Assembly: GCA_013694695.1 (NCBI GenBank)
Contig: JACDBX010000191.1
Coordinates: 1-45,961 of the forward strand
Reading direction: 5' to 3'
From: Gemmatimonadales bacterium
Lineage (GTDB): Bacteria > Gemmatimonadota > Gemmatimonadetes > Gemmatimonadales > GWC2-71-9
DNA length: 45,961 nt
Position numbers and translations under genes: made by a program
Notes under the pieces: model-generated
Database searches by the model: none
What the model was told of the DNA's origin: nothing
The model's input: the letters and a program-made list of their open reading frames with translations, nothing else
Part shown: positions 1 through 45,961 of the stretch, in pieces
Layout of the letters: each line of letters starts with the position of its first letter
Position numbering within the stretch: the stretch's first letter is position 1

Positions 1-569
1 ACGAACACGTCAGCGGCTTCCATCACCCCAGACTTGAGCGCCTGGATGCCATCGCCCGATTCGGGCACGAGTGCCAGCACGGTGGTGTCGGCCATGCGCG
101 TGACATCAAGTTCCGACTGGCCGACCCCGACCGTCTCCACCAGGATGCGATCGAACCCGGCAGCGTCGAGTACGTCGCATACCTCGCGGGTCGTGGTGGC
201 CAGCCCGCCGAGGGACCCGCGCGTGGCCATCGAACGGATGAAGACCCCGGGGTCGAGCGCAATCGACTCCATCCTGATCCGGTCACCCAGCAGCGCCCCG
301 CCGGTGAATGGTGACGTGGGGTCCACCGCGACCACGGCGACGCGCAATCCCTGTGCGCGGTACGCCGCCACCAGGCGCTCCGTGATGGTCGACTTCCCCG
401 CCCCGGGCGGCCCGGTCAAACCGATCCGGCGCGCCCGCCCGATCCGCGGATGGATCGCGGCGAGGAGCCGCTCGAAACCGGGGCGGCCGTTCTCCACCAC
501 CGACACCGCGCGCGCCATGGCGGCAACCTGTCCCGCGAGAAGACCCGCAACGAGTGCGTCGTGCGTCAT
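1..569 (-). CDS. meaB: MeaB/ArgK-family GTPase, methylmalonyl-CoA mutase chaperone (3' part cut off)
   Basis: The minus strand from an ATG at 567-569 reads without a stop to the window edge, giving about 189 residues of a usual 310-340. The ORF track misses it because no stop is in the window. A Walker A motif GPPGAGKST lies near residues 53-61, followed by VAVDPTSPFTGGALLGDR and later ETVGVGQSE and ALVPESGDGIQALKSG, all typical of MeaB/ArgK G3E P-loop GTPases. In the family the protein guards cobalamin-dependent acyl-CoA mutases such as methylmalonyl-CoA mutase, gating cofactor loading by GTP hydrolysis in the cytosol. A GAAGG ribosome site precedes the ATG by about 8 bases. It follows mgtE by 48 bases on the same strand. 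Which mutase it serves cannot be told from this window. Confidence 0.92.
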   Translation of the reverse strand, partial: MTHDALVAGLLAGQVAAMARAVSVVENGRPGFERLLAAIHPRIGRARRIGLTGPPGAGKSTITERLVAAYRAQGLRVAVVAVDPTSPFTGGALLGDRIRMESIALDPGVFIRSMATRGSLGGLATTTREVCDVLDAAGFDRILVETVGVGQSELDVTRMADTTVLALVPESGDGIQALKSGVMEAADVF

Positions 570-617
570 GTCGGAACCTTCACCGTTCGCGGGTGCGGGG
601 CAAGGCAGTGCGGCGCA

Positions 618-1958
618 TCACAGCAGCACCATCGTGCCCAGGCCGAGCAGGAGGAGGAAGCCGCAGACGTCGGTGAATGTCGTCACGAAGATCGATGAGG
701 CCACCGCTGGATCGACGCCCAGACGCTCGAGGAACACGGGGATGAACGATCCGGCGAAACCCGCCACCACGAGGTTGCCGCTCATCGCCAGGAACACCAC
801 CAACCCAAAGCGCCACGGCTCACCGAGCATCACCGCGAGCACCCCGATGACCACGCCGATCGCCAGGCCGTTGAACGCCCCGACCAGGATCTCCTTCGAG
901 ATCACAGACCACATCCGTGACACCGGAACGAGGCCCAGCGAGATCCGTCGCACCGAAACCGCGAGCGCCTGCGTGCCGGTGTTGCCTCCCATGCCGGCGA
1001 TGATCGGCATCCACACTGCGAGCGTCGGGATGGCGGCGATCGACCGTTCGAAGTAGTAGACGACCGCTGCAGCGAGGAACGCGGTGAGCAGGTTGACGTA
1101 GAGCCACGGAAGACGACTCCGCACTGCATCACCCCAGCTTCCGCCCAGCGCCTCGTCCGGGGACACGCCGCCGAAGCGAAGCAGGTCCTCGGTCGCCTCC
1201 GCTTCCGTGACGTCGATGACGTCGTCGTAGGTCACTCGCCCCAGCAGTCGATTGGTGGCATCGACCACCGGAATGCTCGGCAGGTTGTAGCGCGCCATCA
1301 GCCGCGCGACTTCCTCCTGGTCGACGTCGGGGAATACCTGCGCGACGACATCTTCCATCACCTCGCGCACCTGCCGCCCGGAATTTGCCAGCACCAGCTG
1401 CTTGAACGTCAGCACCCCGGCCAGGCGCCGGGCGGTGTCCACCACGAAGATCTCGGTGACATCGTCGATGTTCTCCGCCTGTCGCCGTACCGCCTCCAGC
1501 GCGAGGCCCACGCTGTCGTGGTCGGTCACCGTGACGACCTGCAGCGTCATCAGGCCGCCGGCGGTTTCCTCATGGTACCCGAGGAGGCGGTCAACGTCGC
1601 GCCGATCGCCGACGGCGGAGAGGATGCGCTCCTGGTCGTCGCGATCGAGCTCGCCCAGGAGGTCGGCGGCATCGTCGTCCTCCAGTTCGTCGACGATCCC
1701 GGCGGCCTGTTCGCGGTCAAGCGCTGCCACGATGTCCTCGGCGTGCTCCTCATAGGGCATCTCGACAAGTGCCTGCGAGGAGATCTCGACCGGGAGCACC
1801 CGGACGAGCGCAAGCCGCTCGTCATCGTCGAGGTCCGAGAGCACGTCGGCGAGGTCGGCCGGCTCGAGAAGCCACGCGCGCTCGATGAAGGCCTCGATCC
1901 GGCCCTCGCGCACCAGCGCCACCAGCTCCTCGACGCGCGTCCCCATCGGCTGCGTCAC
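618..1958 (-). CDS. mgtE: Magnesium transporter MgtE
   Basis: 446 residues, the normal MgtE length. The order is a helical MgtE_N domain (about 30-130, with LVEMPYEEHAEDIVAAL and DDDAADLLGELD), a CBS pair (about 131-255, starting near ETAGGLMT) and a C-terminal membrane domain of about five helices (270-446) with the conserved MPIIAGMGGNTGTQAL segment. In the family the cytosolic N and CBS domains bind Mg2+ and close the pore when magnesium is plentiful. The start is GTG at 1956-1958, overlapping the stop of the upstream CNNM gene as GTGA, so translation is probably coupled. With two CNNM-like genes directly upstream and corA at the other end of the window, magnesium handling is well represented here. 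Confidence 0.95.
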   Translation of the reverse strand: MTQPMGTRVEELVALVREGRIEAFIERAWLLEPADLADVLSDLDDDERLALVRVLPVEISSQALVEMPYEEHAEDIVAALDREQAAGIVDELEDDDAADLLGELDRDDQERILSAVGDRRDVDRLLGYHEETAGGLMTLQVVTVTDHDSVGLALEAVRRQAENIDDVTEIFVVDTARRLAGVLTFKQLVLANSGRQVREVMEDVVAQVFPDVDQEEVARLMARYNLPSIPVVDATNRLLGRVTYDDVIDVTEAEATEDLLRFGGVSPDEALGGSWGDAVRSRLPWLYVNLLTAFLAAAVVYYFERSIAAIPTLAVWMPIIAGMGGNTGTQALAVSVRRISLGLVPVSRMWSVISKEILVGAFNGLAIGVVIGVLAVMLGEPWRFGLVVFLAMSGNLVVAGFAGSFIPVFLERLGVDPAVASSIFVTTFTDVCGFLLLLGLGTMVLL

Positions 1959-3145
1959 CGGTCACCACCGTCGAGAACCGTGGGGCTGGATCCACCGCGC
2001 CGCACAAGGATTCGGGCGATGCGGGTGGGACTCGCCTGCAGTATGTCGACCTCGAGCCCGCGAATGATGAAGCGTTCGCCCGTGGCGGGGATCCGCCCCG
2101 CCAGTTCGGCGACCAGGCCGGCAAAGCTGGCGGCATCGCTCCGCGGGAGCGCCAGCCCGAAGTGCTCGGCCACTTCGGGTAGTGTCGCTGTTCCATCGAT
2201 TTCGAGCGGCGCGCCAGCCACCACCGGTGCCGGCGAAGAAGGGTCGTCCTCGTCGGATATCGCGCCCACGAGCGCCTCGAGCAGGTCCTCCAGCGTGACC
2301 ACACCGGCCGTCCCCCCGAACTCGTCGAGCACCACCGCGAAATGGCGGCGGTCACGCTGCATGTCGATCAGCAGGTCGCCCGCCAGCCGTGACTCCGGCG
2401 CGAACGCCACCGCGCGAACCGGGACAGCGTCGTCGGGATTCAGCTTGAAGAGGTCGAATGCGTGGACCATGCCAACGATGTCGTCGAGGGTGTCGCGGTA
2501 CATCGGGAGGCGGGTGTACCCACTTTCCGCGAAGACCTCGAAGACCGTCGCGTACGACGCATCATGCGCCACGGCGATCATCTCGGTCCGCGGGGTCATG
2601 ACGGCGCGCACCGGGCGCTCGGCAAATGTCATCACGCCGCCGACCATCACGAGCTCATCGCCATCCGACATGCCATTGGCGATCCCCTCACGGGCGAGGT
2701 CACGCAGGTCGCTCGCGGCGTCAGCGTTCCTCGCTGGCAGCACGAGCCCGATCGCACCGGTCCACGCCTGCAGCACCGGACGAAGCGCCAGGGCAGCGCG
2801 CGCCGCCCGGGGAACGGTCAGGGAACGCGGCAGCAGGTACGCGCCCACGAGCGTGACCGGAACCACGATCACCAGCAGGAAGAGCGCGAGCTGAGGGACC
2901 GAGAATCCGGTGAACACGCCCGGCACGACCGCACCGATCAATGCGACGCCGAGCGAGATCGCGGCCGTCGCTGATGCCACCTGGCGCTGGGTGATCGCGA
3001 GCCAGTGGAAGGAATCGTCGCTGCCACGCAGGCGTCTCGATATTGCCTCTGCCACCTGCGCCCTCGCGGTCGTCACGACGGCAGCCGAGGCAACGGCGCC
3101 GAGCACCGAGATCGTCACGGCGACCAGCAGGAGGAGCCAGATCAT
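1955..3145 (-). CDS. CNNM/CorC-like membrane protein with CBS pair (second of tandem pair)
   Basis: The track ORF starts at 3250, but the protein most likely begins at the ATG at 3143-3145 (MIWLLLLVAVTIS), which overlaps the stop of the preceding gene as ATGA; this gives 396 residues. Three to four hydrophobic segments fill residues 1-130 (DUF21/CNNM-type domain). A CBS pair follows (MTPRTEMIAVAHDASYATVFEVF and VVLDEFGGTAGVVTLEDLLEALVG), then a CorC_HlyC-like C-terminal domain (IDGTATLPEVAEHFGL to FIIRGLEVD). Family members are proposed Mg2+ or Co2+ exporters or their regulators; older annotations call them hemolysins. It is a diverged paralogue of the neighbour at 3142-4338. Direction and substrate of transport are inferred. 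Confidence 0.85.
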   Translation of the reverse strand: MIWLLLLVAVTISVLGAVASAAVVTTARAQVAEAISRRLRGSDDSFHWLAITQRQVASATAAISLGVALIGAVVPGVFTGFSVPQLALFLLVIVVPVTLVGAYLLPRSLTVPRAARAALALRPVLQAWTGAIGLVLPARNADAASDLRDLAREGIANGMSDGDELVMVGGVMTFAERPVRAVMTPRTEMIAVAHDASYATVFEVFAESGYTRLPMYRDTLDDIVGMVHAFDLFKLNPDDAVPVRAVAFAPESRLAGDLLIDMQRDRRHFAVVLDEFGGTAGVVTLEDLLEALVGAISDEDDPSSPAPVVAGAPLEIDGTATLPEVAEHFGLALPRSDAASFAGLVAELAGRIPATGERFIIRGLEVDILQASPTRIARILVRRGGSSPTVLDGGDR

Positions 3146-4338
3146 CCCTTGCCTCCGCGAGATGGGGCCGGGAGGGCGGCCGCCTCGGGTCGCCACAATG
3201 AGACACGACGCACTCGGCGCCGAATCACCAGCTCCACCACCACACGCCATCCGTCGAGCTCGAACTCCTCCCCGGTGCGCGGCACTCGCCCAAGTGCGGC
3301 GAGCACCATCCCGCCGACGGTGTCAACGTCCTCGCGCTCGAAGTCGTGGTCGAGTTCCGACTCGAGGTCGGCGAGCGCGACACCGCCCTGCACTGTCAGG
3401 TGGCCGTCGTCGTGACGGAACAATGGCTGCACTTCATCGACATCATGTTCGTCCTGGATCTCGCCGACGATCTGCTCGAGGATGTCCTCAAGCGTGACCA
3501 GGCCCGCCGTACCACCGAACTCATCCACGACCACCGCGATGTGCCCCGGCCCGCGCTGGAAGTCGCGCAACTGGCGATCGAGCCGTTTTGCCTCGGGTAC
3601 GAATGCCGGCGGGCGGATCAGCGCCTGCCACGATTCAGATGCTTCGCGGCGGCCGCCGAGGCGCGGCAGGATGTCCTTGGCGTACAGCACCCCCACCACC
3701 TCATCAGCGTGCTCGTCGAACACCAGCAGGCGGGCGTGCTCGCTCCGCCGCAACGTGCTCGTGACCTCCGCTTCGTCCTCGCTCACGTCGACCGACACGA
3801 TGTCGATGCGAGGCGTCATGACCTCCGACACGTTCATCGATGCCAGCGAGAATACGCCGAGCGCCATTTCCTGCGGCGACGGGGCGCCGTCGCGCGGCGA
3901 GGCCTGGGTTGTGTCCGGCATGGTGCCGTTGAGCTGCTCCGCCATCCAGAGCAATGGGCGAAACGCCGGGGCGGCGGCCAATGCGACGCGTCGCGCATAC
4001 GGCACCAGTTCCGGGGCCAGCACCCCGAGAAGCCGGGGCACCAGGTCACCCACCGCCCACACGAGCACCGACACCAGCACGACCCGCAGCGCACCGAGGG
4101 CCGGCGGGAACGCCCACCATCCTGTCACCGTGGCGGCAAGGCCCGCAGCGATCGTGAGCGACGCCAGGTGCATCACGTGGAGGATGCGCTCCGGCGAGAG
4201 CCGCGACCGCGCGGGGTCCCGCGCGAGCGCGCGCGCGCCGAGCTCGCCGTCGCCCTGCCCCGCAAGCGCCACGAGCGCGGCCCAGAGCATCACCAGCCCG
4301 GTGAGCGCGGGCAGTGCTGCCATCAGCAGCGCACTCAT
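3142..4338 (-). CDS. CNNM/CorC-like membrane protein with CBS pair (first of tandem pair)
   Basis: The start ATG at 4336-4338 (MSALLMAALPALTG) overlaps the ybeY stop as ATGA and is preferred to the track start at 4374; this gives 398 residues. Hydrophobic segments near residues 1-30, 60-85 and 90-120 form a degenerate DUF21-like membrane part. The CBS pair (EVMTPRIDIVSVDVSEDEAEV; VVVDEFGGTAGLVTLEDILEQIVGEI) and the CorC_HlyC domain (LTVQGGVALADLESELDHDF) are well conserved. In many bacteria a corC-type gene follows phoH-ybeY, so this is probably the ancestral member of the tandem pair. Its membrane part has fewer polar signature residues than classic CorB proteins, so a regulatory rather than transport role is possible. 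Confidence 0.83.
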   Translation of the reverse strand: MSALLMAALPALTGLVMLWAALVALAGQGDGELGARALARDPARSRLSPERILHVMHLASLTIAAGLAATVTGWWAFPPALGALRVVLVSVLVWAVGDLVPRLLGVLAPELVPYARRVALAAAPAFRPLLWMAEQLNGTMPDTTQASPRDGAPSPQEMALGVFSLASMNVSEVMTPRIDIVSVDVSEDEAEVTSTLRRSEHARLLVFDEHADEVVGVLYAKDILPRLGGRREASESWQALIRPPAFVPEAKRLDRQLRDFQRGPGHIAVVVDEFGGTAGLVTLEDILEQIVGEIQDEHDVDEVQPLFRHDDGHLTVQGGVALADLESELDHDFEREDVDTVGGMVLAALGRVPRTGEEFELDGWRVVVELVIRRRVRRVSLWRPEAAALPAPSRGGKG

Positions 4339-4775
4339 GAGAGTTCCCGCACGTAGTGCTCCTGCAGCGTCCACATCGGTGAGCGGGTGCGGGCCTCGCC
4401 CTCGTCATGCACGTGACCGATAACGTGCAGGGTGCCATGCACCATCAGGCGGACAAGTTCCTCACGCACGGCGAGCCCCCGTCGCCGTGCTTCCCGCGCC
4501 GCCATGTAGCGGCAGATGTAGATGTCCCCCGTTACGGCACCGTCGGGCTGGGGCAGCGCGAACGAGATCACGTCGGTTGGCCAGTCATGGTCGAGGTGCC
4601 GCTGGTTGAGGCGGCGCATTGCGTCCTTGCCGAGGAACGTCACGGCTACGTGCGCGTCGGCGCCCTCGTGGCGCAGCACGTGGCTCACGGTGTGGCGAAC
4701 CAGCGCGGCCGCGACCGGCGCCGCGGCACCGCCGACCACCACGGCAAGCCGGCCGGGGGGCGGTACAAGCGTCAT
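4335..4775 (-). CDS. ybeY: Endoribonuclease YbeY (16S rRNA maturation)
   Basis: 146 residues, normal for YbeY. The zinc-binding signature is HGTLHVIGHVH, with candidate ligands His113, His117 and His123. The usual form is HGxLHLxGYDH, so the Tyr-Asp before the last His is replaced by His-Val while all three metal ligands stay. LNQRHLDHDWPTDVISFALP in the middle is also diagnostic. YbeY is a single-strand-specific RNase needed for 16S 3'-end processing and ribosome quality control. It sits in the widespread phoH-ybeY-corC order, with ATGA overlaps on both sides, which implies one transcript and coupled translation. Confidence 0.93.
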   Translation of the reverse strand: MTLVPPPGRLAVVVGGAAAPVAAALVRHTVSHVLRHEGADAHVAVTFLGKDAMRRLNQRHLDHDWPTDVISFALPQPDGAVTGDIYICRYMAAREARRRGLAVREELVRLMVHGTLHVIGHVHDEGEARTRSPMWTLQEHYVRELS

Positions 4776-5725
4776 CCAGCCTGGTCTTCGGCGTACGCCC
4801 GGATGATGTCCTTGACCAGCCGATGGCGCACCACGTCCTCGTCGGTGAGATAGTGGAACGCGATGCCGTCGATCCCGGGGAGGACACGCTCAATCTGGAT
4901 GAGCCCCGAGTCCTCGCGTCGCGGGAGGTCGACCTGCGTCTTGTCGCCGGTCACGACCACCTTGCTGTTCATCCCGAGGCGGGTGAGGAACATCTTCATC
5001 TGGGCGCCCGTGGCGTTCTGCGCCTCGTCGAGAATGATGAATGCGTCTGAAAGGGTCCGCCCGCGCATGTAGGCCAACGGGGCGATCTCGATGGTGCGGG
5101 TCTCGAGCGCTTTCTGCATGCGCTCATGGGACATCATGTCTTCCAGCGCGTCATATAGTGGCCGAAGGTATGGATCGACTTTCTGCTGCAGGTCGCCCGG
5201 GAGGAAGCCGAGCGACTCGCCGGCCTCGACCGCAGGCCGGGCGAGGACGATCCGCTTGACCTGCTTGCGCGACAGCGCCTCGACCGCCTTCGCGACCGCC
5301 AGGTAGGTCTTGCCGGTTCCTGCGGGTCCGATGCCGATGACGACGTCGTGTTCCTGGATAAGCGAGAGGTACTCCCGCTGACCCGGCGTCTTCGGGATGA
5401 TCGCGCGGCGCTGCCCCGGGAGCACGATCTTGCCTGCGTCGCGCGTGACGGCCAATTCACTGGTATGGCCCTCGCTCGCAATGCGAAATACATCCTCGGG
5501 CTCGATCGGCTGGCCGGCACGCGCCATGTCGACGAACCCCTGTATGATCGGCGTGGCCCGGTCAAGCTGCGCCTGCGTACCGCTGACGTTGATGACGTCA
5601 CCGCGCTGTGACACGCGAACGCCCAGCGCGCGCTGCAACTCGGCAAAGTTGCCATCGTTGACACCGGCGAGTAGCAGTGGATCGGCCCCCTCGGCGCTGA
5701 TCGTGTGCCGGAACTCCTCGGTCAT
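4772..5725 (-). CDS. PhoH-like ATPase (PhoL/YbeZ type)
   Basis: 317 residues, typical of the PhoH-like family. An N-terminal KH-like segment (GVRVSQRGDVINVSGTQAQ, about 35-55) precedes the P-loop ATPase: Walker A GPAGTGKT at 133-140, Walker B IILDEAQN near 230, and the sensor-like VVTGDKTQVDLP. The family is related to superfamily 1 helicases and the YbeZ branch works with YbeY in RNA metabolism. It overlaps aspS upstream (5722-5725) and ybeY downstream (4772-4775) as ATGA. The name PhoH comes from E. coli phosphate regulation, but nothing here points to phosphate control. Confidence 0.92.
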   Translation of the reverse strand: MTEEFRHTISAEGADPLLLAGVNDGNFAELQRALGVRVSQRGDVINVSGTQAQLDRATPIIQGFVDMARAGQPIEPEDVFRIASEGHTSELAVTRDAGKIVLPGQRRAIIPKTPGQREYLSLIQEHDVVIGIGPAGTGKTYLAVAKAVEALSRKQVKRIVLARPAVEAGESLGFLPGDLQQKVDPYLRPLYDALEDMMSHERMQKALETRTIEIAPLAYMRGRTLSDAFIILDEAQNATGAQMKMFLTRLGMNSKVVVTGDKTQVDLPRREDSGLIQIERVLPGIDGIAFHYLTDEDVVRHRLVKDIIRAYAEDQAG

Positions 5726-7497
5726 GAATCCTCGATGGTGGTGGCCAGGCCGAGCGCTGCGAGATCGGCGGCAGCGACCTTCGTGGGGGCGCCTTCCAGC
5801 AGTGCGCGGGCGGCTGCCGTCTTCGGGAACGCGATCACGTCACGCAACGACGGGGCGCCGGCAAGCAGCATCGCGATCCGGTCGAAGCCGAGCGCGAAGC
5901 CTCCGTGGGGTGGTGCACCGGAACCGAGCGCGTCGAGCAGGAAGCCAAACCGGCGGCGCTGCTCCGCGTCCTCGAGCCCGAGGGCACGAAACACCGTTGC
6001 CTGGAGTGTCGGGTCCGTGATGCGAATCGAGCCCGAGCCGAGCTCGTTCCCGTTGTACACCGCGTCGTAGTGGAGCGCGCGGCAGCGTCCCGGGTCGCTC
6101 TGGACGAATGGAATGTCATCACCATGTGGTGACGTGAACGGATGATGGGTGAACACCCATGTGCCCGTTTGCGGCTCCTGCTCGAACAGCGGGAAGTCGA
6201 CCACCCAGCAGAACGCGTGCGCGGTCGTTGGCGTGATCTCCGGGCGACGCGTCAGCAGCGTGCGCACCGCGTGCAGCGCCGGGTTCGTGACCCTGTCAGG
6301 CCCGGCCACCGCGAGGACCAGGTCGCCGGTCACGCCCCCGACACCCTCGAGCGTTCCGGAGCCGAGCGCCTTGACGCCCTGACCTTCCCATCCGCCGTCC
6401 GACCGCCGCGCCCAGAGCAGTCCCCCGGCACCGGCAGCGCGCGCCGCATCGGCGAGCGTGTCGATCTCCTTCCGGCTGAATGCGGCGCCACCCGGAACCC
6501 TGATCATCCGCAACCGGCCGCCCGCCCCCAGGGCGTCCACCACGAACGGCGCGGCATCCACGCCGCGACTTGCCGTGACGTCGTCAATCTCGAAGCCGTA
6601 ACGAAGGTCGGGCTTGTCGATCCCGTAGCGCTCCATCGCCTCTGCATGCTGCAGCCGCCGGAACGGAATGGAGACGTTGTGTCCCGCCTCCGCCCAGAGA
6701 TCGTGCAGGACCCGCTCGACCACCGCCAGGATGTCGTCCTGCGAGACGAATGAGGCCTCAAGATCGATCTGGGTGAACTCCGGCTGACGATCCGCGCGCA
6801 GGTCCTCATCGCGAAAGCACCGCGCGATCTGGAAATAGCGATCGAAGCCTGCAACCATGAGCAACTGCTTGTAGATCTGCGGCGATTGCGGCAGGGCGTA
6901 GAACTCGCCCGGATGCACGCGGCTCGGCACGAGGTAATCCCGCGCACCCTCCGGGGTCGGCTTGGTCAGGATCGGGGTTTCGATCTCGAGGAAACCGAGC
7001 TCAGTGAGCGTCCGCCGGGCCTGCTGCAGCAGGCCGTGCCGCATGACGATGTTCGCTTGCAGCTCCGGGCGGCGCAGGTCAAGGATCCGGTGCTGGAGCC
7101 GGAGTTCCTCGGATGCCATTTCCTCCCCGTCACGCCGGGCCACCGGAATCGGAGGGGTCTGCGCCGGACCCACCACCTTGAGCGAGTTCACCCTGACCTC
7201 GATTTCACGCGAGGTCATCGTTGTATCCCTTGCAGGTTCAACCCTTTGCGTCACAACGCCCTCGACGAGGACGACCGTCTCCGCACCGAGGTCGGCAGCA
7301 AGGGTCATGGCTTTTGAGGGGGTCCATTTCGGGTCGCACGAGAGCTGGACGAGGCCGTCGCGGTCCCGCAGGTCGAGGAAGACGATGCCGCCGAGATCCC
7401 GACGCCGATGGATCCAGCCGCCGAGGCGGACCGTTTCCCCGACCTCGGCCGCCGTGAGTGAACCGCAGCGATGTGTCCGGAATGCCGTCTGTGACAT
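5722..7497 (-). CDS. aspS: Aspartyl-tRNA synthetase
   Basis: 591 residues, the bacterial long form. The N-terminal OB fold (VRLGGWIHRRRDLGGIVFLDLRDRDGLVQL) binds the anticodon. The class II catalytic core has motif 2 (FRDEDLRADRQPEFTQID), a bacterial GAD insertion (about 290-420) and motif 3 (GGFALGFDRIAML). It charges tRNA-Asp in the cytosol. In the OB loop a Leu follows RRRD; non-discriminating enzymes that also charge tRNA-Asn often have His there. This single position leans toward a discriminating enzyme, but other positions and the presence of gatCAB or asnS would decide. The start ATG at 7495-7497 has a short CAGG ribosome site. The gene heads the minus-strand chain running down to meaB. 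Confidence 0.97.
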   Translation of the reverse strand: MSQTAFRTHRCGSLTAAEVGETVRLGGWIHRRRDLGGIVFLDLRDRDGLVQLSCDPKWTPSKAMTLAADLGAETVVLVEGVVTQRVEPARDTTMTSREIEVRVNSLKVVGPAQTPPIPVARRDGEEMASEELRLQHRILDLRRPELQANIVMRHGLLQQARRTLTELGFLEIETPILTKPTPEGARDYLVPSRVHPGEFYALPQSPQIYKQLLMVAGFDRYFQIARCFRDEDLRADRQPEFTQIDLEASFVSQDDILAVVERVLHDLWAEAGHNVSIPFRRLQHAEAMERYGIDKPDLRYGFEIDDVTASRGVDAAPFVVDALGAGGRLRMIRVPGGAAFSRKEIDTLADAARAAGAGGLLWARRSDGGWEGQGVKALGSGTLEGVGGVTGDLVLAVAGPDRVTNPALHAVRTLLTRRPEITPTTAHAFCWVVDFPLFEQEPQTGTWVFTHHPFTSPHGDDIPFVQSDPGRCRALHYDAVYNGNELGSGSIRITDPTLQATVFRALGLEDAEQRRRFGFLLDALGSGAPPHGGFALGFDRIAMLLAGAPSLRDVIAFPKTAAARALLEGAPTKVAAADLAALGLATTIEDS

Positions 7498-7646
7498 CGA
7501 GCCTGGGGCCGAGGAAATGGCGCGCGCGCCGTGGTGATACCGAAGCCCAAGTTAACCCAGCTACGGAAGCCGACCAACGCGGCAGGGGGCCCTTCACGAC
7601 CCTACTCGGGACGCTCGCACCGAGTGGCATCTGCTAGCTTTCCGGC
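7498..7646. promoter_or_regulatory. Divergent aspS / rlmN intergenic region
   Basis: 149 bases between the divergent starts. I see no RNA gene or ORF in it. A -10-like TAGCTT at 7635-7640 lies only 6 bases before the rlmN ATG, with no recognisable -35 box and no ribosome site. GGCGCGCGCGCC at 7519-7530 is a self-complementary run close to aspS. Promoters for both genes are expected here, but their exact positions are not clear from sequence alone. Confidence 0.35.
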
Positions 7647-8699
7647 ATGGATGCGCCCCGGAACCTCCTCGATCTCACCCCCGCCGATGCGCGAGCCACC
7701 ATCAGTGCGTGGGTCACGGCGTCGGGCCTGCCGGCGTACCGGGCCCGGCAGGTCGAGGCGCGCCTGTGGCAACGCCCGGTGGGTGCATGGACCGAGGCGA
7801 TGGAGCTTCCGGTGTTGTTGCGCGACCAACTCGAGGCGGCGTTCCCGCTGGCCCGCCTTGCAACGGGCGCGGTGCAGCAGTCAACCGACGGCACCCAGAA
7901 GTTCCTCTGGGAACTCGCCGACGGTGAGAAGGTCGAGTCGGTACTTATCCCGACCGCGTCGCGGCGGACCCTCTGCATCTCGTCCCAGGCCGGCTGTGCA
8001 CTCGGCTGTACGTTCTGCGCGACGGGCCGGATGGGCTTTCGCCGCAACCTTGCTGCCTGGGAGATCGTCGCTCAGGTGCGCGAAATCATCTTGCGCAACC
8101 CTGACGACAAGCCGACGAACATCGTCTTCATGGGAATGGGCGAGCCGCTTCTCAATTGGCCGGCGGTGGACACCGCGCTGACCATCCTCAACGCCCCAGA
8201 GGGCTTGGGTATCGGGGCACGGCACATCACGGTGTCGACGGTGGGGATCGTGCCGGGCATGGAACGGCTTGCCGCCCGCCCGGAACAGTTCAGGTTGGCG
8301 ATCTCGCTGCACTCGCCGCGAGCCGACCAACGACTCGCCATCATGCCGATCGAGAAGAAGTACCCGCTCCGCGAGGTCCTCGCCGCAGCCGCGAACTTCG
8401 CGCGGCGGATCACGTTCGAGTACGTGCTGATTGCGGGCCGGAACGACACCGACGACGACGCGGCCATCCTCGCGTCACTCGCGCGGAAGCTCGGCGCCCA
8501 CGTCAACCTGCTGCCGCTACATCCCGGCGGCGACCCCGCCCTCGTGCCCACCGACGGCCGCGGAATCAGGTCGTTCCGCGACCGCCTGCTCGATCATGGG
8601 GTCGAGGCTGTCGTGCGACGGAGCCGCGGGCTCGACATCGACGCGGCGTGTGGCCAGTTGCACGTCAAGATGGCCCGGCGCGAACCGCAGGTGCGCTGA
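7647..8699 (+). CDS. rlmN: 23S rRNA/tRNA adenine-C2 methyltransferase RlmN (radical SAM)
   Basis: 350 residues. The radical SAM cluster motif CALGCTFC gives Cys117, Cys121 and Cys124. The two extra cysteines used in the ping-pong methylation chemistry are present: Cys110 (TLCISSQAGC) and Cys335 (DAACGQLHVK). Also seen are TNIVFMGMGEPLLNW and SLHSPRADQRLAIMPI. The enzyme methylates C2 of A2503 in 23S rRNA and A37 of some tRNAs. The gene stands alone on the plus strand. It starts at ATG 7647 with no visible Shine-Dalgarno, and its stop meets that of the convergent hydrolase gene inside a 15-bp palindrome. Confidence 0.97.
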   Translation: MDAPRNLLDLTPADARATISAWVTASGLPAYRARQVEARLWQRPVGAWTEAMELPVLLRDQLEAAFPLARLATGAVQQSTDGTQKFLWELADGEKVESVLIPTASRRTLCISSQAGCALGCTFCATGRMGFRRNLAAWEIVAQVREIILRNPDDKPTNIVFMGMGEPLLNWPAVDTALTILNAPEGLGIGARHITVSTVGIVPGMERLAARPEQFRLAISLHSPRADQRLAIMPIEKKYPLREVLAAAANFARRITFEYVLIAGRNDTDDDAAILASLARKLGAHVNLLPLHPGGDPALVPTDGRGIRSFRDRLLDHGVEAVVRRSRGLDIDAACGQLHVKMARREPQVR

Positions 8700-8700
8700 C

Positions 8701-9714
8701 TCAGCGCCGTACTGGTGCGAGCCCCCGAACCCACGTAGCGATGTCGTCGATCACCGCCGGGTCGACGTGACCCTCGACCATGTACTCCTCTGGTCGGGGG
8801 GTGCCAGTTCCCGCAATGAAGAAGTGATTCAGTGCCGGATATCGCCTGACGGTCAGGCCCTCCCGCCGTCCAAGCAACGCGAGCCACTGATCGAGCTGCT
8901 CGATGGTGACCTGGTAGTCGCGCCCCCCCTGCAGCACCAATGTCGGCATGCGGATCTGCCGGAGCGTGGCGGCGGACGAATAGGCAGCAAGGTCGAGCCA
9001 ATACGCGGCCGGCGCGCCGAGCAGCAATTGGGTGTTTGCCGAGTCGGCCGGGGTGATGGCCCGGACCCGTTCGAGCATCGGCGCGATCATGCGCATCTGG
9101 GCATTGATCGCCGCCGTGTCTGCACCGGGAAGCGCCCCGATGTAGGCAAACTGTCGGACGACCTGGTCGACGAGGGACGCCTCCGTCGCACCCGCCATGA
9201 TGACGATGCCGGCCAGCGCCCGATCAGACGACGCGATGCGCGGCGCGACCATGCCGCCGAGCGAATGGCCAATGACGACCACCCGATTCAGATCGACTTC
9301 AGGTTGCTGCCGCAGCAGCGCCACCGCTGCGAGCGCGTCGTCGATGGTCTCGTCCTGCACCGTGAACACCCGGTTTGCGAACCAGAACGGCCTCACCTTC
9401 GTCCGCTTGTCGTACCTGAGCGATGCGACGCCACGCGCGGCGAGTCCCGTGGCGATGTCACGATACGGCGCATTCGGCCCGTAGGTGAGGTCGCGGTCCG
9501 ACGATCCCGAGCCGTGCACGATCACCACCGCCGAATGCCGTCCCGGGCCCGCGGGCGCGACAAACGTCGCGCCGAGTGGGCCAGCCGGCGTCGCGATTTC
9601 AAGGGCACGCTCGATGGGTACGTCCTGCGTCACGCGGGGCGCGGGCGCGTTGCCCCCGCAGCCCACGATCGGGAGGGCCAACAGTCCGCGCAGTACCATT
9701 GCCCGATGATCCAT
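8701..9714 (-). CDS. Alpha/beta hydrolase, predicted lipoprotein
   Basis: The ATG at 9712-9714 is chosen over the track start at 9741 because AGGAG lies 7 bases before it and the protein then opens with a lipoprotein signal (MDHRAMVLRGLLALPIVGC, lipobox IVGC). This gives 337 residues. After the signal come VVIVHGSGSSDRD (oxyanion region), the nucleophile elbow GHSLGG, and a late LNHFFIAG that supplies the likely catalytic His. This matches exported serine hydrolases of the dienelactone-hydrolase/BAAT-like type; the substrate is unknown. It lies 23 bases downstream of the hydroxyacid dehydrogenase gene and may share its transcript. Confidence 0.85.
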   Translation of the reverse strand: MDHRAMVLRGLLALPIVGCGGNAPAPRVTQDVPIERALEIATPAGPLGATFVAPAGPGRHSAVVIVHGSGSSDRDLTYGPNAPYRDIATGLAARGVASLRYDKRTKVRPFWFANRVFTVQDETIDDALAAVALLRQQPEVDLNRVVVIGHSLGGMVAPRIASSDRALAGIVIMAGATEASLVDQVVRQFAYIGALPGADTAAINAQMRMIAPMLERVRAITPADSANTQLLLGAPAAYWLDLAAYSSAATLRQIRMPTLVLQGGRDYQVTIEQLDQWLALLGRREGLTVRRYPALNHFFIAGTGTPRPEEYMVEGHVDPAVIDDIATWVRGLAPVRR

Positions 9715-9737
9715 GTTGTTTCTCCTGTTTGCAACTG

Positions 9738-10712
9738 TCACGCAACCCGGTCTGGCGGCTCCTCGCCGGCGAAGAACGCTGTCAGGTTGTCGATCACGCG
9801 CTGTCCCATCGCCTCGCGCGCCTCATGCGTGGCCGAGCCGAGGTGCGGGAGCAGCACGACATTGTCAAATTCAAGGTAGCGACGATCGAGCGCCGGCTCG
9901 CCGCGGTAGACGTCGAGCCCCGCCGCGCCAAGATGGCCTGACGCAAGTGCCGCCACGACAGCACCGTCGTCCACCACGTCACCGCGAGCCGTGTTGATCA
10001 GCACCGCACCCCGCCGCATCGACGCGATCCGTTTCGCATCGACGAGGTTGCGGGTGGCCGGCGTGCTGGGGCAGTGGAGCGAGACCACGTCCACGGCGCC
10101 GAGCAGTGCGTCGAGCGTGGCGGAACCTGTTGCCCCGAGGGCTTCAAGTTCGGCAACCGAATCGTGCCTCGGATTGTGGTAGCGCACCTGCATCCCGAAG
10201 CCGCCGATCGCGCGGCGGGCCACGGCCCGTGCGATCCGCCCGGTGCCCACCAATCCGAGGGTGGAGCCGCTGACCCGTCTGCCCAGCAGGTGCGTGGGAT
10301 GCCATCCGCCCCACGCACCCGCGCGAAGTTCCCGTTCCCCCTCACCGGCGCGTCGCTGCGCCATGAGGATGAGCATCATCGTCAAGTCGGCGGTGCAATC
10401 AGTGAGGACATCGGGCGTGTTCGTCACCACGATGCCGTGCGCCCGCGCGGCGTCGAGGTCGATGTGATCGGTCCCCGCGCCGTAGCTCGCGATGATCCGG
10501 GTGCGGAGCGGATAAGCGGCGAGCACTCCCGCGGTGATCCGGTCGGTGAGCGTGCACACGAGCGCATCGGCGTCGCCCAATGCACGCTGCAGCATCAGCG
10601 GATCCGACGGCTGGTCCGAGTCCGGGATCACCGCGTTGAACTGCCGGCGAAGCTGGTCTTCGATCGGCGGCACGAGACGGCGGGTCACGTGAACCCGGGG
10701 ACGCGGGGTCAT
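9738..10712 (-). CDS. D-isomer-specific 2-hydroxyacid dehydrogenase (glyoxylate/hydroxypyruvate reductase-like)
   Basis: The true start is the ATG at 10710-10712 (MTPRPRVHVTRRL), giving 324 residues; the track extension to 11015 only overlaps the divergent kinase gene. The NAD(P) fold shows GLVGTGRIARAVARR. The catalytic Arg, Glu and His are in NTARGDVVD, GLDVYRGEP and LLPHLGSATHEAR. The closest families are glyoxylate reductase GyaR and GhrB, which interconvert glyoxylate/glycolate or hydroxypyruvate/glycerate. The divergent glycerate 2-kinase gene 58 bases away supports a hydroxypyruvate to glycerate to 2-phosphoglycerate route. Substrate choice is inferred. Confidence 0.9.
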   Translation of the reverse strand: MTPRPRVHVTRRLVPPIEDQLRRQFNAVIPDSDQPSDPLMLQRALGDADALVCTLTDRITAGVLAAYPLRTRIIASYGAGTDHIDLDAARAHGIVVTNTPDVLTDCTADLTMMLILMAQRRAGEGERELRAGAWGGWHPTHLLGRRVSGSTLGLVGTGRIARAVARRAIGGFGMQVRYHNPRHDSVAELEALGATGSATLDALLGAVDVVSLHCPSTPATRNLVDAKRIASMRRGAVLINTARGDVVDDGAVVAALASGHLGAAGLDVYRGEPALDRRYLEFDNVVLLPHLGSATHEAREAMGQRVIDNLTAFFAGEEPPDRVA

Positions 10713-10740
10713 CGATGGCAGGATGGAGAGGTCATCCCGG

Positions 10741-10746
10741 TAATAT
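10741..10746 (+). promoter_or_regulatory. Candidate -10 box for the glycerate kinase gene
   Basis: TAATAT stands out in this GC-rich 58-base divergent spacer. It lies 24 bases before the GTG start, leaving room for the AGGAG ribosome site at 10761-10765. No good -35 hexamer is visible 16-18 bases upstream, so the call is tentative. Confidence 0.3.
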
Positions 10747-10770
10747 TGCACGAACCCGTCAGGAGTCACC

Positions 10771-12114
10771 GTGAGTGCATCGTCGCCGCGCCCGCTGCTC
10801 GAGTCCTGCCTCGCCGCGGCCATCCGGGCGGCCGACCCCAGGCCCGCCATGGACCGAGTCCTGGCGACCCGCACGCCACCCGATGTGCCCGTCTTCATCA
10901 TCGCAGCCGGCAAGGCCTCGGAGGCCATGGCCGAATCTTTGGTGGCCTGGCTCGCGCTCCACCGGCGCAACCCGGCGGGCGGCATCGTGGTGGGAACGGA
11001 GACCGCGACTGCCATTCATCCGTCCGTCCTGGCCCTCGTCGGGGATCATCCCGTGCCCGGCGCGGCGTCACACGCGGCGGCGCGGGCGATCCACGAGTTG
11101 GTCGGCACGATCCCGTCGCGTTCTGCGGTGCATGTTGCCATCTCGGGGGGTGCGAGTTCTCTCATTGCCGGGCCACTCCCGGGACTTGCCATGAACGACG
11201 TGACGGCGCTGTTCCGCCTGCTGCTGCACTCGGGTCTCGAAATCGGCGCGGTCAACGCCGTGCGCAAGCGTGTCTCACGGTGGAGTGCTGGGCGGCTCGC
11301 ACTTGCCTGTCACCCAAGCGCGATGACCGCGTGGGTCGTCTCCGACGTGCCGGGAGACGACCTGGCCACCATCGGGTCGGGCCCCTGCACCGCCGATCCC
11401 TGGACCGCCGAAGCGGTGCGCAGCGTGCTCAATCGATCGGGGGTGGGCGCACGCATGCCCGCCGGGCTCAACCCGGCGTTCGTGCGAGACACGCCGTCGC
11501 CGTCGCTCGTCCCGGAAGTCGAGTCGGTCGTGGTCGCATCAAACACCACGGCGATGCAGGGCGCGGTGGCCGCCGCGCAGGCAGCGGACTGCCTCATCCG
11601 GGTCGATCACGATCTCCTGTCGGGTGACGCCGCCGAGGCGGGTCGACGTCTCGCCGCGACGGCCATCAACGCCGCGCGGGAATGGCACGCCCAGAACGAG
11701 GTGCTGAAGGATGAGGGCTTCGGCGGCGCGCTCCGGCCGTTGTTCCTGGCCTGGGGAGGTGAAACGACCGTGCGGATCACCGGCGAACCGGGGCGCGGTG
11801 GACGCTGTCAGGAGCTCGCGCTCGCCGCTGCCGAGGCATTGGAGGTTTCGCCCCACCCGGTGACGCTGCTCGCTGCCGGAACTGATGGCCGTGACGGCCC
11901 AACCGATGCAGCAGGCGCGGTGATCGACCAGACCACGTGGGAACAGATTGGCGAGCTCGGGATCGACGGCGCGGCGGCACTCGCAGGGCACGACACGCAC
12001 CGGGCGCTGGATGCGGTGGGTGCGCTCGTGCGGACGGGACCGACGGGAACGAACGTGATGGACGTTGTGTTCGCGGTGGTGATGCCTGCCCCCGCTACTG
12101 GCAGCGGTGACTAG
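10771..12114 (+). CDS. Glycerate 2-kinase (GckA/TtuD, MOFRL family)
   Basis: 447 residues. The start is GTG at 10771 with AGGAG 5 bases upstream. The N-terminal part carries FIIAAGKASEAMAESLVAW and HVAISGGASSLIAGPLPGL. The C-terminal MOFRL domain includes FLAWGGETTVRITGEPGRGGRCQELALA and AAGTDGRDGPTDAAGAVID. The family phosphorylates D-glycerate to 2-phosphoglycerate (in some lineages the product assignment differs). It is divergent from the hydroxyacid dehydrogenase, its likely pathway partner. The stop overlaps the stop of the convergent unknown gene by 3 bases. Confidence 0.93.
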   Translation: MSASSPRPLLESCLAAAIRAADPRPAMDRVLATRTPPDVPVFIIAAGKASEAMAESLVAWLALHRRNPAGGIVVGTETATAIHPSVLALVGDHPVPGAASHAAARAIHELVGTIPSRSAVHVAISGGASSLIAGPLPGLAMNDVTALFRLLLHSGLEIGAVNAVRKRVSRWSAGRLALACHPSAMTAWVVSDVPGDDLATIGSGPCTADPWTAEAVRSVLNRSGVGARMPAGLNPAFVRDTPSPSLVPEVESVVVASNTTAMQGAVAAAQAADCLIRVDHDLLSGDAAEAGRRLAATAINAAREWHAQNEVLKDEGFGGALRPLFLAWGGETTVRITGEPGRGGRCQELALAAAEALEVSPHPVTLLAAGTDGRDGPTDAAGAVIDQTTWEQIGELGIDGAAALAGHDTHRALDAVGALVRTGPTGTNVMDVVFAVVMPAPATGSGD

Positions 12115-12503
12115 CGAACGTCATCGAGGAGGCGGGACAGGCGACCGTGAGCCAGCGCCACATCCGGTGACTTCTGCACCAGCTCGAAATACCGCTGCTG
12201 GAACTCGGTGCCATTCTCGTCGGGTTGCATCAGGTCTCGCGCGGAGCCCCTGAACTGCTCGACCCTGACGGCCAGGTCGTCCGGCTCCTCGTCGACCGCA
12301 AGTTCATCCATCGCGGCGATCAGTGCGGTCAGCGGCCGCAGCCATCCGAACCACGGGTCGTGGATCGCGAGCTGAAGCAGTTCCGTGCTCCCCGGTATCC
12401 GGCCGAAGAGGCGTTCATACGCGAGCCGCTCGGCGTCGAGCAGCGCACGGTGCGACGCCAGGATCTCGGCGCGGAGTGCTCCGAGTCGCGCAAACGATGA
12501 CAT
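12111..12503 (-). CDS. Unrecognised small helical protein
   Basis: 130 residues from the ATG at 12501-12503, which has GGAGG about 10 bases upstream; the track start at 12563 would overlap the LytR_C gene. I do not recognise a named family. The sequence is predicted mostly helical and soluble, with an acidic middle (DELAVDEEPDD) and a motif-like stretch LFGRIPGSTELLQL, DPWFGWLRPL. I have an impression of similar uncharacterised proteins in other bacteria but cannot confirm it. It is the last gene of the trp-pan chain, 40 bases after the LytR_C gene, where many bacteria carry rsfS; it does not look like RsfS. Confidence 0.7.
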   Translation of the reverse strand: MSSFARLGALRAEILASHRALLDAERLAYERLFGRIPGSTELLQLAIHDPWFGWLRPLTALIAAMDELAVDEEPDDLAVRVEQFRGSARDLMQPDENGTEFQQRYFELVQKSPDVALAHGRLSRLLDDVR

Positions 12504-12543
12504 TGCGTGTGTCCCTCCACGCTGGAGTGCGGATCGTGGTGCC

Positions 12544-12960
12544 TCATGGACGGCGACCGACAAAGTCCCGGCCGAGCACCACGCTCAGGTCTACCACCCT
12601 CGAGACATCGTAGGCATCGACGACGTCGGCGTCGCCGATCACCGCACGTACGCGGCCAACACCGGTGGTGTCGCGCCGCCTGACCAGGATCACGTTGCGT
12701 GACTTTCCTGCAAGCGCGGAATCCGCGTCGCCGAACCACACCACGTCGAGCAGTGCGCGCCGAAGCAGGGTCGCCCCGTCCCGCGCGACGCCAGCGACAC
12801 CGGAGCCGTTCAGGACCTCGATGTCGACGTCGCGCGGGAGTGAGTCCCAGGGTTCAGGGACCAACGCGGCGGAGCGGCTGCTCGATCGACCCATCCCCAC
12901 GGCGCCCGCTGCGACAATGAGGACGATCCCGACTGCCCAACCCGCACGACCCAGTTTCAT
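12544..12960 (-). CDS. LytR_C-domain protein, single membrane anchor
   Basis: The start ATG at 12958-12960 (MKLGRAGWAVGIVLIVAAG) overlaps the yqeK stop as ATGA; this gives 138 residues. One N-terminal hydrophobic helix (about 8-25) is followed by a LytR_C domain: DIEVLNGSGVAGVARDGATLLRRALLDVVWFGDAD, ending in VVLGRDF. LytR_C domains follow LCP enzymes or occur alone and face the cell envelope; their function is not settled. The yqeK-LytR_C order is common in bacteria near nadD and rsfS, neither of which is here. Confidence 0.85.
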   Translation of the reverse strand: MKLGRAGWAVGIVLIVAAGAVGMGRSSSRSAALVPEPWDSLPRDVDIEVLNGSGVAGVARDGATLLRRALLDVVWFGDADSALAGKSRNVILVRRRDTTGVGRVRAVIGDADVVDAYDVSRVVDLSVVLGRDFVGRRP

Positions 12961-13526
12961 CGCAGCACCTCGTCCCGGAATGCGATGCTTTCCGGAGGAT
13001 GGCTCCATCGCCGGGTATCCGCGTACGTGAACCGCCGACGCACCACGTCGCGAAGCACCCCGGCGGGATCATCCGGGAATCGTGTCGCCAGCGCGGCGCG
13101 CTCGTCGCGATCGAAGTCCCTCCCCGGCTCAAGGAAGTCTGCGCAATACAACGTGCGGCCCGTCTCGGCCCAGCCATTCCAGCCCACCGAATGCCACCGT
13201 ATCGCGCTGAGCACGTCTTCATCACGTTCCCCTTCCAGTTCGGCACGCGCCGCCGCCGCGGGGCCATGCCGGAGCTCAACCGGACCCTCGACGCCTGGTG
13301 CCCACCTGCGCATCTCGGCCTCCGGCGCATCACGGAGCGCGTCGTGCAACCAGACCGCTCGGAGCCACCTTCGCGACTCCTCGGCGGGAAGACGCATCGC
13401 GACCGTCCACTGGGTCACGAGCGCGGCGACGCGGCCGACGTGGGCCCGACGGCGCGGCGTAACAATGGCCCAGGGCGGCATGCCGTCCGGGGCCGATCGC
13501 AACAGCTCGGCACCCTGGCCAGTCAC
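12957..13526 (-). CDS. yqeK: HD-domain hydrolase, YqeK type (likely Ap4A hydrolase)
   Basis: 189 residues. The HD metal site is present: RRRAHVGRVAALV, AVWLHDALRD, ELRHGPAAAA and AIRWHSVGW. The family-specific segment ADFLEPGRDF corresponds to the ADYIEP.R signature of YqeK, whose members cleave diadenosine tetraphosphate symmetrically. The start is GTG at 13524-13526, overlapping the panD stop as GTGA; a later ATG (MPPWAIV) is a weaker alternative. Its place between panD and the LytR_C gene suggests cotranscription with vitamin genes but says little about its role. Confidence 0.88.
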   Translation of the reverse strand: MTGQGAELLRSAPDGMPPWAIVTPRRRAHVGRVAALVTQWTVAMRLPAEESRRWLRAVWLHDALRDAPEAEMRRWAPGVEGPVELRHGPAAAARAELEGERDEDVLSAIRWHSVGWNGWAETGRTLYCADFLEPGRDFDRDERAALATRFPDDPAGVLRDVVRRRFTYADTRRWSHPPESIAFRDEVLR

Positions 13527-13891
13527 GAGTCCGGGGCGACGTGGGGCACGGTCCGATTCTCGGCATTCACGAACACCACCGACGGCCGGAACTCGGGCAC
13601 ATCACGCTCCTCGACATCGGCATACGCGATGATGATCACGATGTCACCTGCCATGCCGAGTCGGGCCGCCGCACCATTGAGCTGCAGCACGCCGCTTCCC
13701 GCAGGGCCGGGAATCACGTACGTGGTGAAGCGGGATCCATTGTTCACGTTCACGACCTGAATCTCCTCGTACTCGACGAGGTCGGACGCGTCCATCAGCT
13801 CGGTGTCGAGGGTGAGTGAGCCCTCGTAGTGCAGGTCCGCCGCGGTGATCGTGGCGCGATGGATCTTCGATTTCATCAGGCGACGCCGCAT
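13523..13891 (-). CDS. panD: Aspartate 1-decarboxylase PanD (pyruvoyl enzyme)
   Basis: 122 residues. The self-cleavage site is LHYEGSLTLD with Gly24-Ser25; Ser25 becomes the pyruvoyl group. MKSKIHRATIT and INGAAARLG-like LNGAAARLGMAGDIVIII are also typical. It makes beta-alanine from L-aspartate for pantothenate. The ATG at 13889-13891 puts the cleavage site at the same residue number as in E. coli and directly abuts the panC stop (TGAATG), so I prefer it to the ATG five codons later. Confidence 0.97.
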   Translation of the reverse strand: MRRRLMKSKIHRATITAADLHYEGSLTLDTELMDASDLVEYEEIQVVNVNNGSRFTTYVIPGPAGSGVLQLNGAAARLGMAGDIVIIIAYADVEERDVPEFRPSVVFVNAENRTVPHVAPDS

Positions 13892-14746
13892 TCAGCCCGG
13901 TTCCTCTCCGAAGATGATATTGTCGATCAGTCGGGTCGAACCGACGCGCGCGGCAACGGCCGCGACCGTGCCCTGCGCCGCGTGCTCAACCGGGGCAAGC
14001 TGGTCCGGATCCACCACGGCAATATAGTCCGGCTTCACCCTGGGAGTTCCGGCGAAAACCGTCGCTGCGACCCGCTCCAGCGCCCGTCCGTCGCGCTCCC
14101 CGTCGGCCCATCGCCCACGCATTGCGGCCAGTGCGCGCGGGATCGCCAGCGCGGCACTGCGATCGGTCTCGCTGAGAAAGACGTTTCGGGAGCTCAACGC
14201 CAGTCCATCGGCCTCCCGCACCGTCACCACCGACACCAGCGCAACCGGGATGTCCAGGTCAGCGACCATCCGGCGCACCAACGTGACCTGCTGGATGTCC
14301 TTCTGGCCGAAGACCGCGACGTGTGGTTGCACGATGTTGAGCAGCTTGGCCACCACGGTGAGGACCCCCGCGAAGTGCCCCGGTCGGTGCGCACCTTCCC
14401 AGCGATCGGCAGTGGCGCCGGGCACGACGCGGGTCTCGGGGGTTCCGTGATACATCTCTTCCGCCCGCGGGACGAAGAGGATGTCGACGCCGTGCGCGTC
14501 CGCCAGCGCCCGGTCGTGTTCGAGCGGACGCGGATACCGGGCGAGGTCCTCTCCTGGAAGGAACTGCAGCGGATTGACGAAGATCGACAGCACGACGATG
14601 TCGGCACTCTCCCGTGCGGCCGCAACGAGCGCGAGGTGCCCTTGATGCAGTGCCCCCATCGTCGGCACCAGCGCGATCGTGCGCTTGGTGGACCGCAATG
14701 CGCCCAGGTGCTGCCGGATCGACTCGATCGCCTCGAATTCCTGCAT
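13892..14746 (-). CDS. panC: Pantothenate synthetase
   Basis: 284 residues from the ATG at 14744-14746, 4 bases after the panB stop; the track start at 14800 lies inside panB. The nucleotide-binding motifs are PTMGALHQGHLAL and FGQKDIQQVTLVRRMVADL, with SIFVNPLQF and LSSRNVFLS also diagnostic. It joins pantoate and beta-alanine with ATP hydrolysis to AMP. It lies between panB and panD in one transcription unit, so all three dedicated steps to pantothenate from ketopantoate precursors and aspartate, except ketopantoate reductase (panE), are together. Confidence 0.97.
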   Translation of the reverse strand: MQEFEAIESIRQHLGALRSTKRTIALVPTMGALHQGHLALVAAARESADIVVLSIFVNPLQFLPGEDLARYPRPLEHDRALADAHGVDILFVPRAEEMYHGTPETRVVPGATADRWEGAHRPGHFAGVLTVVAKLLNIVQPHVAVFGQKDIQQVTLVRRMVADLDIPVALVSVVTVREADGLALSSRNVFLSETDRSAALAIPRALAAMRGRWADGERDGRALERVAATVFAGTPRVKPDYIAVVDPDQLAPVEHAAQGTVAAVAARVGSTRLIDNIIFGEEPG

Positions 14747-14750
14747 CAAC

Positions 14751-15557
14751 TCACTCGAACGAGTGGGCGTCGTCGGGATAGGTGCCGCTTCGCACGTCAT
14801 CAGCGAACCGTCCTATGGCGTCGCGGACATCGGCGCCGAGCGTTGCATACTGCTTCAGGAACCGGGGCGCAAATCCCTCGTTGAGTCCCAGCACATCGTG
14901 CAGCACCAGCACCTGGCCGTCGCATCCCGCGCCCGCCCCGATCCCGATCGTCGGTATCCGAAGCGCGCGGGAGATCTCGGTGGCGCGTCCCCGGGCGACG
15001 AGTTCGAGAACCACGGCACTGGCACCGGCGTCCTCGAGCGCGAGCGCGTCGGCGAGCAGCGCGGCTGCATCGGCATCCGACCGGCCCTGGACCCTATAGC
15101 CTCCAAGCGCATGGATGCTCTGCGGCGTGAGGCCGAGGTGCGCGACCACCGGAATCCCCCGCTCGACAAGCGCGCGTACCGTTGGCGCCATCACTGCGCC
15201 GCCCTCGAGCTTCACCGCGTGACAATCCGTCTCGGCGAGCACCCGGCCCGCATTGCGGATCGCCTCCTCGATGCTGACCTGGTACGAAAGGAATGGCAGG
15301 TCGACGACCACCAGTGCCCGCTCCACGCCGCGCCGCACTGCCGCGGCGTGGTAGATCATCTGTTCGAGTGTTGCGCTCAGCGTGTTCCTGCGCCCCGCGA
15401 TGACTTCATTGAGAGAGTCACCGACCAGCAGGAGATCGATCCCGGCCGACTCAAGGAGGCGCGCGAAGAGGGCGTCATAGCACGTCAGCATCACCAGCTT
15501 CTCACCGGTGCTCTTGCGGGTGGCGAGGTCGCGCATGGTCGGTGCCCGGTCCGTCAT
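14751..15557 (-). CDS. panB: 3-methyl-2-oxobutanoate hydroxymethyltransferase
   Basis: 268 residues, normal for PanB. KLVMLTCYDALFARLLESAGIDLLLVGDSLNEVI at the N terminus, then DLPFLSYQ, CHAVKLEGG, VVAHLGLTPQSIHALGGYRVQGR, and IGIGAGAGCDGQVLVLHDVLGL. It transfers a hydroxymethyl group from 5,10-methylene-THF to ketoisovalerate, giving ketopantoate; it is a metal-dependent barrel enzyme. The start ATG at 15555-15557 overlaps the folK stop as ATGA. The folate-dependent step sitting next to folK is a sensible pairing. Confidence 0.97.
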   Translation of the reverse strand: MTDRAPTMRDLATRKSTGEKLVMLTCYDALFARLLESAGIDLLLVGDSLNEVIAGRRNTLSATLEQMIYHAAAVRRGVERALVVVDLPFLSYQVSIEEAIRNAGRVLAETDCHAVKLEGGAVMAPTVRALVERGIPVVAHLGLTPQSIHALGGYRVQGRSDADAAALLADALALEDAGASAVVLELVARGRATEISRALRIPTIGIGAGAGCDGQVLVLHDVLGLNEGFAPRFLKQYATLGADVRDAIGRFADDVRSGTYPDDAHSFE

Positions 15558-15958
15558 CGTGCCTCCAGCTCGGCGATCTCGCGCGCCCAGAACGTCCGGT
15601 CGCGCAGGCCAGGGTGCGGTAACACCAGCGTTGGGGTGTCACAGGTGAGGTCGTCGTAGCGGACCAGGTCGAGGTCGAGGGTTCGTGATGCCCAGCGCCG
15701 GGCGCGGTCCCGACCGGCAGCTCGCTCAATGTCATGGCACGCGCCGAGAAGCGCATGCGGCGAGAGGGTCGTGTCGAGTCGCATCATGCGATTGAGGTAC
15801 GGCGGCTGTTCGGCACCGCCCAGGGGCGCGGTCTCGTGCACCGTCGTGGCGGCGTCGACGCGAACTCCGTGCAGCCCGCCGAGCCCCGCTTCGGCAAAGG
15901 CGTGCCACCCTGAACGGTCGCCCAGGTTGCTTCCCACCGCTACGTAGGCCGTTGGCAT
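15554..15958 (-). CDS. folK: 6-hydroxymethyl-7,8-dihydropterin pyrophosphokinase
   Basis: 134 residues from the ATG at 15956-15958, which overlaps the trpA stop as TGATG; a GTG one codon earlier (15961) would overlap as GTGA and cannot be excluded. AYVAVGSNLGDR at the N terminus, PYLNRMMRLDT, and RWASRTLDLDLVRYDD with the catalytic DLDL are diagnostic. It makes the diphosphate that dihydropteroate synthase uses. At 134 residues it is on the short side (E. coli 159). No folP or folB is nearby. Confidence 0.94.
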   Translation of the reverse strand: MPTAYVAVGSNLGDRSGWHAFAEAGLGGLHGVRVDAATTVHETAPLGGAEQPPYLNRMMRLDTTLSPHALLGACHDIERAAGRDRARRWASRTLDLDLVRYDDLTCDTPTLVLPHPGLRDRTFWAREIAELEAR

Positions 15959-16764
15959 CACGCAGGGCCCAGCGCGGCGCGCAGTTCCGCGAGGAAGCGC
16001 GCCGAAGCAGCGACGCCGTCCCGCCCGAGAACATCGACCAGCGCACTTCCGACGACCACGCCATCGGCATGCCGGGCCACCGCCGCCGCCTGGTCCGGCC
16101 GGGAGATGCCGAAGCCCACCGCAATCGGCAACGTGGTCGCCGCCCGGACCCTTGCGATGGACGCTTCCAGACCAGCGGCGACCTCGCTGGAGGCCCCGGT
16201 CACGCCGAGTCGGGCAACGAGGTATATGAAGCCCTCTGCATGTTTCACCGATGCCTGCAGGCGTTCACTCGTGGTGGTGGGGGCCACCAGCCGGATCAGG
16301 TCGAGCGGACCGTCGCCGAGGGCGCGCTCCAGGGCAGCGTCGCCGCCGACCGGCAGGTCGGTCAGGAGTATCCCGTGGACGCCGGCGCTGGCAGCATCTC
16401 GCACCAGCCGCTCCACCCCGTATTGAAGGATCGGGTTGAGATAGGAGAACAGGACAACCGGGCGGTCGATCGCGGCGTCCGCGACAAGCTCGAGCGTCCG
16501 CGGCAGCGTCATCCCGTTCTCGAGCGCGCGGAAGGTCGACGCCTGGATGGTCGGGCCGTCCGCGAGTGGATCGCTGAACGGAACGCCCACCTCCACGATG
16601 TCGGACGATTCCGCCGCTGCCTCCAGCATCGCCCGCGACGCCTCGACGGTGGGATATCCGGCAGTCAGGTATGGAATGAGAGCTGCACGGCCATCAGCCC
16701 GCGCCGAGGTCCACGCTCGGTCGATCGCGGAATCAGACGAAATAGTGGCCAACGACGAGCCCAT
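15958..16764 (-). CDS. trpA: Tryptophan synthase alpha subunit
   Basis: 268 residues from the ATG at 16762-16764. The catalytic acids are in VEVGVPFSDPLADGPTIQAS (Glu58 and Asp69, spaced as Glu49/Asp60 of the E. coli enzyme). VARLGVTGA and GFGISRPDQAAAV also fit. It splits indole-glycerol phosphate to indole, which channels to TrpB. The start overlaps the end of the HD-GYP gene by 32 bases and no stronger start lies downstream. It is separated from trpB by two signalling-type genes, which is unusual because trpB and trpA are normally adjacent and coupled. Confidence 0.96.
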   Translation of the reverse strand: MGSSLATISSDSAIDRAWTSARADGRAALIPYLTAGYPTVEASRAMLEAAAESSDIVEVGVPFSDPLADGPTIQASTFRALENGMTLPRTLELVADAAIDRPVVLFSYLNPILQYGVERLVRDAASAGVHGILLTDLPVGGDAALERALGDGPLDLIRLVAPTTTSERLQASVKHAEGFIYLVARLGVTGASSEVAAGLEASIARVRAATTLPIAVGFGISRPDQAAAVARHADGVVVGSALVDVLGRDGVAASARFLAELRAALGPA

Positions 16765-18175
16765 AGCGTTCAGGTGACGTAACCTTGACGATTGTCCGCG
16801 CGTGACGTCCCTCCGGATCGGCGACAGAGAGGTCGACGAGTTCACCGGGCGGCCCCAGCACGATGCCGTCCGCCGACACCGCAATCCGGACCAGCGGCCG
16901 GTGCAGCAGTTGCTGGTCGGGGTTCGGCCCCGCGACGATCGCGACCTCGAAGGTGTCGAGGATCACGCAGGTTCCGACCGGGTAGATGCCGAGAAGGTTG
17001 ATGAGCGCCTTGACGAGCACCGGATCGTATCCCCTCGCGGAGCTCATCCACATGTCCTTGAGCACGACATCCGGCTCCAGGGGCTCGGTCTGGTAGGCTC
17101 GTCGGGTCGTCGCCGCGTCGTAGCCGTCGGCCACGGAGATAAGCCGGGTGAACAGCCCGAGTCGACGCGGCCGGATGGCCCGCGGGTAGCCAGTGAGGTC
17201 GATCTTCATGTGATGTTCATGGGCCGCGAGGATCGCTCGCCACGGCAGCTCGTCACCCTCGCGCATGCGAAAGAGCGTCAGCGTTCCGAGCCATGGGTGG
17301 GCCTGCATCATGCGCCATTCCTGCTCGTCGAGCGATGACGCCTTGTTGAGCAGGGCGAGATCGAGGCGCGCCTTGCCGATGTCATGCATCATCGCGGCGA
17401 GCCCGAGGTCGTACAGCTGGAGCCGGTCGAAGCCGAGTCGCTTGCCGAGCGCGACGGCAAAGATGCTGACGTTGACCGAGTGGGTGAAGGTGTACTCATC
17501 GTACGCACGCAGCGTGGTGAGACCAGTGATGGACAACTCGTTCTCGAGCACCTGGTCGACGATGAGCTGAATGGCGCGCTTGATCCGTCGCACGCTCGGA
17601 GTCCGACCCATCCGCACGCCCTGCACCACGTCTCGCGCGGCGGCGACGCCATGCGAGTATGTGCGCTTGGCGCTCTCCAGCGCCTCGTCGCCCACCCGGT
17701 CCTCCTCCTCGGCGTCACCCGCGGCGTCGATCCAAAGTCGGATGATGTCTGCCTGCTGCATCCGCTGGCGCAGCGCGTCAAGGCGTTCGTCCGGCTCGAG
17801 GTCCGGCGTCGTCGTGCCGAGCAGCGACAACCAGCTCTGCCATTCACGCCGCGTGATACCATCCTCGATTCGGAGGAGTCCGATCCCGAAGTAGCGCATC
17901 AGTGACACGAACCCGCTGAACGCGGCGAAGTTGTCGAGCCCCAGTCGGAGGCGTGTCTGGTTGATGAAGAGGAAATCACCGGACAGCCGGACCTCGACCG
18001 ATCCCTCGAGCCGCACGATGCTGATGGTGTGGGCCAGCAGCTCGTCGAGCGCCCGTTCGACCGTTGTGTTCTCGGTGGGGTAGAGCTTGATGGCGCGCTG
18101 GGCGCCGTGGATCGACACCAGCAGCGCCCGGCCAGCCTGGCGCAGGACGCCGTCCTCGGCAGCCGACGTCGTCAT
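16733..18175 (-). CDS. HD-GYP-type phosphohydrolase with a novel N-terminal domain
   Basis: 480 residues from the ATG at 18173-18175, overlapping the HEAT gene stop as ATGA (track start 18184). Residues about 1-160 form a domain starting GRALLVSIHGAQRAIKLYPTENTTVERALDELL that resembles the N terminus of the HEAT protein upstream. Residues about 220-400 are HD-GYP: FTHSVNVSIFAVAL, MMHDIGKARLD, MQAHPWLG, AHEHHMKIDLTGYP, SVADGYDAATTRRAY. The metal ligands seem kept, but the usual HHExxDGxGYP reads HHMKIDLTGYP. Active members cleave cyclic di-GMP or cGAMP; activity here is uncertain. A short beta-rich tail follows. It lies inside the trp genes, coupled on its upstream side. Confidence 0.88.
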   Translation of the reverse strand: MTTSAAEDGVLRQAGRALLVSIHGAQRAIKLYPTENTTVERALDELLAHTISIVRLEGSVEVRLSGDFLFINQTRLRLGLDNFAAFSGFVSLMRYFGIGLLRIEDGITRREWQSWLSLLGTTTPDLEPDERLDALRQRMQQADIIRLWIDAAGDAEEEDRVGDEALESAKRTYSHGVAAARDVVQGVRMGRTPSVRRIKRAIQLIVDQVLENELSITGLTTLRAYDEYTFTHSVNVSIFAVALGKRLGFDRLQLYDLGLAAMMHDIGKARLDLALLNKASSLDEQEWRMMQAHPWLGTLTLFRMREGDELPWRAILAAHEHHMKIDLTGYPRAIRPRRLGLFTRLISVADGYDAATTRRAYQTEPLEPDVVLKDMWMSSARGYDPVLVKALINLLGIYPVGTCVILDTFEVAIVAGPNPDQQLLHRPLVRIAVSADGIVLGPPGELVDLSVADPEGRHARTIVKVTSPERYGLVVGHYFV

Positions 18176-19860
18176 GGCATCCAATCCCGCAGGACGCTAT
18201 TGGCGGCGCTCCGCACCACCGGTTCCCTGTCGGTGGTGTAGGTATCGACGAGCATTCGGGCGTCGAGCGATCGGACCTTACCCAGCCCGAACAGCGCGCA
18301 CGCGCGCACGTCGGGGTGGGCGCGACGACGGAAGAAACCGCGCGGCTCGAGCAGTTCGCGGATTCGCGGCAAGGCCGCGTCAGCCGCCAGCGCGCCGTAC
18401 GCCTCGAACAGCGCGCGGCGTTCGAGCCGATCCCATCCCCCGTCGGTTTCGGCGAAGAGAAGCCCCTCGAGACGACGCACCATGCCGCCCGAGCCACCCC
18501 GTTGTTGCAACAGCGCAAGCGCCGCCTGGCGCACCGTACGATCGGGATCGCCGAGTGCCTCCTCGACCGTTGCGATTGCCGTGGGTGTACCGAAACCGGC
18601 AAGGGCCGTAATCGCAGTGAGGCGCAGGGCGACACCGCCGGACTTGTAGTGCCCGATGATCTGGGGCACGAGTCCGGTGATCCCCAACCGCGCGGCCAGC
18701 GCAATGGCCGGGTCGAGGGCCTCGGGTGGACCGTTCTCCAGCACGGCCGAGAGTGCGTTCGGAGCCGCCCGTGCCAGCCCCTCAAGGCTCGGCTCCAGCG
18801 CTCGGCGCACATCGGGGTTCAGGGTCCGACCGAGGTGGGAGAGAATCGTCGGGAGCGCCGACGGCTTGAGCTCGCGCATCACTTCGCTCACGTCTTCATT
18901 GTCGGGGCGACCGATGGCGTCCTCGAGCGCGCGGAAGAGTTGCTCGAGGATCTCAGGCTGGCTCAGGCGTTCCTCGAATGACAGCACCGAGGTGTGGAGT
19001 TCCTGGTCGAGCCCGGGTGCGCGCGCCGCGATGACACGCAATTCTCGCAGGATCCGGGCGACCGCCCTGAACCCACCCGCCGCAAGCTGCGCCGGCAGCA
19101 CGTCCTCAAGGAGCGCGACCGCTTCGTGGCGCACCGCCGGTTCGCGCTGCGTCTCGAGGATGTCCATCAGCGCATCGATGGCGAATGTTCGGTAGTCACG
19201 GCGGTACTCATCATCGAGTTCGCTGCGGATCAGTCGAGTTTCCGCCTCGTCGAGGAAGTACGGGGTGGCGTCGAAATCGGTGAGATCGACCAGACCCGAA
19301 TTGTTCGGTGCCCCGCGAGCGTCATCGATCTCGCGCCTGGCCTCCCCCGGCTCGGCCGCGGCCTCGTGTGCCTCGCTCTCCTGGATGAACTCGGTTCCCT
19401 CGCCGATCACCTCGACAAAGGCGTACGTGATCAGCACGAACTCCTGTTCCCAGAGCAGCGTCAGCAGGTCATCGGCCGCGTCGACCGGGAGCAGGCGTGC
19501 GCGGTTGACGACGTGCAGCAGGCGGATGATTTCTTCCGCCTCGACGCCGGGGAGGAGCGTCAGGCGGCGCAGCCCGTCGGTGTACAGCTGCCACGCGAGG
19601 CCCTCGCTCCCGCCGCCCGACTGCTGATAGACAGCAACTCCCTCCCACTCTATATGCTGTTCGTGGATCTCCAGCACCAATCGACCGGTGACATTCCAGA
19701 CCGGCGTAAACGCCTCTACCAATGCCTCCATCGCCCGCTGATACACCGGGTTGTTGGGGAGGTACATCTGGAGCGCACGCTGGCCCTTCGTAAGGGTCCG
19801 GAGGAGTTCCTCCACGACGCGCACGTCGAGATCGGAGGACATGTGAACCGGAGTGCTCAC
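18172..19860 (-). CDS. HEAT-repeat protein sharing an N-terminal domain with the HD-GYP neighbour
   Basis: 562 residues from GTG at 19858-19860, which overlaps the trpB stop as GTGA and has GAGGG about 9 bases upstream; the ATG at 19842 ([14 protein letters not shown]) is an alternative. Residues about 10-160 contain [26 protein letters not shown] and line up with the start of the next gene product. An acidic linker (about 170-215) follows, then helical HEAT-like repeats to the end, for example [44 protein letters not shown]. No signal peptide or membrane helix is seen, so it should be cytosolic. A scaffold or sensor role for the HD-GYP protein is my inference from the shared domain and tight coupling. 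Confidence 0.85.
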
Positions 19861-21059
19861 GCCGGGGCGCCCTCGAGGGCCGCGACGTGAGCAACGTCCT
19901 TGTCGCCACGACCGCTGAGGCAGAGGAGCACCACGTGATCCGGCGCCCACTGACCCGCCTGCGCCGCGATCCACGCAATGGCGTGGGACGTCTCCAGCGC
20001 GGGGATGATCCCCTCCATGCGGGTGAAGCTGCGGAACGAGTCGAGCGCCTCGCGATCGCCAGCCGATGCGTACCGAACCCGGCCGGTGTCACGAAGCCAA
20101 CTGTGTTCCGGGCCCACCCCCGGATAGTCAAGTCCCGCTGACACGGAATGCGCGGGCAACACCTGTCCGTCCGCGTCCTGCAACAGGTAGGACAGCGATC
20201 CGTGCAGCACGCCTGGCCGCCCCAGCGTGAGCGTGGCGCTGTGCGCGACGGTGTCGATCCCCTCGCCGGCAGCCTCGACCCCGACCAGTTCGACCTCCGG
20301 GTCTTCGACGAAGCCCGCGAACATCCCCAGGGCGTTCGACCCGCCGCCGACACAAGCAACGACCGTCCCGGGCAATGCACCGGTTCGCTCGATCACCTGA
20401 CGCCGCGCTTCGCTCCCGATGACCGACTGGAAATCTCGAACCATGCGCGGGAAGGGGTCGGGGCCCACGACTGACCCGATTATGTAGTGTGTGTCGGGAA
20501 CGTTCCCCACCCAATCGCGCAGCGCCTCGTTGGTCGCATCCTTGAGCGTCCGCGTGCCGGACGTCACCGGAACCACCGTCGCGCCGAGGAGTTGCATTCG
20601 ATACACATTCGGTGCCTGGCGGGCGACGTCCTCGGATCCCATGTAGACGACGCACTCCAGGCCGAAACGCGCGCATACCGTCGCGGTTGCGACTCCGTGC
20701 TGGCCCGCCCCGGTTTCGGCGATGATCCGTCGTTTTCCCATCCGCTGGGCGAGCAGCACCTGCCCGACCGCGTTGTTGATCTTGTGGGCGCCGGTGTGAT
20801 TCAGGTCCTCGCGCTTGAGGAGGACCCTGGCACCGACCGCCGCACTGAAACGGGGTGCATCCGAAAGGGCCGAGGGACGCCCGACAAAATCACGCAGGAT
20901 CCCGTGATACTCGTCCCAGAACGCCGGGTCGGACCGGGCCGCGTCGTAGAGTGCGGTGAGGTCGTCCAGCGCCGCCACGAGCGTCTCGGGGACGTAGCGA
21001 CCACCGTATGGCCCGAATCGGCCATCGACGGCAGTTTCACGCGGCAGGACGAGCGTCAC
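19857..21059 (-). CDS. trpB: Tryptophan synthase beta subunit
   Basis: 400 residues. The start is taken as GTG at 21057-21059 because GGAGG lies 6 bases before it; the track ATG at 21080 has no such site. [15 protein letters not shown] opens the protein. The PLP lysine is in [14 protein letters not shown], the phosphate loop is [12 protein letters not shown], and [16 protein letters not shown] and [16 protein letters not shown] are also conserved. It condenses indole with serine. It is of the TrpB1 type that partners TrpA. It overlaps trpF by 23 bases and the HEAT gene by 4. Confidence 0.97.
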
Positions 21060-21681
21060 GCACAGCCTCCAGGAAGGCAACGAGCCGGATCGGATCCTTG
21101 ATGCCCGGCGCCATTTCGACCCCTGAACTTACATCCACGATGTCCGGAGCCACGAGCCGGATCGCCTCGGCGACATTCCCTGCGTTGAGGCCGCCAGCAA
21201 GCACGAGGCGGCGCCGGCGAACTGCCGCGCGCGCGGCCACCGCCAGGTGCAGGGGAAGAGCGACGCCCTGCCCTCCCCCACCAGCCACCCGGGGTTCTAC
21301 GAGGATCGGCTCGTGGCCCGCTCCGATCCGGTCGATCTCGCGGTGGAGTGTCGGCGCATCGCTGAATCGCGCCACGTGCCACACCATCGTCCCCGCATCG
21401 ACGAGTTCCCGCCCGACCTCCGGCCCGTGCGACCCGTGCAACTGGGCGCCGGTCAATCCCGCCGACCTCACCACGGTGAGGATCGTCCGCGCCGACTCCA
21501 TTCCGAAGACGCCGAGCACCGGCACCCCTCCCGCCGCGTCGACGATTGCCCGGGCGCGATCGACGTCGATCACACGGGGCCCCCCGGCGAAGATGACCCC
21601 CAGGTAGGAGGCCCCCGACGCGACCGCCAGCGCTGCGTCGTCGGCGCGGGTGAGGCCGCACACCTTTGCCTCAACGACCAT
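21037..21681 (-). CDS. trpF: Phosphoribosylanthranilate isomerase
   Basis: 214 residues from the ATG at 21679-21681, overlapping the trpC end by 11 bases. The general-base cysteine is Cys8 in [15 protein letters not shown]. The phosphate-binding end, [16 protein letters not shown] and [18 protein letters not shown], is conserved. The segment that usually reads LLDxxxxGGTGxxFDW reads [19 protein letters not shown], so Glu129 replaces the usual general-acid Asp. It carries out the Amadori rearrangement of phosphoribosylanthranilate. The order trpC-trpF-trpB is ordinary. Confidence 0.94.
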
Positions 21682-22462
21682 GTCGAGGAACGGTCGCAAG
21701 GTTTCGCACCGATGATTCTGCGGTCCCGCCGGCGACCAGGGCCGATCCGATGAGAACGGCATCAGCGCCGGCACCAGCCGCTGCGGTCACATCGCCTCGC
21801 GACTCCATGCCACTTTCGGCAACCGCGATGACATCGGGCGGAATGGTATTGAGCAATGCCCACGCGGCGGCGCAATCAATCGCGAGTGTATCGAGGTCGC
21901 GCGCATTCACCCCCAGCACGTAAGCGCCAGCATCGAGGGCGACGCGCACCTCGTCGGCGGTATGGGCCTCGACCAGGACGCCCAGCCCGATGTAGCGGGC
22001 TGCCGCGTGAAGGCGTGCGAGTTCTGCCGGACCCAACGCCCGCACAATCAACAGGACCGCGGCTGCCCCCGCCGCCCGTGCTTCCAGAAGCTGGAGCTCG
22101 TCGACCACGAAATCCTTTCGCAGCACTGGCAATGCCACCGTTCGCGCCACGCTGGTGAGGTCATCGAGTGACCCGCCGAAGTGGCCCGGCTCGGTGAGTA
22201 CCGAGATCGCGGCCGCTCCCCCACGGGCGTACTCACCTGCAAGCCGCACCGGATCGAGCGACTCGTCGATCGGCCCGAGCGACGGCGACCGCCGCTTGAC
22301 CTCGGCGATCACGGCGACCGAACCCATTCGGAGGGCCTTGGCGAAATCGGGGACCGGCGCGGCGGTCGCGCAGGCCGCCTCGAGGGCATCGCGACGGGGG
22401 CGAAGCACCTCCGCGCGCTGGCGGCTGAGGGCGAGGATGGCGTCGAGCAAGGTCGCTGGCAT
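21671..22462 (-). CDS. trpC: Indole-3-glycerol phosphate synthase
   Basis: 263 residues from the ATG at 22460-22462 (MPATLLDAILALSRQRAEVL). Starts at 22513 (with a modest CAGG ribosome site) or 22528 would nearly touch or reach the divergent lexA start; I favour 22462 but with limited certainty. VIAEVKRRSPSLGPI, ISVLTEPGHFGGS, PVLRKDFVVDELQL, GVNARDLDTLAID and VAESGMESRGD match the family's substrate and catalytic residues. It closes the indole ring. It is the first gene of the long minus-strand trp-fol-pan chain and its promoter should lie between it and lexA. Confidence 0.95.
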   Translation of the reverse strand: MPATLLDAILALSRQRAEVLRPRRDALEAACATAAPVPDFAKALRMGSVAVIAEVKRRSPSLGPIDESLDPVRLAGEYARGGAAAISVLTEPGHFGGSLDDLTSVARTVALPVLRKDFVVDELQLLEARAAGAAAVLLIVRALGPAELARLHAAARYIGLGVLVEAHTADEVRVALDAGAYVLGVNARDLDTLAIDCAAAWALLNTIPPDVIAVAESGMESRGDVTAAAGAGADAVLIGSALVAGGTAESSVRNLATVPRHGR

Positions 22463-22469
22463 CTTGAAG

Positions 22470-22502
22470 TTCGGGTTACCTTCGGGTAGGTTGATTCGGG
22501 TT
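22470..22502. promoter_or_regulatory. Three TTCGGGTW direct repeats between trpC and lexA
   Basis: TTCGGGTT at 22470-22477, TTCGGGTA at 22481-22488 and TTCGGGTT at 22495-22502, in the 67-base spacer between divergent trpC and lexA starts. They include GTTC-N7-CTTC at 22469-22483, close to the GTTC-N7-GTTC LexA site of some proteobacteria. Autoregulation by LexA is one possible reading. If trpC starts at 22513, the repeats are coding instead. Confidence 0.35.
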
Positions 22503-22529
22503 CTCTTCGCCATCCGACCTGAGGCCATC

Positions 22530-23138
22530 GTGCCCCTGACCCGAAAGCAGCGCGAAATCCTCGATTTCCTCGGGGAAGTTATCGCCGACCACGGCTACGC
22601 ACCGAGCTTCGAGGAGATCGCCGAGAAGTTCGGTTATCAATCGTTGGCCACGGTACACGAGCACCTCACAAATCTCGAGCGCAAGGGGTACATCCGCCGC
22701 AGTTACAACGAAAGCCGGGCAATCGAGGTTCTGCCCCCGCGGGGCCTCACCGGCGCGACCGAGATTCCGCTGCTCGGAAACGTTGCGGCCGGGTACCCGA
22801 TCGAGTCGGTCATGACCGGCGATGTGGTGGCGGTCCCCGATGCGATGCTGCCCCGGCGCGGCGCCAACTATGCACTGCGCGTTCGCGGGGCGTCCATGAT
22901 CGACGAGCAGATTCTCGATGGCGACCTCGTCGTCGTGAACGGTCGAGAGAGTGCCGACAACGGCGAGATGGTGATCGCCCTGGTCAACGGCGCCGAAGCC
23001 ACCGTCAAGCGATTCTACCGTGAACCGGGTGGCTGGATCCGCCTCCAGCCCGCCAACACAGAGATGCGCCCTCTCCGGTATCAGGAAAACGATGTGCTGA
23101 TCCAGGGCATCGTGGTGGGCGTCATTCGGAAGTACTGA
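22530..23138 (+). CDS. lexA: LexA repressor, SOS regulator
   Basis: 202 residues from GTG at 22530 with GAGG 5 bases before it; the track extension upstream is antisense to trpC. The N-terminal winged helix is LTRKQREILDFLGEVIADHGYAPSFEEIAEKFG. The cleavage site is Ala87-Gly88 in LLGNVAAGYPIES. The catalytic dyad is Ser122 (RGASMIDEQI) and Lys160 (EATVKRFYRE). It represses DNA-damage genes and self-cleaves when bound to RecA filaments. The SMIDEQI context with Ala before Ser (usually Asp) is a mild variation. Its stop overlaps the end of the convergent trpD by 17 bases. Confidence 0.96.
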   Translation: MPLTRKQREILDFLGEVIADHGYAPSFEEIAEKFGYQSLATVHEHLTNLERKGYIRRSYNESRAIEVLPPRGLTGATEIPLLGNVAAGYPIESVMTGDVVAVPDAMLPRRGANYALRVRGASMIDEQILDGDLVVVNGRESADNGEMVIALVNGAEATVKRFYREPGGWIRLQPANTEMRPLRYQENDVLIQGIVVGVIRKY

Positions 23139-24186
23139 CCGACGCACTCCTGAGGTCTTCCAGGGTTGCGAGTGCCCGACCGGAATCGAGCGCAGCGTGA
23201 GCCATCTCGACCGCGTCCTCCATCGACTCCGCCTTACCGCTCACCAGGATGGCGGCGCCGGCATTCAGCACCACCGCGGCCCGCACCGCCGGCGGCGCCC
23301 CACGCGGCCGCTCGAATAGCTGGACGATCGCCGCCGCGTTCTCGGCGGGCTCACCGCCGGCGAGTCCCGCCAGCGAGTCAACGCGGAAGCCCAGCGTATC
23401 CGCGGACATCGTCCACTGACGCACGTCGCCGCCTCTCACCTCCCATATCATCGTTTCACCCATCGGGGCAATCTCATCGAGCCCCTCCACGCCGTGGACC
23501 ACCATCGCGTGGCGCGCGCCCAGGTGGGCCAGCGTGGTCGCCATCAATGCGCCCCGCCTGGGGTCGGCGACGCCGATCACCTGCCGGGTGGCTCCCGCCG
23601 GGTTCGCCAAGGGTCCGACGAGGTTCATGATGGTGGGTGTGCCGAGCTTGCGCCGAACCGCAGCGACGTGACGCATTGCCGGGTGATGGGTCGGGGCAAA
23701 GAGAAAGGCGATGCCGACCTCCCGCAGGATTCGTCCCGATTGGGCCGGGGTGGCATCGATCGAGACACCCATCGCCTCAAGTACGTCGGCGGAACCGGAA
23801 CGCGACGTGAAGGATCGGTTGCCGTGCTTGGCAACAGGGATGCCGGCGCCGGCCACGACGAATGCTGCGGCTGTCGAGATGTTCAGCGTCGTGACGGTTC
23901 CGCCACCGGTCCCGCAGGTATCGACCAGGGAGCCGGGATCGGAATGGTCCACGCGCTGCATCGTATCGCGCAGCGCCCTGACCGCGCCGGCGAGTTCCGG
24001 AGCCGACTCCCCCTTGTCCCGAAGCGCCACGAGCAGTGCTTCGGTCAGCACCGGATCTGTGGTGCCCCCGAGCATCTCGAGCATCGCAGCATGCGCGGCG
24101 GCTTCCTGCAGTCCTTGTCCACGCTCCGCCACGCTGATGGCGGCCCGGATCGCAGGCGTGTCGGAGAACGGCCGGGTTGTGGTCAT
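23122..24186 (-). CDS. trpD: Anthranilate phosphoribosyltransferase
   Basis: 354 residues. VDTCGTGGGTVTTLNIST, AKHGNRSFTSRSGSADVLEAMG and LGTPTIMNLVGPLANPAGATRQVIGV are the PRPP- and anthranilate-binding parts. The common GTGGDG loop reads GTGGGT here, losing the Asp. It joins anthranilate to PRPP. It is separated from trpC by the divergent lexA gene and so has its own promoter, presumably in the 100-base spacer shared with truA, where a 16-bp palindrome lies. No trpE or trpG is in the window. Confidence 0.95.
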   Translation of the reverse strand: MTTTRPFSDTPAIRAAISVAERGQGLQEAAAHAAMLEMLGGTTDPVLTEALLVALRDKGESAPELAGAVRALRDTMQRVDHSDPGSLVDTCGTGGGTVTTLNISTAAAFVVAGAGIPVAKHGNRSFTSRSGSADVLEAMGVSIDATPAQSGRILREVGIAFLFAPTHHPAMRHVAAVRRKLGTPTIMNLVGPLANPAGATRQVIGVADPRRGALMATTLAHLGARHAMVVHGVEGLDEIAPMGETMIWEVRGGDVRQWTMSADTLGFRVDSLAGLAGGEPAENAAAIVQLFERPRGAPPAVRAAVVLNAGAAILVSGKAESMEDAVEMAHAALDSGRALATLEDLRSASVSTSE

Positions 24187-24219
24187 GAAGCCGGCAAGCG
24201 TACGGGGACAGCCGGCGTT

Positions 24220-24235
24220 TTGTCAATATTGACAA
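24220..24235. promoter_or_regulatory. Perfect 16-bp palindrome, candidate operator between trpD and truA
   Basis: TTGTCAATATTGACAA is fully self-complementary and AT-rich in GC-rich surroundings. It lies 34 bases before the trpD ATG and 14 bases before the proposed truA -35 box. A dimeric repressor or activator site is likely. I cannot assign the regulator; it does not fit the E. coli PurR, TrpR or LexA boxes. Confidence 0.5.
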
Positions 24236-24248
24236 CACCTTACGCAAG

Positions 24249-24277
24249 TTGCCGCCCCTCCGCGAGCGGGCTAGATT
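24249..24277 (+). promoter_or_regulatory. Candidate promoter of the truA-htrA-pur chain
   Basis: TTGCCG at 24249-24254 and TAGATT at 24272-24277 are separated by 17 bases. The predicted start of transcription, near 24284, is within a few bases of the truA ATG, so the messenger could be leaderless or nearly so. Only sequence similarity supports this. Confidence 0.4.
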
Positions 24278-24286
24278 CAGGTGCTC

Positions 24287-25066
24287 ATGGAGCGTGTTTT
24301 CATGCTGGTCCTGGAGTATGACGGCACCCGGTTCTGCGGCTGGCAGTCGCAGCCGGACGGGCGCTCGGTGCAGCAGGCAGTCGAGGGTGCGTTTTCGCGG
24401 CTTGCTGGTGCGCCGACACGGGCCACTGCGGCGGGACGGACCGATGCCGGCGTCCACGCGCACGCGATGCCCGTGACGATCACCATGCCGGAGCGATGGA
24501 GCTGCGCCGAGCTGCAGCGCGCCGCGAATGCGCTGCTGCCGCCCGACATCGCTGTCCGGGCGGTGTACCCCGTTCAGAACGGCGGGAACGCGCGCCGCAG
24601 TGCACTCGGTCGTCGGTATTGCTACACCGTCGCGACGACCGAGGAGGCCCGCTCGCCGTTCCGGAACCGTCGCGCGTGGGCGCTCGCTCGGCCACTCGAC
24701 CTGGAAGCGATGCAACGATGTGCCGACCTGTTGCCGGGCCTTCACGACTTCCGGGCCTTCGCCGCAGTCGGCGAGCCAAAGCCCCACTATAGGTGCCACG
24801 TCACCGAGGCACGGTGGGAACACGACGATGACGGATGCGCCCGCTTTACCATCAGCGCCGACCGCTTCCTGCACCACATGGTGCGAATGCTTGTCGGCAC
24901 GATGGTTGACATCGGACTCGGACGACGACCGGAGGGCGACATGGCCCGCCTGATACAACTTGATCACAATGGGAACACCAGCCCGCCGGCACCCGCGGCG
25001 GGTCTTGCGTTCATGTCGGCAGGATATCCCGCCGAACTCGTCACCGGCAACGGGGTGTCGTGGTGA
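24287..25066 (+). CDS. truA: tRNA pseudouridine(38-40) synthase
   Basis: 259 residues from ATG 24287; GTG at 24281 and ATG at 24302 are alternatives. FMLVLEYDGTRFCGWQSQPDGRSVQQ and AAGRTDAGVHAHAM, with the catalytic Asp53, are clear TruA signatures, as is FRAFAAVGEPKPHYRC. It modifies uridines in the tRNA anticodon arm. It is the first gene of the plus-strand chain, and its stop overlaps the htrA-like start as GTGA. Confidence 0.96.
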   Translation: MERVFMLVLEYDGTRFCGWQSQPDGRSVQQAVEGAFSRLAGAPTRATAAGRTDAGVHAHAMPVTITMPERWSCAELQRAANALLPPDIAVRAVYPVQNGGNARRSALGRRYCYTVATTEEARSPFRNRRAWALARPLDLEAMQRCADLLPGLHDFRAFAAVGEPKPHYRCHVTEARWEHDDDGCARFTISADRFLHHMVRMLVGTMVDIGLGRRPEGDMARLIQLDHNGNTSPPAPAAGLAFMSAGYPAELVTGNGVSW

Positions 25067-26442
25067 GCCGGGCGCTGCGGGTTGCCGTGCTGGTCTCACT
25101 GGTTGCGTGCAGCAGTGGCGGCGAGAACGGCTTTGTGCACGAGGTGGGTGCACAGCGGCCGGTGGCTTCTATCGATGCAACGCGCCGTACAGCAATCGTC
25201 GCCGCGACAGAACAGGTGTCGGCCGCGGTGGTGTCGGTGCGCACGACCCGGCCCTCGCCGCGGCCCTCGGCGTATGACCTCTGGATCGGGCAGCCCCGCG
25301 GCACCCCGCAGAGCTTCGGTACGGGATTCATCCTGCACGAGAACGGCGTCGTCATCACCAACCAGCATGTGGTGGCCGACGCGCAACAGGTGACCGTCAC
25401 CCTTCCCGACGGGACGGACGTCGAAGGCAGGGTCCTCGGCGAGGATCCCCTCACCGACATCGCCGTGATCAAGCTCGAGCGCACCGGGCTTCCGGTAGTG
25501 CGCATCGGCACCACCCGCGACCTGATGATCGGCGAATGGGCGATCGCGCTCGGCAATCCCTACAGCTACCTGCTGGGCAATTCGGAGCCGACCGTGACCG
25601 CCGGCGTCATCAGCGCCACCCGACGAAACATCCTTCCGGTGGGCGACCAGTCGGGATCATACCTCGACATGATCCAGACCGACGCAGCGATCAATCCGGG
25701 CAATTCCGGCGGCCCACTGGTCAACGCGCTCGGCGAGGTCATCGGTGTCAACTCGTCGATCTTCTCGTCGACAGGCGGTTCGGTCGGTCTTGGATTCGCC
25801 ATACCCATCGAGCGCGCCGTGCGGGTCGCAGATGAGATCATCCGGAATGGTTCGGTACGCCGGGCGTGGGTCGGACTCACTGTGCGGCTCGGAGGCGTCA
25901 GCGGCGAGTGGAAGCAGAGCGGCGGCGTGACGGTGGGCGAGGTGGCGCCCGGCGGCCCCGCGGCGCGCGCGGGCATCCAGGCGGGCGACGTCCTGGTGCG
26001 CGCGAATGATCGCCCGCTCCGCAACTACCTCGACTGGGACGCGGTACTCCTCGACCTGCACGTGGGCGATGTTGTGCAGGCGACGGTGAGCAGCCGGGGC
26101 CGGACCTCGACCGTCCGCATCGTCACGGGAGACCTGCCCACGGTGACCGCGGAAAAGGTGCGAGTGCTCAGCGAACTCGACCTCATCACCGTGACCCCGT
26201 CGATTCGCGCCGAACGCGGAATCCAGTCATCGTTTGGTGCCCTGGTCTACCGGGTTCCCGGCGACATCACGCAGCGCACCGGCATCACCGTTGGCGACGT
26301 GATCATCGGCATCAACGGACAGGCGCTCCGGACGGCGGAAGAGGTGGCCGAGCAGGTGCGCGGCATGCGCCCCGGGCAGCAGTTCTACCTCAACATCGAG
26401 CGGGGTGGGATGCGCGGCACCGTGCCACTCCGGCTGCAGTGA
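25063..26442 (+). CDS. HtrA/DegP-like serine protease with PDZ domains, predicted lipoprotein
   Basis: 459 residues from GTG 25063, overlapping the truA stop as GTGA (a GTG one codon earlier is possible). A lipoprotein signal ends LVSLVAC with Cys16. The trypsin-like domain has the triad His102 (ITNQHVVADA), Asp132 (DPLTDIAVIKL) and Ser215 (NPGNSGGPL). A first PDZ domain (about 270-350, VGEVAPGGPAARAGIQAGDVLVRAND) and a second (about 385-455, RTGITVGDVIIGINGQALRTAEEV) follow. Family members degrade or sense misfolded envelope proteins. It is an odd member of an otherwise purine and lipid chain, placed between truA and purB. Confidence 0.93.
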   Translation: MSRALRVAVLVSLVACSSGGENGFVHEVGAQRPVASIDATRRTAIVAATEQVSAAVVSVRTTRPSPRPSAYDLWIGQPRGTPQSFGTGFILHENGVVITNQHVVADAQQVTVTLPDGTDVEGRVLGEDPLTDIAVIKLERTGLPVVRIGTTRDLMIGEWAIALGNPYSYLLGNSEPTVTAGVISATRRNILPVGDQSGSYLDMIQTDAAINPGNSGGPLVNALGEVIGVNSSIFSSTGGSVGLGFAIPIERAVRVADEIIRNGSVRRAWVGLTVRLGGVSGEWKQSGGVTVGEVAPGGPAARAGIQAGDVLVRANDRPLRNYLDWDAVLLDLHVGDVVQATVSSRGRTSTVRIVTGDLPTVTAEKVRVLSELDLITVTPSIRAERGIQSSFGALVYRVPGDITQRTGITVGDVIIGINGQALRTAEEVAEQVRGMRPGQQFYLNIERGGMRGTVPLRLQ

Positions 26443-27878
26443 GCGAGCCGCGCTGGGTATCGCCCCTGGGCACCCGCTACGCGTCGCCGGCGATGCAGCG
26501 GCTGTGGAGCGAGGAGCACAAGATCGGGCGTTGGCGCAGGGTATGGCTCGCCCTCGCGGAGGCAGAGCACGAACTGGGACTCGAGATCCCCGAGGCAGCA
26601 CTCCAGGCGATGCGCGTGCATCTCGACGATGTCGACCTGCCGAGCGCCGCGGAGTACGAGCGTCGGTTCCGCCACGATGTGATGGCGCACGTGCACGCGT
26701 TCGGCGAGCAGGCACCTGCTGCACGCCCATTCCTGCACCTCGGCGCGACTTCGGCGTTCGTGACCGACAACGCCGACGTGCTGGTGATGCGGGAGGCGCT
26801 GCAGGTGACGCTCGGTCGCACGCTGGGCGTGGTGTCGGCACTGCGCCGGTTCGCCGAGCAGCACGCTACCGTCCCGTGCCTCGCCTACACGCACTTCCAG
26901 CCGGCCCAGCTCACCACCGTCGGCAAGCGCGCGACGCTTTGGACCCAGGACCTGGCCCTCGACGTGGAACGCCTGGTCGATCTGCTCCGCTCACTCCGGC
27001 TTCGGGGGTGCAAGGGCACCACCGGCACCCAGGCTTCGTTCCTGGAGTTGTTCGCGGGTGATCACGCAAAGGTGCGCGACCTCGAAGACCGTGTGGTGCG
27101 CAAGCTCGGGATGAACCGTGCGTACGCCGTCACCGGACAGACCTATCCGCGCAAGCTCGACTCGCACGTCCTTGATGTCCTCAGCGGCATCGCCCAGTCC
27201 GCCGCCAAGTTCGGCACCGACCTTCGCCTGCTGCAGCACGAGGGAGAGCTGCTCGAGCCGTTCGAGTCGGAACAGATCGGCTCGAGCGCGATGGCGTACA
27301 AGCGCAACCCGATGCGTGCCGAACGAATGGGATCGCTGGCGAGGCACGTCATCACGCTCCAGGCGAATGGGGCGCACACTGCGGCAGCACAGTGGCTCGA
27401 GCGCACGCTCGACGACTCGGCGAACCGGCGGCTCACTCTCCCCGAAGCGTTTCTCACCGTTGACGCCATCCTCCTCCTCGCGCAGAACATCGCCAGCGGC
27501 CTGGAGATTCGGCCGGTCGTGATCGCCCGGCACGTGTCGGAACAGATGCCCTTCATGGCCACCGAACGGTGGCTGATGCTCGGGGTGCGGGCCGGTGGGG
27601 ACCGCCAGGCGCTGCACGAGGTGATCCGGGTGCACTCGATGGCCGCGTCGGAGCGCGTCGGTGCGGGCGAATCAAACGACCTGATCGATCGCCTTGGCCG
27701 CGACGAGGCCTTTGCCGGCGTCGATCGAGGCGCGCTCGCGGCCGAACTCGACCCGGCGCGCTACGTCGGTCGCTCGCCGGAGCAGGTGTCGGAGTTTCAT
27801 CGCGAGTACCTCGATCCGCTGGTCGCGGTCGCAACGCCGCTGGCGCGCAGCGCCGACGCGGGAGAGCTCAGGGTATGA
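26439..27878 (+). CDS. purB: Adenylosuccinate lyase
   Basis: 479 residues; the start GTG 26439 overlaps the protease stop as GTGA. The fumarase-superfamily signature [11 protein letters not shown] carries the flexible catalytic loop, and [14 protein letters not shown] and TYPRKLD also fit. It acts twice in purine synthesis, releasing fumarate from SAICAR and from adenylosuccinate. Its length and the [16 protein letters not shown] segment resemble the eukaryote-like branch of PurB more than the short Bacillus type. purC follows with an ATGA overlap, so the enzymes making and using SAICAR are coupled. Confidence 0.96.
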
Positions 27879-28798
27879 CCATCCCGATGACCGCGAGCGA
27901 GCTTCCGCTCACGCTCTGGCGCCGCGGCAAGGTTCGCGAGGTGTACGTGGTCGACGCCGAGCGCCTGCTCATCGTGGCCAGCGACCGGGTCAGCGCGTTC
28001 GACGTCGTGATGGCCGAGGCCGTACCGCGCAAGGGCGCGGTGCTGACCCAGCTTTCCGCGTTCTGGTTTGAAGAGCTCGCGGGGGTCACGCCCTCGCACT
28101 TCATCACTGCCGACACCGACACGATTCTCGCGGCCGTGCCCGCCGTCGCGGCATACCGCAACGAGATCGATGCACGCGCGATGCTGGTATGGCGGACCGC
28201 ACCCGTGGCATTCGAGTGCGTGGTGCGCGGGTACATCGCTGGTTCCGCGTGGCTCGAGTACCGCCAGCACGGCACCCTCGCCGGCGAGCTGCTGCCCCGG
28301 GATCTCTCGGAGTCGTCGGTGCTCGACCCGCCGATGTTCTCCCCGGCCACCAAGGCCGAAACGGGTCATGACGAAAACGTGACATTCGACTCCATGAGCG
28401 CGGCGCTCGGGCCGGCGCTCGCGATCGCGCTTCGGGACACGTCGCTCGCCCTGTATGCAGCCGGTCGGGACCACGCTGCTCGGGCGGGGCTGATCATCGC
28501 CGACACCAAGTTCGAGTTCGGTCTCGACCGTACCGGACAGCCAATGCTGATCGACGAGGTGCTCACACCGGACAGCTCCCGGTTCTGGCCCGCCGACACT
28601 TACCAGCCGGGACGTAACCAGCCCAGTTTCGACAAACAGCCGCTCCGCGACTGGCTCGCGGCCGAACGCTCGGCTGGCCGATGGAACGGCGACGCACCGC
28701 CTCCGCCGCTGCCCGACCATGTCGTGGCCGCCACCTCTGACCGCTACACCGAGGCGTACCGCCGGCTCACCGGCCACGCCCTGCAGGAGATTCCCTGA
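27875..28798 (+). CDS. purC: SAICAR synthetase
   Basis: 307 residues from ATG 27875, which overlaps the purB stop as ATGA; the long upstream extension in the track is out of frame with purB and is spurious. [30 protein letters not shown] is the ATP-binding start. [26 protein letters not shown] and [14 protein letters not shown] complete the family pattern. It couples CAIR to aspartate with ATP. The length matches the longer, type 2 SAICAR synthetases. The stop overlaps the psd start as TGATG. Confidence 0.96.
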
Positions 28799-29424
28799 TG
28801 CGCATTGCCCCCGAAGGGTGGCCGTTCATTCTTGCCGGCTGGGCGGTTCAGTTGGTGCTGGCCGTGATGGGGTGGTGGCTCGCCGCCGCCCTCTGGCTCC
28901 CGATTGCCATCTGGCTGCTGGTTTTCTTCCGCGACCCATTGCGTAACGGGCCGCGTGGTGCCGACGTGATCATTGCACCGGCCGACGGCAAGGTGGTGAG
29001 CGTCATCCCGATGCACGAACCCGACGTGATCGGGGGCACGGCGACCAGGATCTCGATCTTCATGAACGTCTTCAACGTGCACGTCAATCGTTACCCGGTT
29101 GATGGGCCGATCAGCTTCCGGCGCTACCGTCCCGGCAAGTTCTTCAACGCCGCCGACGAGAAGGCCGCGCTGGAGAACGAGCAGAGCGACGTCGGCATCA
29201 TCACCGCCCACGGACCAATCCTCACCCGCCAGATCGCCGGACTGATCGCGCGCCGGATCATCACTGATCACGGCGAGGGCGCGACCGCCCAACAGGGAGA
29301 ACGCATGGGATTGATCAGGTTCGGTTCCCGTGTCGATGTATTTGTGCCTGCTGGCGTGGAGGTGCTGGTCAAGGAGGGCCAGACCACGACGGCGGGCCAG
29401 ACCGTGATCGCGCGATGGAAATGA
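28798..29424 (+). CDS. psd: Phosphatidylserine decarboxylase proenzyme (short PSD-A type)
   Basis: 208 residues. Two hydrophobic segments (about 8-45) anchor it to the membrane. IIAPADGKVVSV, ISIFMNVFNVHVNRYP and GLIRFGSRVDVFVP follow; the Gly-Ser in RFGSR is the self-cleavage site that yields the pyruvoyl alpha chain. It makes phosphatidylethanolamine from phosphatidylserine. The ATG shares its A with the purC stop (TGATG). pssA, the preceding enzyme of the pathway, comes next with an ATGA overlap. Confidence 0.95.
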   Translation: MRIAPEGWPFILAGWAVQLVLAVMGWWLAAALWLPIAIWLLVFFRDPLRNGPRGADVIIAPADGKVVSVIPMHEPDVIGGTATRISIFMNVFNVHVNRYPVDGPISFRRYRPGKFFNAADEKAALENEQSDVGIITAHGPILTRQIAGLIARRIITDHGEGATAQQGERMGLIRFGSRVDVFVPAGVEVLVKEGQTTTAGQTVIARWK

Positions 29425-30254
29425 GCAGCCTTCCCGCGCGCCGCACCGCGATGCGGCGGGTCGTGGTGGTGGTGCCGAGCGCGTTCACGCTCGGCAACCT
29501 CTTCTTCGGGATGTGGTCGATCGTCTCGGCATACAACGGCAACTACGTCTGGGCGGGCTGGTTCATCGTCTTCGCGGCCATCCTCGACACCCTCGATGGC
29601 CGCGTCGCCAGGATGTCGAACACGGGCTCACGGTTCGGTGCCGAGCTCGACTCACTGGTCGACGTGATCTCGTTCGGTGTGGCCCCCGCCCTGATCATGT
29701 ACTTCCTGGAGTTCTCCACCGCCGGCCGGTTCGCATGGGTGATCTGCTTCCTGTATGTCGTGGCCGCCGCCGTGCGCCTCGCGCGCTACAACGTCGTCGC
29801 CGCCCAGAGCAGCGGGAAGTATTCGTCGTGGTTCACCGGCCTGCCCTCTCCAGCGGCAGGCATCACGCTCGCCGTCTACTACGCCTTCTCGCAGACCGAC
29901 TGGTACGGACGCTCGCTCGCCTACTTCGACCTGCAGCATCAGGGTCTCGTGGCGCTGATCGTCCTCATCTCGGTGCTGATGGTGAGCAACGTCAAGTATC
30001 CGAAGTTCCCGGCTGCTGGTTTTCGCGGGCCCGCCCGACTGGCAGGGCTCGCCCTGTACATCGTGCTGATCGTCGGGGCGCTCGCCGTGCCCGCATACTT
30101 CTTCTTTCCCCTCGGCCTGACGTACATGGCCTTCGGGCTGCTGCGATCACTCGTGATCAACCTCAACCGCAATGATGAGCCCGACGATGCCGAGCGGGGA
30201 GACATCGCGCGACACCGACGCCGGCGCGAGAGCCGCCAGGAGCAGGACGGATGA
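29421..30254 (+). CDS. pssA: CDP-diacylglycerol-serine O-phosphatidyltransferase
   Basis: 277 residues from ATG 29421, overlapping the psd stop as ATGA; the track ATG two codons earlier is possible. The CDP-alcohol phosphatidyltransferase motif DTLDGRVARMSNTGSRFGAELDSLVD is complete with all catalytic aspartates. Six or more hydrophobic helices are visible, ending with a basic cytosolic tail (RHRRRRESRQEQ). It makes phosphatidylserine at the inner membrane. With psd it forms the complete branch to phosphatidylethanolamine, embedded between purC and purS. Confidence 0.95.
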   Translation: MSSLPARRTAMRRVVVVVPSAFTLGNLFFGMWSIVSAYNGNYVWAGWFIVFAAILDTLDGRVARMSNTGSRFGAELDSLVDVISFGVAPALIMYFLEFSTAGRFAWVICFLYVVAAAVRLARYNVVAAQSSGKYSSWFTGLPSPAAGITLAVYYAFSQTDWYGRSLAYFDLQHQGLVALIVLISVLMVSNVKYPKFPAAGFRGPARLAGLALYIVLIVGALAVPAYFFFPLGLTYMAFGLLRSLVINLNRNDEPDDAERGDIARHRRRRESRQEQDG

Positions 30255-30499
30255 CCTTTCGTGTGCAAGTGCGGGTGATCCCGCGTCCCGGGTTGCTCGA
30301 TCCCCAGGGTCAGGCGGTCGAACACGCCCTTGGCTCCCTCGGCTTTGCCGGTGTCGGTTCGGTGCGAGTTGGCAAGGCGATCGAGCTCTCCATCGATGCG
30401 GCTTCGGCGGACGAGGCGCGCGCAGCAGCCCGCGCAATGTGTGATCGCCTGCTCGCCAACCCGGTGACAGAGGACTACGCAATCGAGGTCGAGGCGTGA
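30251..30499 (+). CDS. purS: FGAM synthase subunit PurS
   Basis: 82 residues, the usual size. MTFRVQVRVIPRPGLLDPQGQAVEHALGSLGF is typical of PurS, and the NPVTEDYAIEVE tail matches the family. It bridges PurQ and the small PurL in the formylglycinamidine synthase complex. The start overlaps the pssA stop as ATGA and its stop overlaps purQ as GTGA. Its presence fits the short PurL encoded next. Confidence 0.95.
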   Translation: MTFRVQVRVIPRPGLLDPQGQAVEHALGSLGFAGVGSVRVGKAIELSIDAASADEARAAARAMCDRLLANPVTEDYAIEVEA

Positions 30500-31200
30500 G
30501 CGCACGCGTTGCGGTGGTGCGCTTCCCCGGCAGCAACTGCGAGGACGAGACACTTGCCGCGGTCGAGCGGGCCGGCGCCGCCGGCGTCCTGCTCGACTAC
30601 CGCGCCACGTCGCTCGACGGCGCCGACGCGGTGCTCCTGCCGGGCGGGTTCTCGTACGGTGACTATCTGCGGTCGGGAGCAATCGCCCGGTTTGCGCCGG
30701 TGATGGACGCGGTCCGCGCTCACGCCGATGCCGGTGGAGTGGTCATCGGCATCTGCAATGGTTTCCAGATCGCCTGCGAGGCCGGCCTGCTACCTGGCGC
30801 CCTCCTGCGCAACGCGCAGCAGCGATTCACGTCGCGACCGGTCGATGTTCGCATCGAGCGCGCCGACACGGTGTGCACCACCCGCTTCACCGTTGGCGAC
30901 GTGATCCGCATACCGGTCGCCCACGGCGAGGGACGCTACGTGGCCGACGCCGACACCCTCGACCGCCTCGAGGGCGATGGACTCGTGGTGATGCGTTACG
31001 TGCAGGAGGACGGCGCAGACGCCCCGCACAACCCGAACGGCTCCGCGCGCGACATTGCAGGGATCTGCAATGCGGCGGGCAACGTGGTCGGTTTCATGCC
31101 GCACCCGGAGCGCCTCGCCGACGCCGTGCTTGGTTCCGATGCCGGGCACCGTATCTTCACGTCACTGGTCGATCGCCTCGGCGCCGCGGTGTCCGCATGA
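30496..31200 (+). CDS. purQ: FGAM synthase glutaminase subunit PurQ
   Basis: 234 residues, start GTG 30496. It is a class I glutamine amidotransferase: [31 protein letters not shown], the nucleophile in [21 protein letters not shown], and the His/Glu pair in GFMPHPERL. It supplies ammonia to PurL. It is placed between purS and purL with GTGA and ATGA overlaps, giving a coupled three-gene unit for one enzyme complex. Confidence 0.97.
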
Positions 31201-33488
31201 CGGCCGTGGTCCACGCCGAGGCCTTTCCCGGAGAGCGGCCGGTCACCGACGCGGTGGTTCGCGAGCACAAGCTCAACGAGCTCGAGTACACGGCCATCGA
31301 GCGACTTCTCGGGCGTACCCCGACCCTCACCGAGCTTGGCATCTTCTCGGCGCTCTGGTCGGAACACTGTTCGTACAAGCACACGAAGCCGGTACTGCGT
31401 CGCTTCCCCACCGAAGGACCGCAGGTGGTTCAGGGGCCGGGGGAGAACGCCGGAGTACTTCGGCTCCCCGATGGCTGGGCGGTGGCGTTCAAGATCGAAT
31501 CGCACAATCACCCGAGCGCGGTCGAACCCTACCAGGGCGCCGCCACCGGTGTTGGCGGCATCCTGCGCGATGTCTTTACCATGGGTGCCCGGCCCGTGGC
31601 CGTGCTCAATTCGCTTCGCCTCGGTCCGCTGGACGATCCGCGCAATCGGTACCTCTTCGCCGGCATCGTGAAGGGCGTAGGTGACTACGGCAACTGCATG
31701 GGCGTGCCGACGCTCGGCGGTGAGGTGTCGTTCTCGTCGTGCTACAGCGGCAATCCGCTGGTGAACGCCATGGCGGTCGGCATTCTTCGTGAGACCGACC
31801 TGGCCACAGCCCGCGCGCATGGCGTCGGCAATGTGCTGCTGACCGTGGGCGCAAGCACAGGCCGCGACGGCATTCATGGTGCGTCGTTCGCGTCGGAAGA
31901 TCTCACCGCCGAGAGCGAGAAGCGTCGCCCCCAGGTGCAAGTGGGGGATCCGTTCACCGAGAAGCTCCTGCTGGAGGCATCGTTGGAGCTCATCACCTCC
32001 GGGCAAATCGTCGCGATCCAGGACATGGGTGCCGCCGGCCTGACGTCGTCATCCGCCGAGATGGCGGCGCGCGGTGGCGTGGGCGTCGAACTCGACACGT
32101 CGCTCGTGCCGACCCGCGAGCCCGGGATGACGCCCTACGAAATCATGCTGTCCGAGTCGCAGGAACGAATGCTGGTGGTGGCCGAGCCGCACCAGGTGGA
32201 ACGCATCCAGGCAATCTGCAGAAAGTGGGAGCTTGACGCGACGCCGGTTGGACGAGTCACCGACGATGGCATCTTCCGGGTGATCCACGACGGCCGAACG
32301 GTGGCCGCGATCCCCGGTGCGGAACTGGTCGATGGGTGCCCGATGTACGCGCCGCCCGCCGAGGAATCGCCCAAGGCACGGCAGCGGCGTTCGCTCGTGC
32401 CCGTGAAGGCGGCGCCCGACCTGCACCTCGTCCTCGAGCAATTGCTGGACGCGCCCACAATCGCGAGCAAGCGTTGGGTGTTCGAGCAGTATGACTCCAC
32501 GGTCCGGGCGGGATCCGCGATCCTGCCCGGTGGAGACGCGGGCGTGCTGCGGGTTCCCGGCACGCGGTTCGGCGTGGCGATGACGGTCGACTGCAATGCG
32601 CGTCATGTCCTCCTTGATCCGTACGAGGGGGGCAAGGGCGCCGTCGCCGAGGCCGCCCGCAACATCGCTTGCACCGGCGCACGCCCGCTGGGGATCACGG
32701 ACTGCCTCAATTTCGGCAACCCGCAAGTTCCCGCGATCTTCCACCAGTTTGTCGAGGCGTGTCGCGGGATCGCCGAGGCATGCATCGCATTCGATACTCC
32801 GGTGACCGGCGGCAATGTCTCGCTGTACAACCAGAACCCCGATGGTGCCATCGACCCCACGCCCACGATCGGGATGGTTGGCCTGATCGATAACATCACC
32901 CTTGCGGTCCCCAGCCATTTCCGGCACGAAGGCGATGCCATCCTCCTGCTGGGGACCCCGAAGGGTCACCTCGGCGGGAGCGCCTACTGGGCGGAGGTGC
33001 TTGATTGCGTGGGTGGACCGCCGCCACCCGTCGACCTTGCGGCCGAGCGTGGGCTGCAGGAAACCCTGATCGCTGCCGCGGCCAGCGGCCTGCTCATGTC
33101 GGCCCATGACCTGTCTGAAGGCGGACTGGCCGTCGCGCTCGGGGAGTGCTGCATCGGCGGACCATGGGCCACGACGACTTTCGGGTGCGATGTGGAGCTG
33201 GGTCAGCATGCTGACCAGCTCACCGATGAGCAGTGGTTGTTCGGTGAGGAGGGCGCCCGGGCCGTGGTCTCGTGCTCGCCGCAACATGTCGCCGAGCTGC
33301 AGCGTCTGGCGGCGTCGCACGCGATTCCATGCCATTACCTTGGCCTCGTGGCAGCCCCGGATGGCGAGATGCGGGTGCGGCGTCGCGAGCGGGTGTACGC
33401 CTGGCCTGTCCGCCGGCTCCGGAAGCTTCACCTCGACGCGATCCCGCGCCGTATGGCCGCCGACACCACCGTCATAGCAGGGAGCTGA
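31197..33488 (+). CDS. purL: FGAM synthase subunit PurL (small form)
   Basis: 763 residues from ATG 31197, overlapping purQ as ATGA; the track start at 30873 runs through purQ. This is the small form that needs PurS and Pur[42 protein letters not shown] opens it; [34 protein letters not shown] binds the substrate and [19 protein letters not shown] and DCLNFGNPQ lie in the later domains. It makes FGAM from FGAR. A 3-base gap to purF is the only non-overlapping junction in the chain. Confidence 0.97.
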
Positions 33489-33491
33489 ATC

Positions 33492-34882
33492 ATGTGCGGC
33501 GTGATCGGCGTTTCCGGGATTCCCGATGCCTCGCGAGTGGCCTACCTCGGCCTCTATGCCCTGCAACATCGCGGGCAGGAGAGCGCCGGGATCGTCGCCC
33601 TCGATGCTGACGTTCGCGCCCGCATCCACCGCGTGATGGGGCTGGTCGCCGACGGCTTCGATGAATCGGTCTTTGCATCGCTCACCGGCGACGTCGCGGT
33701 CGGGCACACCCGATACTCGACTGCAGGAAGCACGGTGCTGGCGAATGCGCAGCCCTATCTCGTCAATTATCACGCCGGCCCACTTTCGGTCTCCCACAAC
33801 GGCAACATCGTGAATGCCGACGAGATCCGGGAGGAGCTGGTTCGCGACGGTGCGATCTTCTCGTCGAGCAGCGACACCGAGGTCCTGATCCACCTGATCG
33901 CGCGGTCCGACGCACCGGATGTCGAGGGTCAGATCCGCTCGGCGCTCGAGCGCGTCGATGGCGCCTGCTCGGTGGTGATCTCGGTGGGCCGCACGATCTA
34001 TGCAGCCGTCGACAGTCGGGGCTTCCGGCCAATGGTGGTCGGACGGCTCGGAGGTGGGATCATCGTAGCGTCGGAAACATGCGCGCTCGACCTCGTGGGC
34101 GCGGCGAGCATGTGCGAACTCGAACCCGGCCAGTTTGTACGCATCGAGGATGGTGAGGTCACCGACCTCGAGCCGCTGTCTCCGCGGCGGGTGACGCGCT
34201 GCATCTTCGAGCTGGTGTACTTCGCGCGACCCGACTCCACCATCTTCGGGCACAGCGTCGACCGGGTTCGCAGGGAGCTCGGGCGCCAGCTCGCCCGGTT
34301 CCACCCTGCGCCCGGCGCCGACGTGGTTTTCTCCGTCCCCGACAGCGCGAACGTGATGGCGCTGGGTTACTCAGAGACCTCCGGCGTCAAGCTGGAGCAC
34401 GGGCTGATCCGAAACCACTACGTGGGGCGCACCTTCATCAACCCCACCCAGGCGCTGCGGGTCGAGAAGGTCCGCATCAAGTTCAACCCCGTCCGCGAAG
34501 TGATCGAAGGCAAGAGCGTGGTCGTGATTGACGACTCGCTGGTGCGGGGCACCACGAGCAAGGGACTGGTCCGGATGATCCGTGCGGCCGGCGCTCGCGA
34601 GGTTCACCTCAGGCTGGGCTCACCACCGATCACCGGTCCGTGTCACTACGGTATCGACACCCCAAACCGCAATGAACTGATCGCCGCGACGCACTCGCCC
34701 GAGGAGATCCGCCAGTATCTCGGGGTCGACACCCTTGAGTACCTGACACTCGACGAGATGATCGACGCGGCCGGCCATGATACACCGTACTGTCACGCCT
34801 GCTTCTCGGGCGATTATCCCACCCTGGTCGAACTGACTTCATCGGCCGAACGCCGATCCTCCCCTGCCGTGGCGGTCCCCGC

Positions 34883-34886
<4 letters not shown>
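33492..34886 (+). CDS. purF: Amidophosphoribosyltransferase
   Basis: 464 residues. Cys2 directly after Met (MCGVIGVSG) is the N-terminal nucleophile after processing. YALQHRGQESAGI, VGHTRYSTAG and SHNGNIVNA form the glutaminase site, and VVVIDDSLVRGTTSKG is the PRPP loop. Cysteines in TRCIFELVYFARPDS, GPCHYGID and CHACFSGDYP match the iron-sulfur ligands of the Bacillus-type enzyme, so an oxygen-sensitive 4Fe-4S form is likely. It commits PRPP to purines. Unlike most Bacillus-type enzymes no long propeptide is seen. Confidence 0.97.
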
Positions 34887-37548
<2,662 letters not shown>

Positions 37549-37552
<4 letters not shown>

Positions 37553-38046
37553 GCACGCCACTGGTCGGTCTCGTCATGGGGAGCGACTCCGACTGGAGCG
37601 TGATGCGTCACGCGGCAACACGCCTCGAGGAGTTCGGCGTCGCTTTCGAGTCCCGGGTCGTCTCGGCGCACCGCACACCCGACCTGCTCTTCGAGTACGC
37701 GGCGGAGGCGGAGGCCCGGGGGATCCGGTGCATCATCGCGGGTGCCGGCGGCGCGGCGCACCTTCCAGGGATGCTTGCCGCCAAGACCACGGTGCCAATT
37801 CTTGGCGTGCCGGTGCCGAGCACCTACCTCAATGGCATCGATTCGCTCCTCTCGATCGTGCAGATGCCAGCAGGTATTCCCGTGGCAACGTTCTCGATCG
37901 GTGAGGCGGGTGCTCACAACGCCGCGCTCTTTGCGGTCGCGATGCTGGCACGCACCGACTCCGCCCTCGCCGACCGGCTGCGCGCATTCCGCGCATCCCA
38001 GGACCGGAACGTCCGGTCCCGCATCCTCCCTCCCGACCCGGCGTGA
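37549..38046 (+). CDS. purE: N5-CAIR mutase
   Basis: 165 residues from GTG 37549, overlapping ppdK as GTGA; the track start at 37342 runs through ppdK. Class I PurE features: [49 protein letters not shown]-like PILGVPVPS and [24 protein letters not shown]. It moves the carboxylate from N5 to C4 of the imidazole. purK, which makes its substrate, follows with a GTGA overlap, as expected for class I enzymes. Confidence 0.97.
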
Positions 38047-39179
38047 TCCTGCCCGGCGGTACGCTCGGCGTCGTGGGCGGCGGCCAGCTGGGCCGGATGT
38101 TCACCGCCGAGGCGCAGCGCATGGGGTACCATGTGGTGGTGCTGGATCCGGATTCCGACGCACCGGCAGGACGGATCGCCGATAGGCACCTGGTACGACC
38201 GTGGACCGACCCCGACGCCCTCACCGACATGGGGGCAGCCTGCGACGCGATCACCACCGAGTTCGAAAACGTCCCCGCCGCGTCGCTTCGCGCGCTTGCC
38301 GCCCACGCACCGATCCGTCCATCGGCCGCGGCAGTGGCACCCACCCAGAACCGGATTGACGAGAAGGAGTTGCTGGCGTCGCTCGGCATCGCGGTCGGTG
38401 AATGGGCGCCGGTTCGCACGGCACGGGATCTCGACTCGGCGTGGCGCGTGGTGGGCAGCGGTCCGGCAGTCCTCAAGACCGCAACACTCGGCTACGACGG
38501 CAAGGGACAGCAGCTGATCGCGAGTGCTTCAGAGCTGGCACCGGCATTTGCCGCGCTGGGCGGGAAGGCTTGCGTGCTGGAGCGTCGGCTGGAGCTGGAC
38601 CGTGAGGTGTCGGTGATGGTGGCGCGCGGCGCCGACGGTAACGTTGTCACATGGCCGCTCGCGGGGAACGTGCATATCAATGGGATCCTTCATACATCGG
38701 CGGCGCCGGCCGACGTGCCAGAGGCGCTCAGCGCGGCCGCTCGCGACACAGCGACGACCATCATCACAGCGCTCGATTATGTCGGCGTGATGGGTGTGGA
38801 ATGTTTCGTGGTCGGTGGTGCGGTGCTGGTCAACGAGGTGGCGCCCCGCCCGCACAACAGCGGGCACTGGACCCTCGACGCGTGCGAGACCTCGCAGTTC
38901 GAGCAGCAGGTGCGGACGCTGGCCGGGCTCCCGCTCGGTACAACCGATGCCGTTTGTGCTGCGGTGATGGTCAATTTGCTCGGCGATCTCTGGCAGCACG
39001 GGCCGCCGCGGTGGGAACGGGCGCTCGCCGTCCCCGGCGTGAGGCTGCACCTCTATGGCAAGACCACCGCCCGCCCTGGCCGGAAGATGGGGCACCTCAC
39101 CGCACTCGGTCCGACCGGCGCAGAGGCGCACCGGAGGGCGATGGCGGCGTGGGGAATGCTGGCAAACTCGGACGACTAG
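38043..39179 (+). CDS. purK: N5-carboxyaminoimidazole ribonucleotide synthase
   Basis: 378 residues from GTG 38043. It is an ATP-grasp enzyme: [64 protein letters not shown] and [18 protein letters not shown]. It carboxylates AIR with ATP and bicarbonate. It ends the 14.9-kb chain. The TAG stop lies inside the perfect palindrome TAGCTCCGGAGCTA, and the next gene is convergent. Confidence 0.97.
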
Positions 39180-39190
39180 CTCCGGAGCTA
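39177..39190. repeat. Palindrome over the purK stop codon
   Basis: TAGCTCCGGAGCTA is a perfect 14-bp palindrome containing the purK TAG stop. It lies at the end of the purine chain, in the 37-base gap to a convergent gene. No T-run follows, so a role in termination is only possible. Confidence 0.4.
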
Positions 39191-39216
39191 CCAGTTTACG
39201 CCGGACGACTCGGCAT

Positions 39217-40155
39217 TCATTTCGACGGTGGTCCCGCCACCCACGTCAGCGGGACGTCTGAACCAGCGGTGAATACCGGCATTTGTTGAACGACGGTCCC
39301 AGTCTTGGCATCGAGAATCTCGAGAGAGACGTGCGGTGAAACCCGATCCCCGTACACAACCGAGAGGAAGCGCCCGTCGGGCGACCAAGCAAGGTTGACC
39401 ACCACCCGGTAGGTTCCGCGCTTGGCAACCGCTTGCGTGATTGGATTCATCACGGCGACCAACATGGTGTCGCGATTCAGTCCGGCCCTTTCATAATACG
39501 CCACCGCAATGTCGCCGGTCGCCGGAGAGACCGCCACCACCTGTGTGTTCGCCGGCCCTACGGTATCGGGCGCTGCGCCCGGCACTGTGATGTCGAGCCG
39601 GAGCAAGGCCGACTCCAAATTGTAGTTTTCAGCGAAATAGAGGTACCGCCCGTCGGGCGACCATGCAGATGTTCCTCCAATGAACCGGTCCGGCGGAATG
39701 GAATACAGGGCGGTTTCGCCCGAGCGGTCGATATTGACAAGCACGAAGTGGGGCCGCGCAAAACCCAGCGGTGTCCTCCGCGCCAGAACACGTTGTCCAT
39801 CGGGATGCCACGTGACCCGCCAATCTGCATAGCTGTTGGTGATGTCCCGTGCCAAGCCAGTCGATAGCTTGTAGATGATTACCTTGCCCAACTCGGTGAA
39901 GGCGAGCCACTCCCCATCCGGTGACACCGTCGGAAACGGCACGGTCCCGAACGGAATGGCAAGCGTGTCGAACCGCTGTGTTGCCACGTCGATGGCGATC
40001 ACCCGGAACGCATTCCCGGGCGTGACATCACCCGTGTAGATGATGCCGCTCGGTCGCACCGGGTCCGGCGGTGTGGTGACATCGCCACCGCAAGCAGCGA
40101 CCACCAACGCGAGCGACAGCCCCCAGCCGGCCCTCGGCGTGCGGGCCCGCAGCAT
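39217..40155 (-). CDS. PD40/TolB-type beta-propeller lipoprotein
   Basis: 312 residues from ATG 40153-40155, which shares its A with the upstream stop (TGATG) and has GGAGG 6 bases before it; the track TTG start at 40161 is not needed. The signal ends LSLALVVAAC (lipobox VAAC). Repeats of the form TVSPDGEWLAF, SAWSPDGRYLYFAE and LAWSPDGRFLSVVYG are PD40/WD40-like blades. It should be a lipid-anchored, surface or periplasmic binding protein; the ligand is unknown. It is translationally coupled to the zincin-like gene upstream. By eye the GC content of the pair is lower than that of the neighbours. Confidence 0.82.
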   Translation of the reverse strand: MLRARTPRAGWGLSLALVVAACGGDVTTPPDPVRPSGIIYTGDVTPGNAFRVIAIDVATQRFDTLAIPFGTVPFPTVSPDGEWLAFTELGKVIIYKLSTGLARDITNSYADWRVTWHPDGQRVLARRTPLGFARPHFVLVNIDRSGETALYSIPPDRFIGGTSAWSPDGRYLYFAENYNLESALLRLDITVPGAAPDTVGPANTQVVAVSPATGDIAVAYYERAGLNRDTMLVAVMNPITQAVAKRGTYRVVVNLAWSPDGRFLSVVYGDRVSPHVSLEILDAKTGTVVQQMPVFTAGSDVPLTWVAGPPSK

Positions 40156-41551
40156 CAACAACCTCCTACCGCGTCGGTTTCGCCGCCACCCGATTTACCG
40201 GTCTTACGCTGGTCGCTTGGCGGCGGCGGGCTGAACTGATCTCCCCCTCCCCCGGCCCCCGTGCAGACAAACAGATATTCGGTGGTGTCAAATCCGTTCA
40301 CGCTGGCAATGAACGTAAGTCGGTACGACGCTGATGCGGGAACCGAGAAACTTACGCTGGGCCCAGTGGCCAGCGTCGTCTGGTTCGGAGTCAGGCTGCT
40401 GATGATCTGCCACGAAACCGGCCCAGGTGCCGCGGGATCTGAAAGGGCAGCCGTGGCCGTGTGACCGCCGGGCGTAACCACCGGTGACTCGCTGAAGGTG
40501 ATCGACGTCACCTGCAGCGGTAGCGGCGTGGGAACTTTCACCGCCACGATGACGCTGTCGCCCAGCTCGAGAAATGGCGTCCACATGGTAAAGCCGCTCG
40601 GTGTTCCGCTAGACGGGAGCAAACGGATCATTGCCGTCCCGGTGGCCACTCCAGTGACGAGCCCGGTCGACGTGACCGTCGCGCGGGACGCATCGCTCGA
40701 CACCACATAGTGATCACCCCATCCTTTGCTCAGATTCGCCGCACTAGGGTCGTCGGTGCGCCACGCCGAAAGCGATAGCTGCACCGTGTTCTGGGGCGCA
40801 AGGCTGTCCACAAGGGTGGGGTAGACATCGGTGCCAATGATCAACGGCTGGTTGAAGAAGAAAGCGTCCAGGTTCGTTCCGGCGTAAGCGCGGAAAATGG
40901 GCTCGACTTCGTGGTGACATATGCCTTCGGGGATGAAGTTCCCCTCGGCCGCCTTCGGCAGAAATGTCACGCAATTCAGCGTGAAGGGGTATTGCGCGTC
41001 CCGCGGACCACCAGCATGGACATTGCTGTAGCCAAGTACGTGCGCGAGTTCATGCTTGATCGCGTTGACCAGGCTGCCCCTGTTCAGGTTGTTGCATGAT
41101 GACGATGTCGCGGGGATGATAGTGACAATCGTCGGGCGTGAGTTGCCGTCTACGTCCGTAACACCGCAGTACGCTGAGCCGGTTCCCGTGACCGTCACCG
41201 TCACGACCCCGCCGCCCTGACTCGCCGCGAGAATGGGCGAACCGGTGTAGCGCCCCTGTGCAAGCAACGTGTTCCATGCAGCAACAGCATCCGAAATCGA
41301 ACCGTCGATGTTGTTGGGCGAGCCGACCGTAATGGTGTAGTTGGGATACCAACACGTGGGGTCGACGGGTGTTGAGCCGCTGGGGGTACAGAGTCCACCC
41401 GCCAAGACCGAGGCGGCAATAACGCCCGGCGAGTCGGACGAGGGGGTCGTGCCGGGCTCAGCACACGCCGTGGCGAGGATCAGGGAAGCGGCAACAGTCG
41501 CACGCAGTGCATTCGAGGGCCGGGCGGTTGCCCGGCGGGGGGGGGATACAT
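40155..41551 (-). CDS. Zincin-like metalloprotease lipoprotein with Ig-like domain; start out of frame by one base
   Basis: The frame from 40155 up to 41465 encodes a secreted protein, but it has no ATG, GTG or TTG before 41405. A good start, ATG at 41549-41551 with GAGG 5 bases upstream, is out of frame by one base because of a C9 run (41537-41545). With one more C the protein would begin MYPPPRRATARP and continue through ATVAASLILATAC, a clear lipoprotein signal, to about 466 residues. The mature part has a zinc motif HELAHVLGYSNVH, many cysteines, a BIG2-like domain (TSTGLVTGVATGTAMIRL) and a glycine- and proline-rich tail. It is coupled to the PD40 gene. Either a phase-variable off state, a decayed gene, or an assembly error. 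Confidence 0.7.
41537..41545. repeat. Nine-base C/G homopolymer at the start of the zincin gene
   Basis: G9 on the plus strand (C9 in the sense of the gene), 4 to 12 bases inside the proposed coding start. Ten or seven bases would bring the ATG at 41551 into frame; nine does not. Such tracts are typical places of slipped-strand change and also of sequencing error. Confidence 0.8.
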
Positions 41552-41583
41552 GCGAACCTCAGGGATAGGGGTAACGAAGCATC

Positions 41584-41600
41584 GGCGCGGGTACCGCGCC
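41584..41600. repeat. Inverted repeat upstream of the zincin gene
   Basis: GGCGCGG-GTA-CCGCGCC forms a 7-bp stem with a 3-base loop, 32 bases before the proposed zincin ATG and 55 bases after the ptrB stop. It could belong to termination after ptrB or to a leader structure. No T-run is next to it. Confidence 0.35.
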
Positions 41601-41634
41601 TGTCAAGGGGATGCAATTCGCTGCCCCACAGACG

Positions 41635-41650
41635 TGGCCACCGGTGGCCA
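41635..41650 (-). terminator. Palindrome just after the ptrB stop, possible terminator
   Basis: TGGCCACCGGTGGCCA is a perfect 16-bp palindrome starting 5 bases after the ptrB stop codon. It could fold into a stable hairpin, but no T-run follows, so intrinsic termination is doubtful. Confidence 0.35.
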
Positions 41651-41655
41651 TCTCG

Positions 41656-43695
41656 TCACTCACGCGTATTACTTACCCCCAGCGCCACCAACAGGAATGC
41701 CTGGTCGGTCGCGATCTCCTTGAACCGTTCGTAGCGCCCCGATGCCCCGCCATGCCCCGCCCCCATGTTGGTGAGCAGCAGCAACGGCGCATCGTTGGTC
41801 CTGAGGCGCCTCAGCCGCGCCACATACTTCGCGGGTTCCCAGTACATCACCTGTGAATCGTTGATGGCGGTGCGCACCAGCATCGCTGGATACTCACCAG
41901 CGCGCAGGTTGCGGTACGGGTCGTACGCTTCCATCCACAGCCGCTCGGCGGGTACTGCCGGATTCCCCCACTCCTCGTACTCCCCCACGGTGAGCGGCAG
42001 CGTCGAGTCACTCATGGTGGTCACCACATCGACGAACGGCACGTGAGTCACCACTGCCGCGAAGAGGTCGGGCCTGAGATTGGTGACTGCACCCATCAGC
42101 AGTCCGCCGGCACTGCCACCCTCGATGGCGAGCCGCCCTGGTGCCACTCGCCCGGTGTCCTGGAGGTGGGCTGCGCAGGCGATGAAATCGGTGAAGGTGT
42201 TCATCTTGTGCTGCATCCGGCCGGCGTCGTGCCACGCCTTGCCGAGGTCTCCCCCGCCCCGGATGTGTGCCACGCCGAACACGATGCCGCGGTCGAGCAG
42301 TGACACCCGTGACGACGAGAACGACACCGAGTACGGATAGCCGTACGCGCCATACGCGGTAAGCAGCCCCGGCGCGGTGCCGTCCGCCGGTACGTCGAAG
42401 CGTCGGACCAGCGAGATCGGAATCCGGGTGCCATCGGCAGCGGTCGCGTGGGTGCGCTCGGTGACGTACTGCGTCGGGTTGTACCCGCCCAGGACTTCCT
42501 CCTGCTTGAGCAGCGTCAGCGTCCGGCCGTCTAAGTCATAGTCGTAGATGGATGTGGGCGTCACGAACGATTCGTAACCAATGCGGATGCTCGTAGCGTC
42601 CCATTCGGGGTTCGCGTGCATCCCGACGTCGTAGCTGGCCTCCGGGAACGCTACCCGATGCTGCTCCCCACTCTCCAACTGGTGCACATGAAGTTGCGGG
42701 ATCCCATCGATCCGCTCGCTCAGCACAATATGACCCGCGAAGGCATCGATGTCCTCGATCATCACCGCGTCGTCGTGCGCTACGATCTCTTCCAGCGTAT
42801 CACTCGGCCCTTCCACCGGCATGCGCGCTATCCGGAAGTTGCGCCCCGTGTCGTTGATCCTCACCAGGAAGTGCCGGCTGTGGTGCTCGATGTCGTACTC
42901 GATCTCGCTCCGACGGGGCATCAGCGTGCGCCAGAGCCCACGGGGGGCGGATGCCCGGAGCACCCGGCATTCGCTGGTGGTGTGACTGCCGATGGTGAGG
43001 ACCAGCCACTCGCGGCTGCGGGTGCGTCGCACGCTGAGCGAAAATGCCTCATCGTCCTCGTGCAGCACCAGCTCCGGCTCGCCACCGATCGCCTGGCGCC
43101 AGAGCGTGTCCCCTCGCTTGGTGACCGGATCTTCGGTCACGTACAGCAATGTCCTGCTGTCATCCACCCACGCCACGCTGGTCACCCGTTCCGCCACCAG
43201 ACGCTCACGCTCGCCCGTGGTGAGGTTTCGGACCATCAACCGATACTGCCGGAACCCGGTGTCGTCGGTGGAGTAGGCGAGCAGCGCATCGTCGTCGCTC
43301 ACGGCGAAGGCGCCGAGGGCCATGAACGAATGGCCATCCGCCATCGCGTTCAGGTCGAGCAGCACTTCCTCCGTGCTGCCTTCCGCCCTGCGGCGGCGCG
43401 CGTGCACGGGGTACTGCATCCCCTTCTCGAAACGGCGATAGTACTCGTAGCCGCGCAATGGCACCGGCACCGAGACATCTGTTTCCCGGATCCGGGCCAC
43501 CATCTCCTCGAAGAGCTGTTGCCGAAGCGGGGCCGTCGGTGCCAGCACCGCATCGGCGTGCGCATTCTCGGCTTCGAGGTAGAGGATGGTGTCGCGATCG
43601 GCGCGGTCGCGGAGCCAGGCGTACTCGTCGGGAGCGGCGGGATCGTCCCGCGGGGTCGCGACGGGTGCTGTGGATGGAGCGAAGAGACCGTTCAT
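41656..43695 (-). CDS. ptrB: Oligopeptidase B (protease II, S9A family)
   Basis: 679 residues from ATG 43693-43695 (MNGLFAPSTAPVATPRDD); the track extension to 43911 runs into the tmRNA gene. An N-terminal seven-bladed propeller (about 70-400; DEYAWLRDRADRDTILYLEAEN, RGYEYYRRFEKGMQYPVHARRR) precedes an alpha/beta hydrolase domain with PGLLTAYGAYGYPYSVSFSS, the nucleophile in LAIEGGSAGGLLMGA and the catalytic His in NMGAGHGGASGR. No signal peptide is seen. Family members cut short peptides after Arg or Lys; the residues that set this preference were not checked. No clear ribosome site precedes the start. Confidence 0.92.
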   Translation of the reverse strand: MNGLFAPSTAPVATPRDDPAAPDEYAWLRDRADRDTILYLEAENAHADAVLAPTAPLRQQLFEEMVARIRETDVSVPVPLRGYEYYRRFEKGMQYPVHARRRRAEGSTEEVLLDLNAMADGHSFMALGAFAVSDDDALLAYSTDDTGFRQYRLMVRNLTTGERERLVAERVTSVAWVDDSRTLLYVTEDPVTKRGDTLWRQAIGGEPELVLHEDDEAFSLSVRRTRSREWLVLTIGSHTTSECRVLRASAPRGLWRTLMPRRSEIEYDIEHHSRHFLVRINDTGRNFRIARMPVEGPSDTLEEIVAHDDAVMIEDIDAFAGHIVLSERIDGIPQLHVHQLESGEQHRVAFPEASYDVGMHANPEWDATSIRIGYESFVTPTSIYDYDLDGRTLTLLKQEEVLGGYNPTQYVTERTHATAADGTRIPISLVRRFDVPADGTAPGLLTAYGAYGYPYSVSFSSSRVSLLDRGIVFGVAHIRGGGDLGKAWHDAGRMQHKMNTFTDFIACAAHLQDTGRVAPGRLAIEGGSAGGLLMGAVTNLRPDLFAAVVTHVPFVDVVTTMSDSTLPLTVGEYEEWGNPAVPAERLWMEAYDPYRNLRAGEYPAMLVRTAINDSQVMYWEPAKYVARLRRLRTNDAPLLLLTNMGAGHGGASGRYERFKEIATDQAFLLVALGVSNTRE

Positions 43696-43745
43696 CGCGG
43701 AAAGATATGCCGACCGGTGCGCGGTGCATGACCGCAATGCATCAA

Positions 43746-43763
43746 GCCCCGCTGCCTGGGGGC
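43746..43763 (-). terminator. Weak hairpin after the tmRNA gene
   Basis: GCCCC and GGGGC pair around an 8-base loop, 16 bases downstream of the tmRNA 3' end. Only a short TT follows, so this is a weak candidate terminator or processing signal. Confidence 0.28.
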
Positions 43764-43778
43764 AACGAGGCCTGATGA

Positions 43779-44146
43779 TGGAGGCGCAGGGAATCGAACC
43801 CTGGTCCGAACCAACTTCCGGGACCGCTTCTACGTGCGTAGGCTCTGCTTCACACTTGGCGTCGGGCCGGCGCAGTGCCAGCCTTCCCGACGTTGACCTC
43901 CTGTGTAACACACTTCCGATGTCGGAGGACCATCGGTCGCTAGTCCGGATTGATGATTCCCAAGCCGACGCCCCGGACGGGCTTCGGACCCAGGAGGTGC
44001 ATGAAGCGAACTCCTAGGAGCTCAGCTTACGCAGCCATCGCCAGATCAGTGTTGGCAATTGTGTTTTTTCCGAGTGGTTTTATCAGGACCTCGGACCTGA
44101 GCACGCGACGATGCCTTCTATCAATCCGTCGAAGCCGATCGCCCCC
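43779..44146 (-). ncRNA. ssrA: Transfer-messenger RNA
   Basis: 368 bases on the minus strand. The 5' end GGGGGCGATCGGCTTCGACG and the 3' end GGTTCGATTCCCTGCGCCTCCA are the conserved tRNA-like parts. GGGGGCG pairs with CGCCTCC, including the G3-U70 wobble that marks it for alanylation; the T loop GTTCGATTC is intact. CCA is not encoded. The tag frame, GCC at 44056 to the TAA at 44029-44027, encodes ANTDLAMAA. Stem-forming, pseudoknot-like sequence follows. It rescues stalled ribosomes and tags the products for proteolysis. The ptrB and antisense ORFs drawn over it are spurious. Confidence 0.95.
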
Positions 44147-44154
44147 GTATCCTC

Positions 44155-44163
44155 AATATAGCA
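44155..44163 (-). promoter_or_regulatory. Extended -10 promoter of ssrA
   Basis: Reading the minus strand, TGCTATATT is an extended -10 element (TGn plus TATATT) ending 8 bases before the tmRNA 5' end. No good -35 hexamer is seen, which is acceptable for extended -10 promoters. It lies in the 42-base gap after corA. Confidence 0.55.
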
Positions 44164-44188
44164 GCGCCACCCCCCGGCGCCATCCCGC

Positions 44189-45112
44189 CTACTCAGGCCG
44201 TGTGGCCGTCCCTCGGAGCCACCCTCTCCAGCGGAACCACGCGAGGATCCCCGCGGCCACGATGAACATCAGGAGCAGAACGGCCGGGTAGCCGTTGGGG
44301 TTCCGGAGCTCGGGCATGAACTCGAAGTTCATCCCGTAGACCCCGACGATGAAGGTGAGAGGGAGGAAGATCGCCGAGAGGGCGGTCAGGATCCGCATCA
44401 CGTCGTTGGTCTTGTGGGCGCCCACGGCGAGATGGACCTGCAGCAGGAGGTTCACCTCTTCCAAAAGCTGGTCGGCCCAGAAGAGGTAGGCGTCCACCGA
44501 CTCCCGCACGTCCTGATAGAGCGCCGACGGCGGGCCCGTGGCCGGCATCAGCTTCTGCACCACGTTGGCGGTCTGCCAGAGGATGCGCCTGGTGAGCGAA
44601 ACCCGTCGCTTGAGGTTGTATGCCTCCTTGAGCGACGGAGCTGCGGCCCCTTCATCGAAGAGCGATCCCTCGAATGCGTCAAGCGTCGTCTCGGCCTCGC
44701 CGAGCGGCTGCTCGAAGGAGGCCAGAGTGGCATTGGTCAGCGCGGCGAGCAGCGCGGGCTCCGTGTACGGGACCCCGCTGGACGCGAGTCGCTCCTGCAC
44801 CCGCGTCACCTCAGCCAGCTCGACCCGGTGAACCGTGAGTACGAAATCGTCGCGAAAGAATATGGCGACCTTGCGGGTGAGCTCCTGGATGCTCGACGCG
44901 GCGTCGTGCGCCGTCAAGTCGTGAACCCGGAGAATCACGAAGGTTGCATCGCCGAGTCGTTCGTACTTGGGGAGGTGATCCGGCTCAAGGCAGTCCTCGA
45001 CCACGGTCGCCGGAAAGTTGTGCTCGGCGGCCAGCTTCTGCAGTTCCTCGAGGGTCGGCTGGACGACGTCGATCCAGGTGAGCGGCGGGCCCTCGACGAT
45101 CCGCCGTTCCAT
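44189..45112 (-). CDS. corA: CorA-family divalent cation transporter
   Basis: 307 residues from ATG 45110-45112 (MERRIVEGPPLTWIDVV). A large cytosolic alpha/beta and helical domain (1-245) is followed by two membrane helices. The pore signature GMN is in FIVGVYGMNFEFMPEL after LTALSAIFLPLTF. A basic tail RWRGWLRG ends it. CorA forms a pentameric Mg2+/Co2+ channel gated by intracellular magnesium. The upstream dus gene is joined to it by a 13-codon mini-ORF that overlaps both. The track start at 45409 runs through dus and is spurious. Confidence 0.94.
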   Translation of the reverse strand: MERRIVEGPPLTWIDVVQPTLEELQKLAAEHNFPATVVEDCLEPDHLPKYERLGDATFVILRVHDLTAHDAASSIQELTRKVAIFFRDDFVLTVHRVELAEVTRVQERLASSGVPYTEPALLAALTNATLASFEQPLGEAETTLDAFEGSLFDEGAAAPSLKEAYNLKRRVSLTRRILWQTANVVQKLMPATGPPSALYQDVRESVDAYLFWADQLLEEVNLLLQVHLAVGAHKTNDVMRILTALSAIFLPLTFIVGVYGMNFEFMPELRNPNGYPAVLLLMFIVAAGILAWFRWRGWLRGTATRPE

Positions 45113-45149
45113 CAGGCGCGGTGGCTCGCTGGAGTCAGCGCGGGGGGCG

Positions 45150-45961
45150 TCATGCCGCGCCCGCCATGGCTGTCGAAACCAGGTAGTCGGCGAAGATTCG
45201 TTCCGCGTCGGCCATGCGTTCCACCTGGAAGAGCTTCTCGCGGAGCGTGGTCGCGCCGTGCAGACCCCTGGTGTACCAACCGAAATGCTTCCGGAACTCG
45301 ACCATCGTGCTGCGCGTGTCGCCCTGCAGCTCGAGCGCGAGGCGTGCGTGCTCGAGCGCGACGGCGAACTTGTCCGCCGGATCTGGCGCCGACGGGCGCT
45401 CCTCGCCATCGAGCAGCGCGCGGGCGTCGCGGAATAACCACGGGTTGCCGAACGAGCCCCGGCCGATCATCACGCCGGCACAGTTGGTGTGTTCCTTCAT
45501 CCGGATCACATCCTCAGGTGTGTTGAGGTCGCCATTGCCGATCACCGGCACGTCGAGCGCCTCTACGACCATCGCGATGTCGTCCCAGTTGGCCTTTCCC
45601 GTGAACATCTGGGTGCGCGTCCGGGCGTGCAGCGTGAACGCCTTGGCGCCGGCGTCCTGCATCCGCAGCGCAATCCCGACCGGGTCACGTGACGTTTCCG
45701 ACCATCCGCTGCGCGTCTTCACCGTGACCGGCAGGTGGGTGGCGGCGACGCATCCGGCGATGATTCGGTCGACCAGGTCGAGGTCGCGCAGGCAACCCGA
45801 CCCGCCGTTGCGCTGCACCACCTTCTTCACCGGGCAGCCGAAGTTGATGTCGATGAAGTCGGGGGCGTAGTGCTCTGTCACCAGTGCCGCTGCCTCAGCC
45901 ATGGCGTCGACCTGCGCGCCATAGATCTGGATCCCGATGGGGCGCTCGACTTCATCGAACT
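45150..45961 (-). CDS. dusB: tRNA-dihydrouridine synthase, DusB-like (5' part cut off)
   Basis: 270 residues are visible; the frame continues past the right edge, so the ATG at 45902 in the track is internal. ERPIGIQIYGAQVDAMAEAA and DFIDINFGCPVKKVVQRNGGSGCLRD form the FMN barrel with the catalytic Cys in GGSGC. VKTRSGW, HARTRTQMFTGKANW, PVIGNGDLNTPEDV and GVMIGRGSFGNPWLF match DusB. It reduces specific uridines in tRNA. corA follows via a short coupled mini-ORF. Which uridine it modifies is not certain. Confidence 0.93.
   Translation of the reverse strand, partial: FDEVERPIGIQIYGAQVDAMAEAAALVTEHYAPDFIDINFGCPVKKVVQRNGGSGCLRDLDLVDRIIAGCVAATHLPVTVKTRSGWSETSRDPVGIALRMQDAGAKAFTLHARTRTQMFTGKANWDDIAMVVEALDVPVIGNGDLNTPEDVIRMKEHTNCAGVMIGRGSFGNPWLFRDARALLDGEERPSAPDPADKFAVALEHARLALELQGDTRSTMVEFRKHFGWYTRGLHGATTLREKLFQVERMADAERIFADYLVSTAMAGAA

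Follow-up and report, generated by a model that had tools for sequence, protein, structure and literature searches.

Divergent sigma-70 promoters with back-to-back -35 boxes, pseudo-symmetric bidirectional promoters and the PurR operator of E. coli are the described systems closest to the region between trpD and truA of the Gemmatimonadales bacterium studied here. The site resembles divergent sigma-70 promoter pairs in its two outward-directed promoters, fixed spacing and shared middle, but adds an invariant extra element and transcripts predicted to be nearly leaderless on both sides. Pseudo-symmetric bidirectional promoters have divergent start sites 10-23 bp apart (PMC12825309). With these the trpD-truA site shares the symmetry of its sequence and the divergent transcription of functionally linked genes. 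In contrast to them, its predicted starts lie about 94 bp apart, and its -10 and -35 boxes are separate instead of overlapping. For the operator of PurR, a repressor of the LacI family, a box of the type CGCAA-N4-TTGCG has been printed (PMC4576408), and a similar dyad precedes the purine genes in one family of the relatives compared here (f3).

The window, i.e. the whole stretch of DNA that was analysed (45,961 nucleotides), carries the 16-bp sequence TTGTCAATATTGACAA in the 100-bp gap between the divergent genes trpD and truA (Table 1). As the first-pass annotation had stated, this 16-mer is fully symmetrical (self-complementary across all 16 bp), AT-rich (12 of 16 bases are A/T) and located exactly there, between trpD and a purine gene chain. 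Profile matches confirmed the gene names, and we also counted the 13 genes it had given for the chain. The order is truA-htrA-purB-purC-psd-pssA-purS-purQ-purL-purF-ppdK-like-purE-purK, ending at 39179, and we infer a single transcript because the genes are closely spaced. For truA, the ATG at 24287 is conserved in the genus, and a GTG at 24281 was called mechanically. In some genera (L128, L131, L164, L167, L049, L056) the interval from truA to purB yielded no htrA relative. The nearest regulator gene detected beside the palindrome is lexA, which sits between trpC and trpD.

Table 1. Positions of genes, predicted promoter boxes and candidate elements around the trpD-truA gap of the window.
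Feature	Position	Strand	Remarks
lexA	22530..23138	+	PF01726 at 22533-22721, TIGR00498; convergent with trpD
trpD, anthranilate phosphoribosyltransferase	23122..24186	-	TIGR01245, 1.1e-109; ATG at 24186
trpD promoter -10 TACGCT (predicted)	24197..24202	-	ATG of trpD (24186) follows 10 nt on
16-bp perfect palindrome TTGTCAATATTGACAA	24220..24235	.	axis 24227.5; all 8 pairs here and in one other genome (G009) only
trpD promoter -35 TTGACA (predicted)	24221..24226	-	equals left palindrome arm TGTCAA; nearly all relatives keeping this arm have N18, then TANNNT
Symmetric array CAA-N6-CAA-N4-TTR-N6-TTG	24224..24251	.	covers the central element plus the -35 box on either side; sole match in window
Candidate truA-side operator GACAA-N4-TTACG	24231..24244	+	CAA, TT and CG invariant in the 27-genome alignment; kept without trpD or without left arm
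truA-purine promoter -35 TTGCCG (predicted)	24249..24254	+	TTG invariant in the 27-genome alignment; TTGACC in f3
truA promoter -10 TAGATT (predicted)	24272..24277	+	conserved ATG (24287) follows 9 nt on
truA, tRNA pseudouridine(38-40) synthase	24287..25066	+	TIGR00071, 6.4e-45; heads the truA-to-purK chain
purF	33492-34886		TIGR01134

A perfect 16-mer palindrome as such is not rare at the composition of the window: four were observed compared to a mean of 2.0 in 60 shuffles. The other three (at 7019, 33201 and 41635) are G/C-rich, and their number is within chance expectation. None of the 60 shuffles, however, yielded a perfect 16-mer palindrome with 12 of 16 A/T bases, and a perfect 16-mer fell inside the trpD-truA gap in 10 of 5000 shuffles. 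No further copy of TTGTCAATATTGACAA with up to two mismatches was found in the 2.8-Mb genome; with three mismatches there are four other sites, three of them within long reading frames and one on contig C50.

We searched 61 genomes for the 16-mer and for TruA, read the DNA before truA, and then extended the comparison to 288 genomes of the order. The palindrome is part of a 38-bp block of near-fixed spacing, which stands upstream of truA at every locus whose surroundings were read. Examples are CTTTTGTCAATATTCACAACGGTTTACGCGGGTTGCCG (G004), CTTTTGTCAATTGTGACAACGATTTGCGCGCCTTGCTC (G013) and, from a different family, GCTTTGTCAAATGCCGCAAGCACTTGCGTCGCTTGACC (G042). In 27 genomes the block aligns ungapped over 38 columns, with T3, A9, C17-A18-A19, T24-T25, C27-G28 and T33-T34-G35 invariant; within TTGTCAA (columns 4-10) the remaining letters reach at least 90%, and TTTTGTCAA is nearly invariant. 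Since TruA itself is only about 50% identical between the block-carrying genera, DNA free of constraint would not be expected to align in this way. Nine of ten congeners, the window genome included, carry the block upstream of truA (and of trpD where this is the neighbour), as do many other genera. A regulatory position, as supposed in the first-pass annotation, is thereby supported, and the lack of conservation before truA or trpD in close relatives that it had named as a refutation was not observed.

A sequence-only model of the block, run on the 61 relatives and then on the 288 genomes of the order, gave a strong hit in 54 of the 288, a single one in each genome except G023. The latter has two strong sites, on separate contigs that both contain truA. 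Apart from this genome, there was no second strong site elsewhere, neither in those of the 61 relatives that carry the block nor in the 288 genomes. At 15 of 15 newly read loci outside the training set, truA lies downstream and trpD divergently upstream; as these loci were picked by the block model, they confirm the context but not the sequence. Elsewhere, sequences similar to the palindrome or to one of its arms mostly lie within reading frames or stand isolated. The same applies for weak matches to the block model, which look like chance. No element was found before purH, a weak test because purH is mostly internal to operons. Thus several sites before related genes, as expected for the operator of a regulon, were not observed, and the proposal that the palindrome is a master operator finds no support as far as a multi-site regulon is concerned.

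Two further observations concern individual genomes. In G016, whose assembly yielded no truA, GTCAAATGCCACAAGCGCTTGCG (L359, G016:C339:17210-17233) lies between a divergent thioesterase-like gene and an LpxH-like one, both named by eye; the match has an E of 0.02 per genome, which is chance level over 61 genomes. In G036 of genus g28 (L164), TTGTCAAATAGTGACAACGAGTTGC runs directly into ATCTTT and the truA start. Here the truA promoter seems shortened, and truA may now be served by the former -35 arm of trpD. Nine further g28 genomes are without a strong block match, too.

The left arm of the palindrome, read on the minus strand, is a TTGACA hexamer, and together with TACGCT it gives TTGACA-N18-TACGCT, in agreement with a sigma-70 pattern of TTGACA, a spacer of 16-18 and TANNNT. 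This spacer is 18 in 22 of the 23 relatives scored. On the truA side, TTGCCG-N17-TAGATT agrees with TTGNNN, a spacer of 16-18 and TANNTT; the spacer is 17 in 27 of 31 genomes and 18 in the other four. Relatives show TAGATT, TATTTT or TAGGTT as truA -10 variants, with the start codon following 6-10 nt after the box. The predicted -10 boxes match the consensus only moderately, and a strict promoter scanner at its threshold flagged no promoter in the region. The right palindrome arm, considered as -35 box of truA, was rejected as no -10 box lies 16-18 bp away. From the predicted promoters, the mRNAs of trpD and of the truA chain are probably leaderless or nearly so. Control would then have to act at initiation, since leader-based control has no room. 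A riboswitch or attenuator leader was likewise rejected: the predicted leaders comprise a few nucleotides, and no Rfam element was found between 20000 and 42000.

If the palindrome were the true operator, a dimeric repressor bound to the dyad TTGTC-N6-GACAA would cover the trpD -35 box and modulate truA. The near-fixed spacing, an A/T-rich palindrome well above chance and the perfect symmetry in G000 (the window genome) and G009 speak for this. So does TTGTC-N6-GACAA itself, which most f1 genera other than the window's own have retained; an operator would account for this as well. However, all eight pairs about 24227.5 are found in G000 and G009 only. Other f1 genomes mostly retain 5-7 of 8 (2 of 8 in G020), and the more distant, f3-like genomes 2-4 of 8. 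The innermost pair is lost in six of the nine block-carrying congeners, which have CACAA or TTCAA as right arm, and in all f3 genomes.

Moreover, the two arms are lost independently of each other and not by matched changes. G010 and G015, in which trpD is not adjacent, have lost the left arm but retain the right arm and TTGCG, and the same holds for G020 and G002, in which trpD is still near. A point against reading the left arm as part of the trpD promoter is that G030, G044 and (altered) G040 keep it as well, without having trpD alongside. In G030 and G040 it abuts the T-run of an apparent terminator. In G044, in which no trpD was found in the genome, the old promoter remains, with TTGACA-N18-TACACT still facing lexA (L137). 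Several relatives moved trpD elsewhere, and truA kept its element; the relocated trpD copies have no block in front, and several follow an apparent trpG (read by eye). The role as -35 box accounts fully for the left arm, and the site is present in a single copy. The palindrome is probably not the functional unit, and we consider a palindromic operator rather unlikely. Of the earlier idea that the palindrome itself acts, the conservation of the block remains; the symmetry, restricted to two genomes, and the left arm, identical with the -35 hexamer, argue against it.

What is conserved on the truA side is an element of the consensus CAA-N4-TT(A/G)CG, whose upstream half is the right palindrome arm GACAA and which ends four bases before the truA -35 box. 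Its axis at 24237.5 is the exact midpoint of the two predicted -35 boxes. It is about this axis that f3-like genomes are symmetrical instead, in the form of CGCAAG-NN-CTTGCG. Together with both -35 boxes the element forms the array CAA-N6-CAA-N4-TTR-N6-TTG, which is better kept than the perfect symmetry and ungapped in the 27 aligned genomes; G019 and G036 have one extra base. In the promoter of lexA itself, no extra TTGCG was found upstream of the -35 box, so that the truA-side element is no general promoter feature.

It is possible, though somewhat doubtful, that RNA polymerase alone reads the site, with two promoters, CAA-N4-TTRCG serving polymerase contact or spacing, and no regulator. This would be consistent with the absence of another strong site from the genome and with the outcome of the search for candidate regulators, which beyond LexA and LacI/PurR revealed none. 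But the invariant CG at a fixed distance from the -35 box, absent from the lexA promoter, is hard to explain in this way. For the central element taken by itself, binding of a regulator and a plain role in polymerase contact or spacing appear to us about equally probable.

In f3 genomes the purine chain is preceded by CGCAAG-NN-CTTGCG, whose halves are spaced as in the PurR box of E. coli; this would fit an operator of a PurR-like repressor of the LacI family. In a profile search, however, most carriers of the element, including the near-complete genomes G009, G006, G005 and G040, had no LacI-family protein at all. The site differs from the E. coli operator also by the single strong copy per genome and by a left half that is degenerate in the window's family. 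We rejected a LacI/PurR operator and regard this assignment as very improbable.

Binding of LexA is suggested by the position of its gene, which in almost every relative adjoins trpD or truA. But upstream of lexA nearly all relatives have direct repeats of the form TTCGG-N6-TTCGG, and nothing similar was found at 24200-24280 of the window. It is thus highly unlikely that LexA binds the trpD-truA site. The repeats upstream of lexA (22465-22529 in the window; L202-L231) usually occur as two tandem pairs and are missing in G029. They are likely the LexA box of the order, and their 11-bp period is that of the alphaproteobacterial GTTC-N7-GTTC.

We consider it probable that two closely packed divergent promoters, with a small candidate operator between them, make up the site, and not a palindromic master operator. 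In this arrangement the left hexamers, TTGACA and TACGCT, would drive trpD, and the right ones, TTGCCG and TAGATT, the truA-purine chain; their use as promoters is suggested by the letters and their spacing. The CAA-N4-TT(A/G)CG element would occupy the centre between the -35 boxes. The palindrome may then be a side effect of a -35 box that borders on the truA-side element, made perfect by the local sequence in two species. A regulator bound to the central element, if there is one, would first of all act on the purine promoter; by its position it could also block trpD. Geometrically, trpD and the purine chain could be controlled together. As trpD and purF both use PRPP, a coupled control of tryptophan and purine synthesis through this compound, to which the first-pass annotation had already pointed, is possible, too. 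The array might even be the single genomic target, throughout the order, of a putative regulator that senses the status of purines or PRPP and balances trpD against truA-purK (including purF) at the shared divergent promoter, but we regard this more specific proposal as unlikely.

The trpD-truA site is ordinary in kind. Its anatomy replaces the story of a palindrome, as predicted promoter bases, a conserved truA-side element and the true axis can now be told apart, and the case shows that a -35 box beside another element can mimic an operator. Should the central element be read by a regulator, a single site would control the larger part of the purine pathway in a group that has received little study, and a tryptophan gene would lie on its other side.
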